Shown here: positions 1-64,000 of the stretch, in pieces
How positions within the stretch are numbered: the first letter of the stretch is position 1
Layout: each line of letters begins with the position of its first letter
Assembly (NCBI GenBank): GCA_020847855.1
Contig: JADLBH010000002.1
Coordinates: 62,001-126,000, forward strand
Direction of reading: 5' to 3'
From: Fimbriimonadaceae bacterium
GTDB taxonomy: Bacteria > Armatimonadota > Fimbriimonadia > Fimbriimonadales > Fimbriimonadaceae
Length of the DNA: 64,000 nucleotides
Notes under the pieces: model-generated
Seen by the model: only the letters and a program-made list of their open reading frames with translations
Database searches by the model: none
What the model was told of the DNA's origin: nothing
Made by a program: the position numbers and the translations under genes

Positions 1-607
1 TTCGCTTTTGCATCGCCGTGGGCGCGGAGGAGAACACGACGCGCTGGCCCTCTGCGATCGCCGCGAAGTCGCGGCCGTTCATCGCGGCGATGGCACGTAC
101 GATCGCCCGTCCCCCTGGCATGGAGGTCATCCTGAAGTTCGCGCCTCCCATCCTCGTGGCGACCCGCCGCTCGCCACCCTCGTTGCTCTCCTCGGTCACG
201 ACCCCGGCCTCCTGCTTGAACTTGGCCGGGTCGAAGTCCCCCGCCTCTTCCAATTCCTTCTTCATGCGGGCAATCTCGTCGTCGAACTTTTTGGTCCGGG
301 CGGCGAGCGCGTCGCGGGCGAGTTGCTTGGTCCTAACCGTGTCGTCGTAGAGCCGCATCGTGCCGTCGCTTTCCGTGCGCCACGTTCCCCCTACCACTTG
401 GGCCAATCGAGCGAGCAAGGCGTCGGGCTCGACCTCGCTGACGGAGACCTGGACGACGGCAGACCCCATCGCGGAGGTTGTGGCGAGCTTCAACCCCGAT
501 TCGGCCGAGATCTTGGCGAGGGCGCGATCGAGAGGCATGGGCTCGATCGCGAAGCTGACCGGTGCCCCGATCGCCAGGTAACAGAGGTAGGCGGCGGAAG
601 AAATCAT
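1..607 (-). CDS. Exported protein with STN-like N-terminal region (3' end cut off by window edge)
   Basis: An open frame of 202 codons runs leftwards off the window with no stop, so the C-terminus is missing. ATG at 605-607 is the start; an in-frame TAG lies just two codons upstream, so only this ATG or the adjacent TTG can be used. Residues 1-20 are hydrophobic and end in SFA, like a cleavable signal peptide, although the usual N-terminal Lys/Arg is absent. Residues 22-90 (MPLDRALAKISAESGLKL and following) resemble the STN/secretin short domain of outer-membrane secretins and TonB-linked receptors. Residues 100-135 are rich in K, E and A and probably form a coiled coil. Function is unknown; export and the STN resemblance are inferences. 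Confidence 0.6.
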   Translation of the reverse strand, partial: MISSAAYLCYLAIGAPVSFAIEPMPLDRALAKISAESGLKLATTSAMGSAVVQVSVSEVEPDALLARLAQVVGGTWRTESDGTMRLYDDTVRTKQLARDALAARTKKFDDEIARMKKELEEAGDFDPAKFKQEAGVVTEESNEGGERRVATRMGGANFRMTSMPGGRAIVRAIAAMNGRDFAAIAEGQRVVFSSAPTAMQKR

Positions 608-612
608 CAACT

Positions 613-618
613 ACATTA
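613..618 (-). promoter_or_regulatory. Leaderless-type -10 box (TAATGT)
   Basis: TAATGT on the minus strand ends 5 nt before the ATG at 607, and no Shine-Dalgarno sequence is visible. It fits the TANNNT pattern repeated before many genes in this window. Confidence 0.4.
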
Positions 619-679
619 CGGGACGAACGGGCTCCCCGGTTCCTGGGAGCCTATCCGACCCAGGGGTACAAAATGGCGC

Positions 680-1579
680 ATGACCCTGCGGGCGGACCGG
701 CGGGAGCGCCTGGACATGTTTCTGGCCCGCTCGGTTGAAGGAATGAGCAGGAGCCAGGTTGCCCGTTGGATTGCGGCGGGCGCCGTTCAGGTGGAAGGCA
801 AGCCCGCGGGCCGCGCCGGTCAACCCCTGAAGCCGGGCATGGTGGTGGACGTCACACCCCCGGTGCAGGAGCCGCACAGCCTAGAACCGGTCGAGATACC
901 GCTCGACATCGTGCTGGAGGACGACCGTCTCCTCGTCGTGAACAAGCCCAGGGGATTGGTGGTCCACCCGGCATCGAGCTACACGGGCCCCACCCTGGTT
1001 CACGCACTGCTCGCCCGGGGCGGGGGGCTCAGCCAAGGATCGGCCGCCTACCGGCCAGGGATCGTGCACCGCTTGGATCGGCACACGACCGGCTTGATCG
1101 TCGTGGCCAAGGACGAACCGTGCCATCGGTCGCTTGCAGGACAGTTCTCCCGGCGCGAGGCGGGAAGGGTCTATGCTGCGATCGGGCACGGTACGCCGCG
1201 TTGGGAGGAACAGACCGTCGAGCTGCCGATCGGTCGCGACCCGAGGAACCGGCAACGCATGGCGGTCGTGCAGGGAGGGAAGGAGGCTCGAACCCGTCTT
1301 GCCGCACTGAGGAAGGCAGCGGGAGGCACGCTTATCCTTGCGAGGCTCGACACTGGAAGGACTCACCAGGTGCGGGTCCACCTCGCAGCCCTGGGCCACG
1401 GCGTGAGGGGCGACCTTGTCTACTCCACCGGCGAGTGGGCGCAAGGGCCCTTGCAACTCCACGCTGGGCTTCTTCGCTTCGTCCATCCTACGGACTCACG
1501 ACCGGTGACCGTGTATGCTCCCCCGCCGGGCGACTTCCTCGCCCAACTCGCGCGAGAAGAGGTTGAACAATGGAACTGA
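680..1579 (+). CDS. rluD: 23S rRNA pseudouridine synthase, RluD family
   Basis: The 299-residue protein has an S4 RNA-binding domain at about residues 9-56 and an RsuA/RluA catalytic domain after it. The signature HRLDRHTTGL lies at 130-139, with catalytic Asp133. The family converts uridines to pseudouridine in the large-subunit rRNA (helix 69 for RluD itself); which uridines are used here cannot be read from sequence. The open frame extends far upstream without a stop, but S4 homology and TACAAAAT (667-674), 5 nt before the ATG at 680, fix this start. The stop overlaps the start of radC by 10 nt, so the two are probably co-translated. Confidence 0.9.
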   Translation: MTLRADRRERLDMFLARSVEGMSRSQVARWIAAGAVQVEGKPAGRAGQPLKPGMVVDVTPPVQEPHSLEPVEIPLDIVLEDDRLLVVNKPRGLVVHPASSYTGPTLVHALLARGGGLSQGSAAYRPGIVHRLDRHTTGLIVVAKDEPCHRSLAGQFSRREAGRVYAAIGHGTPRWEEQTVELPIGRDPRNRQRMAVVQGGKEARTRLAALRKAAGGTLILARLDTGRTHQVRVHLAALGHGVRGDLVYSTGEWAQGPLQLHAGLLRFVHPTDSRPVTVYAPPPGDFLAQLAREEVEQWN

Positions 1580-2223
1580 GGCAAGGGCGATTCGAGGACG
1601 AGGCACACGCAGCCCCGGCATGGAGATTGTTGGCAAGGGCGGCGAGCCGTACGGAGAAGGACTTGGACGCCAACGACGAAGTGGCTCGCGCCAACTTTCA
1701 GCGGTGGCCGATCCCTCACTTTCGCGAGCTCTCCCACGCCGACCTTTCGAACGCTTTCGGGCTCGATCGCTTCGAGTCGCGCAGGCTGCTCGCGGCGATG
1801 GAGTTGGGAGTGCGGATCGGTGCCTCGGCGCACGGAGTCGCCGATCAGGCAGCGGGCGTCCAGGAGGCGTTTCAGCTCTTCCGTGACCTGGCCGATGAGC
1901 GTCAAGAGCACTTCGTTGCTGCATACCTGGACGCGAAGGCCAACGTGATCGAGCGCAAGACCATCCACAAAGGGACGGTGACAGCCTCGCTCGTCGGTGC
2001 CAGGGAAGTGTTTCGCGAGGCGGTGAAGCTGGGCGCGGCCTCCGTGATCGTCGCCCACAACCATCCCAGCGGCGATCCCGAGCCTAGCCCGGAGGACATC
2101 GAGGTGACCAAGAACCTCCGGGAGGCGGGCGAGCTTCTCGACGTCCCTGTGCTCGACCACATCATCGTCGGCAAGAACGGCCGCTACACGAGCCTGCACG
2201 AAAGGGGACTCATTGGTCGCTGA
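1570..2223 (+). CDS. radC: RadC family JAB/MPN metallo-domain protein
   Basis: The 217-residue protein is of normal RadC length. The N-terminal third holds a helix-hairpin-helix-like segment (residues 50-80). The C-terminal MPN/JAMM domain carries the metal motif H163-x-H165-x10-D176 within AHNHPSGDPEPSPED, and a candidate JAMM glutamate at E113. RadC was once linked to DNA repair, but its biochemical role is unsettled. The ATG lies inside the rluD 3' end (10 nt overlap), indicating translational coupling. Confidence 0.9.
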   Translation: MELRQGRFEDEAHAAPAWRLLARAASRTEKDLDANDEVARANFQRWPIPHFRELSHADLSNAFGLDRFESRRLLAAMELGVRIGASAHGVADQAAGVQEAFQLFRDLADERQEHFVAAYLDAKANVIERKTIHKGTVTASLVGAREVFREAVKLGAASVIVAHNHPSGDPEPSPEDIEVTKNLREAGELLDVPVLDHIIVGKNGRYTSLHERGLIGR

Positions 2224-2433
2224 CATCGGCCGGGCGCGGGCGGACTAGCGACGAAAGTCCGCGGGCCTGGGAGTTGTGCCCCTTCGCAGGCTGGTGTGTC
2301 GGATCTAGGCTTTGCAGAAGACCTTGGCTTCGAGATCCATCCCAGGTGACGCAATGGCCACCGTGACCTATTGGCAACTGGAAGCCCTCGGGTGGACGGC
2401 CGTCAAGGGCCGAATCGGTAGACTCCCTTCGGA
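2224..2433. other. Intergenic region with a GC-rich hairpin
   Basis: These 210 bp separate radC from the TSUP gene. GCGGAC (2240-2245) pairs perfectly with GTCCGC (2257-2262) around an 11-nt loop. No T tract follows, so it is not a classical terminator. No open frame in this stretch looks coding. It could be the radC 3' end or a small structured RNA; I found no match to RNase P, SRP, tmRNA or 6S signatures. Confidence 0.3.
2419..2424 (+). promoter_or_regulatory. -10 box (TAGACT) of the TSUP gene
   Basis: TAGACT ends 9 nt before the ATG at 2434, with no Shine-Dalgarno sequence between. It matches the TANNNT start-proximal pattern. Confidence 0.4.
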
Positions 2434-3168
2434 ATGTCGCCTCCCGATATAGGCTTCCTCGCCTGCATCTTTCTGGCGGCAACGTTGTACTCGTCTGTGG
2501 GGCACGGTGGAGGATCGGGATACCTGGCGACGATGGCGCTGTTCGCGGTCGCGCCGGACGAGATGAAACCCGCTGCGCTCGTGCTGAACATCCTCGTTGC
2601 AACCATCACAACGATCCGGTTCGTCGTTGCAAGAGCGTTCTCGGTGAGGCTCTTCCTGCCTTTGGTAATCGCGTCCGCCCCGTTTGCGTTTATAGGGGGG
2701 GGCTTGGTGCTTCCGGGACGATGGTACAAAGTGTTGGTCGCGGTGGCGTTGGCGTCGGCGGCGGTTCGACTGGCAAAGCCTTCGAGGTCAAGGCAGGAGC
2801 CGCTCAAGGAGGCCCCTCGGTGGCAACTGGTAGGGTTGGGAGCGGCCATTGGGCTCCTGGCAGGACTGACCGGCATTGGAGGGGGGGTCTACCTGACGCC
2901 CGTGTTCCTCTTGGCGGGTTGGGCCCGCCCCAGGGAGGCAAGCGGCATCTCGGCGGCGTTCATCTTGGTCAACTCGATCGCCGGACTTGCTGGAAGGTGG
3001 CAGCACACGCCGCACCTTCCGCCCGAACTTGGGTACTGGGCCGCAGCGGCGGTCTGCGGTGGGCTGGTGGGCTCCTATTTTGGGGTGAAGAGGCTGACTT
3101 CCACCGGGCTCAAGCGGACACTCTCCTTGGTGCTGGTGATCGCAGCGGCCAAACTGGCGCTGGGCTGA
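2434..3168 (+). CDS. TSUP (TauE/SafE) family membrane permease
   Basis: The 244-residue protein is almost entirely hydrophobic, with about seven to eight membrane segments. It has the two-fold internal repeat typical of TauE/SafE/TSUP proteins: a glycine-rich loop GHGGGSGYLA in the first half and GLTGIGGGVYLTP in the second. Family members export or import small organosulfur or sulfur anions such as sulfite, sulfoacetate or taurine-derived compounds. The substrate here cannot be told from sequence, and no sulfur gene is adjacent. Confidence 0.85.
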   Translation: MSPPDIGFLACIFLAATLYSSVGHGGGSGYLATMALFAVAPDEMKPAALVLNILVATITTIRFVVARAFSVRLFLPLVIASAPFAFIGGGLVLPGRWYKVLVAVALASAAVRLAKPSRSRQEPLKEAPRWQLVGLGAAIGLLAGLTGIGGGVYLTPVFLLAGWARPREASGISAAFILVNSIAGLAGRWQHTPHLPPELGYWAAAAVCGGLVGSYFGVKRLTSTGLKRTLSLVLVIAAAKLALG

Positions 3169-3443
3169 GCCTATCGCCAGCACCACGCCGCCCAGCTTCG
3201 GTCCGCGGGTCGGGGAGGAAGGCGTACCGAACGCAGACGCTCGCAACCCGCATCCGTTCGTGCCTCAAGGCAGATCGCGGTCTTCGTCGGACGCATTGGA
3301 GGCGGAAACCGTTGGGTTACCGCCCGCCGCTTGCCCGTGCGATGCAGGGGCCGTCTCTGCCAGGACAGAGCGTCCACACGAATGAGCAGGTCGGGCGGAG
3401 TGTTCGCTTGGCACCCATGTGTCCGGTTTGGAACTCCAAGCGT

Positions 3444-3520
<77 letters not shown>

Positions 3521-3557
3521 ACAGAGACGATACCACCCTGCGCAGCCGGCCTAGGGC

Positions 3558-3908
3558 CTAACGCCGTCTTCCGCGCGTCCAAGCACGGATCCGAGACACC
3601 GCGCCCACGAGGATCAAGACCGGGGCGACGAAGTCCACGACCCGCATCGCGCTGGAGGCGGTCTCGTCCACCATCCTGGCGAGCCCGGAGGCCCTCACCC
3701 CCAGCTCGGAGGTCACGCCGTCCACTCGCTCGGCGATGCCCTGGACCTTCTCGGTCAACGCGCTCACACGGGCGGTCAGCGACCGGATCTGCCGGGTGAT
3801 GTCCAAGAGGATGTACACGGCATAGACGCACAAGACCGCCATCACGATGAAGAAGATGCTCCCCATCACGGCGTAGATCCCCACCGAGCTCACGACCCAT
3901 TCCGGCAC
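3558..3908 (-). CDS. Small membrane-anchored protein with coiled coil (DUF948-like architecture)
   Basis: This 116-residue protein has one strong membrane segment at residues 10-34. A helical stretch follows (40-85) with a heptad-like pattern of L, V and I (IRSLTARVSALTEKVQGIAE), and a second hydrophobic patch lies near 90-105 before a basic tail. The layout resembles DUF948/YtxG-type envelope proteins, but I do not recognise a specific family. It lies 5 nt downstream of the next large minus-strand gene and is probably co-transcribed with it. Confidence 0.55.
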   Translation of the reverse strand: MPEWVVSSVGIYAVMGSIFFIVMAVLCVYAVYILLDITRQIRSLTARVSALTEKVQGIAERVDGVTSELGVRASGLARMVDETASSAMRVVDFVAPVLILVGAVSRIRAWTRGRRR

Positions 3909-3913
3909 GGCCC

Positions 3914-6490
3914 TTACACTACCTCGCCCCGAACCGTCACCACGCGGCCTGCAGCCAACATGACCTCGGCCCGAACTTCGCCTTCCTCGGCCTCAAGAAC
4001 GCTCGAAGCGATGCGCACGCGGAGCCCCCAGAGCCCTTTCGCAGTGAGCACGGCCTGCACGTCCTTGTCGGACGGGTTCTCGATGCTCGCTTCGAACCAT
4101 CTCTTGTCCACCCCGAGCTTGAGCGACTGAAAAACCCCGAAGTCCAACTCGAACTCCGCTCCGATCTGCCGCATCACGATCCTCCGACCGACGCCGTCCC
4201 AAGGTCGAACATGAAAGGCGAGGTCCTTCGTCTCGTAGTGGCAGCCGAACGCGGTCGCGGTCTGCCCACGGTTCGGCAGCACGAAGGAGCTCGCTCCTCG
4301 CAGGTAGTGGTAATAGCCCAGCCCGGACGCGCCCGTGAAGTCGTTGTTTCCCGCTTGCCGAGAGGCAGGGTCGGGGCAGAAGCACATCGAGGCGGCGCCA
4401 TCGGGCCGGATCAGGGCCCAGGGCCCGAGCAACCCGCCGAACGACATCCGCATGTACGCCTCGGGAAGTGCGAGGTAGTCGCGGTCCATGAGGCCGAGGA
4501 AGATGAGCGAGTTCGGGATCGTAGTGTGGGCTTGGCACGCCTCTCCCTTGTCCACCAGTGCCCGGATCGGGCTCGAGTCGGCACCGTCCCAGTTCCTCTT
4601 GTCGCTGCCATACCACCACCAACTGGGGGCGAGGGATCGGGCCGCGTAGGCGCACCTCACCGAGCGCTCCAAGTGCTCGTCGTCGTTGAGGTGCCGCGCG
4701 GCTGCCACCACGTCCTCAAAGCCCGACATGTCCAAGACGGACTCGCCGGCGAACGGATACTCGAGCTTCATGAGTTCCTCCGCCTTTGCCTCACAGGCGG
4801 TCAGGACGGCGTCCGCCTCCTCGACCATGCGCTCGCGCCTGAGGTCTCGCGCAAGGTCGTAGGCGCGCGGAAAGCCTAAGACCCCCACCGTTCGCGTATA
4901 GAGCCGCCAACCGTTCTGGAACATCGCGAGCGCCGAAGCGGCGGCGTGCTCGAGATACTCCTTGGGCTCCAGGGCGGTCTCCCCGTAGGTTCGCGCAACC
5001 CGGTACATGGAGTGGAACAGGTTGAAGACATGGGGATACACCAAGGGTCGGCCAAAGAACGAACCGGTCCCGGTGGCAGCGTCGAAGGAACTTGCCACGG
5101 AATGATCGGCGGGGTTCTGAATCCGGCGATGGAGGAAGTCGGCGATATAGGAGTCTAGGATCGCGATCTGGCGACGGTCAGGGTAGATCGAGTTCTTCTC
5201 CGCCAGGAAAAGAGCGTCGGCAAGGGAGCATTCGACCCCGCTCGCGTCCGTGTACTCGTCCGGGTCCGTGACCACCGCCTTGGTCGCGATGTTCGTGAGC
5301 AGGATCGCACCATGAAAAGGCGAGTTGGGCTCATGCACGCGCTGGTGGTCGCAGATCCACCGTGCCCGGCGCTCGATGAGCTCCCGAATGGGTTCGATGA
5401 ACATCAGGTGCGCGTGGCACGGGGTGCCGGACGAGTCTGCAAAAGAGAGGTTGAGAGGGCCGGGGGTCTCCGTGTGAAGGAGAAGGAACGTACCGTTCTC
5501 GTCCGCGTCGGTCTCGGCCTCGACCTGCCGGCTCAGTTGCACTTCGGACGGGCTCACCCCGACCAACTCGACGCCTATCCCGACCCCGACGGGAGCCACC
5601 GCAGAAGGCAGGAGCCGGATCGAGGGCATGCTGTTCGTCGTGAGGCACTGATGGATGCCGTCCTGCTTGTCGCTCTCGCAGGGGATGAACTTTGTCTGCA
5701 CGAGCCGGCTGTCCCCCGGTTCGAGGATCAGGGAAGTGTGGCCATTGATCCACTCCGTCCAGCCCTCGCGCTCGACGGTGGCCCGGCTGTGGACATAGAC
5801 CACGGGGATCCCTTCCCACTGGTACGGGGCGTTCAGGCTTGCGGTCACGTGGGACCACGCCTCCCAGCCCGTCCCCTCGCCAGGGCAGACCAAAAGGCCG
5901 GGCGGCTCTGCCGTCATCCGTTGGGCGAAGACCCAACTGGCCCCCCCGCCGATGAACTTGTGGACGAAGACGCGGCTCTGCCACAACTTGCTGAGCTGAT
6001 CGTCGCTCCAGCCAAACCCGTCGTAAAGGTTGTTGAAGGCGAGCGGGACGCCGAGCTCCCCGATCTCGATAGTGTGCCTAGCGTTGTTGTGGATTGTGAC
6101 GTCCCACACGATCTGGCCGGTGAGGGAGGGCTGCTCGTACCAAGTGCCCGTGGCACTGAGGTCGTCCAGGAAAGGAAACTCGTACGCGAAGCTGACGGCT
6201 CCCACCGGCTTGTCATAGGCCGCGAGGACGGGCCTAGCGGAGCCGTTCCGGCTGACCACCCACGGCTGGTCGGGGCCCGTTCGCGCGCCTACGAGCACGG
6301 TGCCGGGAAAGTAGTCCTCCGCGTTCTCCTCGCCAAATTGGATCGGCGAAAGGACGAACTGGAACTCCTCTCCCTCCTCCGGAAGGAGCGGGTCGGCAGC
6401 CCACAGCTGGGTCACACGGCCACCGGTGCCAAACTCGAGTGAGATGAGACTGCCGGTCAGCTCGGACGGCCCGTCCTCGAAGGGATCCAT
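3914..6490 (-). CDS. Large DUF5695-like protein, possibly a carbohydrate-active enzyme
   Basis: The 858-residue protein has no signal peptide and should be cytoplasmic. The first ~380 residues are beta-rich and read like a sandwich domain with many aromatic residues. About 380-720 is helical with repeated Trp, Tyr and His-rich turns (SWWWYGSDKRNWDGAD), suggesting an alpha/alpha toroid as in several glycoside hydrolase and lyase families. The last ~140 residues are beta-rich again. This order matches my recollection of DUF5695, but catalytic residues cannot be assigned. It follows surE by 21 nt, yet it also has its own TATTCT box, so it may be transcribed both ways. Confidence 0.5.
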   Translation of the reverse strand: MDPFEDGPSELTGSLISLEFGTGGRVTQLWAADPLLPEEGEEFQFVLSPIQFGEENAEDYFPGTVLVGARTGPDQPWVVSRNGSARPVLAAYDKPVGAVSFAYEFPFLDDLSATGTWYEQPSLTGQIVWDVTIHNNARHTIEIGELGVPLAFNNLYDGFGWSDDQLSKLWQSRVFVHKFIGGGASWVFAQRMTAEPPGLLVCPGEGTGWEAWSHVTASLNAPYQWEGIPVVYVHSRATVEREGWTEWINGHTSLILEPGDSRLVQTKFIPCESDKQDGIHQCLTTNSMPSIRLLPSAVAPVGVGIGVELVGVSPSEVQLSRQVEAETDADENGTFLLLHTETPGPLNLSFADSSGTPCHAHLMFIEPIRELIERRARWICDHQRVHEPNSPFHGAILLTNIATKAVVTDPDEYTDASGVECSLADALFLAEKNSIYPDRRQIAILDSYIADFLHRRIQNPADHSVASSFDAATGTGSFFGRPLVYPHVFNLFHSMYRVARTYGETALEPKEYLEHAAASALAMFQNGWRLYTRTVGVLGFPRAYDLARDLRRERMVEEADAVLTACEAKAEELMKLEYPFAGESVLDMSGFEDVVAAARHLNDDEHLERSVRCAYAARSLAPSWWWYGSDKRNWDGADSSPIRALVDKGEACQAHTTIPNSLIFLGLMDRDYLALPEAYMRMSFGGLLGPWALIRPDGAASMCFCPDPASRQAGNNDFTGASGLGYYHYLRGASSFVLPNRGQTATAFGCHYETKDLAFHVRPWDGVGRRIVMRQIGAEFELDFGVFQSLKLGVDKRWFEASIENPSDKDVQAVLTAKGLWGLRVRIASSVLEAEEGEVRAEVMLAAGRVVTVRGEVV

Positions 6491-6501
6491 CGGTGAGGCT
6501 C

Positions 6502-6507
6502 AGAATA
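6502..6507 (-). promoter_or_regulatory. -10 box (TATTCT) before the DUF5695-like gene
   Basis: TATTCT on the minus strand ends 11 nt before the ATG at 6490. No Shine-Dalgarno sequence is seen in the gap. Confidence 0.35.
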
Positions 6508-6511
6508 CTCG

Positions 6512-7279
6512 CTAGAGAGAGGGGGCCGAGACCTCGCGCGCGCGGGCCAGTGCCGACTTGTCCGTCCAATCCAGCGACATCGGGGTCACCGATGCGAACT
6601 TGTCCTTGACCGCCATGATGTCGGTACCCTCCACGTCGTTATAGGCGACCAAGGTACCGCCTTGCCAAAAGTAAGGGCGGCCCCACGGATCCTCCCTACG
6701 CTCGACCCGCTCCTCATAAACCCTCCGACCCATCTCGGTGAGCAGGCTCCCTTCCACTTCCTCGAACTCGATCGCAGGAAGGTTTACGTTGTAGAACGTT
6801 CGCTGTCCGTTGGGGAGCGAGAGCAGCCAGTTCCAGTTCGCCTCCAGCCATTTCCTGCCCGTCTCGAAGTGGAAAGGCGCCCCGATCGCGAAGGGACACA
6901 TCGAGATCGCGACGGACCGGATCCCGTTGATGGCCCCCTCCATCGCGCCGGCCACGGTGCCGCTGTAGGTCGCGTCGAACCCCATGTTCGGCCCTGGGTT
7001 GATCCCGCTGAGCACGAGGTCGCACCCGTCGGGCCAGAGAAGGGCAAGACCGACGTTGATGCAGTCCACTGGATAGCCGTTCACGGTGATGCACTCGAAG
7101 CCTTCCAGCGGGTAGGGGTCAACCCTGAGCGGGTCGCGGAGGGTCATGGCGTGACCGCAGGCGCTCCGCTCGCGATCCGGGGCGGCGACCTTCACCTCGC
7201 CCAAGACCGACGCGGCATGTGCGAGCACGAGGATTCCCTCGGCCCCCGCCCCGTCGTCGTTCGTGACCAAAATGCGCAC
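6512..7279 (-). CDS. surE: 5'/3'-nucleotidase SurE
   Basis: The 255-residue protein carries the SurE metal and active-site residues: TNDDG at 6-10 (D8, D9), S39 in ERSACGHAM, and the SGIN motif at 91-94 (N94). SurE proteins are divalent-metal-dependent phosphatases acting on nucleoside monophosphates and short polyphosphate. The frame is open further upstream, but the conserved N-terminus RILVTNDDG starts right at GTG 7277-7279, and TACGCT lies 7 nt before it. The gene is divergent from the VanZ-like gene, with 43 bp between the starts. Confidence 0.92.
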   Translation of the reverse strand: MRILVTNDDGAGAEGILVLAHAASVLGEVKVAAPDRERSACGHAMTLRDPLRVDPYPLEGFECITVNGYPVDCINVGLALLWPDGCDLVLSGINPGPNMGFDATYSGTVAGAMEGAINGIRSVAISMCPFAIGAPFHFETGRKWLEANWNWLLSLPNGQRTFYNVNLPAIEFEEVEGSLLTEMGRRVYEERVERREDPWGRPYFWQGGTLVAYNDVEGTDIMAVKDKFASVTPMSLDWTDKSALARAREVSAPSL

Positions 7280-7286
7280 TTCGGCG

Positions 7287-7292
7287 AGCGTA
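7287..7292 (-). promoter_or_regulatory. Leaderless-type -10 box (TACGCT) of surE
   Basis: TACGCT on the minus strand ends 7 nt before the GTG start of surE. No Shine-Dalgarno sequence lies in between. Confidence 0.4.
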
Positions 7293-7322
7293 CCGGAGTG
7301 GCCGGTTCTGCCAGGGAGCGAT

Positions 7323-8042
7323 ATGGATACCGAGCGACGATGGGGAACCGTGCGACTGTTCGTCGCCGGTCTCCTCTGGGCCCCGATCGCGAGCGTGGGC
7401 CTGAACCGCTCTCTCCCGCTTTGGCTCCCCCTTTCCCTGGGAATCGTGCTCCTGGTCGCCTCCGGCCCCTTTCCGCGATGGAGCCGCACCAGGGATCGGC
7501 TTGCATGGTGCCTCAGCTACGGGGCGCTGCTCACGTGGGTCTGGCTGCCCGCCCAGGCGGGGGTGGAACTTGCGCCGGGGACGGTGTGGGCCGGAGTCGC
7601 TCTCTTGGCCGCGCTCGCTTTAGGCTCGATCCGCCCCGGCGAGTTGCCGACGGGTTGGGGAGTCGCCCTAGTCGCACTGGGGGCGCTCGTGGCGTTCTTT
7701 TCAGGGTCTCCAGGCTCTGCCGACCCTTGGTTCCGGTTCTTTCGTGAGACACTGGGAATGTCCAAGGAGATGGCTGACGCGGCGGTCTTCACGAGCCGCA
7801 AGGCGGTGCACTTCATGGGCTACGGGGTCTTCGCCTGGATCGTGCTTCGGGAGGCGCGTTCCCAGGGGCTCCCTTGGCGGTCGGCCGCTTTCGCGGCGCT
7901 CCTCTGGGTTGCGCCCCACGCGGCCTTCGACGAAGCGGACCAGCTCTTTTCTGGCAGTAGGAACGCGAGCGTTCTCGACGTGGGAGTGGACTTGCTCGGA
8001 GCCTCTGCGTTTCTCTTCGGAGCGTGGAAGAGAAGGGATTGA
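7323..8042 (+). CDS. VanZ-like integral membrane protein
   Basis: The 239-residue protein has about five to six hydrophobic segments. The C-terminal part (HFMGYGVFAWIVL, then FDEADQLFSGSRNASVLDV, then a last membrane segment) matches the VanZ-like family, where a D/E-x-x-Q motif sits between helices. VanZ was described in teicoplanin resistance, but most homologues have no known role. ATG 7323 is preferred because GGGAG lies 5-9 nt upstream; an in-frame GTG at 7263 would overlap surE. Its 3' end overlaps the next gene by 19 nt. Confidence 0.75.
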   Translation: MDTERRWGTVRLFVAGLLWAPIASVGLNRSLPLWLPLSLGIVLLVASGPFPRWSRTRDRLAWCLSYGALLTWVWLPAQAGVELAPGTVWAGVALLAALALGSIRPGELPTGWGVALVALGALVAFFSGSPGSADPWFRFFRETLGMSKEMADAAVFTSRKAVHFMGYGVFAWIVLREARSQGLPWRSAAFAALLWVAPHAAFDEADQLFSGSRNASVLDVGVDLLGASAFLFGAWKRRD

Positions 8043-9013
8043 GCGTCCGCATTTGGATCGGAGAGACCCAAGGAGAGGTTTGCAGGCCCGCATTGAACGG
8101 CCTCGGGAAAGGCTCGGGCACAGGGCTCTGGGTGCAACAATCTCGCGTGGCGCGGACCCTCGCGGCCCTAGGTTGCGCGCCGCCTGCGGGCGCGGCCCTT
8201 GGGCCCCTCGCGGTCGCTCGCTTTGGGCGGTGGCTCGAAGCGAGGGAGGTTGGGTTCGCGATGACGCTCGGCTCCTTGGACGCGGAGGGGGTGATCCGGG
8301 ATCCTGGGCCGGTGTCGCCCGAGGAGGCGACCGAGGTCGCGTCCCTGGCCCTGCGCCTCGAATCCAGCCGGCTCGACCTTCAATTCGGGGCGTCGGCAGA
8401 CCACGCACTTGTCTGGCGAGGCGGCTCGCTCGACCTTGACGTAACCGACTGGGAGCCCGCACAAGGGAAGCCGTGGCTTTCAGCCCTTCCCCAGGGGGAA
8501 GGGGAGGCGCTATTCCGACGCTTTGTGGACGATTCCGTGAATCTTCTCGCCGATTCCCACGCCAACGAGCTCCGGGCCGAAGAAGGGCGTCCCCTGCTCA
8601 ATCTCCTATGGCCTTGGGGGCCGGGGCTCGCCTTCGAAATGCCAAGGCTCGTGCTGCGATATGGGGCCCCGCTCCGGGTCGTCACCGAGGACTGGGCCCT
8701 GCAAGGCGCGGCCCGCCTCGCGGGGGTGTCGTTGCAAGGCGAGGCACCCCTGACCGTCCGGGCTGCCCCGTGCCCCTGGGAGCACAGGGACGACCCGGAA
8801 GAACAGGAGTACCTCGCGCGCAGCGAAAGGGAGTCAGGCTGGCTGGCCGGGGAGACCTCGGCGTGTACGGTGGGCCCGTTCGGGTGGCACGCAGGCCCAC
8901 CCGAATGCTCGACGTGGGAGTCGGAGTTGGAGTTCGGCCAGACCAAGGAGGCCGTACCGCTCTGGGAGTGGGTTGCCCGACTACTCCAAGTGGGCGGTCG
9001 CCCGGTAGGATAG
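8024..9013 (+). CDS. ApgM-like (2,3-BPG-independent phosphoglycerate mutase fold) degenerate protein
   Basis: The 329-residue protein aligns by eye with the inner part of archaeal-type phosphoglycerate mutase/ApgM. LGPLAVARFGR and the following ~45 residues resemble the insert domain. The segment NLLWPWGPG (193-201) and the stretch to 234 resemble the family's N-x-I-W-x-W-G-Q-G block. The N-terminal metal-binding DGM and nucleophile-serine segment and the C-terminal D/H metal motifs are absent, so it is probably not a mutase. GTG 8024 is the longest start; TTG 8039 is an alternative. It overlaps the VanZ-like gene. The family assignment rests on a few motifs. Confidence 0.45.
   Translation: MEEKGLSVRIWIGETQGEVCRPALNGLGKGSGTGLWVQQSRVARTLAALGCAPPAGAALGPLAVARFGRWLEAREVGFAMTLGSLDAEGVIRDPGPVSPEEATEVASLALRLESSRLDLQFGASADHALVWRGGSLDLDVTDWEPAQGKPWLSALPQGEGEALFRRFVDDSVNLLADSHANELRAEEGRPLLNLLWPWGPGLAFEMPRLVLRYGAPLRVVTEDWALQGAARLAGVSLQGEAPLTVRAAPCPWEHRDDPEEQEYLARSERESGWLAGETSACTVGPFGWHAGPPECSTWESELEFGQTKEAVPLWEWVARLLQVGGRPVG
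9006..9011 (+). promoter_or_regulatory. Leaderless-type -10 box (TAGGAT)
   Basis: TAGGAT ends 7 nt before the ATG at 9019. It overlaps the last codons of the preceding gene, and there is no Shine-Dalgarno sequence. Confidence 0.5.
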
Positions 9014-9018
9014 GGGCC

Positions 9019-11697
9019 ATGATCAAGCGTGCGGTGGTGTTTGCCGCCATGCTCCCCATCGCGGCTTCCGCGCAGCTCACCGAACTCGAGATCACCGGGG
9101 TGCGGGACGCTCTCACGATCCAAAACTGGGGGCTCGACGATCTCAAGTATCCGCGGTCGCAGTTCGACCTCAAGGCGCCTTCCTTGGTGATGGTGGGCCT
9201 CGGCGACCCGATCGAGGCCACGAGCCGACTACTCGCCGCGCACGAAGCGACCAAGACCGCATCGCTTGTGCAAGTGCTGACAGCGGCCTCGCGGATGCTC
9301 GATGTCGAAGCGAGGGCCAACGCCGGCACCGCCGTCGAGGTGCCGGAATCGCTGCCGCCTGGGGTGGCGGCCGTGGTCTCGCGCATGGTGGGGGCTTTGC
9401 GGTCGGCAGACTCCGAAGTACGCACGGCCCTGGCGGGCCTGAGCGCCCAAGAGGCGAGAGAACTGATCGAAGGTCTGGCGCCTTACGCGATCGAGGATCC
9501 CAGGCTCAGCTTTTCTTTCGTGCGGTCGTCCCCGGTCGCTCCTGATCGCGTCCGTGAGCTCTTGGCGAAGGTGGATGTCGCGCGGATCGTTTCCGCCTCG
9601 ATCCAGTTGTCCACCGAGACCGAGGCCGCGATCGGCAAGCTGCGCGGCCTGAAGGAGGACGTCCCAACCCCCGTGCAACTCACGGTGGCCGGACTCCCCG
9701 TCGAGGTAGCGGGGAAGGCGAACGACGTTCATACCTCGACGAGTGCGCGCCTCCTCCTGGATCTAGGAGGGGACGACGCCTATCGCGGTCGCCACGGGGC
9801 CGGGGTCGGCTATTCCGCGGTGATGGTGGACGTTTCTGGGAACGACCGCTACGACGTTCCCGACCTCAGCGTAGGCGCCGGGGTGGCAGGGATCGGGCTC
9901 GCGTACGACCTGGGTGGAAACGACCGTTTCGAGGGGCGCACCTTGTGCTTCGGCACGGGACTCGCAGGGGTCGGTGCGTTCATGAAGTTCGGGGGCCACG
10001 ACGAGTACCGGGCCGTTGCCCTTGCCCAGGGGTTCGCGCTCGCGGGCATCGGCGTGTGCCTCGACACCGATGGCGACGACACCTACCTCGCCAAGCTCTC
10101 CGCCCAAGGCTCGGCGCGGACGAACGGGGTCGGCTGGCTCCTCGACCGCAAAGGAGCGGACACCTATCGAGCCGGCGGGCTCTTCCTCAACTCGCCCCTC
10201 TTCGCCGACGTTCACTATTCGTTTTCTCAGGGCTTTGGCCAAGGGTATCGAGAGGACTCGGGCGGCTGGGCCGGGGGAATCGGGCTCTTGACCGACCATG
10301 CCGGTGACGACTGCTACCTCGGGGAGACGTACTGCCAGGCGGCGAGCTACTGGTACTCGATCGGCTCGCTCTTTGACGCTTCTGGGAACGACACGTACTC
10401 TGCCCATCACTATGCCCAGGCCTCGGCGATGCACCTCACGTCGGCGTACCTGTTCGACCTTGGGGGTAGCGACCTTTACGGGGTCAAGTACGGGGCATCG
10501 TTCGCGATCGGGCACGACTATGGCGTCGCGGTCATGCTCGATCGGGCCGGGAACGACGTCTACGCCGCCCGCGACTCGACTCCGGGCACCGGGGTCGCGA
10601 ACGGCTTAGGTCTCTTTGTGGACTCCGCCGGGGATGACCGGTACGACGGGCCCCCAGGGTTTGGCCAGGCCTCACGGGGGACAGGTTCGCTCGGAGTGTT
10701 CGTTGACCTCGCCGGTGCCGACAAGTACCGCGAAGGGCTTGCCGATGGCCAGGCGCAAGGCAGGCCGACCTGGGCGCTCGCGCTCGACTTCCGTGGCGCC
10801 CCCCCCGTGGCCGGGGGGGCGACTCGACCCCCTCCGGTGGCGGGCAGCAAACCCCCAGTCACCCCAGCCGAGTTCGCCGAGCTCTTCCGACAGGCCACGC
10901 AATGGGGCGTTGGGACGGCGCAAGCCGAGGTGGACGGCTCCGTCTATCTGCTGTGTGAGATCGGATTGCCCGCTTTCGAGTGGATGGTGGAGAACCGATT
11001 GCAGGGCATGGATCGCCTGCAAAGGAGGTGCTACGTGGCCGTGGCCAGAGCCGTCGGGGCGGAGGCCGGGATCGTGCTGGCGCGCAAGGCCCTCGCCGGG
11101 GATGCCACGATCAAAAAGAACGTTCTCTCTGTCGCCGTGGAAGCGGGGCTCAAGGACATCGGCTCCCTCGTGCCTCCTATGCTCGATCAGCCGGAGACCC
11201 AGCTCGCGGCGGCCAGGGCAGCCGGTCCGCTCCAGGCAAGTGCCGCGGTGCAAGGCCTGAGTCGCCTCACCTTGTCTCCAGACCCCTTGCTCGCCAGGGC
11301 TGCCGCGATCTCCCTCGCTCAGATCGCGTCCCCCGAGAGCGCAGGAACCGCGCAAGCCTTGCTGCGGGCGCCCGACCCGATCGTGCGGGAAGCCGCGATC
11401 GCGCTGCTCGCCTCGATCGGGGATCACGGACGCGCACCAGCGCGAGCGCTAGCCGCAGAAGGGGACGAGATCCGGGCTCGTCAAGGCTTGGCGATCTTGG
11501 GGCGAATAGGGGATGCGGAATCGCTCCGGTTCATCGCGTCCTTCTTGCTCGATCCTCGCCCAGGGGTCCGGATCGAGGCGCTCCGCCGGTTGGACCAGCG
11601 GTGCCCACAAGAGTTCCAAGCCAACTTCCTCAGCCTCAGGACGGATCCGGTGGAGCTCGTCCGTCTCGTGGCCGCGAGCGTGCGCCCCTCGCCCTAG
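9019..11697 (+). CDS. Exported protein with 12 DxxGxDxY repeats and a C-terminal HEAT-repeat domain
   Basis: The frame is open upstream, but a signal peptide (MIKRAVVFAAMLPIAASAQ, residues 1-19) starts at this ATG, giving 892 residues. Residues 20-240 are mixed helical without a recognised domain. Residues ~245-590 hold twelve repeats of about 26-28 residues with consensus hydrophobic-x-hydrophobic-D-x-x-G-x-D-x-Y/F (for example DLGGDDAYRG, DVSGNDRYDV, DASGNDTYSA), separated by Gly/Ala-rich small-residue stretches. This suggests a right-handed beta-solenoid with aspartates on one face, perhaps calcium-binding. A Pro-rich linker follows, then HEAT-type helical repeats (about 680-885). The role is unknown; scaffold or surface binding is plausible. 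Confidence 0.8.
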   Translation: MIKRAVVFAAMLPIAASAQLTELEITGVRDALTIQNWGLDDLKYPRSQFDLKAPSLVMVGLGDPIEATSRLLAAHEATKTASLVQVLTAASRMLDVEARANAGTAVEVPESLPPGVAAVVSRMVGALRSADSEVRTALAGLSAQEARELIEGLAPYAIEDPRLSFSFVRSSPVAPDRVRELLAKVDVARIVSASIQLSTETEAAIGKLRGLKEDVPTPVQLTVAGLPVEVAGKANDVHTSTSARLLLDLGGDDAYRGRHGAGVGYSAVMVDVSGNDRYDVPDLSVGAGVAGIGLAYDLGGNDRFEGRTLCFGTGLAGVGAFMKFGGHDEYRAVALAQGFALAGIGVCLDTDGDDTYLAKLSAQGSARTNGVGWLLDRKGADTYRAGGLFLNSPLFADVHYSFSQGFGQGYREDSGGWAGGIGLLTDHAGDDCYLGETYCQAASYWYSIGSLFDASGNDTYSAHHYAQASAMHLTSAYLFDLGGSDLYGVKYGASFAIGHDYGVAVMLDRAGNDVYAARDSTPGTGVANGLGLFVDSAGDDRYDGPPGFGQASRGTGSLGVFVDLAGADKYREGLADGQAQGRPTWALALDFRGAPPVAGGATRPPPVAGSKPPVTPAEFAELFRQATQWGVGTAQAEVDGSVYLLCEIGLPAFEWMVENRLQGMDRLQRRCYVAVARAVGAEAGIVLARKALAGDATIKKNVLSVAVEAGLKDIGSLVPPMLDQPETQLAAARAAGPLQASAAVQGLSRLTLSPDPLLARAAAISLAQIASPESAGTAQALLRAPDPIVREAAIALLASIGDHGRAPARALAAEGDEIRARQGLAILGRIGDAESLRFIASFLLDPRPGVRIEALRRLDQRCPQEFQANFLSLRTDPVELVRLVAASVRPSP
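9750..10795 (+). repeat. Twelve in-frame DxxGxDxY protein repeats
   Basis: The period is about 78-84 bp, with one longer unit (about 50 residues, the sixth). At DNA level the copies are diverged, so this is an old repeat and not a recent tandem expansion. The conserved codons encode the D-x-x-G-x-D-x-Y core and the Gly-rich turn before the next unit. Confidence 0.8.
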
Positions 11698-11739
11698 CGA
11701 GGGAATCCGCGGACGGTTGTGAGGCGTCAAGAAGACGGT

Positions 11740-12603
11740 ATGAGGTGGGTGAAGGCGGTCCTAGGGTTGCTGGTGCTCGGTGGCTTCCTGTATGGCGCGT
11801 CGAAGTGGCGTACGGGCGAGTTGGAGGTGCCGTTCGTGCCCCGGCCGCTGAGTCCGGTCACGGTCAAGGCGGGCACGCCGGTCACGCTCTTGCTGATCAC
11901 TCCGGTCGCCTCCGGCAGTTCCAAGGAAGGCGATAGCGTCCGTTTTCTCGTCGCAGAGGACGTCCATGCCGGCGGTGGGGTGGTCTTGGGGCAGGGGACC
12001 GTGGTGAGCGGCAAGGTGTCCCAGTCCCGTTCGGGCTCGGTCGCTGGCACCCTGACGAACCGGCCCGCAAGGCTGATCGTGGAGTTGGGGGCACTGAAGG
12101 CCGTGGACGGCACGGAGATCGCGCTGGAAGGGAACAAGGAAGGTAGCTTCGAGTTCACGAAGGCGAACACGAAGCGAGAGGCGCGCCACGTCGTCGAGGC
12201 GATCGAGGATCCCGACGCGAGGAAGTACGCCGAGCAGCTCTACGGTCGGATGCTGAAGGGGGAGAAGCTCACGGAGGCACAGAAGTCCGAGGCCGACAAG
12301 ATGCTGGGCACCCTGGTGGAGCGGTACAACCTGAAGAACACGAGCGACATGATCGGCGGGGGATCGCGCCACAACGGGGTCGAGAGACTCCTACAAGGCG
12401 ACGTGAAGGGGATGACAGGGGGTGAGCTCGCAGTCGCGGTCGCCGCGGTCGGAGAGCTCGCCGACCTCCTCGGGGGGGCGGACAAGGCGGTACAGCGGAT
12501 GTTCACAGGCTCGAACATTGCGGCCCCGATCGGCCTGGAGGTGAAGGTCGCGACGGCCAAAGCTGCGTCCGTCCGGCCCAAGAAGTCCCAGGAAGAGCCA
12601 TAG
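11740..12603 (+). CDS. Membrane-anchored hypothetical protein
   Basis: The 287-residue product starts MRWVKAVLGLLVLGGFLYG, a short positive N-terminus followed by one membrane segment. A beta-rich region follows (residues 25-125) containing LIVELGALKAVDGTEIAL. Residues 130-200 are charged and helical, and a hydrophobic Gly/Ala-rich stretch lies at 220-245. I do not recognise the family. An in-frame GTG at 11719 would add seven residues (RRQED...) before the anchor, so ATG 11740 is preferred. It sits 42 nt after the repeat protein and may be co-transcribed. Confidence 0.6.
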   Translation: MRWVKAVLGLLVLGGFLYGASKWRTGELEVPFVPRPLSPVTVKAGTPVTLLLITPVASGSSKEGDSVRFLVAEDVHAGGGVVLGQGTVVSGKVSQSRSGSVAGTLTNRPARLIVELGALKAVDGTEIALEGNKEGSFEFTKANTKREARHVVEAIEDPDARKYAEQLYGRMLKGEKLTEAQKSEADKMLGTLVERYNLKNTSDMIGGGSRHNGVERLLQGDVKGMTGGELAVAVAAVGELADLLGGADKAVQRMFTGSNIAAPIGLEVKVATAKAASVRPKKSQEEP

Positions 12604-12624
12604 AGGGCCATACTTCCCCATCGA

Positions 12625-13737
12625 ATGGACGCGGTACTCGCGCTGGCGGACGGCACGGCTTGGGAGGGCAAGTCCTTGGGCGCGACCGGCACGGCCACGG
12701 GGGAGCTTGTCTTCACGACCGGGATGACCGGCTATCAAGAGGTTCTCACCGACCCGAGCTTTGCCGGGCAAGTCGTGGTGTTCACCTATCCTCTCATCGG
12801 GAACACCGGGATCAACGACGATGACTTTGAATCGGACTCGGTCCAGCCGACTTCCCTGATCGCGAGAGAGGTCTGCCGCACGCCCAGCAACTGGCGGTCG
12901 AAGGCGTCCCTTCCCGACTACATGAAGGCGAAGGGAGTGGTCGGGATCGAAGGGCTAGACACTCGGGCTGTCACGTTGCGCATCCGGGAGGGGGGCGCGG
13001 TGATGTGCGCAGTTTCCACCGAGGGCCGGGACGCGGCGGTGGAGGCCGCCCGAACCGCCGTGCCCTACGTCGAGACCGACTTCGTCGCCCAAGTCACGAC
13101 GAAAGGTCCCTACGGCTGGGGGGTTTCGGGAATCGAGGACGTGACGGAGCCGGAAGGGCCGGCGATCCTGCGTCTCGTCGTGCTGGACTGCGGTCTCAAG
13201 CGGCACTCGCTCAAGAGGTTTGCTGCCTTGGGGGTACGCAGCGTTGTCCTCCCTGCGGGCAGCAGTGCGGAAGAGGTCCTCAGTTGGAAGCCCGACGGCG
13301 TCATGCTCTCGAGCGGGCCCGGCGATCCAGACCGGCTCGAAGCGGTCGTCGCAACGGCGCAAGGGCTTTTGGGCAGAGTGCCCGTTTTTGGGATCTGCCT
13401 GGGGAGCCAAGTCCTCGCCCGCGCTGTGGGCGGTCGAACGTTCAAGCTCAAGTTTGGGCACCGTGGCTCGAACCATCCGGTCAAGGACCTGACCAACGGG
13501 ACTGTGGCCGTGACGAGCCAGAACCATGGCTTTGCCATCGAGCCGGGATCGTTGGACGGATCTCCGGCCCAGGTCACCCAGGTGAACGTCAACGACGGGA
13601 CCGTGGAGGGGCTTGCCATCCCGAGCGAGAGGGCTTTCGGCGTGCAATACCATCCGGAGGCGGCCCCAGGGCCGTGGGACTCGCGAAAGTACTTCGCGGA
13701 GTTTGTCGAGATCATGAAGAAGGGCCAGACCCGGTAA
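12625..13737 (+). CDS. carA: Carbamoyl-phosphate synthase small subunit
   Basis: The 370-residue protein has the CPSase small-chain N-terminal domain (FTTGMTGYQEVLTDPSF at 29-46) and a class I glutamine amidotransferase domain. The triad is visible as Cys258 in GICLGSQ and His343/Glu345 in QYHPEAAPGP. It hydrolyses glutamine and passes ammonia to CarB for arginine and pyrimidine synthesis. One oddity is that the His found two residues after the nucleophile's Leu in most CarA (CLGH) is Ser here (CLGS). The large subunit is not adjacent; a C-terminal half-gene lies about 9.4 kb downstream. CATACT (12609-12614), 10 nt before the ATG, may be its -10 box. Confidence 0.95.
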   Translation: MDAVLALADGTAWEGKSLGATGTATGELVFTTGMTGYQEVLTDPSFAGQVVVFTYPLIGNTGINDDDFESDSVQPTSLIAREVCRTPSNWRSKASLPDYMKAKGVVGIEGLDTRAVTLRIREGGAVMCAVSTEGRDAAVEAARTAVPYVETDFVAQVTTKGPYGWGVSGIEDVTEPEGPAILRLVVLDCGLKRHSLKRFAALGVRSVVLPAGSSAEEVLSWKPDGVMLSSGPGDPDRLEAVVATAQGLLGRVPVFGICLGSQVLARAVGGRTFKLKFGHRGSNHPVKDLTNGTVAVTSQNHGFAIEPGSLDGSPAQVTQVNVNDGTVEGLAIPSERAFGVQYHPEAAPGPWDSRKYFAEFVEIMKKGQTR

Positions 13738-13862
13738 GAGACGACCGGACCGGCCCATTGCCCAGAAGGACACTGCACACTACGCCACAGGCTCGCCTAA
13801 GAAAGGTGTGGCAACCCAGTCCCCAGCAATCGCCGTGCCAACCCCTGGCGTTACGTGAAAAC

Positions 13863-15443
13863 CTAGCGAGATTGCTCTTGCGCGGCCCCTTGGGCTCCGG
13901 CGTTGGCGAACCGTCGAATATCGCTCGTGAGAACCGTGAGGATCAAGAGCCCGATCAGAAGGAAGCTGACGTTCGCCACCAAGGTTTGGGTCTTGAAGGT
14001 CAACCGCCTGCCCCCACGCAGCAGCTCGACCAGGGCGACCATCATCTGGCCTCCGTCGAGCGGCGAGATCGGTAGCAGGTTCAGCACCCCAAAAGACATG
14101 CTGAGCAAGGCGGCGAACGTGATGCTGCCGAGAATGCCTTGCTTGCTCGCTTCCGCGGACTGGGTCGCGATCATCGCCGGCCCCCCGAGGTCCTCGGTGG
14201 CGCGCTGCGGCTTGGCTGCGAGGGAGGCGAGCCCGAGCGCCATGTCCACAGGCTGACGTACGGCGAGCCCGAGCGCCTCGGTGAAGGTGCTCACCCTCAA
14301 GACGGCCTTGGGGCCGACCATGAGCTTGGCCTGGATCCTAGTCTCGCGGGTCGGCATGAGGTCGGATCCCATGACGACGCTCGGCTTCTTGTCCACCTCG
14401 GGCAGGACGCTGAACTCCATCCGCTTCCCGCCGCGCTCCACGACGATCGGGATCGGCGACCCGTCGGTCCGGTCACGAACAGCGCCCACGATGTCGAAGA
14501 AACGCTTGATCTCGGTACCCCCGACCGACCGTACGACGTCCCCTTCGCGGAGGCCCGCCTTGGCGGCCGGGCCGTCTTGGGCCACGATGCCGAGCACCGG
14601 GCCCGTGTCGGGGATTTGGCGGCCCACGCTCGAGAAGACCGCAGTGAGGATGGCGACGCCGAACAAGATGCTGAATAACGGGCCAGCAAACAGGACGACG
14701 AGCCGCTGCCAGGGTGGCCGGGAGTAGAAGCCGCCCTCGATTCTTGTCTCTCCTCCGTCCTCGCGGGCGTGCATCCCGTGGATCGCGGCGAATCCCCCTA
14801 GCGGGAGCATCAAGAGCGAGAACTCGGTGCCGTGGTTGTCCTTGCGGGCAAGGAGAGGGCGGAACCGCACCTCGACCGGCTCGTCATTCACATGGATCTG
14901 ACCGACGCCTTGCGGCGAATCCTCCGACTTCCCGAGCACCGGGCGATAGTAAAGGATCATGAGCCCGACCGCCACCCCTGCGCAGAGCACTCCGAGCCAT
15001 GAGCCGAGCGGTGCCCGGACGCCCGCCCCGAGCAAAAGCAGGAGCACGCCCCCGCCCGCCGACATGAGGAGAGTCCGCGCTGCCGTACCCGCGTCAAGGT
15101 GGTACAGCCGCTCCAACCGGAGTGCGACCCACACCGGCACCAAGAGGCCAGCCAGTGCGAGGCCGACCAGACCCGCGGTGCCAGGAGCGAGGAGCGAGGC
15201 GAGGGCTGCAACGCCGAAGAGGGCCCAGAGCCACCAGGCCGGTGCCAGCTTGCGGTCAAGGTGCCCGTCCAAGCGAGTGACCCGGCGTCCGCCGACCATG
15301 ACCGCGAAGGCGTTCACCTTCATCCCGAACCATCGCGCCGTGATGAAGTGGCCGTACTCGTGTACGGCGACGAGGACGACCACGGTCGCGAGGAACGCGA
15401 ACGCGCCCTGTACGAGGTTCAGCAATACGGAAAGGTCGCCCAT
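13863..15443 (-). CDS. rseP: RseP-type site-2 zinc metalloprotease (M50) with PDZ domain
   Basis: The 526-residue membrane protease has the zinc motif HEYGH at 28-32 in the first membrane segment. A PDZ domain (about 270-360, GPVLGIVAQDGPAAKAGLREGD) follows, and the second active-site motif SPLDGGQ lies near 465 before the last membrane helices. RseP-type proteases cut membrane-bound regulators such as anti-sigma factors, or remnant signal peptides. It is longer than usual (about 450) because of an insertion at roughly 55-175 that adds several hydrophobic segments. It follows dxr by 10 nt, the common dxr-rseP arrangement. Confidence 0.9.
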   Translation of the reverse strand: MGDLSVLLNLVQGAFAFLATVVVLVAVHEYGHFITARWFGMKVNAFAVMVGGRRVTRLDGHLDRKLAPAWWLWALFGVAALASLLAPGTAGLVGLALAGLLVPVWVALRLERLYHLDAGTAARTLLMSAGGGVLLLLLGAGVRAPLGSWLGVLCAGVAVGLMILYYRPVLGKSEDSPQGVGQIHVNDEPVEVRFRPLLARKDNHGTEFSLLMLPLGGFAAIHGMHAREDGGETRIEGGFYSRPPWQRLVVLFAGPLFSILFGVAILTAVFSSVGRQIPDTGPVLGIVAQDGPAAKAGLREGDVVRSVGGTEIKRFFDIVGAVRDRTDGSPIPIVVERGGKRMEFSVLPEVDKKPSVVMGSDLMPTRETRIQAKLMVGPKAVLRVSTFTEALGLAVRQPVDMALGLASLAAKPQRATEDLGGPAMIATQSAEASKQGILGSITFAALLSMSFGVLNLLPISPLDGGQMMVALVELLRGGRRLTFKTQTLVANVSFLLIGLLILTVLTSDIRRFANAGAQGAAQEQSR

Positions 15444-15453
15444 CTTCCTAGTT

Positions 15454-16575
15454 TCAAGACCGTAGCATTGCCTCTACGGTTTCGCGGGCCCAGGCATCCG
15501 CATCGAGCAAGGCTTCGAGGCCGCCTGGAACCGGGACGTGCCGATCGAGGACCCGTTCCACGGTCTCCGTAATCTCCAAGAAGCCGCACCGACCCACTAA
15601 GAAGGCCTCCGCCGCCGCCTCGTTGGCCGCGTTCATCACGCAAGGGGCGGTGCCACCCATCTCGAAGCTGCGCCGAGCCAGCAAGGGGGCAGGGAACACC
15701 TCCAGGTCAGGCTCTTCGAACGTAAGGCTTGGAGTCAGCACCGGGTCATAGGTCGGCAGGTCGTTGGGCACACGGTCGGGTGCGAGCAGCGCGAACTGGA
15801 TCGGCAGTCTCATATCGGGCCAGCCGAGCTGCGCGAGCATGCTGCCGTCCTTGAGCCGCACGAACGAGTGGACGATGCTCTGGGGGTGGACGACGATCCC
15901 CACCTGTCCGAGGGAGAGATCGAAGAGCCAGCAGGCCTCGATCGTCTCCAGGCCCTTGTTCATCAGGGTGGCCGAGTCCACCGTGATCTTGCCTCCCATG
16001 CGCCATGTAGGGTGGTCGAGGGCGGCCTCTCGGGTGACCGCGGCCAGTTCCCCGCGCTTCTTCCCGCGGAACGGGCCACCGCTCGAAGTGATCAGGATCT
16101 CGGCGACATCGGAGACGCTCCTGCCCTCGAGGCACTGAAAGATGGCGGAATGCTCGGAGTCAATGGGGGTGAGCCGTGTGCCGTGGAGGTTCACTGCCTG
16201 CATCACAATCTCGCCCGCTGCGACGAGCACCTCCTTGCTCGCCAGGGCGACGTGCTTGCCCGACTCGATCGCGGCGAGGGTCGGGAGGAGACCGATGACG
16301 CCCGCTACAGCGATGACTACCGTGCTCGCCTCGGGCATCGAGGCGAGTTCGCACACCGCATCCATGCCGCCTGGGACACCGAACTCCCGCGCTGCGTCCT
16401 CGTCGAGCAAGGCCGTTCGCTTGACCCCGAACTCGGCGGCGAGCGAGGCCAAGGCTTCCCCCTGCCTCCGAGCGGCGAGGCCGACCACCTCGAGGCGTTC
16501 TGAATGCTGGCGCACGACGTCCAAGGTCTGCCTGCCAATGCTGCCGGTCGCGCCAAGAACGACGATCTTCTGCAC
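15454..16575 (-). CDS. dxr: 1-deoxy-D-xylulose 5-phosphate reductoisomerase
   Basis: The 373-residue protein catalyses the NADPH-dependent second step of the MEP isoprenoid pathway. The nucleotide-binding motif GATGSIGRQTLD is at 8-19, LASKEVLVAAG at 111-121, and the metal-binding stretch IDSEHSAIFQ at 138-147 (D139, E141). Length is normal to slightly short. GTG 16573-16575 is the start, with TAGAAC 6 nt upstream. It forms an operon with rseP and is divergent from the HDOD gene. Confidence 0.95.
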   Translation of the reverse strand: MQKIVVLGATGSIGRQTLDVVRQHSERLEVVGLAARRQGEALASLAAEFGVKRTALLDEDAAREFGVPGGMDAVCELASMPEASTVVIAVAGVIGLLPTLAAIESGKHVALASKEVLVAAGEIVMQAVNLHGTRLTPIDSEHSAIFQCLEGRSVSDVAEILITSSGGPFRGKKRGELAAVTREAALDHPTWRMGGKITVDSATLMNKGLETIEACWLFDLSLGQVGIVVHPQSIVHSFVRLKDGSMLAQLGWPDMRLPIQFALLAPDRVPNDLPTYDPVLTPSLTFEEPDLEVFPAPLLARRSFEMGGTAPCVMNAANEAAAEAFLVGRCGFLEITETVERVLDRHVPVPGGLEALLDADAWARETVEAMLRS

Positions 16576-16581
16576 CGGTAG

Positions 16582-16587
16582 GTTCTA
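16582..16587 (-). promoter_or_regulatory. Possible -10 box (TAGAAC) of dxr
   Basis: TAGAAC on the minus strand ends 6 nt before the GTG start. The final base is C instead of the usual T, so support is moderate. Confidence 0.3.
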
Positions 16588-16655
16588 CCTGAGCCTGGCA
16601 CAGCGGCCTGCCAACTATCCCGATAGGGGAGAACGCTGACCAGGCGACCCTCCCC

Positions 16656-17522
16656 ATGCGCAGGCTCTTTACGTTCGAAGTCGTGGAACGGAAGTTGCAA
16701 GACCCGGACCTCTTGCCGAAGCTTTCGTCGGACGCCATCCAGATCTTGCAGTGCCTGAACCAGGACGACACCGACACCAGCGAGTTGGAACGCCTCGTGG
16801 TCCAAGACGATGCCCTTTGCGCGGCCGTCGTCGGTGCGGCGAACAGCGCGCTTTACGGAGGGCGCCGCCCACAAGCCTCCAACCCGCGCGGCGCGATCCT
16901 CTTGATCGGGGAGCGGGCCGTCCGCATGATCGTCCTGACGATCTTCCTCCGGACGATCACCCTCGCCTCGCGGGAGGCCCGGATGTTCGTCCCAAAGCGA
17001 TTTGCCGACCATGGGATGACCGTAGGCTACGTCGTGCAGTGGCTCGAAGCTAGGGATCGTTCCAGCGAGGTCTCTCCGGACGAGGCCCTGATCGTCGGGG
17101 CGCTCCACGACGTATCGCTCGCGGCCCTCGCGGCCGTGGATCCGGCCCTCTACAACACGGTCTTTGCCGAGGCCAGGATGCGTCGCTGCACCCTGGGCGA
17201 GGCGTTCCAAGCCTTGTACGGCGAGGAGATCGAGCCCTTGTCGGCGACGGTCGCTCGCGCCTGGGGACTCCCGGCACCGATCGTGCAGTGCCTGGAAGAG
17301 GTTTGCCTTGCGGAGACTAAGCTCGCCGCGAGGGTTCGATACGCGGACTGGTATGCCGAGTCCGCAAAGCGCGGCATCACGTCCTGGCCGTGTACGGTGG
17401 AGTTGGAGCCCAGGATTCTCGAACTTGCCGCCTTGCCGATGATGGAGGCTTCCGAGCCCGACCCCATCGAGCAGATTGACAAGGTCGCCCAGGCCTGGCA
17501 AACCGTAAGCGACGCTGCATAA
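16656..17522 (+). CDS. HDOD domain signalling protein
   Basis: The 288-residue protein matches the HDOD domain over about residues 15-215. Recognisable blocks are LPKLSSDAIQILQCLNQDD, VVGAANSALYGG (the N-S-A-x-Y block), a GAILLIGERAVRMIVL helix pair and a degenerate ALIVGALHDV segment. HDOD proteins are non-catalytic relatives of HD phosphohydrolases and usually act in signal transduction. No second output domain is attached. The TAA stop lies inside the -10 box of lysA. A 12-bp inverted repeat, CTATC-CC-GATAG (16615-16626), sits 29 nt upstream of the start and could be an operator. Confidence 0.85.
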   Translation: MRRLFTFEVVERKLQDPDLLPKLSSDAIQILQCLNQDDTDTSELERLVVQDDALCAAVVGAANSALYGGRRPQASNPRGAILLIGERAVRMIVLTIFLRTITLASREARMFVPKRFADHGMTVGYVVQWLEARDRSSEVSPDEALIVGALHDVSLAALAAVDPALYNTVFAEARMRRCTLGEAFQALYGEEIEPLSATVARAWGLPAPIVQCLEEVCLAETKLAARVRYADWYAESAKRGITSWPCTVELEPRILELAALPMMEASEPDPIEQIDKVAQAWQTVSDAA

Positions 17523-17523
17523 T
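17518..17523 (+). promoter_or_regulatory. Leaderless-type -10 box (CATAAT) of lysA containing the upstream stop codon
   Basis: CATAAT ends 5 nt before the lysA ATG, and its TAA (17520-17522) is the stop codon of the HDOD gene. No Shine-Dalgarno sequence is present. Confidence 0.5.
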
Positions 17524-17528
17524 GTGCC

Positions 17529-18776
17529 ATGCCACCCGCGGCCTCGCTCAGGCCATTCCAGCTTGACCGGAGCCTCTCGGAAAGGCTGGCGGACGAATAC
17601 GGGACCCCACTCTATGTGGTCTCCGAGGCCCACTTCCGCGATCGCGCCCGCCAGTACACCGGCGCATGGACCGAGGGCGACGTTAGCTATGCGTGCAAGG
17701 CAAACTCGAACTTGGAGATCTTGAGGTGGGCGAACGGCGAGGGCCTCTCGATTGACGTTGCGAGCAGGGGAGAACTCGAGGCCGCGCTTCGGGCGGGGGT
17801 GCCTGGCGGCCGCATCCGTCTTCATGGCAACTACAAGACCGAGGAGGACATCCGCGCTGCGATGCAGGCGGGGGTTGCCGAAGTCGTCGCCGACAGCCTT
17901 CTCGAGATCGCCCACCTGGCCCGCCTGGGGTGGCGGGGCCACCTCTCCCTTCGCTTGGCGCTGGACGTCCATGCCGGTTCCTCGGAGAAGATCTCGACCT
18001 CGCACCCAGACACGAAGTTTGGGCTTTCGGTGGCGACCGGCGACGCGCTCGCGGGCGTCCGGTCGGCCCTCGACTTTGGCCTGAACCTCATCGGCTATCA
18101 CTGCCACGTCGGTTCCATGATGCCCGTCCCAGGGCCGGTCGCAGAGGCGGCACGCTCCATGGCGGAGTTCGCGAAGCGCACCCAGGCCGCGACCGGGTTT
18201 TGGCCCCTGGCGCTCAACCTGGGTGGCGGGTTGGCGGTGGACTACACGCCTGAGGACGACCCCGTCTCGGTATCGGCCTTCTGTGCCTCGATCGCCCAAG
18301 CGGCCAAGGATGCCTTGGGGAAGGACTGGCCCGAGCTCAGGATCGAGCCCGGGCGCTCCATCGCTGCCCCCGCTGGGCTGACCTTGTACCGGGTCGGCGT
18401 CGTGAAGAGGTCGAGCTCGGGGCGAAAGTTCGTTGCCGTGGACGGGGGGATGAGCGACAACCCGAGACCTGCGCTCTATGGCGCGAGATACACGGTGCAG
18501 TCGTTCCGGTCGGGAGCGAGCGAAGCGACCACGGTCGTGGGGCGTCACTGCGAGAGCGACGTGCTCTTCGAGGATGTGGACTTGGCTTCCGACGTCGAGC
18601 CGGGAGACCTCCTCCAAGTGTTGCACACTGGAGCCTACAACGCCTCGATGTCGAGCAACTATAACCGTTTTCCCCGGCCCGCGATGGTGGCGATTGACGA
18701 CTCGGGCGGATCTCGGGTCATCGAGCGTCGCGAGAGCTTGGACGATTTGTTCCGTCGCGAAGGGGGGGAGATCTAG
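17529..18776 (+). CDS. lysA: Diaminopimelate decarboxylase
   Basis: The 415-residue PLP enzyme makes L-lysine from meso-diaminopimelate. Expected fold-type III landmarks are present: PLP-lysine K57 in YACKANSN, HCHVGS at 191-196, the Gly-rich phosphate loop LGGGLAV near 231-237, EPGRS at 273-277 and the catalytic Cys341 in GRHCESDVL. Length and motif order are standard. The gene starts just after the HDOD stop and its own TAG overlaps the GTG of the next gene by 1 nt, so lysA, the site-2 protease and trpS form a tight unit. Confidence 0.95.
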   Translation: MPPAASLRPFQLDRSLSERLADEYGTPLYVVSEAHFRDRARQYTGAWTEGDVSYACKANSNLEILRWANGEGLSIDVASRGELEAALRAGVPGGRIRLHGNYKTEEDIRAAMQAGVAEVVADSLLEIAHLARLGWRGHLSLRLALDVHAGSSEKISTSHPDTKFGLSVATGDALAGVRSALDFGLNLIGYHCHVGSMMPVPGPVAEAARSMAEFAKRTQAATGFWPLALNLGGGLAVDYTPEDDPVSVSAFCASIAQAAKDALGKDWPELRIEPGRSIAAPAGLTLYRVGVVKRSSSGRKFVAVDGGMSDNPRPALYGARYTVQSFRSGASEATTVVGRHCESDVLFEDVDLASDVEPGDLLQVLHTGAYNASMSSNYNRFPRPAMVAIDDSGGSRVIERRESLDDLFRREGGEI

Positions 18777-19417
18777 TGCCTAAGTTCGATGAGGTCGCCA
18801 CCTACGTCGTCGTCATCCTCCTCAGCATCTCGGTCCACGAGTACGCCCATGCCAAGATCGCGGACATGTCGGGTGACGACACGCCCAGGCTCATGGGCCG
18901 GGTCTCCCTCTTGCCCTGGAAGCATTGGGACCCGATCGGTACCGTGATGATCATCCTGACCGCGGCCGCGGGCATAGGGATCGGCTGGGGGAAGCCCGTC
19001 ACGGTGAACCCGAGGCGGATGCGGAACCCGCGCTGGGACCACTTCTGGTCGGTCGCTGCCGGCCCGCTCAGCAACCTGATGATCGCGGGGCTCCTCGGCG
19101 CGGTGCTCCGGTTCCTACTACCCTTCGGCCCGGCGGTCCTGAACGACGGCCTGCTCACGTTCCTGATCGTGGCGGTCTATGCGAACATCGGGCTGTTCCT
19201 CTTCAACCTATTGCCGCTTGGCCCGCTGGACGGCCATTGGCTCGTGGGGGCGTTCCTTCCCGAAGGCGCTCGCGAGCGGTGGTACCTCTTCAATCGGACG
19301 GTGGGCGGCTTGTTGCTCCTGGGCCTCGTTTTCATCCGCAACGAGCATTTCGATCCCTTGGGTCAGATCTTCGGCCCGCTTCGTGCTGCCGTCTTTCAGA
19401 TCATCGTAGGTGTCTAA
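18776..19417 (+). CDS. Small site-2 protease-like membrane metalloprotease (M50B, no PDZ)
   Basis: The 213-residue protein is a compact M50 family member with the zinc motif HEYAH at 21-25 in the first membrane segment and a second active-site motif LDGH at 151-154. No PDZ domain is present. Five to six hydrophobic segments are visible. It resembles the FtsH-independent YwhC/Rip2-like group often found near tRNA synthetase or lysine genes. The substrate is unknown. GTG start overlaps the lysA stop by 1 nt and trpS follows after 3 nt, so translation is likely coupled. Confidence 0.85.
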   Translation: MPKFDEVATYVVVILLSISVHEYAHAKIADMSGDDTPRLMGRVSLLPWKHWDPIGTVMIILTAAAGIGIGWGKPVTVNPRRMRNPRWDHFWSVAAGPLSNLMIAGLLGAVLRFLLPFGPAVLNDGLLTFLIVAVYANIGLFLFNLLPLGPLDGHWLVGAFLPEGARERWYLFNRTVGGLLLLGLVFIRNEHFDPLGQIFGPLRAAVFQIIVGV

Positions 19418-19420
19418 GCT

Positions 19421-20425
19421 ATGACCGGAAAGAAGAGAATCTTGAGCGGTATGCGATCCACAAACGATCGCCTGCACATTGGCAACCTCGAAGGCGCCTT
19501 GCGCAATTGGATCGAGTTGCAGGACGAGTACGAGATGTACTGCATGGTGGCGGACTGGCACGTGCTCACCGACCACACCGAGCACATGGACATCGCGCAC
19601 AACTCCCGAGAGATCGCCAAGGACTTTGTCGCGGCAGGGCTCGACCCTTCGAAGTGCGCCGTTTTCCGGCAGTCGGACGTGAAGGAGCACGCCGAGCTGC
19701 ACCTGCTTCTCAGCATGGTTGCGGGCCTGGGCAAGCTGGAGCGGGTTCCTACCTACAAGGAGAAGCGGGACGAGGCCCGTTCCGAGGGCCAGGTCTCCTA
19801 TGGGCTCTTGGGCTATCCCGTGCTGCAGGCCGCCGACATCCTGCTTTATAAGCCCTACGGGGTGCCGGTAGGGAAGGACCAGGCCGCACATCTGGAGCTG
19901 AGCCGCGAGATCGCCCGGTCCTTCAACGCCAAGTTCGGGGACGTGTTTCCCGAGTTCGTGGACATTATCCCCGAGGACGAGTCCCGCTCGAAAGTGCCAG
20001 GACTGGACGTGGACGCGGAAGGAAGGCTGCGGAAGATGAGCAAGTCCTATGACAACTGCATCTACCTAAGCGAGACCGCCGACGAGACTGCGCAACGGAT
20101 CAAGGGGGCGTTCACGACCCCGACCAAGATTCGTAAAACCGATCCTGGCATCCCGGAAGGGTGCTCTGTATGTCAACTCCTGCGGCTATATGCGCCGGAA
20201 TGGGAGTCGCTCTGGGAGCAGGATCGCCGGGGTGAGCGGGGTTGTATGCAGAACAAGCAGGCCCTGACCGAGGCTCTGAACGAGGCGCTCCGGCCTATGC
20301 GGGAACGGCGGGCCGGCATCTCTGACGCGGACATCGAAAGCGTGCTGGAGAAGGGGGCGGCCCGGGCCCGCGAGACCGCGGCCCAAACCATGGATCAGGT
20401 CCGCAGGGCCATGCGACTCCTGTGA
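19421..20425 (+). CDS. trpS: Tryptophanyl-tRNA synthetase
   Basis: The 334-residue class I synthetase charges tRNA-Trp. The HIGH-equivalent HIGN is at 19-22 and the KMSKS loop at 205-209. LGYPVLQAADILLY (130-143) and VGKDQAAHLELSREIA (150-165) are typical TrpRS blocks. Length is standard for the bacterial enzyme. It is the third gene of the lysA unit. Confidence 0.95.
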   Translation: MTGKKRILSGMRSTNDRLHIGNLEGALRNWIELQDEYEMYCMVADWHVLTDHTEHMDIAHNSREIAKDFVAAGLDPSKCAVFRQSDVKEHAELHLLLSMVAGLGKLERVPTYKEKRDEARSEGQVSYGLLGYPVLQAADILLYKPYGVPVGKDQAAHLELSREIARSFNAKFGDVFPEFVDIIPEDESRSKVPGLDVDAEGRLRKMSKSYDNCIYLSETADETAQRIKGAFTTPTKIRKTDPGIPEGCSVCQLLRLYAPEWESLWEQDRRGERGCMQNKQALTEALNEALRPMRERRAGISDADIESVLEKGAARARETAAQTMDQVRRAMRLL

Positions 20426-20440
20426 CGCGGGCTACCTACC

Positions 20441-20446
20441 CATAAT
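20441..20446 (+). promoter_or_regulatory. Leaderless-type -10 box (CATAAT) of the HAD gene
   Basis: CATAAT ends 8 nt before the preferred GTG start at 20455. There is no Shine-Dalgarno sequence. Confidence 0.5.
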
Positions 20447-20454
20447 TGCCCTTG

Positions 20455-21243
20455 GTGAGCCCTCAAGAACCGTTCGGGAACGTACGAGCCGTCTTCTTCG
20501 ACCTGGACGACACCCTCTGCGCCTATTGGAACGCAGCCAAGGCCGGGCTCCGAGCCGCCTTTGACGCCGAGCCCGTTCCCGGATATGAGCTGGAGGAGGC
20601 GTTGAAGGTCTGGGCTCGGGAGTTCCGGCGGTATGCGGAGGAGCTCAAGACCTCGCACTGGTATGAGATCTATCTGACCGAGGGATCCACCACGCGAGCC
20701 GAGCTTATGCGGCAAGCCCTGGAGGCCATGGGCGTGACCGACCCGGAACACGCCTGGAGGCTGAGCGAGGTCTATGGCCGGGAGCGCGATGCGCGACTGG
20801 AGCTCTTCCCCGAGGCTCGCAACGTACTTCGGGCCCTCTCGGGCACCTTCCACCTCGGGCTGATCACGAACGGCCCCGCAGACATCCAGCGCCAAGAGAT
20901 CGCGACGCTCAACATCGGCTCCTACTTCGAGACGGTGCTGATCGAGGGCGAGATGGGGTTGGGCAAGCCCCATGCAGCGGTCTTTGCGAGGGCCGAAGAG
21001 GCGTGCCGGGCCAAGGGGGACGAGGTCCTCTTTGTGGGGAACAGCTACGCGCACGACATCGCACCTGCGCTCCGGGCGGGTTGGCGGACGGTTTGGATCC
21101 GGCGCGAGAGCGACGTGCCGCCGAGTGCCGACACGCCGCGCCGCGAGGAGATGCCGGAAGGTGCCACCCACCCAGATGCGATCCTGGAGACCCTCGAACC
21201 CCTCCCTCGACTTCTCGGGATTCGGAGCCTAGAGTCGGTCTAG
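20455..21243 (+). CDS. HAD-superfamily hydrolase (YjjG/pyrimidine 5'-nucleotidase-like)
   Basis: The 262-residue protein carries HAD motif I FFDLDDTLC with D16 and D18, a helical cap (about 25-110), motif II LITNGP, a motif III Lys in GLGKPH and motif IV FVGNSYAHDIAPA. The C1-type cap and sequence resemble nucleotidase-like HADs, but substrate cannot be assigned. In-frame TTG codons at 20446 and 20452 are alternative starts; GTG 20455 fits the CATAAT spacing. Confidence 0.85.
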   Translation: MSPQEPFGNVRAVFFDLDDTLCAYWNAAKAGLRAAFDAEPVPGYELEEALKVWAREFRRYAEELKTSHWYEIYLTEGSTTRAELMRQALEAMGVTDPEHAWRLSEVYGRERDARLELFPEARNVLRALSGTFHLGLITNGPADIQRQEIATLNIGSYFETVLIEGEMGLGKPHAAVFARAEEACRAKGDEVLFVGNSYAHDIAPALRAGWRTVWIRRESDVPPSADTPRREEMPEGATHPDAILETLEPLPRLLGIRSLESV

Positions 21244-21299
21244 AGGATTCCCGTTCGAGGGAGCGCTACCTTCTATCGTGTCCCGTGACGGAGGCCCTC

Positions 21300-22625
21300 T
21301 CAGGCCAAGACCGACCGGAGCGCCGCCGCGTAGGCGTCTATCTCCGCCCGAGTGCGAAGCTCGGTCACAGCGACGAGTAGGTCGTTGCTCATTTCGGGCC
21401 AGAACTCGTCCAGCGGGAGACCGGCAAGGATCTTCTCTCCGAGCAGTCTCTCCTGCACGCCCCGTGCGGGCTTGGGAAGGGTGAGTACGAACTCCCCGAA
21501 GACTGGCGCGTCGTGCTTGAGTCGAGCGCCTGCCTCGGTCAGCTTCGAGATCGCGTACTGGGTGTTCCTCACTGTCGCCTCGGCCATCCGGCGGATCCCG
21601 GTCTTTCCGAGCGCGCACATCGCGACCGTGCTGGCCAGGGCCATGAGCGCCTCGTTCGTGCAGATGTTGCTCGTCGCCTTCTCGCGGCGGATGTCTTGCT
21701 CACGGGTGCGCAGGGTCATGGTGTAGCCGGATCTGCCTTGAGCGTCGTGGGTTCGGCCCACCACGCGACCCGGTATCTGCCGCACGAGGTCCCTCTTGCA
21801 CGCGAAGAGCCCGAGCATGGGACCGCCAAAGCCCATGGGCAAACCTAGGGGTTGGCCCTCTCCGGTCACAACATCCGCCCCTAGTTCCCCGGGCGGCCGG
21901 AGCAGGCCGCACGAGACTGGGTCGGCACTGACCACGAGCATTGCGCCCGCGGAGTCTGCGGCACGGCGTAAGCCGGGGACGTCCTCGATTACGCCGAAGA
22001 AATTGGGGGATTGGATCGCCAGGCACGCGCACCCGTCGAGCGAGGGTACGCCCGTCCGCCCTTCCTGCAAGGGCACTTCGAAGACCTCGATCCCCATCGC
22101 CCAACAGTAGGTGCGCACCACGTCGCGATAATGCGGGTGGACGCCCTCGGCGACCGCGGCCCGCTTCTTGCCGCGGATATGGCAGCACATCACGACCGCC
22201 TCCGCCAGCGAGGTCGCACCGTCGTACATGCTGGCATTGGCGATCTCGCAGCCGTAGATCTCGGCGACGAGGCTCTGGAACTCGTAAATCGTCTGCAGGT
22301 AGCCCTGGCTGAGCTCCGGCTGGTAGGGCGTGTAGGCGGTGAGGAACTCGCCTCGTGAGATCACGGCTCCCACCGAGGCGGGCACGAACCGGTCATAGAT
22401 TCCCGCCCCGAGGAAGCACACGGTGCGAGCAAGGTCCTGGTTTTGGTCGGCGAGGGCGCGCAGGTGGCGGAGCAGCCCTGCCTCGTCCTTACCTTCTGGC
22501 ACGTCGAGAGCCCGCTCCAACCGGAGGTGTGAAGGGATCTCTCGAAATAGGTCGTCTATGCTCTCGACCCCGATGGCCGCGAGCATCTCGCGGCGGTCGT
22601 CATCGGTGTGGGGGATATAGGGCAT
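21300..22625 (-). CDS. gcvPA: Glycine dehydrogenase (decarboxylating) subunit 1
   Basis: The 441-residue protein is the N-terminal half of the P-protein in lineages where it is split in two. It begins MPYIPHTDDDRREMLAAIG and contains the GcvPA blocks FLGAGIYDRFVPASVGAVISRGEFLTAYTPYQPE-like (about 70-105) and QSPNFFGVIED. It acts with GcvPB to decarboxylate glycine and load the lipoyl arm of GcvH. It follows gcvH by 66 nt on the same strand. CAAAAT (22637-22642) or TAGAGC upstream may be a -10 box. gcvPB is 23 kb away. Confidence 0.95.
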   Translation of the reverse strand: MPYIPHTDDDRREMLAAIGVESIDDLFREIPSHLRLERALDVPEGKDEAGLLRHLRALADQNQDLARTVCFLGAGIYDRFVPASVGAVISRGEFLTAYTPYQPELSQGYLQTIYEFQSLVAEIYGCEIANASMYDGATSLAEAVVMCCHIRGKKRAAVAEGVHPHYRDVVRTYCWAMGIEVFEVPLQEGRTGVPSLDGCACLAIQSPNFFGVIEDVPGLRRAADSAGAMLVVSADPVSCGLLRPPGELGADVVTGEGQPLGLPMGFGGPMLGLFACKRDLVRQIPGRVVGRTHDAQGRSGYTMTLRTREQDIRREKATSNICTNEALMALASTVAMCALGKTGIRRMAEATVRNTQYAISKLTEAGARLKHDAPVFGEFVLTLPKPARGVQERLLGEKILAGLPLDEFWPEMSNDLLVAVTELRTRAEIDAYAAALRSVLA

Positions 22626-22691
22626 GGGCCGGCTCTATTTTGGGTCCAGGCATGACCGGGGGGCCCGGTCTCTTTCCCTACCGCGGTCGGC

Positions 22692-23063
22692 CTAACCCAG
22701 CGAGGACTTGTATTCGTCCGCGCTGAGGAGTGCGGGGGGGTCGCCGGTAAACCGCACTTTGACGAGCCACCCTTCCCCGTAGGGGTCGGTGTTCAAGAGC
22801 TCGGCCTGCGCTCCCAATGCAGGGTTGGCCTCGACCACCTCGCAAGCGGCGGGCGCGTAAACGTCGCTGACGGTCTTGACGCTCTCCACGGTCGTGAAGC
22901 CTTCGTCCTGTGCGAGGGCTCGGCCAGGCGTGGGAAGTTCGACATAGACGATGTCGCCGAGCTCGGACTGGGCATGGTCGGTGATCCCGATCGTGGCGGT
23001 GTCGCCTTCGATCCGCACCCATTCGTGGGTGCGGGTGTACTGTAGATCCTCAGGGACGTTCAC
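22692..23063 (-). CDS. gcvH: Glycine cleavage system H protein
   Basis: The 123-residue protein is of normal length with the lipoyl-attachment lysine K63 in VESVKTVSDV. It carries the aminomethyl group between P and T proteins. GTG 23061-23063 is the start; TAAAAC lies 7 nt upstream and no Shine-Dalgarno sequence is seen. It is the first gene before gcvPA and is divergent from the carB half-gene (56 bp between starts). Confidence 0.95.
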   Translation of the reverse strand: MNVPEDLQYTRTHEWVRIEGDTATIGITDHAQSELGDIVYVELPTPGRALAQDEGFTTVESVKTVSDVYAPAACEVVEANPALGAQAELLNTDPYGEGWLVKVRFTGDPPALLSADEYKSSLG

Positions 23064-23070
23064 AAGCCGA

Positions 23071-23076
23071 GTTTTA
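23071..23076 (-). promoter_or_regulatory. Possible -10 box (TAAAAC) of gcvH
   Basis: TAAAAC on the minus strand ends 7 nt before the GTG start. This short divergent gap must hold both this promoter and that of the carB half-gene. Confidence 0.35.
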
Positions 23077-23106
23077 CCTGGGGCCGGGGGCCATTGGGTC
23101 CCGTGC

Positions 23107-23112
23107 CAGAAT
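23107..23112 (+). promoter_or_regulatory. -10 box (CAGAAT) of the carB half-gene
   Basis: CAGAAT ends 7 nt before the ATG at 23120. The gap GGGAGCG also contains a GGGAG that could serve as a weak Shine-Dalgarno sequence. Confidence 0.35.
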
Positions 23113-23119
23113 GGGAGCG

Positions 23120-24820
23120 ATGGAGCGCACGGCGGTCGTCCTTGGCAGCGGCCCGATCCGGATCGGCCAAGGGGTGGAGTTCGACTATGGGTGCGTCCAT
23201 TGCGTCTACGCCCTTCGTGCCCTGGGCTATCGCGCCGTGATCGTGAACAACAACCCGGAGACGGTCAGCACCGACTTCGACACAGGCGACGCCCTCTACT
23301 TCGAGCCCGTGAATGCGGACAGCGTCGAGGCGGTCTGCCGCCGCGAGAGGGCCGAAGGAGTCATCGTCCAGTTCGGAGGCCAGACCGCGATCAACCTCGC
23401 CGAAGAGCTCCACGAGCGGGGGATACGGATCCTCGGCACGTCTCCGGATGCGATCGCCCTCGCAGAGGATCGGGAGCGGTGCGACGAGATGCTGGGTCGG
23501 CTAGGGATCGCAAGGCCTCAAGGTAGGGCTGTGCAAGGCCTGGAGGAGGCGGTGGCAGTGGCTCGTCAAACCGGGTACCCGGTTCTCGTCAGGCCGAGCT
23601 TCGTCTTGGGCGGGCGCGGCATGGAAATCTGCGAATCGGAGGCGCACCTGCGCGAGTTTTACTCCGAGGCAGAGGGCGCGAACCCTGGGAAGCCCGTGCT
23701 CGTGGACCGCTATATTCGTGGACTCGAAGCCGAGCTCGATGTCATCAGCGACGGTACCGATACGCTGATCCCTGGCGTGATGGAGCACATCGAAAGGGCT
23801 GGGGTCCACAGCGGAGACTCAATGACCGTCTATCCGCCTCGCGGGATCTCAAGAGCGGTCCAAGGGGAGATGGCGAAGATCGCGTCGAGGCTCGCTACCG
23901 AGATGGGAGTGCGCGGGCTGCTCAATGTTCAGTTCGTTTTGGACGGAGAGACCCCGATGGTGCTCGAAGTGAACCCGAGGGCGAGCCGGACCGTCCCGTA
24001 CCTCTCCAAGGTGACAGGGGTGCCGATGGTCGCCTTGGCCACTCACGCCGCGATCGGCGGGACGCTTCGAGAGTCTGGCTACGGAAGCGGCGTCTGGTGC
24101 CCGGTGCCGCTCCCTGGGGATCCTGCGATGAATGCCGGGGGAGTGTGGGCTCCAGGCACGCCTGGGGCGATCGCACACCCGGACCGCTACGCGGAGTCCG
24201 ACGATCCCATCAGCCGGATCTACGCGGTAAAGGCCCCTGTCTTTAGCTTCCAAAAGCTCGCCAGGGTCGAGCCCGCCCTCGGCCCGGAGATGAAGAGCAC
24301 GGGGGAAGTGCTCGGTCTGGACTCTACCTATGAGGCAGCCCTCTACAAAGCCCTGCTTGCTAGCGGGGTGTCGTTCCGCACCCAGGGCCAGGTCATCATC
24401 ACCGTGAACGATGCGGACAAGCTGGAGGCGGTCGCGATTGCCCGGCGGCTCGTTGCGGCCGGGCATACCGTTGGCGCCACGAGCGGAACACGAAGGGCCC
24501 TGGTCGAGGCTGGGGTCGAGTGCGAGCTTTTGAACAAGGTCCAAGAAGGCTCTCCGAACATTCGGGACCGGCTCTATGAGGGTAGGGTGAGCCTGATGAT
24601 CAACACTCCCAAGCCCGGCGACCAGAACACGGCCGATGCACGAATGATCCGGAGCACCTGCATCGGGACCGGGGTCGCCTGCGTCACCAGCATTGACACC
24701 GCCCGGGCCCTGGCCCACGCCCTCGAAGCCTATACTGATCCGACGAAGACGTCCTGCATGAGCATCACCGAATACCTTGCTCGGAAGGCGCCAAGTTCGA
24801 CCCCTAGCCTGGTAACGTAG
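23120..24820 (+). CDS. carB: Carbamoyl-phosphate synthase large subunit, C-terminal half as a separate gene
   Basis: The 566-residue protein corresponds to roughly residues 555-1073 of a normal CarB. It opens with GSGPIRIGQGVEFDYGCVH, the start of the second synthetase domain. It continues through the carbamate-phosphorylating ATP-grasp (IVQFGGQTAINLAEEL, VRPSFVLGGRGM, EVNPRASRTVPYLSK). It ends with an MGS-like allosteric domain (about 415-545). The first half, which phosphorylates bicarbonate, is absent here; upstream is gcvH on the opposite strand. Split carB genes are known in some archaea and in Aquifex. ATG 23111 is an alternative start. Confidence 0.9.
   Translation: MERTAVVLGSGPIRIGQGVEFDYGCVHCVYALRALGYRAVIVNNNPETVSTDFDTGDALYFEPVNADSVEAVCRRERAEGVIVQFGGQTAINLAEELHERGIRILGTSPDAIALAEDRERCDEMLGRLGIARPQGRAVQGLEEAVAVARQTGYPVLVRPSFVLGGRGMEICESEAHLREFYSEAEGANPGKPVLVDRYIRGLEAELDVISDGTDTLIPGVMEHIERAGVHSGDSMTVYPPRGISRAVQGEMAKIASRLATEMGVRGLLNVQFVLDGETPMVLEVNPRASRTVPYLSKVTGVPMVALATHAAIGGTLRESGYGSGVWCPVPLPGDPAMNAGGVWAPGTPGAIAHPDRYAESDDPISRIYAVKAPVFSFQKLARVEPALGPEMKSTGEVLGLDSTYEAALYKALLASGVSFRTQGQVIITVNDADKLEAVAIARRLVAAGHTVGATSGTRRALVEAGVECELLNKVQEGSPNIRDRLYEGRVSLMINTPKPGDQNTADARMIRSTCIGTGVACVTSIDTARALAHALEAYTDPTKTSCMSITEYLARKAPSSTPSLVT
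24813..24818 (+). promoter_or_regulatory. Leaderless-type -10 box (TAACGT) of the BFN gene
   Basis: TAACGT ends 6 nt before the ATG at 24825 and overlaps the end of the carB half-gene. The gap AGGAAC also holds AGGA, so a short leader with a weak Shine-Dalgarno sequence is possible. Confidence 0.4.
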
Positions 24821-24824
24821 GAAC

Positions 24825-25331
24825 ATGGCGGACGGTAGGCCGGACGAGCCCGATGATCTAGAACAGCCGCCCTTCTTCTTCAGCGACCCGGCTGGAGGCG
24901 ACGAGGACAGGCCGGAGACCTATGGAGAACCGATCCGGGTGGAAGTGGAAGGGGTGCTCGCCGAGTCCTCGGACGCAGAGGACGTCGAGCGCGCCTTCGT
25001 CCTCCTGAGTACCGGCGAGAGGAAGCTCCCGATCGTGATCGGACCTTGTGAGGCGGCCTCGATCGCCTACGCCCTTTCGGGCCAGCTCCACGACCGACCC
25101 TTGACCCACGACCTGATGAAGACGATCATGGACCGGACCGGCCTCGATATTGACCGCGTCGTGATAGACGACCTTTGGCGGGGGGTTTACTACGGCAAGC
25201 TCGTGCTCAAGGACTCGACGGGCGAGGAGTTGGAGGTGGATTGTCGTCCCTCGGATGCGATTGCGATGGCAGTGCGAACGGACGCACCCGTCTATGTCGC
25301 TGAAGGCATCCTCGACCGGGGCCAATCGTAA
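24825..25331 (+). CDS. BFN (bifunctional nuclease, DUF151) domain protein
   Basis: The 168-residue protein has an acidic N-terminal 30 residues and then a BFN/DUF151 domain: LPIVIGPCEAASIAYALSG, RPLTHDLMKTIM, and the C-terminal VDCRPSDAIAMAVRTDAPVY block. Plant and bacterial members have been reported to cut DNA and RNA, but the cellular role in most bacteria is unknown. It starts 4 nt after the carB half-gene. Confidence 0.9.
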   Translation: MADGRPDEPDDLEQPPFFFSDPAGGDEDRPETYGEPIRVEVEGVLAESSDAEDVERAFVLLSTGERKLPIVIGPCEAASIAYALSGQLHDRPLTHDLMKTIMDRTGLDIDRVVIDDLWRGVYYGKLVLKDSTGEELEVDCRPSDAIAMAVRTDAPVYVAEGILDRGQS

Positions 25332-25414
25332 GGTCGCTCCGAAACATGGCGGACTTGGCCGATCGCCTGCCCGTGCCAGGGCTCCAAGCCTGGGTTCCCT
25401 CGTAAGACTGCTAG

Positions 25415-25429
25415 ACCTTGGATCAAGGT
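25415..25429 (+). promoter_or_regulatory. Inverted repeat upstream of the PEP-CTERM gene (possible operator)
   Basis: ACCTTG-GAT-CAAGGT is a perfect 6-bp inverted repeat with a 3-nt centre. It ends 23 bp before the -10 box, where a -35 element or activator site would lie. No T tract follows, so a terminator for the upstream gene is less likely. Confidence 0.3.
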
Positions 25430-25452
25430 AGCGTTGGGCAGAGAAAGTGAGA

Positions 25453-25458
25453 TAGAAT
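25453..25458 (+). promoter_or_regulatory. -10 box (TAGAAT) with leader and Shine-Dalgarno
   Basis: TAGAAT lies 30 nt before the ATG, leaving a leader of about 24 nt that contains GAGGA at 25483-25487. No good -35 is visible at 17 bp. This is the conventional arrangement, unlike the neighbouring leaderless-type genes. Confidence 0.4.
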
Positions 25459-25488
25459 AGTCTGCGATGGGATCCGCCCATCGAGGAC

Positions 25489-26208
25489 ATGGCATTGAAA
25501 CGAATCTTTCTCCTTGCAATCGTCGCTGTCTCTGGGCTTGCGAACGCACAGAACGTCTTAGTCTGGTCAACGGGCAACTCCGGCGGAGCGACGAGCCAGG
25601 TCGCCGCCGACCTTATGGCCTCGGGCGCATTCTCCAGCGTGACGGGAATTGACGACGATACTGGCATGACCCAGCCGTTCTTGGACTCGTTCGACCGGGT
25701 GCTCTACTTCTCGAACACAAGCAGCAACCAAGACCCGACTACGGTCGGCAACCTCCTTGGAAACTTCGCGAGTTCTGGCAAACGGCTCGTACTGGCCACC
25801 TTCTCTTGGGCCGACCAAGGCAACAACACGCTCGCTGGCTCGATTTTGAACTACTCGCCGTTCGCGGTCAGCGGTTCAAGCCTGTACACCGACGTCACGA
25901 TTGGCTCGACGGATGGAAGCGCGTTCTGGAACGGCGTCAATTCGATCAACGGGTACTTCCACGACAACGTCGCTCTCGCGAACGGAGCCACGTTGCACGG
26001 TTCCTGGTCGGACGGGAGCGCGCTCCTTGCGTCCAACGGGGAGGTCGTCGGCGTGAACCTGTTCCCGGACGCGAGTTGGGGACTTGTGAGCGGCGACTAC
26101 AACCAGTTGTTCGTGAACTCACTGACGGCCCCGGTGCCCGAACCGGCCACGATGGTCGCGCTCGGGGCCCTCTTGCTACCCGCGCTCCGAAGACGGCGCT
26201 CGCGCTAA
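25489..26208 (+). CDS. Exported PEP-CTERM protein
   Basis: The 239-residue protein has a signal peptide (residues 1-20, MALKRIFLLAIVAVSGLANA). A body with a flavodoxin-like/GATase-like alternating pattern follows (NVLVWSTGN, VLYFSNTSS, RLVLATFSW), and a C-terminal sorting tail begins VPEPATMVALGALLLPAL and ends in an Arg-rich cluster. PEP-CTERM tails are recognised by an exosortase and serve export to the cell surface or matrix; no exosortase is in this window. Body function is unknown. Start chosen from the GAGGA Shine-Dalgarno. Confidence 0.85.
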   Translation: MALKRIFLLAIVAVSGLANAQNVLVWSTGNSGGATSQVAADLMASGAFSSVTGIDDDTGMTQPFLDSFDRVLYFSNTSSNQDPTTVGNLLGNFASSGKRLVLATFSWADQGNNTLAGSILNYSPFAVSGSSLYTDVTIGSTDGSAFWNGVNSINGYFHDNVALANGATLHGSWSDGSALLASNGEVVGVNLFPDASWGLVSGDYNQLFVNSLTAPVPEPATMVALGALLLPALRRRRSR

Positions 26209-26232
26209 GCGGAATCTTAGAAACGCGGTGTG

Positions 26233-26276
26233 GGGGCGGTTCGCGGAAACGATCCGCCGACCGCCCCTTGCTTTCT
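26233..26276 (+). terminator. Rho-independent-like terminator after the PEP-CTERM gene
   Basis: GGGGCGGT (26233-26240) pairs with ACCGCCCC (26260-26267), with an inner GCGG/CCGC pairing. TTGCTTTCT follows. The T tract is interrupted, but the same tail pattern (TTGCTTTC) follows the hairpin at 36920. Confidence 0.7.
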
Positions 26277-26441
26277 AGAAGGCGCACCGTATTCGGCACC
26301 GAGACCTGGTGCCCCATCCACGTCCGGCTTCACGTTGGGCCCAGAACGAACCGAACCTGACCTGGTATCTTCGCTCAGCCCCGAGAGGTTGGGGCGGGCC
26401 CTGCCGCCCGCCTGGTATTCGCGGGGAATCAGGAACCATCC

Positions 26442-26756
26442 ATGGCAGACACCCCGATAGTACGCATCCGTGTCCGGTCCTATGACCACCGTGCGCTCGA
26501 TTTGAGCACGAGCAAGATCGCCGAGACCGTGAAGCGGTCTGGCGCCCGCATCTCCGGCCCCGTGCCCCTCCCGACAAAGATCCGAAAGTTTTGCGTGATC
26601 CGCGGCCCCCACATTGACAAGGAGTCCATGGAGCACTTCGAGATTCGGCTCCACAATCGGCTCATAGACATCCACGAGCCCACGAATAAGACGGTGGACG
26701 CGCTCATGCGCCTCGACCTTCCCAGCGGCGTGGACATCGAGATCAAGTCCGTCTAG
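26442..26756 (+). CDS. rpsJ: 30S ribosomal protein S10
   Basis: The 104-residue protein is full length S10, with [40 protein letters not shown] and the C-terminal [11 protein letters not shown]10 is part of the small subunit head and, as NusE, of antitermination complexes. It stands apart from the usual rpsJ-rplC-rplD cluster, with a phosphotransferase downstream. The 5' leader (26280-26441) contains GC-rich stems around 26385-26420 and the short repeats GGTATC and GGTATT, but I cannot define a regulatory element. AGGA sits about 9 nt before the ATG. Confidence 0.97.
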
Positions 26757-26774
26757 CGCCTCAACGACCCGGCG

Positions 26775-27770
26775 ATGACGACCGAGCAGGCGAAGGCCAG
26801 TTATGCTCGCCTTTCCGGTCGAGCCCAAAAGTCGGGCCTGGAGAGCCTTGCGAGAGCGGTCCTCCCCGAGTTCGGCGTGGAGGCAGACCGCTTGCGCGTC
26901 CTGAACCATGCGTTCAACACGACCTTCCGCGTGGACGCAGAAGGGAGCAAGAAGTTTGCGCTCAGGATCAACGTGAACTCCCGCCAAACTCCCGCCAAGC
27001 TCTCTGCCGAAGCGGCTTGGGTGGAAGCCCTTGCCCAGGTCGAGGGCGTTCGCGTTCCGAGTCTAGTCCGAACCCTCGAGGGTCGGCCCTATGCGGAAGC
27101 TCCCTATCCCGACTCGGAGTGGCGGCTGACCGCCGTGCTCTACACTTGGTTGCCTGGAAGCTTGATCGGCTTCCGGGCACCGGTAGAGAGATATCGCGAA
27201 TTGGGGGAGATGGCCGCTTGCATCCACCGCCATGCCGCGGCGTGGAGCATGCCGATGGGTGCCGAGCTTTATCCGTTCCAAGACCCCATCGCCGGTTACC
27301 CCTGGGCGTTGCCTCAGCTCCCCGAGTTCCGAGAGGTGTACCTGCGAGCGGAGCGAGTGCTCGACCGCTTGCGACGCAACCCCGCCCGGCCGATCCACTA
27401 CGACCTCCATCCTTGGAACATCATGCTCTGTCGGGGCAAGGTCGCGATCTTTGACTTTGACGACGCCTGCCTCGGATGGCCCGAGCTCGACGCCTCTGTG
27501 GCCTCTTTCTACTACCGAAACAGCCCAGAGGATCGCGAGCGGGAAGCGGCGTTCCTCGAGGGGCTTGGCTTGGCTCATTACGGACTGTCAGGAGAGGAAT
27601 ACGAGGCGCTCGTGGCCTCGCGCCAGCTCCTTCTCGCGAACGACATGCTCACGAACCTGACCTCGAAGCTGCGGCGGCAGGCGGTCCCCTATGTCGAGAC
27701 GGCGCGGCTACGGTGCGCACATTTTCTAGAGTCCGGCACGTTCGACCGCAGCGTTGCCAGAGCTGGTTGA
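26775..27770 (+). CDS. APH/ChoK-family phosphotransferase (homoserine kinase II/SrkA-like)
   Basis: The 331-residue kinase-like protein carries the catalytic loop IHYDLHPWNIML (D210, N215) and the metal-binding FDFDD (D227, D229). The N-terminal lobe has FALRINVN, with a strand Lys replaced by Arg. Overall layout resembles the ThrB2/SrkA (Stress response kinase A) branch more than the aminoglycoside-resistance enzymes. The substrate is not evident. It begins 18 nt after rpsJ and may be transcribed with it. Confidence 0.8.
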   Translation: MTTEQAKASYARLSGRAQKSGLESLARAVLPEFGVEADRLRVLNHAFNTTFRVDAEGSKKFALRINVNSRQTPAKLSAEAAWVEALAQVEGVRVPSLVRTLEGRPYAEAPYPDSEWRLTAVLYTWLPGSLIGFRAPVERYRELGEMAACIHRHAAAWSMPMGAELYPFQDPIAGYPWALPQLPEFREVYLRAERVLDRLRRNPARPIHYDLHPWNIMLCRGKVAIFDFDDACLGWPELDASVASFYYRNSPEDREREAAFLEGLGLAHYGLSGEEYEALVASRQLLLANDMLTNLTSKLRRQAVPYVETARLRCAHFLESGTFDRSVARAG

Positions 27771-27904
27771 GTGCCCGCTTTTCTCCCCTAGAACTCGCAC
27801 AGTATCGTCCAATCGCCACCGAACGCCCTTACAGCACTGCCCCCTGATTCAAGCTGTCGACAAATCGCGGCTGGGTGATGGTAGAGCGGTCTACATTCGA
27901 GGGG

Positions 27905-27943
27905 GATTCGGGAACCTCGAAGGGGGTCAGTGCGTTCCGAATC
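27905..27943 (+). promoter_or_regulatory. Long inverted repeat upstream of an exported-protein gene
   Basis: GATTCGGGAAC (27905-27915) is complementary to GTTCCGAATC (27934-27943) with one bulged G and an 18-nt loop. It lies about 85 nt upstream of the ATG at 28029, in a 258-bp gap otherwise without visible genes. It could be an RNA leader hairpin or a protein-binding site; no T tract follows it. Confidence 0.35.
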
Positions 27944-28028
27944 AGAGCACGTTGGACTGCGCACCAAGGATCACGCCCGCCCCTGCCAGGGAAGCAGCGC
28001 CAGGGTGCGTTGAATCTGGAGAACCACC

Positions 28029-29081
28029 ATGAACCCGAAGAGAGCCTGTCTCATCACCGTCGTCACCCTTTTCGCCCTCGATGCGGCAGCCCAGATCACG
28101 CCCGGACAGGTGGACGACTTCGAGGATGGCACGGTGATGAACTGGGCCGGTGGCGACTTTCCCGTGAACATGCCGGACGGCGGCCCCAACGGTACCGGGG
28201 ACAACTTTTTGCAACTCAGCTCGGATGGTGGGCCCTTCTCGGGTGGCAAGCTCGCCGCGTACAACCTCACCCAATGGGCAGGGGACTGGGGTGGGGTAGG
28301 CGTGGAGTCGGTCAGCGGGTTCTTCCGAAACCTCGGTGCTACCGACATTCACCTTCGCCTCGTGTTGTTCGACTCCGGCATACCCCAAAGTCGCTGGACC
28401 TCGAACAGTGCCCAGATACTGGCGGTCGGCTCCGGTTGGGTGGAGCTCACGTTCTCCGTGCTCGAAGCCGACCTCACCAGGGTGCAAGGCACGGGAAGCT
28501 ACGCAGTTTTGATCGGTAATGTGGATCGTTTGATGTTTCGTCATCAATCGGGCCCGCCCGCCGCTGGCGGACAGTCCACCGTGGCAACCCTGGGGATGGA
28601 CGTGATCCGGGCGATTGGCCCGGAGACCGTCGTGCCCACCGGGTTCCAGACGGTTTTCGGCAGGTTGGACGCGGGCAACCTCGCCAGCCTGTTCAGCGAT
28701 GATGACGACTACTTGCGCCACTGCAAGTTCATCGTTCCAAACACCACGGTGCCACCGATTCAAGTCATGGTGAACGGTACGACAACGAAAACAAGCTCGA
28801 CAGGGATCGCGGCCACCCTTCGCGGCCGCATGGCGACGGTGGGGGCGTTCTCGGTCACGTTAGAACAGCGCAATGCGGTCTCGGGTGCATTCGAGGACGG
28901 AACAACGGCAGCGGTGAACACGAACGAGAGCACCGTGACCTCGAACTCCACCGGCAACCACAGCGAGAAGATCGGTTCTGGCGGGTCGCTCACTGCCCGC
29001 TATAGCCTGCGGCAGACCGGGCCGAGCGCGGTCTCACTGTTCTGCTTCAATGCGGACCAGTTCGGGTGGATTGTCCGCTAA
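28029..29081 (+). CDS. Exported CBM11-like protein with a C-terminal domain shared with another exported protein
   Basis: The 350-residue protein has a signal peptide (residues 1-21, ending in AAAQ). Residues 25-195 look like a carbohydrate-binding jelly-roll (VDDFEDGTVMNW start, then a W-E-L-T-F strand), similar in outline to CBM11/CIA30. Residues ~201-350 form a domain also found at the C-terminus of the gene at 34530: GRLDAGNLASLFSDD, YLRHCKFIVPN and YSLRQTGPSAVS. No PEP-CTERM or other sorting tail is present. GGAG about 8 nt before the ATG supports the start. Function is unknown. Confidence 0.7.
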   Translation: MNPKRACLITVVTLFALDAAAQITPGQVDDFEDGTVMNWAGGDFPVNMPDGGPNGTGDNFLQLSSDGGPFSGGKLAAYNLTQWAGDWGGVGVESVSGFFRNLGATDIHLRLVLFDSGIPQSRWTSNSAQILAVGSGWVELTFSVLEADLTRVQGTGSYAVLIGNVDRLMFRHQSGPPAAGGQSTVATLGMDVIRAIGPETVVPTGFQTVFGRLDAGNLASLFSDDDDYLRHCKFIVPNTTVPPIQVMVNGTTTKTSSTGIAATLRGRMATVGAFSVTLEQRNAVSGAFEDGTTAAVNTNESTVTSNSTGNHSEKIGSGGSLTARYSLRQTGPSAVSLFCFNADQFGWIVR

Positions 29082-29110
29082 GGCCCGCGTTGTAGGGTAG
29101 AACCCAGGGC

Positions 29111-30490
29111 ATGAAGCAACCGCTCATGCTCGCCGCCCTCCTGCTCAGTTCGTTGGGCCAAAGCCAAGGCAACCCGGAGATCGTTGCCAAGGTCATCGAG
29201 CTCGGAAAGTCGGGAAACCAGACCCGTGCCCACCTCGAGTACCTGTGCGAGCAGATCGGACACCGGTTGACCGGCTCGTCCAATCTCCAGCGCGCGTGCG
29301 ACTGGACCGCGGCTAAGTTCAAGGAGTTCGGATGTCAGAACGTCCACCTCGAGCAGTGGGGCGAGATCCCAGTCGGGTTTGACCGTGGCTCCCGCCACAC
29401 GGGGCGGATGGTGAGCCCTAAGCCGCGCAACTTTGAGTTCACGACCCGATCGTGGACTGCCGGTACGGGTGGCCTAAGATCGGGCGGAGTTTTCGAGGAG
29501 CCCACAACGGTGGAAGCGTTGGCGAAAGCCGCCCCGAAAGGGAAGTGGATGATGATGCTGCCTCGACAGGGCGATGGTCTTCCGACCAAAGAGGTTCGAG
29601 ATGCCGTCCTTGCCGGGGCGCGGGCGGCGGGGATATTGGGAACCGTCGCGGCGAGCAGAAACGAGCTCGTGATCACGAGCGGCTCTTGGGAGAACCTCGA
29701 TTTCGCGAACCTGCCCACGAACGTGGACATCACGGTTCGCAAGAGCGACTTTGAAGCAGTGACCGAGGCGATGAAGGAAGGGGCCAAGCCCGTTCTTGAG
29801 TTCAACCTGGATCAGAAGTTCGTGAAAGGACCGATCCCCGTCTACAACGTGATCGCGGAGATCCCTGGTGCGAGCAAGCCCGACGAGGTCGTGATCGTGA
29901 GCGGCCACTTGGACAGCTGGGACGGTCCCGGCTCGCAAGGCACGTGCGACAACGGAACCGGCACGATGGTCGCCCTCGAGGCCGCTCGGCTGCTCATGGC
30001 GGCGGGCGCGAAGCCGGAGCGCACGATCCGGTTCATCCTCTGGACCGGTGAGGAGCAAGGCTTGTGGGGATCGAGGAAGTATGTCGAGGCGCACACCGCG
30101 GAGCTCCCGAAGATCAGTGCCGTGATCGTGGACGACGGCGGTACGAACTACTGCGGCGGACTCGTGGGCATCGAGTCCATGAAGCCCATGCTCGAACAAG
30201 CGATCGCCCCGCTCGCCGAGGCCTTCCCCGACCTACCCATGACGATCCGCGCCCAAGAGAAAATGCCCCAGGGCGGAGGAAGCGACCATGCCTCCTTCAA
30301 CCGTGCCGGCGTCCCAGGTTTCTTCTGGAACGAGACAGGCGTAGCGGACTACACCTACATCCACCACACGCAGCACGACAAGCTGGAGGGGGCGATCAAC
30401 CGCTATCTGGTGCAGAGCAGCGTGGCCTCGGCGGTCACCGCCTACAACCTGGCTTGTGCGCCGACCATGCTTCCTCGCCAGGGCGGCTAA
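29111..30490 (+). CDS. M28 family zinc aminopeptidase/carboxypeptidase Q-like
   Basis: The 459-residue protein begins with a likely signal peptide (KQPLMLAALLLSSLGQSQG). A PA-like insert domain (about 85-230) precedes the M28 catalytic domain. Metal ligands and catalytic residues are visible: H266 in SGHLDSW, D280 in TCDNGTG, E314/E315 in WTGEEQG, D341 in VDDGG and H419/H422 in IHHTQHD. Family members release N-terminal amino acids or dipeptides outside the cell. TAGAAC (29098-29103) lies 7 nt before the ATG. Confidence 0.9.
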   Translation: MKQPLMLAALLLSSLGQSQGNPEIVAKVIELGKSGNQTRAHLEYLCEQIGHRLTGSSNLQRACDWTAAKFKEFGCQNVHLEQWGEIPVGFDRGSRHTGRMVSPKPRNFEFTTRSWTAGTGGLRSGGVFEEPTTVEALAKAAPKGKWMMMLPRQGDGLPTKEVRDAVLAGARAAGILGTVAASRNELVITSGSWENLDFANLPTNVDITVRKSDFEAVTEAMKEGAKPVLEFNLDQKFVKGPIPVYNVIAEIPGASKPDEVVIVSGHLDSWDGPGSQGTCDNGTGTMVALEAARLLMAAGAKPERTIRFILWTGEEQGLWGSRKYVEAHTAELPKISAVIVDDGGTNYCGGLVGIESMKPMLEQAIAPLAEAFPDLPMTIRAQEKMPQGGGSDHASFNRAGVPGFFWNETGVADYTYIHHTQHDKLEGAINRYLVQSSVASAVTAYNLACAPTMLPRQGG

Positions 30491-30496
30491 CACCGC

Positions 30497-31387
30497 TTGG
30501 AGCCACGCCTCCCCATCCTCCTGAACGTTCGTTCTAGGCAGGGGAGGACGTGGGCCGAGCGCGCCCGGATCGCCTTTGAGACCGCGGGCATCGGGGTCCA
30601 AGATGTCTCCCTGTTTCAGCGGGTGGAAGCCTTGGTGGACCGGGCCCGAGCCCTCGTGGCGGAAGGATCGCCTGTGATCGGGGTGGGCGGAGGGGACGGC
30701 ACTCTGGGCGCGGCCTGCGGGGCCTTCGTGGGGAGCGAGTCGGCCATGATGCCGCTTCCTGCTGGTACCGGCAATTCCTTCGCCCGAGATCTGGGTATAC
30801 CGCGCGACCTTGATGAGGCGGTGAGGGCGGTCTCCCAAGGGGAGGTCCGCAAAGTGGACGTGGGCCGTGCGCAGGGAAGGTACTTCCTCAATGTTGCGAC
30901 GATCGGCCTCACGACCCTGATCGCCAAGAGCCTCGACCCCAGGCTCAAGCGCGCATCGGGGAACCTCGCCTACGCGGTGGCGATCCTCCGAGCGTTGCGC
31001 AAGTCTCGGCCTTTCGAACTTGCGATCACAACCGAGGAGGAGCAGGTCTCGATTACCGCCCTGCAAGCCGTGGTCGGCAACGGCAGGATCCATGGCGGCC
31101 CCTTTCCCCTCTCTCCCACTGCCGGGTTGGGACTGGGACGACTCAGCGCGTACGCCGTCCGCGCAGACAAAGCGTCGGATCTGTTGCGGTACTCCTTGAT
31201 GCTCTCCTTCGGCGGGCACGTCGCGTTGCGCGAGGTCTGGTGGGCGGAACCCGAGAGCTGCACGATGGTCGCACGGCCTCCCACCGAGATGACCGTGGAC
31301 GGCGAAGTGCTGCCCCCGGGACCGCTCCAGGCGGTGTGCCTACCCGGTGCGCTCCGGGTCGTCGCGCCCAAGCTCGCAGACCTTTGA
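30497..31387 (+). CDS. Diacylglycerol kinase-like lipid kinase (YegS/LCB5 family)
   Basis: The 296-residue protein has the DAGK catalytic domain: NVRSRQGRTW at the start, VIGVGGGDGTLGAACGAF (nucleotide loop GGGDGT), LPAGTGNSFARDLGIP, and the C-terminal beta-sandwich ending with FTVDG-type TVDGEVLPPGP. These enzymes phosphorylate diacylglycerol or related lipids. The start is TTG 30497, 6 nt after the M28 stop; no other codon nearby keeps the N-terminal strand. Confidence 0.88.
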   Translation: MEPRLPILLNVRSRQGRTWAERARIAFETAGIGVQDVSLFQRVEALVDRARALVAEGSPVIGVGGGDGTLGAACGAFVGSESAMMPLPAGTGNSFARDLGIPRDLDEAVRAVSQGEVRKVDVGRAQGRYFLNVATIGLTTLIAKSLDPRLKRASGNLAYAVAILRALRKSRPFELAITTEEEQVSITALQAVVGNGRIHGGPFPLSPTAGLGLGRLSAYAVRADKASDLLRYSLMLSFGGHVALREVWWAEPESCTMVARPPTEMTVDGEVLPPGPLQAVCLPGALRVVAPKLADL

Positions 31388-31460
31388 GGTGGGCTGGCCC
31401 AGGATCGCTCCGACCATGCGAGAATCCTCCCCGAATTGGGCCTGAGGCCGACCGCGGCCG

Positions 31461-32351
31461 ATGCCAATGATGGAAGCAATCGGTCAAGCCGCCATGCAGT
31501 TCCCACGCCTCCCAAGTCTCGAAGGAAAAGTCGCCCTGGTCACCGGGGCCTCGCGAGGTACGGGCAAGGGAATCGCCCTGGCCCTGGGCGCGGCAGGAGC
31601 CACCGTTTATGTGACGGGAAGGAGCATTCGCGGCGGCCAGCGCACCGAGGGCCTGCCCGGCACCGTGGAAATGACCGCCGAGGAGGTCACGAACCACGGT
31701 GGCTATGGGATCGCGGTGAAGTGCGACCACACCGTCCTGGGCGACGTCGAGCGTCTCTTCGAGAAGATCACGAAGAGCCACGACCGCTTGGACCTCCTCG
31801 TGAACAATGTTTGGGGCGGCTTCGAGCAGTTCGAGCCGAACGAGTTTTCGGCGCCCTTCTGGGAGCTGCCGTTCCGCCACTGGCACGGGATGTTCACGGT
31901 GGGCCTGCGCTCGCAACTGCTCGCGTCGCACTTCGCCGTTCCGCTCATGCTCAAGCGAAAGTCCGGTGTTATCGTGCACGTCACCGCCTGGGACGACTTC
32001 CACTATCTCGGCAACCTCTACTACGACGTCGCGAAAATGGCATTGAACCGAATGAGCTTTGCGATTGGGCTCGAACTGAAGGAGCACGGGATCGCGAGCC
32101 TCGCGCTCGCGCCCGGCCAGGTGCGCACGGAGCGGGTCATGGCGATGTATGCGACGACCGAGCGCGACTATCACAAGGAGCCGTCGTTGCGCGGGTCGGA
32201 ATCCACCGCCTATGCAGGCATCGCGGTAGCGCACCTAGCCGCAGACAACAAGGTCCTGGAGAAGACGAGCGGGATCTACCGAGTCGCCCAACTCGCCGAA
32301 GAGTACGGGTTCGAGGATATCGGCTCGGTCGTTGGGCCGACCGCCGCTTAG
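31461..32351 (+). CDS. Short-chain dehydrogenase/reductase (DHRS1-like)
   Basis: The 296-residue SDR has the cofactor motif TGASRGTGKGIA, NNVWGG in place of NNAG, and a Y-x-x-x-K pair in YYDVAKMALNRM. The NNVWGG motif and the long loop before it resemble the DHRS1 branch. The substrate is unknown. ATG 31461 and ATG 31494 are both possible starts; the later one begins just before the first strand (LEGKVALVTG). It is followed by the TIM-barrel gene after 23 nt. Confidence 0.85.
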   Translation: MPMMEAIGQAAMQFPRLPSLEGKVALVTGASRGTGKGIALALGAAGATVYVTGRSIRGGQRTEGLPGTVEMTAEEVTNHGGYGIAVKCDHTVLGDVERLFEKITKSHDRLDLLVNNVWGGFEQFEPNEFSAPFWELPFRHWHGMFTVGLRSQLLASHFAVPLMLKRKSGVIVHVTAWDDFHYLGNLYYDVAKMALNRMSFAIGLELKEHGIASLALAPGQVRTERVMAMYATTERDYHKEPSLRGSESTAYAGIAVAHLAADNKVLEKTSGIYRVAQLAEEYGFEDIGSVVGPTAA

Positions 32352-32359
32352 ATCCGGTC

Positions 32360-32365
32360 TATCCT
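32360..32365 (+). promoter_or_regulatory. Leaderless-type -10 box (TATCCT)
   Basis: TATCCT ends 9 nt before the ATG at 32375, in the 23-bp gap after the SDR gene. There is no Shine-Dalgarno sequence. Confidence 0.45.
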
Positions 32366-32374
32366 CTGCTTGTC

Positions 32375-33124
32375 ATGCCGACCCCCGTCGCGCTCCAGCT
32401 TTGGTCTGTTCGAGAGGACTGTGCCCACGATTTCTTGGGAACCCTCACCGCCGTGGCCGAGATGGGCTATGACGGCGTCGAGTTTGCCGGGTACCACGGT
32501 GTCTCGGCGCCCGCGTTATCCAAGGCGCTCTCCGATCGAGGACTGACCGCTCCCAGCGCCCACACTGCTTGGGCGAGCCTTCAACCCGACACGATCGAGG
32601 CGACGATCCTCTTTCACAAGACTCTCGGTTGCCCGCTCTTGATCGTGCCTGGCATCGCGCCGGAGATGAGGGCTACGAAGGACGCATGCCTGGAGACGGC
32701 GGATCGGTTCACTTCCGTCATGGAGCACCTCCGAGCGGAAGGGTTGCGGTGCGGTTATCACTGCCACGCCGCGGACATGCAACCGCTCCCAACGGGCGAG
32801 CGGCCCTGGGACGTCATCGCACAGAACACTCCCGACGACTTCGTCCTCCAATACGACACCGCCAACGGCATGAGCGCAGGGGCGAGCCCGTTTCAGCCGA
32901 TCCTCGACTATCCTGGACGGACGAAGTCCCTCCACGTCAAGGAGCACTCCGCTCCCGAGGCAGGCGCGGTGATCGGGGAAGGCGAGGTGCCTTGGAGCGA
33001 CGTGCTTGCAGCCGCGAAAGACGCCGAGTGGCTCGTGGTCGAGCACGAGCAGTACGGCTCGCGAACCCCGCTCGAAGGAGCGCGGCTCTGCCTCGAGGGA
33101 CTACGAGCCCTTCAGGGCTCGTAG
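32375..33124 (+). CDS. Sugar phosphate isomerase/epimerase (AP endonuclease 2-type TIM barrel)
   Basis: The 249-residue protein matches the xylose-isomerase-like TIM barrel: LQLWSVRED at the start, MGYDGVEFAGYHGV, GYHCHAADMQPL, LQYDTANG, and SLHVKEH with a late EHEQY. The His, Asp and Glu on the strand ends are the usual metal ligands. Family members act on sugars, inositols or their phosphates; specificity cannot be called. The last 13 nt overlap the convergent carbon-nitrogen hydrolase gene. Confidence 0.85.
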   Translation: MPTPVALQLWSVREDCAHDFLGTLTAVAEMGYDGVEFAGYHGVSAPALSKALSDRGLTAPSAHTAWASLQPDTIEATILFHKTLGCPLLIVPGIAPEMRATKDACLETADRFTSVMEHLRAEGLRCGYHCHAADMQPLPTGERPWDVIAQNTPDDFVLQYDTANGMSAGASPFQPILDYPGRTKSLHVKEHSAPEAGAVIGEGEVPWSDVLAAAKDAEWLVVEHEQYGSRTPLEGARLCLEGLRALQGS

Positions 33125-33948
33125 ATTCCGGGCTGGCGGGTCGCGAAGGTGTCCGTCTCATATTCGCCAGGGATCACGACGCGAGTCTTCGACCTGGCGG
33201 CGGGAAGGTCAAGGTCCGCCCAGATCAGCCCTTCTTCTCTTTCAATGCGGGCCAACTGCTCACCGTCTGGGCCGTGGATCGCGCTCTGGCCGATGAACTC
33301 CACCCCTCCGTGCTCGCCACAGCGGTTGCACGTAGCGAGGAACACGCGATTCTCCGAGGCTCGCGTGGGGACATAGTGCAAAGGGGTTCGATCGGCACCG
33401 TTGGGCCAGTTCGTCGGTAGGGCGATCAACTCAGCGCCACGGAGCGCAAGGGTGCGGCACACCTCAGGGATTCTCAGGTCGAAGCAGATCGCGACCCCAA
33501 TCCGGCCCTGCGAGGTCTCGAAGACGGGCAGGTCCCGGCCTGGTTTTGCGAACCGGTCGAACCCGAGCCAGGGCAAGTGGGTCTTGGTATAGCAGCGGGG
33601 CGCCCGGCCAGGTTCGAGCACGGCGGCGGCATTGTAGAGTCCATCTCGATCATGTCCCGCGAAGCCCACGATCGTGACGATCCCGGCCCGCCCGGCCTCA
33701 TTTTCGAGGGCCGCGAGGTGCGTACCCAAAGACTCGAACGATCCCTTCAGCCCTCGCTCCACGCTTAGGGCCAACCCCCTGGCCTCTGCTTCGCTCCGAA
33801 CCACGTAGCCCGTCAAGAAGCACTCGGGGAGCACAAGGATCTGAACTCCGGCTTGTGCAGCCTCGCGCACCGCGCTTACTGCCCGGTCGAGATTGGCACT
33901 TGTGTCCCCTTCGGCGACCTCCAGCTGCGCACAACCGATCCTGGTCAC
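33112..33948 (-). CDS. Carbon-nitrogen hydrolase (nitrilase superfamily amidase)
   Basis: The 278-residue protein has the Glu-Lys-Cys triad: E42 in LPECFLTGY, K122 in YTKTHLPW and C155 in VAICFDLRIPE. The best match in outline is N-carbamoylputrescine or omega-amidase-like enzymes. The GTG start overlaps the accB stop by 4 nt (GTGA), so translation is coupled with accB, which is not a usual pairing. The 3' end overlaps the convergent TIM-barrel gene by 13 nt. Confidence 0.88.
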   Translation of the reverse strand: MTRIGCAQLEVAEGDTSANLDRAVSAVREAAQAGVQILVLPECFLTGYVVRSEAEARGLALSVERGLKGSFESLGTHLAALENEAGRAGIVTIVGFAGHDRDGLYNAAAVLEPGRAPRCYTKTHLPWLGFDRFAKPGRDLPVFETSQGRIGVAICFDLRIPEVCRTLALRGAELIALPTNWPNGADRTPLHYVPTRASENRVFLATCNRCGEHGGVEFIGQSAIHGPDGEQLARIEREEGLIWADLDLPAARSKTRVVIPGEYETDTFATRQPGIYEP

Positions 33949-34376
33949 GAGAGCCGGATCAAGGGATCCCCTGGGTTGACAAGCTGGCCGTCTTGGGCGA
34001 CGATCTCGGAAACCGTGCCGGAAGCCGTGCTCGTGATCTCGTTGAAGACCTTCATCGCCTCCACGATCCCGATCACGTCCCCGGCTCGGACGGTGTCACC
34101 GACCTCGACGAATGGCTTGGCCCCAGGGCTGGGGCGGGAGTAGTAGATGCCGCTCGTTGGGCTGCCGACCTCGGTGCCGGCGGTGGTGACCGGAGCCACC
34201 GCCGCTTTCGGGGCAACAGTCGAAAGTGTCATAACCGGCGGATGCTCGGGCCCGCGATCCGACCCTAGCCGGGAGTAGGCGACCTTCACGCCCTCGCACT
34301 CGATGCTCGCCGATTCCAGACCGAACTCGTCCATGAGATCGGCCAATCGAGATGCGACGGAGGCCTCAGAGTCCAT
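33945..34376 (-). CDS. accB: Biotin carboxyl carrier protein of acetyl-CoA carboxylase
   Basis: The 143-residue protein has an N-terminal helical segment (SEASVASRLADLMDEFG), an Ala/Pro/Val linker and a biotinyl domain with the attachment lysine K109 in VEAMKV. It carries carboxyl groups in fatty-acid synthesis. accC is not next to it; a nitrilase-family gene overlaps its stop instead. CATAAT lies 6 nt before the ATG, and a perfect 8-bp palindrome is directly upstream. The frame is open further 5', but that part is not conserved-looking. Confidence 0.92.
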   Translation of the reverse strand: MDSEASVASRLADLMDEFGLESASIECEGVKVAYSRLGSDRGPEHPPVMTLSTVAPKAAVAPVTTAGTEVGSPTSGIYYSRPSPGAKPFVEVGDTVRAGDVIGIVEAMKVFNEITSTASGTVSEIVAQDGQLVNPGDPLIRLS

Positions 34377-34382
34377 GTCCGC

Positions 34383-34388
34383 ATTATG
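34383..34388 (-). promoter_or_regulatory. Leaderless-type -10 box (CATAAT) of accB
   Basis: CATAAT on the minus strand ends 6 nt before the accB ATG at 34376. No Shine-Dalgarno sequence is present. Confidence 0.55.
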
Positions 34389-34390
34389 CC

Positions 34391-34408
34391 ACGGTGCTTC
34401 AGCACCGT
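34391..34408. promoter_or_regulatory. 18-bp palindrome in the accB promoter (operator candidate)
   Basis: ACGGTGCTTCAGCACCGT has 8-bp perfect arms around a 2-nt centre. It begins 2 bp upstream of the accB -10 box, so a bound protein would cover the -35 zone. It is about 80 bp upstream of the divergent exported-protein promoter. Confidence 0.45.
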
Positions 34409-34489
34409 ATATTTGCCAGGAATATGAAGAATTGCGTAAATTCTTCGCAAAGCGGGCTCGGCAAGAGTCCAAAGCCGTGCTGGAGCATG

Positions 34490-34495
34490 TACAAT
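34490..34495 (+). promoter_or_regulatory. -10 box (TACAAT) with leader and strong Shine-Dalgarno
   Basis: TACAAT implies a transcript start near 34502 and a leader of about 28 nt, with GGGAGGAGGA at 34518-34527 before the ATG. An imperfect repeat, TTGCG-N9-CGCAA (34432-34450), lies about 40 bp upstream of this box. Confidence 0.5.
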
Positions 34496-34529
34496 TCCTT
34501 CAATCCCATTCTTTGGTGGGAGGAGGACA

Positions 34530-36896
34530 ATGAAACTCAAGAGCACACTCGTGGGCTTCGCTTTGCTTGCCGTTGGCGCGAACTCGTTCGCGCAGACGAT
34601 CGAGGCGACTGCACCACCCAAGACTCCAGACGACAGCTGGATGTCCGTAAAGTGGGGACCGGACGACGGAACCCCGACGACCAAGGCGATTGCCTGGGGC
34701 TCCGCCTCGCCGCGAGACCCGATCGTCCATACACCTGGACCCACGTTCAGCCCGAACGCGCACGGGAAGATCCCCGGTGAGATCGTTCCGCTCGATCCCA
34801 ACAACCAGGCCAAGGTACACCTCGACCTCGAGTCACCGCAAACGGCCCCGCTCGTCGGCGAGTTCGAAGGGATCCCGCAGACCACGCTGACCCCTCCCGA
34901 CCCCTGCATGGCGGTGGGCCCGGACCACTACATCCTCACGGTCAACGACCGATGGGCGATCTATGACAAGTGTGGGAACCAGCTCTTCAACTCTCGCATT
35001 GGCGACTTTGTCAGCGACCCGAGCGGTTTCTACTTCGACCCGAAGGTGTTCTACGATCCGTGGCGCTTCCGCTGGGGCATGCTCTGGCACCGCGGCACGG
35101 GCAACCCGTCGAACCTCGTGACCTTCGGCACGACGTCATCCGACCCCATGGGTCAGTGGGTTTGGAAGTACTGGTCGGGCGACGGCATTTTTGGTGCCGG
35201 CACTTTCTCCGACTACTACGACTGGGGATACTCGGCCCAGGCGCTCTATGCGTCCGGCAACCAGTTCGGCGGAGCAGGCTTCCGGACCGGCATGTGGATC
35301 TTCAACCCGGCTGAGATCTATGCCGCCGGCGGCGCGACCGCGGCGGTCTACAACATCGCGACCAACGATGACGGAACCGGTGCCGACACCATCCGGAGCA
35401 CCCACATGCTGTACAGCTTCGGCGGTGGATGGGACATGGTCTGCTTCAACTCCCGCTCGGGAGGCGGCAACCGGATGTACATCCAAAAGGTCCAGGATCC
35501 GCTGAACGTGGGGGCTGGTCGCTTGAGGACGGCGAGTCACATCAACGTCGCGTCGTACTCGGTTCCGCCCGACGCAACCCACAACGGTGGCTCGCTCGAC
35601 ACCATTGACTGCCGATCCTACAACGGACAGATCATTGACGGGGTCGCCGGGCAGACGACGAGCATGACCTTGCTCACCTCGTTGAACACCGCGGACGCTG
35701 CGTTTGGCGGGCGATGCTCCTCGAAGATGATGGCCCTCGATCCGACGGCTTCGACTGTCGGCACGGACGTCAACTTCACGGACGGCGTACATCACTACTG
35801 GTTCGGTGCGCCGAGCGCAAACTACCAAGACACTGGCGTGTTCTGGTTCAGCCGCTCGATTGCCGGCGAGTTTGTGACCATGCGGTACGTCGCATGGAGC
35901 GGAGCCGGCCTGAGCGGATCTGCGCACGTCGAGGCCGGGACGGGCAACGCGTCGGGCCGATGGGGCGACTACTTCCAGGGCACCCTTGACTGGGCCGACT
36001 ACTACGCCTACGGCGGAACTGCCGGTCCTCAGAAGCACTGGGGCTATGCTGAGATCAGCGGTGCCGGCGGCTGGCGCACCAGGGTTGGCATCACCACCGC
36101 CGATGTGACAACCGCTGGCGTGATGACCGTTGCGCCTGGGACGAACATGGCCTTCACCGGCTTCGTCGGTGGGCCGTTCACCCCGGCAAATGAGGTCTAC
36201 ACGCTCGGCAACACGGGCCAGGTCGGCTATGGCTATGAGGTCTCGAGCCTCCCGTCATGGCTGAGCGCCACGAACGGTAGCGGCCAAGTGTTCGGGACGA
36301 ACGTCAACGTGTCCATCTTCCCTGATGCGACCGCGAACGGCCTTGGCTACGGCATCTACACCGACGCCTCGATCCTGTTCACCAACTGCTACAGCCTCGC
36401 CAGCACGAGCCGCTCCGCGACCCTCACGGTCAAGGCGCGGATTGTGCCGACCTCCGTCACGGTTCGGCTTGGCCGAATTGATGCGGGCAACGTGGTGAGC
36501 CTCCGAGCGGACGATGCGAACTACCTTCGGGTGTGCAAGTTCATCGTCCCCAACTCGATCGTGCCTCCGGTGAACGTCGAAGTCTCGACGACCGCCCCCG
36601 GCGCGACCGCGTCGCAGATCGTCTACGAGCAGCTGGCACGCATGTTCCACGCTGGATCGTTCAACCAGCAGCTCGAACTGTGGAACTACAACACGGGCAA
36701 CTGGGGAGCGACTACGAGCGGAGCCCTCGGAACCGTCTTCGTGAACCGAACCGTCACCGTGAACGCTGGCGCCAACAACTACATTGGCCCCGCGAACGCG
36801 ATGCTCGCTCGGTATCGCATCAGCCAGACCGGCCCTGCGGCCGTCTCGGCCTGGTGCCACGAGGTGGACTACGTGAACTGGGAGCTCACTCCCTAA
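34530..36896 (+). CDS. Large exported protein with BACON-like segment and shared C-terminal domain
   Basis: The 788-residue protein has a signal peptide (residues 1-22, ending NSFAQ). Residues ~100-530 are rich in Gly, Trp and Tyr with many short strands, including TPPDPCMAVGPDHYILTVND, and may form a beta-propeller. A segment around 550-620 (YEVSSLPSWLSATNGSG) resembles a BACON or Ig-like fold. Residues ~640-788 share GRIDAGNVVSLRADD, YLRVCKFIVPN and YRISQTGPAAVS with the exported protein at 28029. It has the strongest Shine-Dalgarno of the window and a hairpin terminator behind it, so it is probably well expressed as a single gene. Function is unknown. Confidence 0.7.
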   Translation: MKLKSTLVGFALLAVGANSFAQTIEATAPPKTPDDSWMSVKWGPDDGTPTTKAIAWGSASPRDPIVHTPGPTFSPNAHGKIPGEIVPLDPNNQAKVHLDLESPQTAPLVGEFEGIPQTTLTPPDPCMAVGPDHYILTVNDRWAIYDKCGNQLFNSRIGDFVSDPSGFYFDPKVFYDPWRFRWGMLWHRGTGNPSNLVTFGTTSSDPMGQWVWKYWSGDGIFGAGTFSDYYDWGYSAQALYASGNQFGGAGFRTGMWIFNPAEIYAAGGATAAVYNIATNDDGTGADTIRSTHMLYSFGGGWDMVCFNSRSGGGNRMYIQKVQDPLNVGAGRLRTASHINVASYSVPPDATHNGGSLDTIDCRSYNGQIIDGVAGQTTSMTLLTSLNTADAAFGGRCSSKMMALDPTASTVGTDVNFTDGVHHYWFGAPSANYQDTGVFWFSRSIAGEFVTMRYVAWSGAGLSGSAHVEAGTGNASGRWGDYFQGTLDWADYYAYGGTAGPQKHWGYAEISGAGGWRTRVGITTADVTTAGVMTVAPGTNMAFTGFVGGPFTPANEVYTLGNTGQVGYGYEVSSLPSWLSATNGSGQVFGTNVNVSIFPDATANGLGYGIYTDASILFTNCYSLASTSRSATLTVKARIVPTSVTVRLGRIDAGNVVSLRADDANYLRVCKFIVPNSIVPPVNVEVSTTAPGATASQIVYEQLARMFHAGSFNQQLELWNYNTGNWGATTSGALGTVFVNRTVTVNAGANNYIGPANAMLARYRISQTGPAAVSAWCHEVDYVNWELTP

Positions 36897-36919
36897 CGAT
36901 CCTTCCCAAAGAAGGCTTT

Positions 36920-36954
36920 GCGGCCCGCCCTTCGGGGCGGGCCGCCTTGCTTTC
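36920..36954 (+). terminator. Strong hairpin terminator between the exported-protein gene and glgP
   Basis: GCGGCCCGCCC (36920-36930) pairs perfectly with GGGCGGGCCGC (36935-36945) around a TTCG tetraloop. CTTGCTTTC follows. It serves the plus-strand gene; the minus strand lacks a comparable T tract. Confidence 0.85.
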
Positions 36955-39523
36955 AGAAGGACGACTCGTAGACCGCGAGTGGCAGCTCGTGCCGCACGCT
37001 GACAATATCGTGGCGAGGGATGGCCCGCACGACGTAGCCGCGTTGGCCCGCGTCGTCGAGCAAGATCGAGCCTTCGTACCGGGATATGCCGCCCTCAGAG
37101 CCCACGAGCTGAAGGTCAACCGTCTGAAGCTCCGAGAGGTCACGGTCAGAAGTCACGTGTCCGAAAAGGGCTTGGACGCAAAGGTCGTCCGGGCTCAACT
37201 TGCCAAGCTCCAGCTCCGCAGAGACTCGCAGCGTGCTTCCCACAGGGCTCGCCGACCCGGCGTCGTCCGAGACCTGAACGATCTTGATCCCCGACCAGCC
37301 TTCGGCGAGGCGGTCGCGCCACTCCAGGGCCGCCTTCGACCCGGCAAAGCCGTCCGCGCTGAGTCGGAGAAACCCGTCCGACCCTGGGACATAGAACTTT
37401 GACGTGTAGTCCTGCACCATGCGGTGGGCGGAGAACTGATGGGCAAGTCGTTGCCAAGAAAGGCGGATCATCTCGATCCACGCTGTGGGCAGGCCGCCCT
37501 CTGTCCGGAAGTAGAACGTCGGCACGATGTCGTTCTCCAGAACATGGTAGAGGGCACGACTGTCGAGCCAGTCTTGATAGCCCTCGTCCGGGTTTTGGGA
37601 CTCGTTTCCGATCCGCCACCCGGCGCCCGGCTCGAAGCCCTCTGCCCACCAGCCGTCCAGGATCGAGCAGTTCAGGCCACCGTTAGGAACCACCTTCATT
37701 CCGCTCGTCCCGCTTGCTTCAAAGGGCCGCCGCGGGTTGTTGAGCCACACGTCCACGCCCTGGATCAACCGGCGCGCCACGGCCATGTCGTAGTCTTGGA
37801 TGAAGACGACGCGCTTCCGGACGTCGGGCTCCCGGATGAACTCGTGCAGTTCCTGGATGATCTGCTTGCCCCCATCGTCCTTGGGATGAGACTTGCCAGC
37901 AAACACGATCTGAACCGGCTTGTCTGGATGGTTGAGGAGCTTCTTGAGCCGCTCCCGGTCCTTGAGGATCAGATCCGCACGCTTGTAGGTGGCAAACCTT
38001 CGGGCAAAGCCGATCGTGAGCACCCGCGGATCCAACACGTCCATGGCTTCCGCCACGTCCTCGGGGCCCGCGCTCCCTTGGCGCAATTGCCGACGGAGCC
38101 TTCTCCGACAAAACCGCACGAGGTCACCGCGCTCGTTCTCGCGCATCTCCCAAATCTCACGGTCCGGGATCTGGCCGACCCGATCCCACACCTCCTGGTT
38201 CGAGGGCTCGTCGCGCCATCCTGGGCCCAGCCGGTTGTCGAAGAGTTCGGTGGTCCCGCGCGACATCCAGGTCATGGTGTGGATCCCGTTCGTGACATGA
38301 TCCACGGGAACCTCCTCCAGCGGAAGGTCGGGCCAGCGCCCCGCGAACATGCTCCTGCTGATCTCGGCGTGCAACTGCGAGACCCCGTTCACGGCACAGG
38401 AGTTCGCCATCGCCAGCGCCGCCATATTGAAGCGTGGATCGCCGTTCTCCTCCAAGCGTCCCATGGAGTGCAGCTTCTCGTCGGTGATCTTCAGGTCCTT
38501 GGCCCAGGGGCCGAGGTACCGAGCGGTGAGCTCGGGCTCGAAGAGGTCGAACCCGGCAGGGACGGGGGTGTGGGTCGTGAAGACGTTCCCCGCGACCGTG
38601 GCCTGTCGGGCGGTGCGGAAGTCCACTCCGTTCACTTGCATCGCGTCTCGGATCCTTTCGAGCGATTGCAGCGCCGAGTGCCCCTCGTTCATGTGGCAGA
38701 CCGTGGGCATGTACCCCATCTTCCGCAGGGCCTGATAACCGCCGACCCCAAGGATCGCCTCTTGGCGAAGGCGCATCTCGGCATCACCGCCGTAGAGGGT
38801 GTCCGTGATCCCCTGGGTCGAGTCCTCGTTCTGCAACAGGTTGGAATCGAGCAGGAACAGCTTCACGCGGCCGACTTGGGCGAGCCACACCTGGCACAGG
38901 ACCTGGGATTTGTCGAGTTGGATCGAGATCCGGGTCGGACTACCGTCCTCGTCTCGCACCAGCGTTAACGGTAGGCGGTGGAAGTCGTATCGGGGATATT
39001 GCTCCTGTTGCCAGCCGTCCGGGCTCAGCGATTGGCGGAAATAGCCCCTCGCATAGAGCAGGCCCACGCCCACGAGCGGGACGCCCAGGTCGCTCGTCGC
39101 CTTGAGGTGGTCGCCGGCGAGCACCCCGAGGCCGCCCGAGTAGATGGGAAGCGCCTCGCTCACGCCGAACTCGGCCGAGAAGTAGGCGACCAGCATCTCG
39201 TCCCGCTTTCCGGGGAACTCGCGGTCGAACCAAGTCTCCCGAACCATGTACTCGTCTAGGGCTTGCGCCGTCAAGCTGAGCTGGGAGACGAACACTTCGT
39301 CGCCCGCGATGCGATCGAGGGTCTCGGGGTCGAGGCGGTGCAGGAGCTCTACCGGGTTGTGGCCGACCTCCTCCCAGGTCTCGCGGCCCAGCCAGCGGAA
39401 GATCGAGCGGGCCTCGTGGTTCCAGGTCCACCAATAGTTGTAGGCGAGGGTTCGCAACGGCAGAAGGGGCTCCGGCAGGGATTGGACCACTTCGAGCGAG
39501 TGCGAGTACTTCAGGCTCCGCAT
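36953..39523 (-). CDS. glgP: Alpha-glucan phosphorylase (GT35)
   Basis: The 856-residue PLP enzyme releases glucose 1-phosphate from glycogen or maltodextrin. It belongs to the branch of GT35 typified by archaeal and Thermus-type phosphorylases, with YNYWWTWNHEARSIFRWLG at the N-terminus. FEASGTSGMKVVPNGGLN carries the PLP lysine at about 609. ATG 39523 is chosen because upstream residues are not conserved-looking and GATAAT lies 9 nt before it. The preceding GH65-like gene ends 10 nt upstream on the same strand, so both can form an alpha-glucan unit. Confidence 0.92.
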   Translation of the reverse strand: MRSLKYSHSLEVVQSLPEPLLPLRTLAYNYWWTWNHEARSIFRWLGRETWEEVGHNPVELLHRLDPETLDRIAGDEVFVSQLSLTAQALDEYMVRETWFDREFPGKRDEMLVAYFSAEFGVSEALPIYSGGLGVLAGDHLKATSDLGVPLVGVGLLYARGYFRQSLSPDGWQQEQYPRYDFHRLPLTLVRDEDGSPTRISIQLDKSQVLCQVWLAQVGRVKLFLLDSNLLQNEDSTQGITDTLYGGDAEMRLRQEAILGVGGYQALRKMGYMPTVCHMNEGHSALQSLERIRDAMQVNGVDFRTARQATVAGNVFTTHTPVPAGFDLFEPELTARYLGPWAKDLKITDEKLHSMGRLEENGDPRFNMAALAMANSCAVNGVSQLHAEISRSMFAGRWPDLPLEEVPVDHVTNGIHTMTWMSRGTTELFDNRLGPGWRDEPSNQEVWDRVGQIPDREIWEMRENERGDLVRFCRRRLRRQLRQGSAGPEDVAEAMDVLDPRVLTIGFARRFATYKRADLILKDRERLKKLLNHPDKPVQIVFAGKSHPKDDGGKQIIQELHEFIREPDVRKRVVFIQDYDMAVARRLIQGVDVWLNNPRRPFEASGTSGMKVVPNGGLNCSILDGWWAEGFEPGAGWRIGNESQNPDEGYQDWLDSRALYHVLENDIVPTFYFRTEGGLPTAWIEMIRLSWQRLAHQFSAHRMVQDYTSKFYVPGSDGFLRLSADGFAGSKAALEWRDRLAEGWSGIKIVQVSDDAGSASPVGSTLRVSAELELGKLSPDDLCVQALFGHVTSDRDLSELQTVDLQLVGSEGGISRYEGSILLDDAGQRGYVVRAIPRHDIVSVRHELPLAVYESSF

Positions 39524-39532
39524 CCAGGAGGG

Positions 39533-39538
39533 ATTATC
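39533..39538 (-). promoter_or_regulatory. -10 box (GATAAT) of glgP containing the upstream stop codon
   Basis: GATAAT on the minus strand ends 9 nt before the glgP ATG. Its TAA (39534-39536) is the stop codon of the GH65-like gene. Confidence 0.45.
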
Positions 39539-41198
39539 GGCTATCCGAGCCCTTCTTTGCGGGCCCGTCATGGGTCAGGACGAGTTCGACGGGCTCACCG
39601 TCCACGTACAGCGTCATGCTCAGCGACTTCCACTCAGGGGGGAAATGAGGCTTCGCTGAGACCCATGAACCTGCTTTCAGCCTTCGCTTCCAAACTGCGC
39701 CCTCAACGGGGCTCGGACCTACATGGATCCCAGCAAACCCGTACAGAACCGCCGACCAACATCCCGCTACCCCGGTCAAGAACGTGCCGTTCGCTTGTCG
39801 CGGGGTCTCGCCGAAGCTCCGGGCCGGGCCATGGGAGTAGCGGTCAATGGCTCGTCGCCAGGTGTCGAGGGCTTCTTCTGGCTTGGCATACCTAGCTTCG
39901 AGCAAAGCTTCGATTGAGAGTGACATTGCAGGGCCGTTCGCAATTGTCCGTCCCTTCTCATGTGCGAGGATCTCGCTTGCGCGGGCAAGGAGGGCCGGGT
40001 GCTCCAGTGGCCACAGCCCTAGAAGGAGGGCATGCTGCTGGAGCTTCTGATCCTGATCCCCTTCAAAATTGAGGACACGATCTCCCGACATCGGGATGTG
40101 CGGCCGATCCAGGTGGAAGAACCGCTGGGCAACAAGGTTGGTGTACGTATCGCTCGGCGTCATCGCATACTCGTCGGGGGAGAGGGTCTGCTCGACGTTT
40201 ACGGTGCTCGTGTTCACGGTCGCACGGTTGAGATAGTAGAAGCACGCGGCCCGAAGGAATCGCTTGGCGGCGTCGGCTTCGACCAGGCCCAGCCGCGAGG
40301 CGTAGTCCATCCCCCACGCCGCACTGCCCGTGACGTGGGCCGCATGAAGTCCTGGCCCGGTGCAAAGCTCCCTGCCGTCGGGACCAGTCTCCCAGGCCAC
40401 AATGATCCCGTCGCCTTTTCCCGTGTACTTTCGCTGGAACGCTGCGGAGGCGGCGGGGAAGGTGCGAATGCGGAACGCGGGGATCGCCCGCGCCCTTGCG
40501 GGGTGGGTCAGGGCGAGCGCGGGCAAAAGCCAAATGTCCGCGTCCCAGAACACGCGACCCGTGTATTTCGCACTGCTCGACCCGAAGGGCGAGAGGCCGC
40601 ACATTTCCACCGAACGGTCTCCTCCGAGTTGCCTCGCGAGGTCGTCCAACCTCGCCTGATCCTCCTTGGGCCCGACCAACTTGATCCGAGGAATCCGCAC
40701 CTGCCACGCGGGCGGATCCATGGGGCTCGTGATCCTGATTCTCGTTTTGAGGGCGTGCTGGGGCCCGTCCGTGAGCCTTGTGCTCTCGCGCTGGGTCTGC
40801 CACCCTTTCGGAAGGGCGACCTCCCAGTCCACCTGGGGCTCTCGGTTCGAGACGACTTTCAGCTCGAAAGCGAACGTCCCCGCTTCACGGCATTCGAGAT
40901 CGAACCGATAGCCCTTGCCAGTGCCGGAGTACCGAAGGCCGTTATGGCTCCGGACGAGTTGGCCGCGGGGAAGCGGGGCACCGTTGACCTTTGCCTCCAG
41001 GCTGATTCGGGCGGGAACCGCAGAGAGACCGCTAGGCCCCTCCGCCACCCATGCGCTCGCATTCGGTCCAGGAAGCCCGTTGGGCTGAAGCTCCACGCTG
41101 GCGGTGAGGGAAGTCAGCAGGGCCCGAGGCTGAGCGGGTTGGGGTGGGGACGCCTGGGTGCAACCCGTCGCGACCGCCAAGAGCACGAGCCCGCGCAT
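39534..41198 (-). CDS. GH65-like glycoside hydrolase/phosphorylase lipoprotein
   Basis: The 554-residue protein begins MRGLVLLAVATGC, a short lipoprotein signal with lipobox Cys13. A beta-sandwich N-terminal domain (about 20-190) precedes an alpha/alpha barrel. FWDADIWLLPALALTHPARARAIPAFR matches the GH65 block, and AWETGPDG carries a likely catalytic acid near E270. GH65 enzymes act on alpha-linked disaccharides (maltose, trehalose, kojibiose) by phosphorolysis or hydrolysis. A lipid anchor suggests action outside the cytoplasm, so hydrolysis is more likely than phosphorolysis. The start at 41198 is set by the lipobox. Confidence 0.8.
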   Translation of the reverse strand: MRGLVLLAVATGCTQASPPQPAQPRALLTSLTASVELQPNGLPGPNASAWVAEGPSGLSAVPARISLEAKVNGAPLPRGQLVRSHNGLRYSGTGKGYRFDLECREAGTFAFELKVVSNREPQVDWEVALPKGWQTQRESTRLTDGPQHALKTRIRITSPMDPPAWQVRIPRIKLVGPKEDQARLDDLARQLGGDRSVEMCGLSPFGSSSAKYTGRVFWDADIWLLPALALTHPARARAIPAFRIRTFPAASAAFQRKYTGKGDGIIVAWETGPDGRELCTGPGLHAAHVTGSAAWGMDYASRLGLVEADAAKRFLRAACFYYLNRATVNTSTVNVEQTLSPDEYAMTPSDTYTNLVAQRFFHLDRPHIPMSGDRVLNFEGDQDQKLQQHALLLGLWPLEHPALLARASEILAHEKGRTIANGPAMSLSIEALLEARYAKPEEALDTWRRAIDRYSHGPARSFGETPRQANGTFLTGVAGCWSAVLYGFAGIHVGPSPVEGAVWKRRLKAGSWVSAKPHFPPEWKSLSMTLYVDGEPVELVLTHDGPAKKGSDSR

Positions 41199-41204
41199 AG
41201 ACTC

Positions 41205-41210
41205 AATGTA
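41205..41210 (-). promoter_or_regulatory. Leaderless-type -10 box (TACATT) of the GH65-like gene
   Basis: TACATT on the minus strand ends 6 nt before the ATG at 41198. No Shine-Dalgarno sequence is present. Confidence 0.4.
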
Positions 41211-41282
41211 TCCGGTCCTGGGATGTGGAAAAAGCACGAGCGCGTTCCAAGGGGTCCGTCCGTCCATTCTCTTTAGCATCCC

Positions 41283-44200
41283 ATGCGGCTCAAGCGCATA
41301 CGACTGTACGGCTTCAAGACGTTTGCAGAGCGGACGGACATCTCCTTGGACGGCGATATCGTCGCGATCGTTGGCCCGAACGGTTGCGGCAAGTCGAACA
41401 TCGTGGACGCCTTGGTTTGGGGGCTGGGTGAGTCGAACATGAGGTCGGTGCGAGCCCAGACCGGCAAGGAAGTCGTCTTCGCGGGATCGAGCCACCGGAA
41501 GCCGTTGGGATATGCAGAAGTCTCTGTGAGCTTCGACAACGAGGACGGCATGCTTCCTCTAGACTCGGCGGAGGTCACCACGACGCGCAGGGTCACGAGG
41601 GAGGGAGAGAATTCGTACCAGATCAACCGCCGGAACTGCCGACTCCGGGATGTCACCGAGCTCTTGGCGGACACCGGGCTCAGCCGGACCGGATACGCGA
41701 TCGTGTCGCAGTCCGAGATAGATCAGGCCCTCTCGGCCTCGACACTCCAACGACGGCATTGGATAGACGAGGCCGCAGGAGTGCAGAGGTACCGCTTGCG
41801 GCGGATCGAGACGATGCGCAGGCTGGCCGCCGCCGCCGAACACCTCGCCCGAGTGGACGACGTGATCGTCGAGCTCGAGATCCAACGCGAACCCCTCGAA
41901 TCCGAGGCGAAGGTGGCCCTCGAATACCGCGAGCTGGCGGGAAGGCTGCGAGGGATCGAGACCGGTCTCCTCGCTCACGAGCTTGTGGACGCCACCAACG
42001 CCCTGGCCGAGGCAACGGCACGCGCCGAGTCCATTTCCAAGGCGCTGGCGAGCGAGAAGGAGATCTGCCAGACCCACCTGCGGGAGGAGCAGGAAGCCCT
42101 CTCCGAGGCGGAAACGCTCGAGGCCGAGATCAGTGAGGCACGGGCCAGAGCGGCCGAGTGCCAGCGTCGAACCGATCTTGCCCGGACCGCGATCGAAGTG
42201 GCCCGAGCCCGCCTTGCGAGCCTGACCGACCTCGAGGCCGCTCTGGAAGTGGAGGGCAACGCTGGGTTGGAACGGCTGGCTCAGGCCGAGGCCGACCTGG
42301 CAGGCGCCCTTTCCGTATCCGAGGCGGAGGCCCGATCGCTGGCGGAAGCCCGTGCCGAAGCTGCGGGCACGAGGGAGGAAGAGACCGCAGTGAAGTCGAG
42401 GCTCGCCGAAGCGGAGGCGCGACTCGCCGCGGACAAGGAGCTCGATGTTCTACGCCGGACCTTCGAGATCGAGCAGGCACACCGCGAGCGACGGGCACTG
42501 GAGCTGGAAAGGGAACTCGCGGGCGCCAAGAAGGCGGTGATCGATTTGGCCGGGGCGCTGGCAGCCGCCGAGCTGGACGCAGGCCAGGCCACAGAGCGGT
42601 ACGCGACGGCGAAGCAAGGACTGGAGGACGCCCTCCTCAGCGCGACGGAAGGTGCCAAATCCTTGGAGGCGGCGATGCAATCGCACCGGGAGTTGCTCGC
42701 CCGGATTGCGACGCTGGAAGGAAAGCGGGCGGGCCTTCAAGCAAGCCTCGCAGCGCACGACGGCCTCTCGGCGGGCTCGATGGCCGTGATGGAGGCCTCG
42801 CGGAACGGGGAGATCCAAGGAGAGTTCGTCCCGATCGGCGAGGCGCTCACCGTGGACCCGGCCTACGCCATTGCGATGGATGCGGCACTAGGGGCCGCCG
42901 CGAACGACCTGATCGTCAAGGACGAGGCCGTCGCGAAGTCGGCGATCTCCTTCTTGCGTGAGAACCGCGCGGGTCGCGCAACGTTCCAGCCCTTGACGCT
43001 CGTTCAACCCAGGGGGGCCTCCGGCGCAGAACGGCTCAAGGGTCAACCAGGTGTGATCGGAGTGGCGAGCCGCCTCGTCGAATGTCCGGACCGATTCAAG
43101 CCGGTGATCGAGGGCGTCTTGGGCCGGACGGTCGTGGTCGAGACGCTCGATGCGGGCTTCCGCCTGGTAGGGAAGCCAGGATGGTCCAAGGCGGTGACCT
43201 TGGAAGGTGAGATCGTCTTTGCGGGCGGTGCGGTCACTGGGGGTCGGGCGTCGCGCCAGGGCAACGGCATGGTTGAACGCGCGGCTGCCCTGGCGAGCGC
43301 AGAACTCGAGCTCGAAGTGCTCACACAGGAGCTTGGCCAGGCTGAGTCGGCGATTGCCGAGCTCCAGACCTCCGGTCAGTCGCGCCAAACTGAGCGCGAA
43401 GAGGCGGACACGGCGCTGGCCGCACTGGCGACGGCGAGAGACGAGGCTCTAGCCTTCCGCAACGCGATTTTGTCCGAGCACAGGGAGACGGAGCGGGCGT
43501 GTGCTCGGCTCGAAACGGAGCGGGTCGCCTTGGCGACCCCGCTCGAAGCGCCCGCCGAGGCGGACTTGGCCGCCACGGAGGCCGCCCGGGAGGCCGCGCT
43601 TCGCGAGTGGGCCGAGTTGAGTGCGCGGGCCTCGGGCCAAACCGCCGCCCTCGATGCCGCGGAGGCGCGGGCGGGGGCCGCGGCCCAAAGGGTCGAAGAC
43701 CTCAGGAGGCGACTCGAAGCGGTGGCTGAAGCGATCGCCTCGGGCAAGGCAAGGCGAGAGAACGTGGGTCCGGAGACCGAGACCCTCAACCGCCAGCTAG
43801 CCGATTCGGAGGCCGAGCAAGAGAAGTGGCAGCGTGAACTGGATCTGGAGAGCGAGGAGGTCGAGAAGCGCTCCGAGGCGAGGGCACAGGCCCAGGCTCG
43901 GGCCCGAGAGGCGGGCCAGGCCGCTTCCGCCTCCCGTTCCGCCTTGACCGCCGCCGAGAGCGAGGCGCACAAGCTGGAGATCGCCATGACCCGTCAGGAT
44001 TTGAAGCGCGCGGCTACCGCGGCCCGCCTCTTGGAGGAATATGGTCTCGATGAGGCATCTGCACGAAACCTCGCCAACCAGGGCAGGCCTGAGTCGGACG
44101 CTGCCAACCTCGTCGCGAGCTTACGAAAGCAAATCAAGGGCATGGGTGAAGTGAACCTAGGTTCCATTGATGCCTTCGAGCGCGTCACGTCCCGGCTCCA

Positions 44201-44783
44201 TGATCTCACCAGCCAACGCGCGGACGTCGTGGACGGGAAGGAGCAGATCGAGGCCTCGATCCGCGAGCTTGATGCCCTCACCAGGGAGCGGTTCGAGGCG
44301 ACGTTCGAGGACGTCCGAAGGCAGTTCCAGGAAACTTTCGTGAAGGTCTTTGAGGGTGGGGAAGCGGACATTTCCTTGGAAGGGGCGGACGACACACTCG
44401 AAGCGGGCGTGGACATCCAAGTCACGCTCCCCGGCAAACGAAGGCAGCGATTGGAGCTGTTGAGCGGCGGGGAGAGGGCGCTGGGGGCGCTGACCTTCCT
44501 GTGCTCGCTGCTCAAGGTTCGTCCCAGTCCTCTGGTCGTGCTGGACGAGGTGGACGCCCCCTTGGACGGCCGAAACGTGGAGCGGTTCGTCACCCTGCTC
44601 CGGAGCTTCGAAGGGAGGTCCCAGTTCGTCGTGGTCACCCACAACCAGGTGACGATTGAGAACTCCGACGTTTGGCTGGGGGTCTCTATGCAGGAGCCAG
44701 GCGTCAGTACGGTCATCCCCTTCCGTGCGCCCCAAGGCACGAGCCCGGAGCACGCCCTCGCGGGCGGCTACCTCAAGGGCTAG
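41283..44783 (+). CDS. smc: Chromosome segregation protein SMC
   Basis: The 1166-residue protein has the full SMC plan. Walker A GPNGCGKSNIVDAL is near residue 33. Two long coiled coils rich in A and E flank a hinge (about 500-660, with GALTV and GRTVVVETLDAGFRL). Signature LLSGGERALGAL and Walker B PLVVLDEVDAPLD lie at the C-terminal head. SMC compacts and segregates chromosomes with ScpA and ScpB, which are not in the window. TAGCAT lies only 3 nt before the ATG, so the promoter is unclear. Its stop overlaps the convergent upp by 4 nt. Confidence 0.96.
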   Translation: MRLKRIRLYGFKTFAERTDISLDGDIVAIVGPNGCGKSNIVDALVWGLGESNMRSVRAQTGKEVVFAGSSHRKPLGYAEVSVSFDNEDGMLPLDSAEVTTTRRVTREGENSYQINRRNCRLRDVTELLADTGLSRTGYAIVSQSEIDQALSASTLQRRHWIDEAAGVQRYRLRRIETMRRLAAAAEHLARVDDVIVELEIQREPLESEAKVALEYRELAGRLRGIETGLLAHELVDATNALAEATARAESISKALASEKEICQTHLREEQEALSEAETLEAEISEARARAAECQRRTDLARTAIEVARARLASLTDLEAALEVEGNAGLERLAQAEADLAGALSVSEAEARSLAEARAEAAGTREEETAVKSRLAEAEARLAADKELDVLRRTFEIEQAHRERRALELERELAGAKKAVIDLAGALAAAELDAGQATERYATAKQGLEDALLSATEGAKSLEAAMQSHRELLARIATLEGKRAGLQASLAAHDGLSAGSMAVMEASRNGEIQGEFVPIGEALTVDPAYAIAMDAALGAAANDLIVKDEAVAKSAISFLRENRAGRATFQPLTLVQPRGASGAERLKGQPGVIGVASRLVECPDRFKPVIEGVLGRTVVVETLDAGFRLVGKPGWSKAVTLEGEIVFAGGAVTGGRASRQGNGMVERAAALASAELELEVLTQELGQAESAIAELQTSGQSRQTEREEADTALAALATARDEALAFRNAILSEHRETERACARLETERVALATPLEAPAEADLAATEAAREAALREWAELSARASGQTAALDAAEARAGAAAQRVEDLRRRLEAVAEAIASGKARRENVGPETETLNRQLADSEAEQEKWQRELDLESEEVEKRSEARAQAQARAREAGQAASASRSALTAAESEAHKLEIAMTRQDLKRAATAARLLEEYGLDEASARNLANQGRPESDAANLVASLRKQIKGMGEVNLGSIDAFERVTSRLHDLTSQRADVVDGKEQIEASIRELDALTRERFEATFEDVRRQFQETFVKVFEGGEADISLEGADDTLEAGVDIQVTLPGKRRQRLELLSGGERALGALTFLCSLLKVRPSPLVVLDEVDAPLDGRNVERFVTLLRSFEGRSQFVVVTHNQVTIENSDVWLGVSMQEPGVSTVIPFRAPQGTSPEHALAGGYLKG

Positions 44784-45400
44784 AGAGTTCCGTAGAGGCG
44801 ATCGCCAAAGTCACCGAGGCCGGGAACGATGTACTTTTGGGCATTGAGATTCGGATCGAGCGCAGCGGCGACGACCTCGACGTCGGGATGATCCTGCCCG
44901 ATCCTGTCCACGCCGGCCTGGGCCGCAACGATGCTGGCGAGGACGACCTTGCTCGCTCCATTGCCTTTGAGGAGCGAGACGGCCTGGCTCGCCGAGCCGC
45001 CCGTCGCAAGCATGGGATCCACGAGGAGCGTGTCGCGATCATGGAGGTTGGGCAGGTTGCAGTAGTAGCTCGATGCGATCGCCGTCGCGTGGGACCGCTC
45101 GAGTCCGATGTAGCCGACGGAGACGTCGCTGAAGAGCCGAAGCGCGGGGTCGAGCATGGAAAGCCCAGCGCGCAGCACCGGAACCACGGCGAGGCCGCGG
45201 ACGAACCTAGCCCCCGTGCACCGGGACAAAGGGGTCTCGATCACGATCGGCTCGGTCGCCAAGTTTCGCGTGGCCTCGACGATGACGAGCTCGGCAAGCT
45301 TGCCCGCGGCGACGCGAAAGTGCGCAGGTTCGGTGGACTTGTCCCGCAACTGGGAGACGAGCACCTCCACCAGCGGGTGGTCTACGACGCGAAAGGGCAT
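44780..45400 (-). CDS. upp: Uracil phosphoribosyltransferase
   Basis: The 206-residue enzyme salvages uracil to UMP with PRPP. The PRPP-binding loop VDPMLATGGSASQAV is in the middle, RAGLSMLDP precedes it, and the C-terminal PGLGDFGDRLYGT is the uracil-binding block typical of Upp. The frame is open well upstream, but homology starts at MPFRVVDHPLVEVLVSQLRD. TACGAT is 9 nt before the ATG. Confidence 0.95.
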   Translation of the reverse strand: MPFRVVDHPLVEVLVSQLRDKSTEPAHFRVAAGKLAELVIVEATRNLATEPIVIETPLSRCTGARFVRGLAVVPVLRAGLSMLDPALRLFSDVSVGYIGLERSHATAIASSYYCNLPNLHDRDTLLVDPMLATGGSASQAVSLLKGNGASKVVLASIVAAQAGVDRIGQDHPDVEVVAAALDPNLNAQKYIVPGLGDFGDRLYGTL

Positions 45401-45409
45401 ATGGGCCCG

Positions 45410-45415
45410 ATCGTA
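45410..45415 (-). promoter_or_regulatory. Leaderless-type -10 box (TACGAT) of upp
   Basis: TACGAT on the minus strand ends 9 nt before the upp ATG. No Shine-Dalgarno sequence lies between. Confidence 0.5.
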
Positions 45416-45534
45416 CACTCTCCGAGCTCGCGTTGGTTGCAGCCCGGCACCGCTTCGTTTCGCGTCCTTTCCGCCAGGAGAGTGGGGAAGTCTTCGGCGT
45501 GACCGAACCGACCGGGCCGGAAGTGGCGATCTGG

Positions 45535-45540
45535 TAGCCT
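45535..45540 (+). promoter_or_regulatory. -10 box (TAGCCT) of gcvPB
   Basis: TAGCCT ends 13 nt before the ATG at 45554. This leaves a leader of only about 6 nt, with no Shine-Dalgarno sequence. Confidence 0.35.
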
Positions 45541-45553
45541 GCGGCCACTCAGC

Positions 45554-47029
45554 ATGACCACGAAGGCCGTACCGACCCCACAGCCGATCTTCGAGAAGTC
45601 CCGACCTGGGCGGATCGGGTGCAACATGCCCAAGTGCGATACGCCCGAGGTGGACCTCACCTTCCTCGGCCCGCTCCGCGAGACCGTTGAGTGGCCCGAA
45701 ATCGCGGAGCTCGACCTCTTGCGACACTTCACCAACCTCAGCCACCTGAACTATGGGATCGAGACCGGCTTCTACCCGTTGGGCTCTTGCACGATGAAAT
45801 ACAACCCCAAGGTGAACGAGCGTGCCGCGATCTTCCCAGGCTTCGCGAACATCCACCCGATGCAGCCCGAGCGCAGTGTGCCGGGAGCCATCGAGACCAT
45901 CGCCCAGGTGCAGGACATCTTGAGCGAGCTCACCGGGTTCCCGTCGCTCAGCATGCAGCCCGTCGCCGGTGCCCACGGTGAGATGACGTGCTTGATGATG
46001 ATCAAGGCGTACAACTCCGCCAGGGGCGAAGCCGCGCGCACCGTGGTTCTCGTTCCGGACTCGGCGCACGGCACCAACCCTGCCAGCGCGGCACGGTGCG
46101 GATACACCGTGCGGACCGTGCCGACGGATTCGCAAGGGAACACCGATCTCGCTGCGCTCCGCGACGCGATGGGCGACGACGTCGCTGCCTTGATGCTCAC
46201 GAACCCCTCGACGCTGGGACTTTTCGAGCCCAACATCGAGGAGGTCTGCCGCCTTGCCCATGACGCGGGCGCACAGGTCTTCTGTGACGGTGCGAACATG
46301 AATGCGATGGTGGGGATGACACGGCCCGCCGACCACGGGTTCGACTGCATGCACTTGAACCTGCATAAGACGTTCAGCACCCCTCACGGCGGTGGTGGAC
46401 CGGGCTGTGGCGCGATCGGGGTCAAGCCTCACCTTGCGCCGTTCTTGCCCTCCCCTGTCTTGATGCGAAAAGAGGGCAAGGCGATTGTGGATCACGATCG
46501 CCCGCTCTCGATCGGCCGGGTCTCAGGCTACTTCGGGCAGTTCTTGATGGCGGTTCGGGCCTTGACCTACCTGCTCGCTTATGGTCGTGACGGGTTGCCC
46601 CAGATCAGCCGACACGCGGTGCTCAACGCCAACTATGTCCAGGCACGGCTCGCGGGAGTGCTGCCGGCGGCCTATGATAGGCCGTGCATGCACGAGTGCG
46701 TGCTCACCGCGGCGGAGTATAAGAAAGCGGGCGTTCGGGCCCTCGACCTGAGCAAGCGCTTGATTGACCACGGGTTCCACCCACCGACGAACTATTTCCC
46801 CCTCATCGTGCCCGAGGCGATCATGATCGAGCCGACCGAGACTGAGGCCAAGGAGACCTTGGATGCATTTTGCGATGCCTTGATTGCCGTCTGCGAGGAG
46901 GCGGTCCAGGATCCAGGCGCGCTCACGGCCGCTCCGACCACCCAGGTCGTGGGCCGTCTCGACGAGGCCGCCGCGGTGAAGGTTCTCGATATCGCTTGGA
47001 AGTCAAACCGCACTGCGGCCTCGGTATAA
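45554..47029 (+). CDS. gcvPB: Glycine dehydrogenase (decarboxylating) subunit 2
   Basis: The 491-residue PLP subunit of the split P-protein carries the PLP-lysine K272 in HLNLHKTFSTPHGGGGPG, and GSCTMKYNPKVNE and SAHGTNPASA blocks. It pairs with GcvPA encoded at 21300. The following gene starts 7 nt later with a strong Shine-Dalgarno sequence, and a lipoate-ligase-like gene comes third, so this operon links glycine decarboxylation to lipoylation. Confidence 0.95.
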   Translation: MTTKAVPTPQPIFEKSRPGRIGCNMPKCDTPEVDLTFLGPLRETVEWPEIAELDLLRHFTNLSHLNYGIETGFYPLGSCTMKYNPKVNERAAIFPGFANIHPMQPERSVPGAIETIAQVQDILSELTGFPSLSMQPVAGAHGEMTCLMMIKAYNSARGEAARTVVLVPDSAHGTNPASAARCGYTVRTVPTDSQGNTDLAALRDAMGDDVAALMLTNPSTLGLFEPNIEEVCRLAHDAGAQVFCDGANMNAMVGMTRPADHGFDCMHLNLHKTFSTPHGGGGPGCGAIGVKPHLAPFLPSPVLMRKEGKAIVDHDRPLSIGRVSGYFGQFLMAVRALTYLLAYGRDGLPQISRHAVLNANYVQARLAGVLPAAYDRPCMHECVLTAAEYKKAGVRALDLSKRLIDHGFHPPTNYFPLIVPEAIMIEPTETEAKETLDAFCDALIAVCEEAVQDPGALTAAPTTQVVGRLDEAAAVKVLDIAWKSNRTAASV

Positions 47030-47036
47030 GGAGGGT

Positions 47037-47609
47037 ATGAACGAAGCGGTCAGCATCCTCAGGTTCCACGCGCGGGAGCCCGTCACCGCGTCCGTCGAAG
47101 AACTGCGCGAAGGGGCCCAGCGGCTCATCGCGCAGGCCGGAGGGTTGATAGGGGCCTCGTTGAACCAATCCGTCGAAGACCCGAGCGCGATGCTGGCGAT
47201 CCAGCACTTCAAGTCCGAGCAGGATCTCTTGGCGGATTGGGACAAGACTTCGCGAACGGAGGAGTTCTTCCAGATGGAGGAGGTGCTCAGTGACGTTCCC
47301 AACTGGCAGAGGTTCCGGATCGAGGACAACACGGGCGTGCGTGTGGGCGAGTTCGAGCCAGGCACTTTCGTTTCGATCAGCCTCAGGAACGCGATGCCGG
47401 GTCACGGCCGCGATCTGGTGGACGATTTGCGGGACGTCTTCGTGGTGCTCAATGCGCTTCCTGGGTTCCTGGGCGGCGTGGGGGGACGGCTCAGCGACCT
47501 GGAGAGCGGGGTGGTGGGCCTCGCGTTTTGGGCGGACGAGGCGTCGTACCTGCGATCCTTGCCCGCGAAGACCCTCTATAAGATCGAGCTCTTTCGGAAG
47601 ATCTCGTGA
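47037..47609 (+). CDS. ABM-like (dimeric alpha/beta barrel) tandem-domain protein
   Basis: The 190-residue protein seems to contain two ferredoxin-like alpha/beta repeats (about 5-92 and 100-190), each ending in a hydrophobic strand (WQRFRIED and LYKIELFRKI). The pattern and an F-x-S-E-x-D-L-L-A-D-W segment resemble antibiotic-biosynthesis-monooxygenase-type domains, but no cofactor residues can be named. AAGGAGGG, 2 nt before the ATG, is a strong Shine-Dalgarno sequence, unlike most neighbours. Its TGA overlaps the next GTG by 4 nt. Confidence 0.5.
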   Translation: MNEAVSILRFHAREPVTASVEELREGAQRLIAQAGGLIGASLNQSVEDPSAMLAIQHFKSEQDLLADWDKTSRTEEFFQMEEVLSDVPNWQRFRIEDNTGVRVGEFEPGTFVSISLRNAMPGHGRDLVDDLRDVFVVLNALPGFLGGVGGRLSDLESGVVGLAFWADEASYLRSLPAKTLYKIELFRKIS

Positions 47610-48274
47610 AGGCCCGCCTCGAGGGTCGGGCCGACGGGCCGACGAACATGGCCCGAGATCTGGTTCTGCTCAGCGAGAGCCACGACGGATGGTTCGCGCG
47701 GGTCTATGATTGGGACGGTGCTTGGGTCACCCTGGGCCGGTTCCAAAAGGCCGAGGACACACTGCTTCCTGGTGCGCCCGTGCGGTGGGTGGCAAGACCG
47801 ACCGGTGGAAGGGCGGTTCTTCATGGTCACGACGTGACCCTTGGGATCGCGGTGCAGTATCGTGCCCTAGGCTTGGCGGACGGTACGCGCGATCTGCGGT
47901 CGGTCTATCGAGCGGTGGTCCGTCCTCTCGCCCAGGGGTTGACCTCGGCGGGCCTCCCTGCCGTCCTGGCGGAAGACCGCACGCCGGAGGGCTTGCCCAA
48001 GCTCGTTGCCGACTGCTTCGCCGCGACCTCTCCGAACGACATCGTGTCCCCGCTGACGGGTCTCAAAGTATGCGGGTGCGCCCTGCGCCTTTACGACTCG
48101 GCGGTACTGCTACAAGCGAGCGTGCCCATCGGCCCTCCGAGGGTGGACCCTTCGCTCGTTTTCGCACAACCCGCCCCCGAGTGCAGTACAGGGCTCGATC
48201 GAGCGACGTTTGCGGCCGCCTTGACGGAGCAGCTCTCGTGGGCCCTGGAAACCGCCCTGCCCGTGAACTTGTAG
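47606..48274 (+). CDS. Lipoate-protein ligase/octanoyltransferase-like protein
   Basis: The 222-residue protein matches the BPL/LplA/LipB fold. RPTGGRAVLHGHDVTLGIAV is the lipoyl/octanoyl-binding block, and NDIV...GLKVCGCALRLYDSAVLLQ carries the conserved Lys and the strand with LLQASVPIG. It probably transfers octanoate or lipoate to GcvH. No large C-terminal accessory domain is present, closer to LipM-type than full LplA. GTG start overlaps the previous stop (GTGA). The TAG stop forms part of the -10 box of the next gene. Confidence 0.8.
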   Translation: MKARLEGRADGPTNMARDLVLLSESHDGWFARVYDWDGAWVTLGRFQKAEDTLLPGAPVRWVARPTGGRAVLHGHDVTLGIAVQYRALGLADGTRDLRSVYRAVVRPLAQGLTSAGLPAVLAEDRTPEGLPKLVADCFAATSPNDIVSPLTGLKVCGCALRLYDSAVLLQASVPIGPPRVDPSLVFAQPAPECSTGLDRATFAAALTEQLSWALETALPVNL

Positions 48275-48277
48275 AAT
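48272..48277 (+). promoter_or_regulatory. Leaderless-type -10 box (TAGAAT) containing the upstream stop codon
   Basis: TAGAAT ends 6 nt before GTG 48284, and its TAG (48272-48274) is the stop codon of the lipoate-ligase-like gene. No Shine-Dalgarno sequence is present. Confidence 0.5.
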
Positions 48278-48283
48278 GTGACC

Positions 48284-49381
48284 GTGAAACCTTTTTCGAT
48301 CGTCCTTGCCGCCATCGTTGCCTTAGGGGTCCTGGGTTGTGGTCCCAAGCAGAACACGGCTCGAAGCATCGAGGACGTCGCGGCCGAGCAGTCCACGGCG
48401 ATGCCCGAAGGCGGCGGGCCTGCCACGACGCAACCGGGCACGGAGGCACCGGGTGGCCCGCCCGTCTCCGCACCCGGCGCGGGCGTGCCTGGTGCGGCGC
48501 CCAACGGGACGAACACCGCGGCACCGCCAGCGGGAGCGAACGAGCCCACCCCGCCTCCAAAGGTGGACGGCACGGGCTCGGCCGACCTGAAGTTCGCCTT
48601 CCATGCGAAGGACACATACACGTATAAGTCGTCCGCATCGGTCACGAGCGAGGGCAAGGGCCAAGGTGGCAAGGCCCAAAAGTCCACCTATGGGACTTCG
48701 CAGTCCCTGATCCTCAAGGTCCTATCCGTCAAGGACGGGGTGGCGGAGATCCAGTCCACGACCAAGGACCTCAAGGTCACCGGCGACGCCAACGACCCGC
48801 AGGCCCAGATGGTCAAGGGGATCATGGCGGGCAGTGGGGAACTGGTCTCTAAGGCGGTCTACAACGCGCGGGGGATCCCTCAGGGCTCGAACCCCGACTT
48901 GGAGGACTCGGTCCGATCCATGGTGAACGGGGTCGGTTCCGCGCTCGGCGTCCTCGGGATCAACTATCCCGCGACGAGCGTGAAGCCTGGGGATACTTGG
49001 ACGGCGACGTTCGACATGGGCAAGCTCATGTCGGGCCGCATGCCCCCAGGGATCAGTGCGACCGTCTCCAACGGCCAGATCCCGACAAAGTACACGCTGG
49101 TCTCTCTGGATCCGGCGAAGGGGGTGGCGGTCATCAAGGTCTCGATGAAGGGGCAACCGACCATGACGGTGAAACTCCCCGCCCAGAAGAACTCGGAAGG
49201 GAAGGAGGTTCAGGTTCCTCCGATGGTCGTAAAGCTGAGCGTCAGCTCGAGCGGAACCGCCACGATTGACCTCAAGACGGGCATGCCGATCGAGATCACG
49301 ACCGAGAGCACGAGCGAGACCTCGGGCACCAAGGTGATGGACGGCAAGCAGGTCTCGAAGAGCACCACAAAGCGCGCCTAG
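48284..49381 (+). CDS. Lipoprotein of unknown function
   Basis: The 365-residue product starts with a signal peptide ending in the lipobox LGVLGC. About 70 residues of Pro/Ala/Gly/Thr-rich linker follow. From about residue 95 a beta-rich domain begins (DLKFAFHAKDTYTYKSSASV), and most of the rest alternates polar and hydrophobic residues (LILKVLSVKDGVAEIQSTT). This is a common layout for outer-surface or periplasmic lipoproteins; I do not recognise the domain. GTG 48278 is an alternative start (two more residues), but GTG 48284 fits the TAGAAT spacing. Confidence 0.65.
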   Translation: MKPFSIVLAAIVALGVLGCGPKQNTARSIEDVAAEQSTAMPEGGGPATTQPGTEAPGGPPVSAPGAGVPGAAPNGTNTAAPPAGANEPTPPPKVDGTGSADLKFAFHAKDTYTYKSSASVTSEGKGQGGKAQKSTYGTSQSLILKVLSVKDGVAEIQSTTKDLKVTGDANDPQAQMVKGIMAGSGELVSKAVYNARGIPQGSNPDLEDSVRSMVNGVGSALGVLGINYPATSVKPGDTWTATFDMGKLMSGRMPPGISATVSNGQIPTKYTLVSLDPAKGVAVIKVSMKGQPTMTVKLPAQKNSEGKEVQVPPMVVKLSVSSSGTATIDLKTGMPIEITTESTSETSGTKVMDGKQVSKSTTKRA

Positions 49382-49407
49382 CACCTGTGTGAAGGGGGAG
49401 CTCGGGA

Positions 49408-49767
49408 TCACTCGTCGTATTGGACGATGCCCACCCGGTTGCCGTCGGGATCGGTGACCACGGCGGACATGCCCACGCCGGGCACGGGGTGGAGCATGGT
49501 CAAACCGCCTCCGCCGTTCGCCTCTGATGCGGCTCCGGTCGCCTCCAGTGAGGAGACCTTGAACCATAGCGAGGGCGAGCTGCCGACCGAAATCTCTGCG
49601 GCCTCCTTTCGCATCAGCCCTCCTATGTGGACGTCGCCCTGGCCGAAGACGACCATCGAGTCCCCGAACTGGCGGAACTCCCATCCGAAGAGCGCCCCAA
49701 AGTACGCTTGGGATCGGGCGAGGTCGGTAACGTCGTACTCGGCGTGACAGAGGCAACCGTTCTGCAT
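49408..49767 (-). CDS. VOC superfamily protein (glyoxalase/bleomycin-resistance fold)
   Basis: The 119-residue protein has a single VOC module of two beta-alpha-beta-beta-beta units: HAEYDVTDLARSQAYFGALFGWEF at the start and a C-terminal VVTDPDGNRVGIVQYDE. Several metal-site positions are present (His near the start, Glu late), but enzyme class cannot be told. TAGGAT is 9 nt before the ATG, so it has its own promoter behind the araC-like gene. Confidence 0.85.
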   Translation of the reverse strand: MQNGCLCHAEYDVTDLARSQAYFGALFGWEFRQFGDSMVVFGQGDVHIGGLMRKEAAEISVGSSPSLWFKVSSLEATGAASEANGGGGLTMLHPVPGVGMSAVVTDPDGNRVGIVQYDE

Positions 49768-49776
49768 GGCACGATC

Positions 49777-49782
49777 ATCCTA
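49777..49782 (-). promoter_or_regulatory. Leaderless-type -10 box (TAGGAT) of the VOC gene
   Basis: TAGGAT on the minus strand ends 9 nt before the ATG at 49767. No Shine-Dalgarno sequence is present. Confidence 0.5.
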
Positions 49783-49808
49783 GCCCCTACGTCGGGAAAA
49801 CCGGTTGT

Positions 49809-50219
49809 CTAGACCCGACTTTTTGCAGAGGGCACTCCGGCAACGTCTCGAAGCGAACATACGAACTCCGAAGGCGCGTGGCCGAAGACCGACCGGAACT
49901 CGCGGGCAAAGGTCGAGGCGCTCGCATAGCCCGCGGCGATCTGGGCTTCGGCGACCGTCGCCCCGTGGGCTAGGGCAGTCCGGGCGAGGACGAGTCGAGC
50001 TTGGCGACGGTACTGGGCGGGCGACACGCCCGCGACCTCGAGGAAGCGCCGCTCAAATTGGCGAGGGCAGAGGCAGGCATCCTTCGCCACATCCGAGACG
50101 CGCCCGCCCCTACTGAGCTTTTCCTGGGAAGAGCGAACGAGTCCGTATACGTCGGCACGAACCGACCAGCGTCTCGCCCTCACGCGTTGGATCACAAGGG
50201 CGTGAGGGCACGGGGGCAT
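49809..50219 (-). CDS. AraC-family DNA-binding protein lacking an effector domain
   Basis: The 136-residue protein is essentially the C-terminal AraC/XylS DNA-binding domain. VSDVAKDACLCPRQFERRFLEVAGVSP is the first helix-turn-helix, and AEAQIAAGYASASTFAREFRSVFGHAPSEF the second with the family signature. About 25 N-terminal residues are basic. No sensor domain is present. It begins 4 nt after rpoD on the same strand, so it is probably transcribed with rpoD. Confidence 0.85.
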   Translation of the reverse strand: MPPCPHALVIQRVRARRWSVRADVYGLVRSSQEKLSRGGRVSDVAKDACLCPRQFERRFLEVAGVSPAQYRRQARLVLARTALAHGATVAEAQIAAGYASASTFAREFRSVFGHAPSEFVCSLRDVAGVPSAKSRV

Positions 50220-50223
50220 GGTC

Positions 50224-51369
50224 CTAGTTCGGGCTGGGAGTGATGCTGAAGCCTTGCGAGGCGAGCTCTTGCCCGATGTGTCGCAGCTTCTTCATCGCTC
50301 GAAGCTCGATCTGGCGGACCCGCTCACGGGTGACGTTCAACGCGAGTCCAACCTCTTCGAGGGTGCGCGCTCGGCCATCGTCCAAGCCGAAACGGAGTCG
50401 GACGACGTCCCGCTCACGCCCCGTGAGTCGGCCCAGGATCGAGTCAATCTCCTCTCGACGGATCAAGTTCCAGGTGACATCGGAGGGCGACGGCATCGAG
50501 GTCGAGGGCACAAAGTCGCCGATCGAGCTGTTGTCCTTCTCGCCCACGGGAGTCTCGAGCGAGAGCGGCTCGACTGCGACGCGCATCATCTCCTGTACTC
50601 GGTCCGTGGACATTCCGACCTTTTCGGCGACCTCTTCCGGGGTGGCCTCGCGGTGGAGCTCCTGTTGAAGCGCGGTCGCGGTCTTCATCACCTTGTTGAT
50701 CAGTTCGGCGACATAGACCGGGATGCGGATCGTTCGGCCCTGGTTGATGATCGCCCGGGCGATCGCCCGTCGGATCCACCAAGTCGCGTAGGTGCTGAAG
50801 CGGAAGCCCTTGCGCCAGTCGAACTTCTCGACCGCACGGATGAGCCCGAGGTTGCCCTCTTGGATCAGGTCGGCGAGGGGGATGCCCCTTGCGTTGTACT
50901 TCTTGGCGATGGAGACGACGAGCCGCAGGTTCGATTCGATGAGTTGCTGCTTGGCCTGCATCCCCTGTCGCATCACGTCCTTACGGTCGAAGTCGGTCCA
51001 CTTATAGTTCGCGGGTAGGTTGTAGAGCTCGGCGACGTTCGCCCATTTGTCCTGCTCGGCGAGGTCTCGTGCCTGGACTCGCTTGGCCAAGTGCTCCTCT
51101 TGGGCAGGGGTAAGGAGGTGGGCGCGGCGGGTCTGCCGCATCCACATTTCAAGCTCTTCGCCCTCGTCCTGCTGCTGCTCTTCCTCTTCCTCCTCCTCTT
51201 CGAGCTCGAGAAGGTCCTCAGCGGCCGGCTCCTCGTCGAGGAGCATGTGCTTGTTGGCATCAATGTACGCGCCGCGGCTGCTCGCGCGCACGGTGATGGA
51301 CTTGCCTCGCCGGGCTGGGTTCAGTTGCTTCGGTTCCACTTGCATTGGTTCTTCGTTAGTTTTGGGCAT
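50224..51369 (-). CDS. rpoD: Primary sigma factor, RpoD/SigA type
   Basis: The 381-residue sigma-70 protein directs RNA polymerase to housekeeping promoters. An unusual acidic run of 8 Glu followed by Gln/Asp lies near residues 58-75, where region 1.1 would be in larger RpoD. Region 2 is well conserved: [34 protein letters not shown] and [15 protein letters not shown]. Region 4 helix-turn-helix is [24 protein letters not shown] 51369 is chosen; a TTG at 51405 is an in-frame alternative closer to the TACAAT box. An AraC-type gene follows after 4 nt. Confidence 0.93.
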
Positions 51370-51419
51370 CGTTCGCGCAGTCCACGGACATAGTCCAGTT
51401 TCCAAGGGTCACAGAGCCT

Positions 51420-51425
51420 ATTGTA
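51420..51425 (-). promoter_or_regulatory. -10 box (TACAAT) of rpoD
   Basis: TACAAT on the minus strand predicts a transcript start near 51413. The leader would be about 8 nt to TTG 51405 or 44 nt to ATG 51369. No clear -35 is seen. Confidence 0.4.
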
Positions 51426-51529
51426 CGACCTGTTTTCGACATCGGTTCCAGTTTCCGTCCCCTTCCAAGAAAACTCGTGCCAATTGGCTAGACGTCCCGT
51501 CCGAATCGTTCGTCTCTCCGACTAAGGCC

Positions 51530-52582
51530 TTATCCCCTCAGCCGTGAGGCCGATGCAAGGATCGCTTTCCCGAGTTCCGCGCTCGCGGCGACGCTCGAAA
51601 AGCGACCAAAGCTGATGCGGATGGTCGCGGACGCCTCTTCCGAAGCGAGCCCGAGGGCCAACAACACCTGGCTGGGAGCCATGGACTCGGCACTACAGGC
51701 CGAACCGCCGCTCACAGCGTACCCTTGGAGGTCGAGATCCACCACGAGGGTTCCAGACTGGATCCCGAAGACTGTGACGCTCAAGATAAAGGGCGAGTTC
51801 TCTGGGTGATCGTTTATGCCCACGCCCTCGAACCCGGCGAGCGACCCCATGAGCGCGTTCCTGCACTCCGTGGCCTTGGTTCGGTCGGCCTCCATTTCCT
51901 GGCCGGCGATTCGACAGGCCTCCCCGAAGCCCACGATCCCAGCGACGTTGAGAGTGCCCGAGCGCCCCCCTGGCTCTTGACCGCCGCCGTGAAGCAAGGG
52001 TTCGGGAAAGTCACCGTCCCGGGCATAGAGCGCACCAATGCCCTGAGGTCCGTACATCTTGTGCGCGGAGAAGGTCGCCGAGTCGAGCTCCTCGGTTGCC
52101 AGAGGCAGTTTGCCCAGTGACTGGACGGCGTCCCGATGGAGCTTGGACCCCGCCGGAAGATCAGGGGCTTGAATGACCGCCCCCGTCTCGTTGCAGACCG
52201 TCATCACGCAGACCGTTCCTGGAGTCGGGGGGGGCTTGAGGCGGCACCCGTCGAGTTCGAGGAGGCTGCCGCCCGCCGCGATCGCGGACTCGCGCACGCA
52301 TGCGTGCTCGAAGGGGGAATACCAGACCGTCTCCGCGGCCTTGACGACCCAGTTGTTCGCCTCGGTCGCACAGGAGGTGAAGGCGATCTCCTCGGGCTCG
52401 GCCCCGGCGAGCTCGGCGACCAGCTCGCGCGCGTCCTCGACCGCCTCTCGTGCCCTTCGCCCCCAGGAATGGCTGGAACTCGCGTTCCCGAAGCCATCCG
52501 TGAGCCAAGGCCGCATCGCCTCGAAGACCCTCGGGTCGAGGGGCGTGCTCGCCGCGTAGTCGAAGTAGTGCTCAGGGCGCAT
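51530..52582 (-). CDS. Cysteine desulfurase (NifS/IscS-like)
   Basis: The 350-residue PLP enzyme takes sulfur from cysteine for Fe-S clusters or tRNA thiolation. FDYAASTPLDPRV starts the protein, PLP-lysine K175 is in FSAHKMYGP, and the persulfide cysteine C296 is in SGGSACSAES. At 350 residues it is shorter than typical IscS (about 400). ATG follows the sucD stop after 4 nt, making a sucD-nifS pair with no obvious functional link. No iscU or iscA is adjacent. Confidence 0.92.
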   Translation of the reverse strand: MRPEHYFDYAASTPLDPRVFEAMRPWLTDGFGNASSSHSWGRRAREAVEDARELVAELAGAEPEEIAFTSCATEANNWVVKAAETVWYSPFEHACVRESAIAAGGSLLELDGCRLKPPPTPGTVCVMTVCNETGAVIQAPDLPAGSKLHRDAVQSLGKLPLATEELDSATFSAHKMYGPQGIGALYARDGDFPEPLLHGGGQEPGGRSGTLNVAGIVGFGEACRIAGQEMEADRTKATECRNALMGSLAGFEGVGINDHPENSPFILSVTVFGIQSGTLVVDLDLQGYAVSGGSACSAESMAPSQVLLALGLASEEASATIRISFGRFSSVAASAELGKAILASASRLRG

Positions 52583-52586
52583 GAAG

Positions 52587-53465
52587 CTAGACGGAGGCGG
52601 CGAGCGACGCGGCGACGAGCTTGGGAATCTCGGAAGGGGTGTCGGCCACGGTCGCTCCGGCTTCTCGGAGCGCGTCCACTTTGCTCTGCGCCGTGCCTTT
52701 GCTCCCGCTCACGATCGCGCCTGCGTGTCCCATCCGCTTGCCGGGGGGGGCCGTCCGCCCCGAGATGAACCCTACCACGGGTTTCTTCATCGTCTTGATG
52801 AACTCCGCGGCGGCCTCCTCGTCCGTACCCCCGATCTCGCCCACCATCACGACGCTCGTCGTTGCCGGGTCCGCCTCGAACATTTCGAGGACTTCAAGGA
52901 ATCGCGTACCCGGTACCGGGTCCCCTCCAATCCCGACGCACGTCGTCTGGCCGAGCCCGGTCCGCGTCAGTTCCCAAACGATCTCATAGGTGAGCGTGCC
53001 GGATCGGCTGACTAGCCCGACCGGGCCCTCGGCAAAGATATGGCCCGGCATGATCCCCATCTTGCACTTGCTTGGAGAGATGATCCCGGCGCAGTTGCCA
53101 CCGAGGAGCCGCGTCCTACCCTCGGAGCGAAGGCGGTTCATCATGGTGACCGAATCTAGGATCGGGATACCCTCCGTGATGAGGGTGACGAAGGGAAGCC
53201 CGGCGGCAGCGCACTCGAGGACAGCGTCCTTGGCGAACGGGGCGGGCACGAAGACGAGCCCGGCGTTGGGCGAGGTCGCTGTCACGGCTTCCTCCATTGA
53301 GTCGAAGACGGGAAGCCCGAGGTGCTCAGTCCCACCTTTGCCGGGAGTGACCCCGGCCACGACCTTGGTCCCGTATTCCAGCATCTGCCTTGTGTGGAAG
53401 GTGCCCTCGCTTCCTGTCATTCCCGAGACCACGACGCGCGTGTTCTCGTCCACTAAGATGGCCAC
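52587..53465 (-). CDS. sucD: Succinyl-CoA ligase subunit alpha
   Basis: The 292-residue subunit of succinyl-CoA synthetase has the CoA-binding start [12 protein letters not shown] and the phosphohistidine H247 in [11 protein letters not shown]. It works in the TCA cycle with SucC, which is not in the window, although sucC and sucD are usually adjacent. GTG 53463-53465 is the start; TATCCT lies 6 nt upstream. It heads a pair with the cysteine desulfurase gene. Confidence 0.95.
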
Positions 53466-53471
53466 GGGCTC

Positions 53472-53477
53472 AGGATA
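53472..53477 (-). promoter_or_regulatory. Leaderless-type -10 box (TATCCT) of sucD
   Basis: TATCCT on the minus strand ends 6 nt before the GTG start. No Shine-Dalgarno sequence is present. Confidence 0.45.
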
Positions 53478-53514
53478 CCGGGCCAAGTCCGTCGCACTGC
53501 GCCCCAAGGCCAGC

Positions 53515-53520
53515 TACAAT
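53515..53520 (+). promoter_or_regulatory. Leaderless-type -10 box (TACAAT) of the hisB-like gene
   Basis: TACAAT ends 7 nt before the ATG at 53528. No Shine-Dalgarno sequence is present. Confidence 0.5.
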
Positions 53521-53527
53521 GGTGTGG

Positions 53528-54109
53528 ATGGGGAAGTCGGGCCATAACGACCTACGGTTTGCCGAACTGGATGAGGACACGGGGCTTGCCAGGGCCCACA
53601 TCGTCCTCGATCTTGATGGCGGCACCCGGCGCGACGTCGAGACCGGCCACGCCGTCCTGGACGCTTGGATCGCCGACCTATCGCACGAGGCGGGCATTGA
53701 CCTCGGCCTGAGCGTCGAGGCAGAGGCGAGTTCCGACCCGCAGGACGTGGCCGAGGCAGCGGGCAGGGCTCTCGGATCCGCCCTCCACATCAGCTCCGAG
53801 GCAGGCGATCAGGTGATCGGGCTCGGCCACGCGATCGTGCCCCGGGGTGAGTGCCTCGTCTTGGTCGCCGTGGACCTTCAGTTCGGCCCTGGACTCGAGC
53901 TGGACTTGGGGCTGGTGCGAGAGTCCATCGGCTCGATGCCGTGCCAAGGCGTGACCGAGTTCTTCCGCTCGTTGAGCTCGGGCGCGCGGTGCAACCTCCA
54001 TGTGAAGCGCATGGCCGGACACAACGACGTCCACACCGTGGACGCGGCATTCCGTGGCTTGGGCCTGGCGCTCGGCCACGCGATCCGGCGCCGGGAGGAC
54101 TCCGCGTGA
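53528..54109 (+). CDS. Degenerate imidazoleglycerol-phosphate dehydratase (HisB)-like protein
   Basis: The 193-residue protein follows the HisB (IGPD) length and order by eye: IVLDLDGGTRRDVETG, a VLDAWIADLSHEAGIDL segment where HisB has FLDHML...HG, an AVDL strand, the IGSMPCQGVTEFF block and a late GHNDVHTVDAAFRGLGLAL. The metal-binding histidines are largely missing: the DHML His is Ala, and the HHTxED motif reads SSDPQD. In the last HHxxEA motif the first His is Val and the Glu is Asp. It is therefore probably not a dehydratase. No other his gene is nearby. Confidence 0.6.
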   Translation: MGKSGHNDLRFAELDEDTGLARAHIVLDLDGGTRRDVETGHAVLDAWIADLSHEAGIDLGLSVEAEASSDPQDVAEAAGRALGSALHISSEAGDQVIGLGHAIVPRGECLVLVAVDLQFGPGLELDLGLVRESIGSMPCQGVTEFFRSLSSGARCNLHVKRMAGHNDVHTVDAAFRGLGLALGHAIRRREDSA

Positions 54110-54151
54110 AACCTGCTCTGTCCCTCGGCCGTAACGTACCGGGAGTTAGCC

Positions 54152-54421
54152 GTGCCTGACGAGTTTATTGGCCTCGCTGCCGTAGTGTTGATCTTCGCGA
54201 TCCCGATCGTGGCGATCTTGGCCCATCACCAGCAGAAAATGGCGAAAATGATTCATGGCGAACGGCCCGCGAGCCTGGACGCCCTGATCGGTGAGGTCCA
54301 ACGGCTCCGCACTGAGGTCGCAGACCTCAAGGAGACGGTTCACGCGAACGTCCTCGCCGCGGAGCTGAGTTCGGTTCCACCACCGCTGCAAGACCGGCTG
54401 GAGTCTAAAAACGATGCCTGA
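54152..54421 (+). CDS. Small membrane protein with coiled-coil tail (first of tandem pair)
   Basis: The 89-residue protein has one membrane segment at residues 6-25, then HHQQKMAKMIHG and a helical cytoplasmic tail with leucine heptads (LIGEVQRLRTEVADLKETV). The plan resembles PspB or similar short envelope regulators, but sequence identity to PspB is not claimed. GTG start, with GGGAG about 6 nt upstream. The stop overlaps the next gene's ATG by 8 nt. Confidence 0.6.
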   Translation: MPDEFIGLAAVVLIFAIPIVAILAHHQQKMAKMIHGERPASLDALIGEVQRLRTEVADLKETVHANVLAAELSSVPPPLQDRLESKNDA

Positions 54422-54692
54422 ATTGGTGTTCTTGATCCCGATCGCGGCGATCGTGTTCCCGATCCTCTTTGCGATCGTCATGGTCTTGGTCCGTCACCAG
54501 CAGAAAATGGCAGAGATCCTCCACGGCCAACCTCGGCTACAACCCGCCTCGGACGAGATCGCCCAGCTACGCACGGAGGTAGCCAAGGTGAACGACCGCT
54601 TGAACCAAGTCTTGCTCTCGCTTGAGCGCGGATCGGCCGTGCGACAAGAAGAGATCCAAGAGCGACTCGGCAACCAGCGAGAGACCGTTTAG
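54414..54692 (+). CDS. Small membrane protein with coiled-coil tail (second of tandem pair)
   Basis: The 92-residue protein is a paralogue of the gene just before it: a membrane segment at 3-24, then RHQQKMAEILHG, and a helical tail (IAQLRTEVAKVNDRLNQVL). The shared HQQKMA motif marks the end of the membrane helix. It overlaps the upstream gene by 8 nt, so both are translated together. Function is unknown. Confidence 0.6.
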   Translation: MPELVFLIPIAAIVFPILFAIVMVLVRHQQKMAEILHGQPRLQPASDEIAQLRTEVAKVNDRLNQVLLSLERGSAVRQEEIQERLGNQRETV

Positions 54693-54806
54693 CCTCAATT
54701 TGGGCCTTTCGTCCCGGACGTCAAGTAGGGTTGTGCTCCAGTCCCAGGATTCTCCGGCCCCGCCAGCCCGGTGCCTGGTATCTTATTGAGCCCCCCCGGT
54801 ATCTCT

Positions 54807-58820
<4,014 letters not shown>

Positions 58821-58845
58821 CTCTGGTTCCACCCCAAAAACAAGA

Positions 58846-58881
58846 GCGGGCCGCCTGGATCAGGCGGCCCGCTTGCGTTGT
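58846..58881. terminator. Bidirectional terminator between rpoB and the PEP-CTERM gene
   Basis: GCGGGCCGCC (58846-58855) pairs perfectly with GGCGGCCCGC (58863-58872) around a 7-nt loop. On the plus strand TTGCGTTGTG follows, a weak T tract. On the minus strand TCTTGTTTTTGG follows, a strong one. It ends both convergent transcripts. Confidence 0.85.
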
Positions 58882-58898
58882 GTAGGTCGTCGCTCCGA

Positions 58899-59687
58899 CT
58901 ACTTGCGACGGCGGCGTGCCGCGAGAGCGGCAAGGCCCGCACCGAGCGCGATCATCGTGGCCGGTTCTGGGACGGCGGCGAGGCCGTCGTAAGCCTGTCC
59001 AACGTTCGCCACGGTCGTTCGGGCGAAGGAGTTGCTCAGATCGTACTGATAGAATTCGCCCGACCAATCCAGCGAGTAGACGCTGTTGTTCGAGCCGACG
59101 TAGGCCATACCGTTGTTGTTGACAAAGCCGGAGCCGCCGTTCGCCAGTGTCTGGGCGCCGGTGGTTCGGTCAATGTAGTGCAGCGATCCAGGGCCTGCGA
59201 GCATGCCCAGGATGTTTCCGGTGGAGCCGTCGTAGGTCAAGGCGTCGAGGTTGATCCCAGGGTCACCGATGAATGTGCCTGCCCCCGTGGCCATGTTGAT
59301 CTCATAGAACCCTGTAGAGATCGTGGATGCGCTCGCGAACATCTTTCCGGTTCGAGGATCCCAGACCAGGCCGAAGAGATCGGTCTGCCCGGTGGAGCCC
59401 ACGAGCGTCGCCGCACCGGTAGTCAGGTTCACAGTGAACAGGTCGCTCACCGCACCGACCCCGTTGCCCCATCCGCCGATGGCGTACATGGTTCCGGTGC
59501 TGGCGTTGTAGGCCAGGTCGCCAAACTCGTAGCTTACGCCCATCGCGCCAATCGCACTGACGTTGCCGTTGGTGGTGTCAATCGTGGACAGCGTATCGTC
59601 CGACTCGCGAACCGTATAGAGGAGCTCGGCGGATGCCAACTGTGTGGCAAGCCCAGCGAGGATGATCAAAGCAGATTTCGTTCTCAT
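58899..59687 (-). CDS. Exported PEP-CTERM protein with beta-propeller-like repeats, antisense between rpoB and rpoC
   Basis: The 262-residue protein has a signal peptide (MRTKSALIILAGLATQLASA). The body holds about five repeats of the type LYTVRESDDTLSTIDTTNG, with Y-x-I/V-D/N-x-x-T-G-A turns, as in propellers of the NHL/DUF4394 kind. A PEP-CTERM tail beginning VPEPATMIALGAGLAAL is followed by Arg/Lys. ATG 59687 has GGAG 8 nt upstream; TTG 59699 and ATG 59693 are alternatives. It lies on the opposite strand between rpoB and rpoC. Confidence 0.85.
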   Translation of the reverse strand: MRTKSALIILAGLATQLASAELLYTVRESDDTLSTIDTTNGNVSAIGAMGVSYEFGDLAYNASTGTMYAIGGWGNGVGAVSDLFTVNLTTGAATLVGSTGQTDLFGLVWDPRTGKMFASASTISTGFYEINMATGAGTFIGDPGINLDALTYDGSTGNILGMLAGPGSLHYIDRTTGAQTLANGGSGFVNNNGMAYVGSNNSVYSLDWSGEFYQYDLSNSFARTTVANVGQAYDGLAAVPEPATMIALGAGLAALAARRRRK

Positions 59688-59735
59688 TACCATCTCCAAG
59701 ACGTCAGGCGGGGAGTTCCCGCACTTGACCCGTAC

Positions 59736-59741
59736 ATACTA
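59736..59741 (-). promoter_or_regulatory. -10 box (TAGTAT) of the antisense PEP-CTERM gene
   Basis: TAGTAT on the minus strand, overlapping TATGTA, predicts a leader of about 40 nt carrying the GGAG Shine-Dalgarno sequence. No convincing -35 is seen. Confidence 0.35.
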
Positions 59742-59837
59742 CCAAAAAGCAGGCCACTTGAGGAGGTTCCCGATGGATCGGTCAGGGCGAACGGACGCTT
59801 CCAAGCAAAAAACAAGTTGAATTACCAGGCTCGCCCA

Positions 59838-59854
59838 GGGCCCCGTCCGGGCCC
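59838..59854 (+). other. Hairpin in the rpoC leader
   Basis: GGGCCC (59838-59843) and GGGCCC (59849-59854) can pair around a 5-nt loop, about 125 nt before rpoC. The 278-bp gap must contain the rpoC promoter; TATTGT (59877-59882) is one possible -10 box. Confidence 0.3.
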
Positions 59855-59977
59855 AGACGTGTTGCGGCGCCGAAGGTATTGTTTCAAGGTTGAGCCCCTC
59901 CCCCACAGCCCGGTCGCTGCGGAGCCCGTCCGCGTGCCTGGGGCCTTGCCGTGGGAAGGGACTGGCGAAGTAAGAGT

Positions 59978-62900
59978 ATGGCAGACAGCACGCACTTCGA
60001 CAAGATCCGGATCGGGATCGCGAGCCCGGAAGACATCAAGAGCTGGTCGCACGGGGAGGTCAAGAAGCCGGAGACGATCAACTATCGCACCTTCAAGCCC
60101 GAGAGGGACGGCCTTTTCTGCGAGAAGATCTTTGGGCCGACGAAGGACTGGGAGTGTTCGTGCGGCCGTTATAAGAAGATCAAGTTCCGAGGGATCATTT
60201 GCGAGCGGTGCGGCGTCGAGGTCACCCGGAGCAAGGTGCGACGCGAGCGGATGGGCCACATCGAGCTCGCCGCCCCGGTTAGCCACATCTGGTACCTCAA
60301 GGGCGTCCCCTCGCCGATATCCTTGATTCTGGACATCTCGCCGAGGCAACTGGAGAAGGTCGTCTACTTTGCGAGCTTTATCATCATTGATCTCGAGCTC
60401 GAGAAGATCCAGGAGGCCCTGCCCAAGATCCTCGACAGCGTAGAGAAGGAGAAGCTCGCCATCCACGCTCAGATGCGCGAGCTCGAGACCGAGTCGCTCA
60501 TGCGCCTGATGAAGGAGATGAGCGACAACCCGGACGAGTACTTCGACGAGTCGTTCGTGCGCGATCGGTTCAAGGCGAACTTCGACCGAATCCGTGCCGA
60601 GTATCGGGACGCCGATGAGCGGATCCGCGACCTCGACATCGCAGCCGAGATCATCGGCAAGGTCGAAATCTATCAGCTCTTGGAAGAGGACAAGTGGCGA
60701 GCGATCAGCAAGATGCTCGACCTCGTGAGCCGCCAGCTCAAAGAAGACCTGACCGAGCTGATCAAGGCGAGCATCGGGGCCGACGCCGTGCGCGAGCTTC
60801 TGCGCCGCGTGGACCTGGACCAGATGGTCAAGGATCTGCGGCAGGAGATCGTCACGACGACGAGCCAGAAGCGCGCGAGGGCCATCAAGCGGCTCGACCT
60901 TGCCGAGTCCCTCATCCAGTCCCGGTGCAAGCCGGAATGGATGGTGATGGACTTCGTGCCCGTCATTTCCCCGGAGCTACGGCCCATGGTGCAGTTGGAC
61001 GGAGGCCGGTTCGCCACGAGCGACCTGAACGACCTCTATCGCCGCATTATCAACCGCAACAACCGCTTGAAGAAGATCATCGAGATTCAGGCGCCGGAAA
61101 GCATCATCAACCACGAGAAACGGCTGCTCCAAGAGGCCGTGGACGCCCTCATTGACAACGGCCGTCGCGCTCGGCCCGTCGTCGGGAGCAACCAGCGACC
61201 GCTCAAGTCGCTGAGCGACATGCTCAAGGGCAAGGAGGGCCGCTTCCGTAAGAACCTGCTAGGCAAGCGTGTGGACTACTCGGGCCGTTCGGTCATCGTG
61301 GTCGGGCCCCACCTCAAGCTCCACCAATGCGGGCTTCCCAAGGAGATGGCCCTCGAACTCTTCAAGCCGTTTGTGATGAAGACGCTCGTCGAGCGAAAGG
61401 TGACGCAGAACATCAAGACCGCGAAACGGATGATCGAGCGCACCCACCCGACGGTCTGGGACGCGCTCGAGGACGTGATCAAGGAGCACCCCGTGCTCTT
61501 GAACCGCGCCCCCACCTTGCACCGACTGGGGATCCAGGCATTCGAGCCCATTCTTGTCGAAGGGAAGGCGATCCAACTCCACCCGCTGGTGTGTCATGCG
61601 TACAACGCGGACTTCGACGGCGACCAGATGGCCGTTCACGTCCCGCTCAGTCTCCAGTCCCAATCCGAGGCGAGGGTGCTCATGCTCTCCACGCAGAACC
61701 TCTTCTCGCCCGCGGACGGTCGGCCCGTACACTCGCCAGTCCAGGACATCGTCCTGGGCTGCTACGCCCTCACGTTCACGAACCGGGCCGCGGCAGAAAG
61801 GCTAGCCCAGCAAGAGGAGGCGCACAAGAAGAGTCCAGAGAAGAACCCTGCTCCCTACGTCTACGCAGGGCCCGAAGAGGTGAGTTACCTGGTGGAATCA
61901 CCGGTGAGCAATTCCGTCGGACTGAACGACCTCATCAGGGTCCGGATCCAGCGCCCTGTCTTCCGCAGCGAGGGAGTGGACTATCTCGACCCTGAGACCG
62001 GCGTCGAGTATCGCTTCGAGAACCGGGAGAACGAATTCGGCGAGGAGATCAAGGAACTGGTCGCCTACGAGCAAGAGATGGAGAACGTGATCGTCACGAC
62101 CACGCCCGGCCGCTTGTATCACAACCTGATCCTGCCGTACCCTCTCCGCTTCAGCCAACGGTTCCTGGACATGGAGCTGACCAAGAAGGGGATCGCAGAG
62201 GCGATCGTCGCTTGCCGAACCGCGGTGGGAGCGGAGGGGACGATCAAGTTCCTCGACGACCTCAAGGCCCTCGGTTTCAAGTGGGCGACGAAGTACGGGA
62301 TCAGCATCGCCCTGACGGACATGGACCCGCCCGCCAGGCGGGAAGAGATGCTGGGCGACGCCGACGGCAAGGCCATGCGAGTCCTGGAGCAGTTCAGGCG
62401 CGGCATGATCTCGTTCCGAGAGATGCAGGAGTCCCTGGTCCGCCTGTGGACGAGCACCTACGACGAGATCGGCAACGCCATCGTAGACTCGATGCACCAG
62501 GACAACCCGCTGTCTATCATCACCGTCTCCGGTGCCCGAGGCTCGGTCAAGCAGCTCGCACAGCTGAGCGGAATGCGCGGCCTCATGTTCAACCAGTTCA
62601 ACGAGGTGATCTACGAGCTCCCTGTCAAGAGCTCGTTCCAGAAGGGGCTCTCCATGCTGGAGTTCTTTGTCACCACCCACGGTGCCCGAAAGGGTCTGGC
62701 GGACACCGCGTTGCGCACAGCGGACGCGGGCTATTTGACCCGGAGGCTCGTGGACGTCGCGCAAGACGTGATCGTCCGGGCGGACGACTGCGGAACGACC
62801 GACGGCGTCTACGCCTGTCGCCTCATGTTCGAAGGCAAGACTCTCGAGACCATGGGCGAACGGGCCGAGTTCCGCTACTGCATCGAGGACGTGGCCGACC

Positions 62901-64000
62901 CGGAGACGGGCGAGGTGATCGCGAGCATGGGCGACTTCGTGAACGAGGCGCAGGTCAAGGCGCTCGACTCCGTAGAAGACGCCTTCTACTCCGTCTTCGA
63001 AGAGGCGGATGAGAAGGCCCAAGCTGGGATCAAGGAGAAGTACGAGCGAGCAGGCTATCGGGTGGACGAGCACGGACGGCTCGGGATGAAGGTGCGAAGC
63101 CCGATCACCTGTGAGCTCGAGCACGGCATCTGCTCCTCGTGCTACGGCGTTGACCTTTCGACGAGCAAGCCGGTGGAGGCTGGGGTGGCGGTGGGGATCA
63201 TCGCGGCGCAGTCCATCGGCGAGCCGGGCACCCAGCTTACAATGCGGACCTTCCACACCGGAGGTGTCGCGGGCTCCAAGACGATCGCGCGTACGAACCA
63301 GTACAAGACCGGAAAGTTCGTCCGACAGTTCCAAGAGGACTTTGAAGCGGCTACGAACACGGACCTGGACTCCTTTGACCCAGGGAAGCTGCTCGAGACG
63401 CAGGAAGCCGTCGTGAAGGGCCTGTTCAGTCCCGAAGGATCGGAGGACGGAAAGGACGGTAAGGCCAAGAAGACGACGAAGGCCGCCGAAAAGGCAGCCG
63501 AGAAGATGGACAGCGACAGCCGCAAGCTCTGGGAGCGATCGAGGAAGACCTTCTTCTACTCCTGGACGGGCGAGTCCAGCGGCATCGTCCGCGTGGAGGA
63601 GATATTCGAGGCCCGAAAACAGCCTCGTGGAAAGGCGATCATCTGCCCGGTGACCGGCACGATCCTCGACGTTCAGCGCTCCGTCTACGGTCGCTGGGTC
63701 GTGGTGGAGGCCGTTGTCCCGACCGATGTCGTCCACAAGCAGGCCTACATCGCCGAACAAGCCTTCGAGGGCGTCGAGTCCAAGGGCAAGGTGTACGTCG
63801 AGCGGACGATCGGGCAAAAAATGTCCACGCAGACGCTCCAAGTCCTACGCAAGTACGGCGTCAAGGAGGTCAAGATCTTCCTCACCGTGCTCGTCCCGCC
63901 GCTCGGCAATCTGCCCGTGCAAAAGGGGCAGCGCGTGATCAAGGGCGACCCGCTTACCGAGGGCCCCCTCGACCCGCACGAGGTTCTTGACCTGGCGGGC
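59978..64000 (+). CDS. rpoC: DNA-directed RNA polymerase subunit beta' (3' end cut off by window edge)
   Basis: The first 1341 codons are present with no stop. Zinc site 1 is CSCG...CERC at about 55-76. The active-site motif [12 protein letters not shown] is at about 543-554, with the three catalytic aspartates. The bridge-helix/trigger-loop region includes RGLMFNQF and [14 protein letters not shown]...[25 protein letters not shown]. Zinc site 2 is DDCG followed by [15 protein letters not shown] Lys/Ala-rich acidic insert lies near 1155-1175 ([18 protein letters not shown]). ATG 59978 is supported by the conserved start of the protein. It is separated from rpoB by 1157 nt containing an antisense gene. 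Confidence 0.96.

Follow-up and report, generated by a model that had tools for sequence, protein, structure and literature searches.

Several C-terminal sorting tags are known in bacteria, LPXTG, PEP-CTERM and the C-terminal domain (CTD) of type IX secretion (T9SS) among them. The PEP-CTERM tag has about 25 residues, which comprise a PEP motif, a membrane helix and a basic tail. PEP-CTERM proteins are transported to the cell exterior and have been tied to the retention of EPS at the cell surface (PMC12188702). T9SS CTDs are of ~50–100 residues and are read by SprA/Sov and PorV (PMC11969387).

The domain described here is found at the C-termini of two proteins encoded in a 64,000-nt stretch of DNA from a Fimbriimonadaceae bacterium, termed the window, and of many further proteins of its own genome and of relatives. 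It resembles the PEP-CTERM/exosortase system (PF07589, TIGR02595, PF09721) in being C-terminal on diverse Sec-exported proteins with many copies per genome, and in occupying the same slot on homologues of the same cargos. Unlike the PEP-CTERM tag, it is a predicted folded beta-sandwich of ~148 residues, and it lacks a membrane helix at its C-terminus; the hallmark PEP motif, membrane helix and basic tail are not found at the C-termini of the domain proteins, and tag and domain co-occur within genomes. With the T9SS CTD it shares a folded character and a strictly terminal place on Sec-exported proteins, including peptidases, but it is larger. Thus the combination of a Sec signal peptide and a strictly C-terminal folded domain that characterizes T9SS cargo is present. 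However, SprA (TIGR04189) is over cut-off in none of 31 genomes, i.e., the window's own and 30 relatives, where only short matches of ~95 residues or less are seen. Since SprA is the defining part of T9SS, membership in that system is ruled out. The NCBIfam matches of 19 domains also include no T9SS C-terminal tail model.

Two window proteins with a common C-terminal domain

The first gene (28029..29081, + strand) encodes a protein of 350 aa that consists of a Sec signal peptide, MNPKRACLITVVTLFALDAAA (28029..28091), a CBM11-like N-terminal domain (28092..28628) and copy 1 of the C-terminal domain, residues 202–350 (28632..29078). The second gene (34530..36896, + strand) encodes 788 aa. These begin with a Sec signal peptide, MKLKSTLVGFALLAVGANSFAQ (34530..34595), which like the first was read from the translated sequence, and end with copy 2 of the domain, residues 639–788 (36444..36893). 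A GC-rich, terminator-like hairpin follows the second gene (36920..36945, + strand); it is a consensus match only, of a type no commoner than in shuffled sequences.

A BLASTP alignment of the two proteins matches residues 201–347 of the first with 638–784 of the second, with 61 of 149 positions identical (41%), 4 gaps and an E value of 2e-29. All remaining local alignments are below 17 bits. This bears out the common C-terminal domain that a preliminary description of the window had proposed, and the motifs quoted there are present in both copies. The N-terminal parts were held to be unrelated, and indeed the last ~148 residues are the one region shared. Neither protein matched a PEP-CTERM model, in agreement with the earlier remark that both lack such a tail.

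The N-terminal part of the first protein was correctly likened to CBM11: it is modeled with a pLDDT of ~75–90, and its best Foldseek match is 6r31 (E 4.7e-6). The C-terminal half of this full-length AlphaFold model is poor because the alignment contained few rows for the domain; for the domain itself, a separate model made of it alone was used. For the part that precedes the domain in the second protein, Pfam and NCBIfam gave no match within the limits applied, and from its sequence only this part appears to be propeller/BACON-like.

Other window genes include an M28 peptidase directly 3′ of the first domain gene (29111–30490, + strand), which has a signal-peptide-like N-terminus and no C-terminal domain. 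Two genes encode PEP-CTERM proteins, at 25489–26208 (+ strand) and 58902–59699 (− strand), the latter also with a weak DUF4394 match. A protein with a partial match to glycoside hydrolase 65 (E 9.7e-12) is encoded at 39537–41495 (− strand), and rpoB and rpoC are located further along, at 54771 and 59951.

Distribution and C-terminal place of the domain family

A search of the window's own genome (2.53 Mb, 97% complete) with the first copy returned 33 places with E values of no more than 1. A profile built from 19 full domains (A1) found 38 places in this genome and up to 64 in relatives; such a search had been proposed in the preliminary description, and with it the confinement of the domain to two proteins is ruled out. 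The domain is present in 24 of the 31 genomes. Its copy number is very uneven, with 64, 41, 40, 37 and 36 copies in five genera and none in seven genomes. In a survey of the phylum, the domain reaches an E value of 1e-5 or lower in 50 of 201 genomes, only five of which lie outside the order of the window's bacterium; copy numbers in this survey run up to 19 per genome, where 19 stands for at least 19. Named records with the domain, from a closer sub-alignment scan with a single motif pattern, are MAGs, all of them Armatimonadota and mostly Fimbriimonadaceae.

Pfam and NCBIfam have no model for the domain, and nothing was found there beyond a sub-threshold match to PF14741 (GH114_assoc), which Pfam names an N-terminal domain associated with GH114. 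The window copy scores 13.5 bits against a gathering cut-off of 22, and 3 of 19 domains show the match, with a best E of 0.0025. A match of 23 bits in genome G010 coincides with a clear family member, and a few relatives are over cut-off along part of the profile. PF14741 is a faint relative, and aside from it no known domain with another role was matched. A sequence search of the PDB gave chance-level matches only, and the domain was unmatched in plasmids. The literature on "choice-of-anchor", and on PEP-CTERM in Armatimonadetes/Fimbriimonas, yielded nothing on the domain or on sorting in the phylum.

Among 130 proteins with the stop codon in view, the domain ends 0–8 residues before the stop in 129, the sole exception being a profile match that ends early, and all carry one domain each. 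Strict signal-peptide rules, which are home-made and not those of SignalP, are satisfied by 109 of 123 domain proteins; the others have mostly hydrophobic N-termini without charge or come from frameshifted genes. Domain genes L073 (G000:C27) and L076 (G000:C2:47200-48900) of the window's genome have the N-part in another frame and represent frameshifted copies or assembly errors. Approximately 49 more distant members are nearly all terminal as well, with one clear exception, L046, where ~58 more residues lie behind the domain; these are dockerin-type by eye and have no Pfam dockerin call. To the question raised at the outset, whether the domain is always C-terminal and always on proteins with signal peptides, the answer is nearly always on both counts.

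Cargo, exchange with known tags and predicted fold

The N-terminal parts ahead of the domain form 43 unrelated clusters in 120 proteins, 21 of them in the window's genome alone. Cargos include VPS10/BNR propellers, subtilases, FG-GAP, GSDH and GDSL lipase, and some are "choice-of-anchor B" proteins of NCBIfam (E 8.8e-108).

The same cargos are also found with other C-terminal ends. The N-part of the first window protein has an ortholog in genome G026 (L171) that bears the domain, and six homologues in other genera, of which four have PEP-CTERM, one has dockerin type I and one has no tag. The four PEP-CTERM tags come directly after "LGxDNIxAVPEP". The dockerin, on L187, is called by Pfam (PF00404, E 4.1e-7); it is likewise a C-terminal module on a homologue of the same cargo, but its calcium-loop sequence is unrelated and it is not a beta-sandwich. 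The untagged homologue, L188, is from a genome that is nevertheless rich in the domain. In most genomes, choice-of-anchor B proteins end in the domain or a divergent version of it; one (L192) has a PEP-CTERM end, with TIGR02595 over cut-off, and three (L193, L194, L201) have tails judged dockerin-like by eye. Two neighboring genes of G010 (at ~2249 and ~2251 kb) encode proteins that agree in 68.5% of 197 residues, after which one continues into PEP-CTERM and the other into the domain. Further N-families with a swap between PEP-CTERM and domain are L223/L164 with L234/L099, L232 and L246/L092, and L236/L084. Thus homologues of at least five N-families have PEP-CTERM or dockerin in the slot of the domain. 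A weak link of the minus-strand PEP-CTERM protein of the window to L075/L118 was not counted as a swap.

Exosortase (PF09721) is over cut-off in the window's genome and all 30 relatives regardless of domain copy number, and PEP-CTERM is found in all 31 genomes, with 28 matches in the window's own. The single exosortase of the latter is located at G000:C4:22964. The domain route therefore runs beside PEP-CTERM, and a replacement for a lost PEP-CTERM system is ruled out.

The AlphaFold model of the domain is nearly all beta (pLDDT 94.4, pTM 0.88), and by Foldseek and VIA-align it groups with CBM-type beta-sandwiches. VIA-align Z is 11.7 for the CBM of mannanase 1wky, 11.1 for CBM4-2 and ~9.5–10 for CBM61, CBM16 and CBM22, with 118–137 residues aligned; the top row is a baseplate protein of phage phi812 (Z 12.9). 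The domain is similar to beta-sandwich CBMs (CBM4, 16, 22, 61 and others) in this predicted fold, but sequence identity to them is ~5–15%, and it is strictly C-terminal and single-copy. It should be noted that a predicted CBM-type fold would not by itself show a function.

The fold does raise the prospect of an ordinary carbohydrate-binding accessory domain, directed at foreign polysaccharides or food particles and with no part in sorting, and a few hydrolase-like cargos, e.g., the GDSL lipase and the subtilases, would suit it. However, glycoside hydrolase families are missing from the 25 most frequent Pfam families of 72 domain proteins, and in 130 proteins the domain is never internal, N-terminal or doubled. 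Together with the alternation with sorting tags, this makes such a role unlikely. A more specific version, a substrate-targeting module of glycoside hydrolases, is unsupported by the same cargo list.

Conserved residues are spread over the domain: G11 is invariant and G16 nearly so, and D25, N38, P43, G72, G131, P132, W138, D143 and W147 are strongly conserved. R122 and R124 also count among the conserved residues. Cysteines at model columns 32 and 139 are both present in 62 domains, both absent in 53 and alone in none (Fisher p 4.6e-34, uncorrected for kinship). Because the two occur together or not at all, the pattern points to a putative Cys32–Cys139 disulfide in about half of the copies. 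The end of the domain often reads W-x-x-x-P, with Trp at −5 in 62 of 115 and Pro last in 57 of 115.

A conserved end, and a strict C-terminal place in which the protein stops only a few residues past the last strand, are also what a signal for outer-membrane translocation could display. Here an export machine would recognize the domain and perhaps cleave it afterwards, as with the T9SS CTD but with another translocon. The T9SS-like cargos (subtilases and VPS10/BNR propellers) and the highly uneven copy numbers between genera are consistent with this. Against it are the absence of SprA noted above, the lack of any translocon candidate among the findings and a fold of the ligand-binding module type, and a translocation signal is considered a doubtful explanation.

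Copying of the module and proposed role

In the window's genome, four contigs break off within the start of a near-identical domain, and another four open within its second half (C4, C5, C8, C11, C14, C22, C24 and C39 have such ends). The broken ends are as expected if at least four near-identical domain copies broke the assembly, and the true copy number of this genome is thereby blurred by assembly collapse. The DNA shared at these ends sets in with the first codons of the domain; at three right-hand ends it continues past the stop codon and takes in a GC-rich hairpin.

Near-identical modules are also seen in two other genomes. G007, a genome in a single contig, has three genes (at 920, 1029 and 2489 kb) whose domains are 95–97% identical, with unrelated DNA on both sides. 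Bin_61_3 has three genes with 92–98% identical domains and unrelated flanks, two of which also share the downstream hairpin. In the modules of both genomes, the identical stretch opens ~15 bases ahead of the domain and tails off at the stop codon. Thus the domain module is transferred as one piece, whether by copying or by gene conversion. Such borders would also result from gene conversion between homologous domains, so that transposition is not needed.

Most domain copies are old and diverged, with a mean nucleotide identity of ~0.65. The nearest relative of a domain has the same N-part in 52 of 99 cases, and a different N-part in the same genome in 22 of 99, so the domain is mostly inherited with its cargo and sometimes swapped. 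The near-identical modules in unrelated flanks, and the 22 domains nearest to a different N-family, could also be read as a selfish or neutral 3′-end cassette that copies into gene ends and has little function itself. Such a cassette is most improbable, in that old diverged copies have retained the paired cysteines, G11, G16 and their position at the C-terminus, and that the 52 domains nearest to the same N-family argue for inheritance with the cargo in most cases.

The domain family is thus large, undescribed and strictly C-terminal on exported proteins, where it alternates with known sorting tags. The suggestion made at the outset, that the domain could serve surface attachment, secretion or binding, gains support from the C-terminal place, the export signals and the PEP-CTERM and dockerin swaps. 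A role in surface sorting or retention is probable, and the favored reading, held with some reserve, is that exported proteins are sorted or retained by way of this C-terminal module, which would correspond in function to the PEP-CTERM tag. Since PEP-CTERM proteins have been tied to holding EPS at the surface (PMC12188702), a similar role would be reasonable for the domain that is swapped in.

As a sorting or retention module, the domain may function as follows. Sec would carry the protein across the inner membrane, in keeping with the signal peptides seen, and the domain would fold outside the cytoplasm, where the perfect cysteine covariation suggests a disulfide. A shared surface component may then recognize the folded domain, such that very different cargos stay at the surface or within the matrix; this step is suggested by the tag swapping and by the strictly C-terminal position. 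Recognition might most likely consist of the binding of a surface or matrix glycan, as the fold is that of carbohydrate-binding modules, and this is the weakest step of the scheme. From the DNA evidence, the module spreads and is homogenized between genes as a 3′-end unit. Some observations weigh against a sorting role: the CBM-type beta-sandwich is common, and an accessory domain of some other function, if C-terminal, might alternate with tags as well; L046 has residues after the domain, and L188 is tagless in a domain-rich genome.

A wider proposal, put forward tentatively and thought rather unlikely, is that the domain serves as the recognition signal of an undescribed system by which Fimbriimonadales sort proteins or export them across the outer membrane. 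Such a system would have a receptor or translocon of its own, operate beside exosortase and take over cargo from it gene by gene through 3′ cassette copying.

Close paralogues with swapped tags amount to a natural experiment on proteins that change their sorting route. If the domain is a sorting or retention module, the surface proteome of these bacteria would be predictable from it, and the domain would be a concrete bait for finding its partner.

Follow-up and report, generated by a model that had tools for sequence, protein, structure and literature searches.

The gene at positions 53528 to 54109 of the 64,000-nucleotide stretch of Fimbriimonadaceae DNA analysed here (the window) encodes a relative of imidazoleglycerol-phosphate dehydratase (IGPD; HisB, EC 4.2.1.19; PF00475), and we refer to it as hisB*. 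It lies in the gene order sucD, hisB*, two small ORFs (tmcc) and rpoB, from which hisH and hisA are gone. The features of the locus are as follows.

52587 to 53507, minus strand: succinyl-CoA ligase alpha (sucD)-like gene, divergent, identified by profile search; near hisB in some relatives too
53515 to 53520, plus strand: -10-like box TACAAT, 7 nt upstream of the start codon; recurs in relatives
53528 to 54109, plus strand: hisB-derived pseudoenzyme (hisB*), 193 aa, IGPD fold
54152 to 54421, plus strand: tmcc 1, small membrane-plus-coiled-coil ORF assigned by ORF pattern; found after hisB-hisH-hisA in several relatives
54414 to 54692, plus strand: tmcc 2, small membrane-plus-coiled-coil ORF assigned by ORF pattern
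54771 to 58820, plus strand: rpoB-like gene, named from sequence; common to several relatives

The tmcc ORFs combine a hydrophobic stretch with a likely coiled coil and carry a motif around H-[QHKR]-[QRKH]-[KRN]-M; in many genomes of the order between one and three of them stand in tandem after hisB* or hisA, and the tmcc ORFs scanned with Pfam matched no family above cut-off. Further upstream, a sigma-factor-like ORF named from sequence (50224 to 51405, minus strand) has a long acidic Glu run near its N-terminus, and a similar run occurs in an ORF upstream of hisB in one relative, G004.

Family and fold of hisB*

The preliminary description of this DNA had proposed a HisB-like protein in an intact frame, and both parts of the proposal are borne out. 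The frame is open over 193 aa, and a Pfam profile search with its product returned IGPD (E 9.1e-27; 94.4 bits, with the cut-off at 27) over the entire profile, positions 1 to 144 of 144. All 13 NCBIfam HisB models also matched, with at most 93 bits against equivalog cut-offs of 189 to 443; both sets of models thus link the protein to IGPD, and its NCBIfam scores, about one-fifth to two-fifths of the cut-offs, lie below the level that marks a functional HisB equivalog. The 18 PDB sequences matched by hisB* were all IGPDs.

Structure prediction, which had been suggested as a check, recovered the IGPD fold and not another. An AlphaFold2 monomer model, built from an alignment with 36 relatives, reached a pLDDT of 93.1 and a pTM of 0.90, displayed the two-half beta-alpha-beta fold of solved IGPDs and matched A. 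thaliana IGPD2 (4mu0) over 185 residues at 1.6 Å with a Z of 28.6; the first non-IGPD fold matched had a Z of 7.0. The model represents a single subunit, IGPDs being assemblies of 24.

Loss of active-site residues

Residue n of hisB* corresponds to residue n+1 of A. thaliana IGPD2 in the structural and sequence alignments, and Arg121 and the Ser-Thr-Lys-Gly (STKG) motif of the C-loop are presumably features of functional IGPDs. According to the sections of the A. thaliana IGPD2 study drawn on here (Bisson et al. 2015; PMC4509728), Mn1 is bound by His47, His74, His169 and Glu173 and Mn2 by His73, Glu77, His145 and His170; Glu21 and Glu173 are the putative acid/base catalysts, and Gln51, His55, Arg99 and Lys177 lie at the phosphate. 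The same sections report that the E21Q substitution alone abolished activity and that the C-loop is essential, its deletion also abolishing activity (PMC4509728). The corresponding positions in the window, all on the plus strand and located by alignment, are as follows.

53585 to 53587: Leu for catalytic Glu21
53663 to 53665: Ala for Mn1 ligand His47
53741 to 53746: Gln-Asp for His73 (Mn2) and His74 (Mn1)
53753 to 53755: Glu77 (Mn2 ligand) retained
53957 to 53959: Glu at 145 (Mn2 ligand position)
54029 to 54034: Val-His, His169 (Mn1) lost and His170 (Mn2) retained
54041 to 54043: Asp for Glu173 (Mn1 ligand, acid/base)

In the A. thaliana numbering, hisB* carries E21L, H47A, H55E, H73Q, H74D, R99G, R121G, H169V, E173D and K177R, and the STKG motif is absent. 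Glu77 and His170 are kept. Position 145, which is residue 144 of hisB* by the structural alignment and the alignment with A. thaliana IGPD2, is His in the plant enzyme and Glu in hisB*, as it is in 69 of 71 canonical relatives (the others have one His and one Asp). With Glu accepted there, five of the eight ligands assigned in PMC4509728 are lost, leaving none of the four Mn1 ligands and three of the four Mn2 ligands. The loss of most metal-binding histidines, as originally described, was therefore confirmed, and the changes of DHML to DAWI and of the last HHxxEA to VHTVDA had been read correctly. The reported change of HHTxED to SSDPQD, on the other hand, was read about four residues early; the aligned hexamer is QDVAEA (hisB* residues 72 to 77), in which Glu77 is retained.

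Two complete Mn sites, and Glu21 together with the C-loop, were taken as the marks of a functional HisB, and hisB* lacks both. Because five ligands, Glu21, Arg99 and the C-loop are lost, the protein should not be an IGP dehydratase, as far as its residues can tell.

The histidine pathway in the host genome

The host genome (2.53 Mb in 41 contigs, 97% complete) contains hisB* as its sole IGPD, which excludes the second, normal hisB that had been proposed as something to look for elsewhere. HisD, HisG and HisI had no match in this genome, and the best match to HisA/F reached only E 8.5e-4. With HisD, HisG, HisI and a good HisA/F match all missing, the bacterium is presumed to be a histidine auxotroph. 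A hisB annotation alone is thus no proof that a genome encodes histidine synthesis.

Degenerate hisB genes across the Fimbriimonadales

Orthologues in relatives, also suggested as a check, do exist, and similar decay was found in several lineages. Within the order, 96 of 113 genomes matched the hisB* protein. A profile search for a diverged IGPD in the 17 others found none in 16 and a 26-residue fragment in G097, which was all that emerged of a hidden, strongly diverged hisB. The alignment comprised 92 native rows from 91 of the 96 matching genomes plus seven second copies; the rows omitted were those of G060, whose gene is divided between the ends of two contigs, of G085 and G086, with 41 residues at the end of a contig, of G109, a genome 65% complete with neither HisD nor HisG match, and of G110. 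Two records in the collection are likely mislabelled or mixed bins: the hisB on the L143 contig, which is titled Methanoregulaceae archaeon, is of the Fimbriimonadaceae type, and two native-type copies (L095 and L096) occur in G098, one of them protein-identical to that of G100.

We call a native row freed if its genome matches neither HisD nor HisG, or if a his gene cluster of that genome holds a second IGPD. This definition gave 21 freed rows, 14 by the absence of HisD and HisG and seven by the presence of a second, his-cluster IGPD; HisI and HisA/F searches covered 61 genomes. G050 was counted as pathway-less despite a 44-position HisD fragment, as was G013 (89% complete) despite one good HisA/F match, whereas G080 (77% complete, HisG but no HisD) and G108 (an acquired-type HisB only, no HisG match) were counted among the 71 non-freed rows.

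The loss of active-site residues followed this division. All 18 native rows with a lost ligand came from freed genomes, and all 71 non-freed rows kept E21, R99, R121, K177 and the eight ligands, with Glu, His or Asp counted as a ligand at 145. Among the 21 freed rows, E21 was kept in four, R99 in nine and K177 in 11; ligand losses occurred in differing combinations in differing lineages, and three freed rows (G004, G009 and G054) kept all eight ligands and had changed C-loop residues. The His of the LHV motif (position 159, hisB* residue 158), which is not a ligand in the structure as described in the sections of PMC4509728 drawn on here, was kept in all 71 canonical and all 21 freed rows.

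A quick tree required at least four changes of the freed label and grouped the window with G007, G091, G016, G082 and G083 (SH-aLRT 96), hereafter the window clade; the window branch, at 1.93, is the longest in the tree. Seven genomes (G007, G005, G012, G044, G046, G083 and G091) have a degenerate native hisB beside an acquired his cluster. Their second IGPDs (L032, L035, L037, L039, L041, L074 and L094) kept all eight ligands in six of seven cases, the start chosen by our script for G091 having cut off the first ligand column. In the same tree the second copies cluster with HisBs of other families and not with the native rows of families f1 and f5, and they fall into two groups, suggesting more than one source. 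The compact his clusters look like re-acquired histidine pathways.

Gene position and promoter of hisB*

Comparison with canonical relatives suggested that hisB* is a native gene in place. In all six inspected, hisB is followed by hisH (named from sequence) and hisA, and in four of them (G024, G001, G099 and G062) one or two tmcc ORFs come after hisA; of the remaining two, G031 has no tmcc by the pattern used and the contig of G087 ends. G001 also has a sucD-like gene upstream of hisB and apparently rpoB downstream, as read from antisense ORFs. Given this shared position relative to sucD, tmcc ORFs and rpoB, hisB* looks native and not transferred.

The promoter box attributed to the gene held in part. 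TACAAT is plausible and recurs in relatives: among canonical relatives 42 of 71, and among freed ones 11 of 21, have a TANNNT box 3 to 14 nt ahead of the start codon, compared with 123 of 1820 background positions. A search for a sigma-70-type -35/-10 pair found none. The hisB* transcript may have a short leader or none.

Selection on freed copies

That the gene is under selection had first been concluded from its open frame, and codon tests on degenerate relatives support it. These relatives carry the comparison since the window has no close relative among the genomes compared, so that codon constraint was read from them and from the pair of the window and G007. In the degenerate pairs compared, codon position 2 differed least and position 3 most (0.29, 0.18 and 0.42 for positions 1, 2 and 3 between G016 and G083; 0.43, 0.36 and 0.59 between the window and G007). 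A codon model with omega=1 was rejected in all nine freed pairs tested (2dlnL 74 to 163), including 102.8, 118.2 and 137.2 among G016, G082 and G083 and 74.4 for the window and G007; only this likelihood ratio was used, because dS was saturated and the GY94 omega therefore unusable in most pairs. Among G016, G082 and G083, which belong to one genus, Nei-Gojobori dN/dS was about 0.2 to 0.3, and as all three share H169R their ancestor was already degenerate. In this genus alone does the constraint clearly postdate the loss of catalysis, the divergence elsewhere possibly predating the loss in part.

These data bear on the possibility that hisB* is a neutral relic, decaying after loss of the pathway and still open since too little time has passed. 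The differing combinations of ligand losses would fit such decay, as would the complete loss of the gene in some relatives and the resemblance of G004, G009 and G054, with eight ligands and altered C-loop residues, to its early stages. Nevertheless, in a drift simulation of substitutions only, without indels, a stop-free frame survived 0.3, 0.5 and 1.0 substitutions per site in 2.5%, 1.1% and 0.05% of runs, respectively, whereas the frame is open in 21 of 21 freed rows. Together with the codon-model results and the IGPD fold predicted at high confidence, this makes neutral decay unlikely. An open frame under amino-acid constraint, which would mark a pseudoenzyme under selection, was thus found, the constraint being that of the degenerate relatives.

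A remaining Mn2-type site

The ligands that survive are unevenly distributed in the window clade together with G002. Of the 28 cells that each site has in these seven rows, 23 keep the ligand for Mn2 and 8 for Mn1, a split among the three most extreme of 70, and E77 and H170 are kept in all seven. One reading of this pattern is that hisB* is a new enzyme, which kept most of the Mn2 site (Glu77, position 145 and His170) and would catalyse another reaction. The rows are related, so the cells are not independent; moreover, position 145 is kept in only four of the seven and His73 in five, not including the window, and E21, R99 and the C-loop have been lost. When more rows were included, the idea that a metal site is lost as a unit failed to reach significance (splits as extreme numbered 3 of 35 over the 21 freed rows, 4 of 35 when each lineage contributed one row and 5 of 35 when hisB* stood for the whole six-row clade), and in G021 and G014 it is the Mn2 ligands that were lost instead. 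The one-site pattern is taken here as a lead. We consider a new catalytic activity distinctly unlikely, although the window clade may be putting the remaining Mn2-type site to a new purpose.

Two further readings fare worse. If the ORF were translated as a leader or spacer ahead of the small membrane genes or of rpoB, its proximity to them would be explained, tmcc ORFs lying within about 100 bp downstream in 7 of 21 freed genomes and rpoB in several; in G091, G014 and G009, however, neither tmcc nor rpoB adjoins the native hisB, and the constraint acts at the amino-acid level, which leaves this reading very improbable. Continued IGP dehydration by an altered active site, for which the same fold and three of eight ligand positions might speak, is ruled out for practical purposes, as there is no pathway to serve and as Glu21 and the C-loop, each indispensable in A. 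thaliana IGPD2 according to the cited sections of PMC4509728, are missing along with five ligands.

Retention of IGPD without a pathway

To place these genes in a wider context, we surveyed the 205 genomes of the phylum that are at least 90% complete, using IGPD and HisD searches outside the order. No HisD match was found in 19 genomes, 15 inside the order and four outside. IGPD was kept in 11 of the 15 but in none of the four in the rest of the phylum (Fisher p 0.018), and with partial-HisD genomes included as pathway-less the counts were 12 of 18 and none of six (p 0.014); both p values are indicative because the genomes are related. This restriction to the order is the main reason to suspect an older second role of HisB. 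Since the other four of the 15 have no IGPD, such a role would not be essential everywhere.

Twelve columns are conserved in canonical f1 and f5 rows and not in other IGPDs, and eight of them, including E13, G32, R34, D36, G60 and E64, are kept as the same or a similar residue in all seven rows of the window clade and G002. Freed rows kept lineage-specific columns at a mean of 0.84 against 0.60 for active-site columns (p 0.0065); in the window clade and G002 the means were 0.82 for lineage-specific, 0.48 for active-site and 0.81 for other conserved columns. Lineage-specific columns were favoured only over active-site columns and were retained no better than other conserved columns in the freed rows (p 0.57), so a putative binding patch was not singled out.

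Discussion

We propose that hisB* is a vertically inherited hisB, kept in a lineage without the pathway as an IGPD-fold pseudoenzyme for a second, non-catalytic role, and we put the probability of this reading at about 0.68. In this scenario, a lineage of the Fimbriimonadales (phylum Armatimonadota) that carried a native hisB would have lost histidine biosynthesis; the protein, freed from catalysis, would then have lost one metal centre, the residues for acid/base catalysis and phosphate contact, and the closing C-loop, and the IGPD-fold remainder would have been retained for the second role. That related bacteria also keep disabled copies suggests such a second job. As a property of this lineage's HisB it would most likely predate the loss of the pathway, and it would be carried by the folded, probably oligomeric, shell together with lineage-specific residues mostly in the N-terminal half (9 to 14, 32 to 36 and 60 to 64). 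Binding of a partner or ligand is the function we infer for it.

The finding of a hisB-derived pseudoenzyme whose genome lacks the histidine pathway is real, and it is one case of a repeated transition in one order, which is best read as HisB having turned more than once into a pseudoenzyme maintained by selection. A more general proposal is that HisB of families f1 and f5 has a second function independent of histidine, and that loss or replacement of the pathway strips the catalytic layer while selection holds the rest, giving a series from the intact enzyme through partly stripped forms to a dead shell, with the hisB* protein among the extremes. We regard this proposal as tentative, at somewhat less than even odds.

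Comparison of hisB* with known systems places it close to IGPD in sequence family, full-length fold and native gene position in the order, but it differs by the change or loss of five of the eight Mn ligands, of Glu21, Arg99, Arg121 and Lys177, and of the C-loop, and its genome lacks the pathway genes searched. The canonical native HisBs of the Fimbriimonadales (e.g. G031, L127) are orthologous and share with it E13, G32, R34, D36, G60 and E64; unlike hisB*, all 71 keep their catalytic residues, and the six inspected are followed by the hisH and hisA that are absent after hisB*. Pseudoenzymes are known in many families, and one of them, HisZ, a catalytically dead paralogue of histidyl-tRNA synthetase that regulates HisG, is likewise tied to histidine metabolism. 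HisZ has another fold and acts in an intact pathway, whereas freed hisB genes occur where the pathway has been lost or depends on another HisB. The literature searched, which left most subscription journals outside, contained no account of a naturally inactive HisB.

Because a single order supplies 21 freed and 71 constrained sequences of one family, comparison could separate residues needed for catalysis from those of a second, hidden function. The seven genomes with two HisBs offer another route, as deletion of the native copy could reveal its function without histidine starvation, should these bacteria prove culturable and manipulable.

Relatives of other histidine enzymes were also noted in the order. 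In family f5, weak HisA-like matches adjoin the degenerate hisB at L040:10423-10965 and in G044, G040, G054 and G050, and a HisA-like match in G046 scored 28.8 bits with Pfam His_biosynth over part of the profile only; a weak match of this kind also occurs in G042, although no IGPD was found there. The f5 matches are possibly a second pseudoenzyme. Partial HisD-like matches at G018:C1:2736438-2736908 and G094:C1:2586698-2587171 (E about 1e-16, within positions 42 to 187 of 411) sit in frames of 407 aa, in genomes that lack both HisG and IGPD, and these frames perhaps encode a diverged HisD relative with another role.
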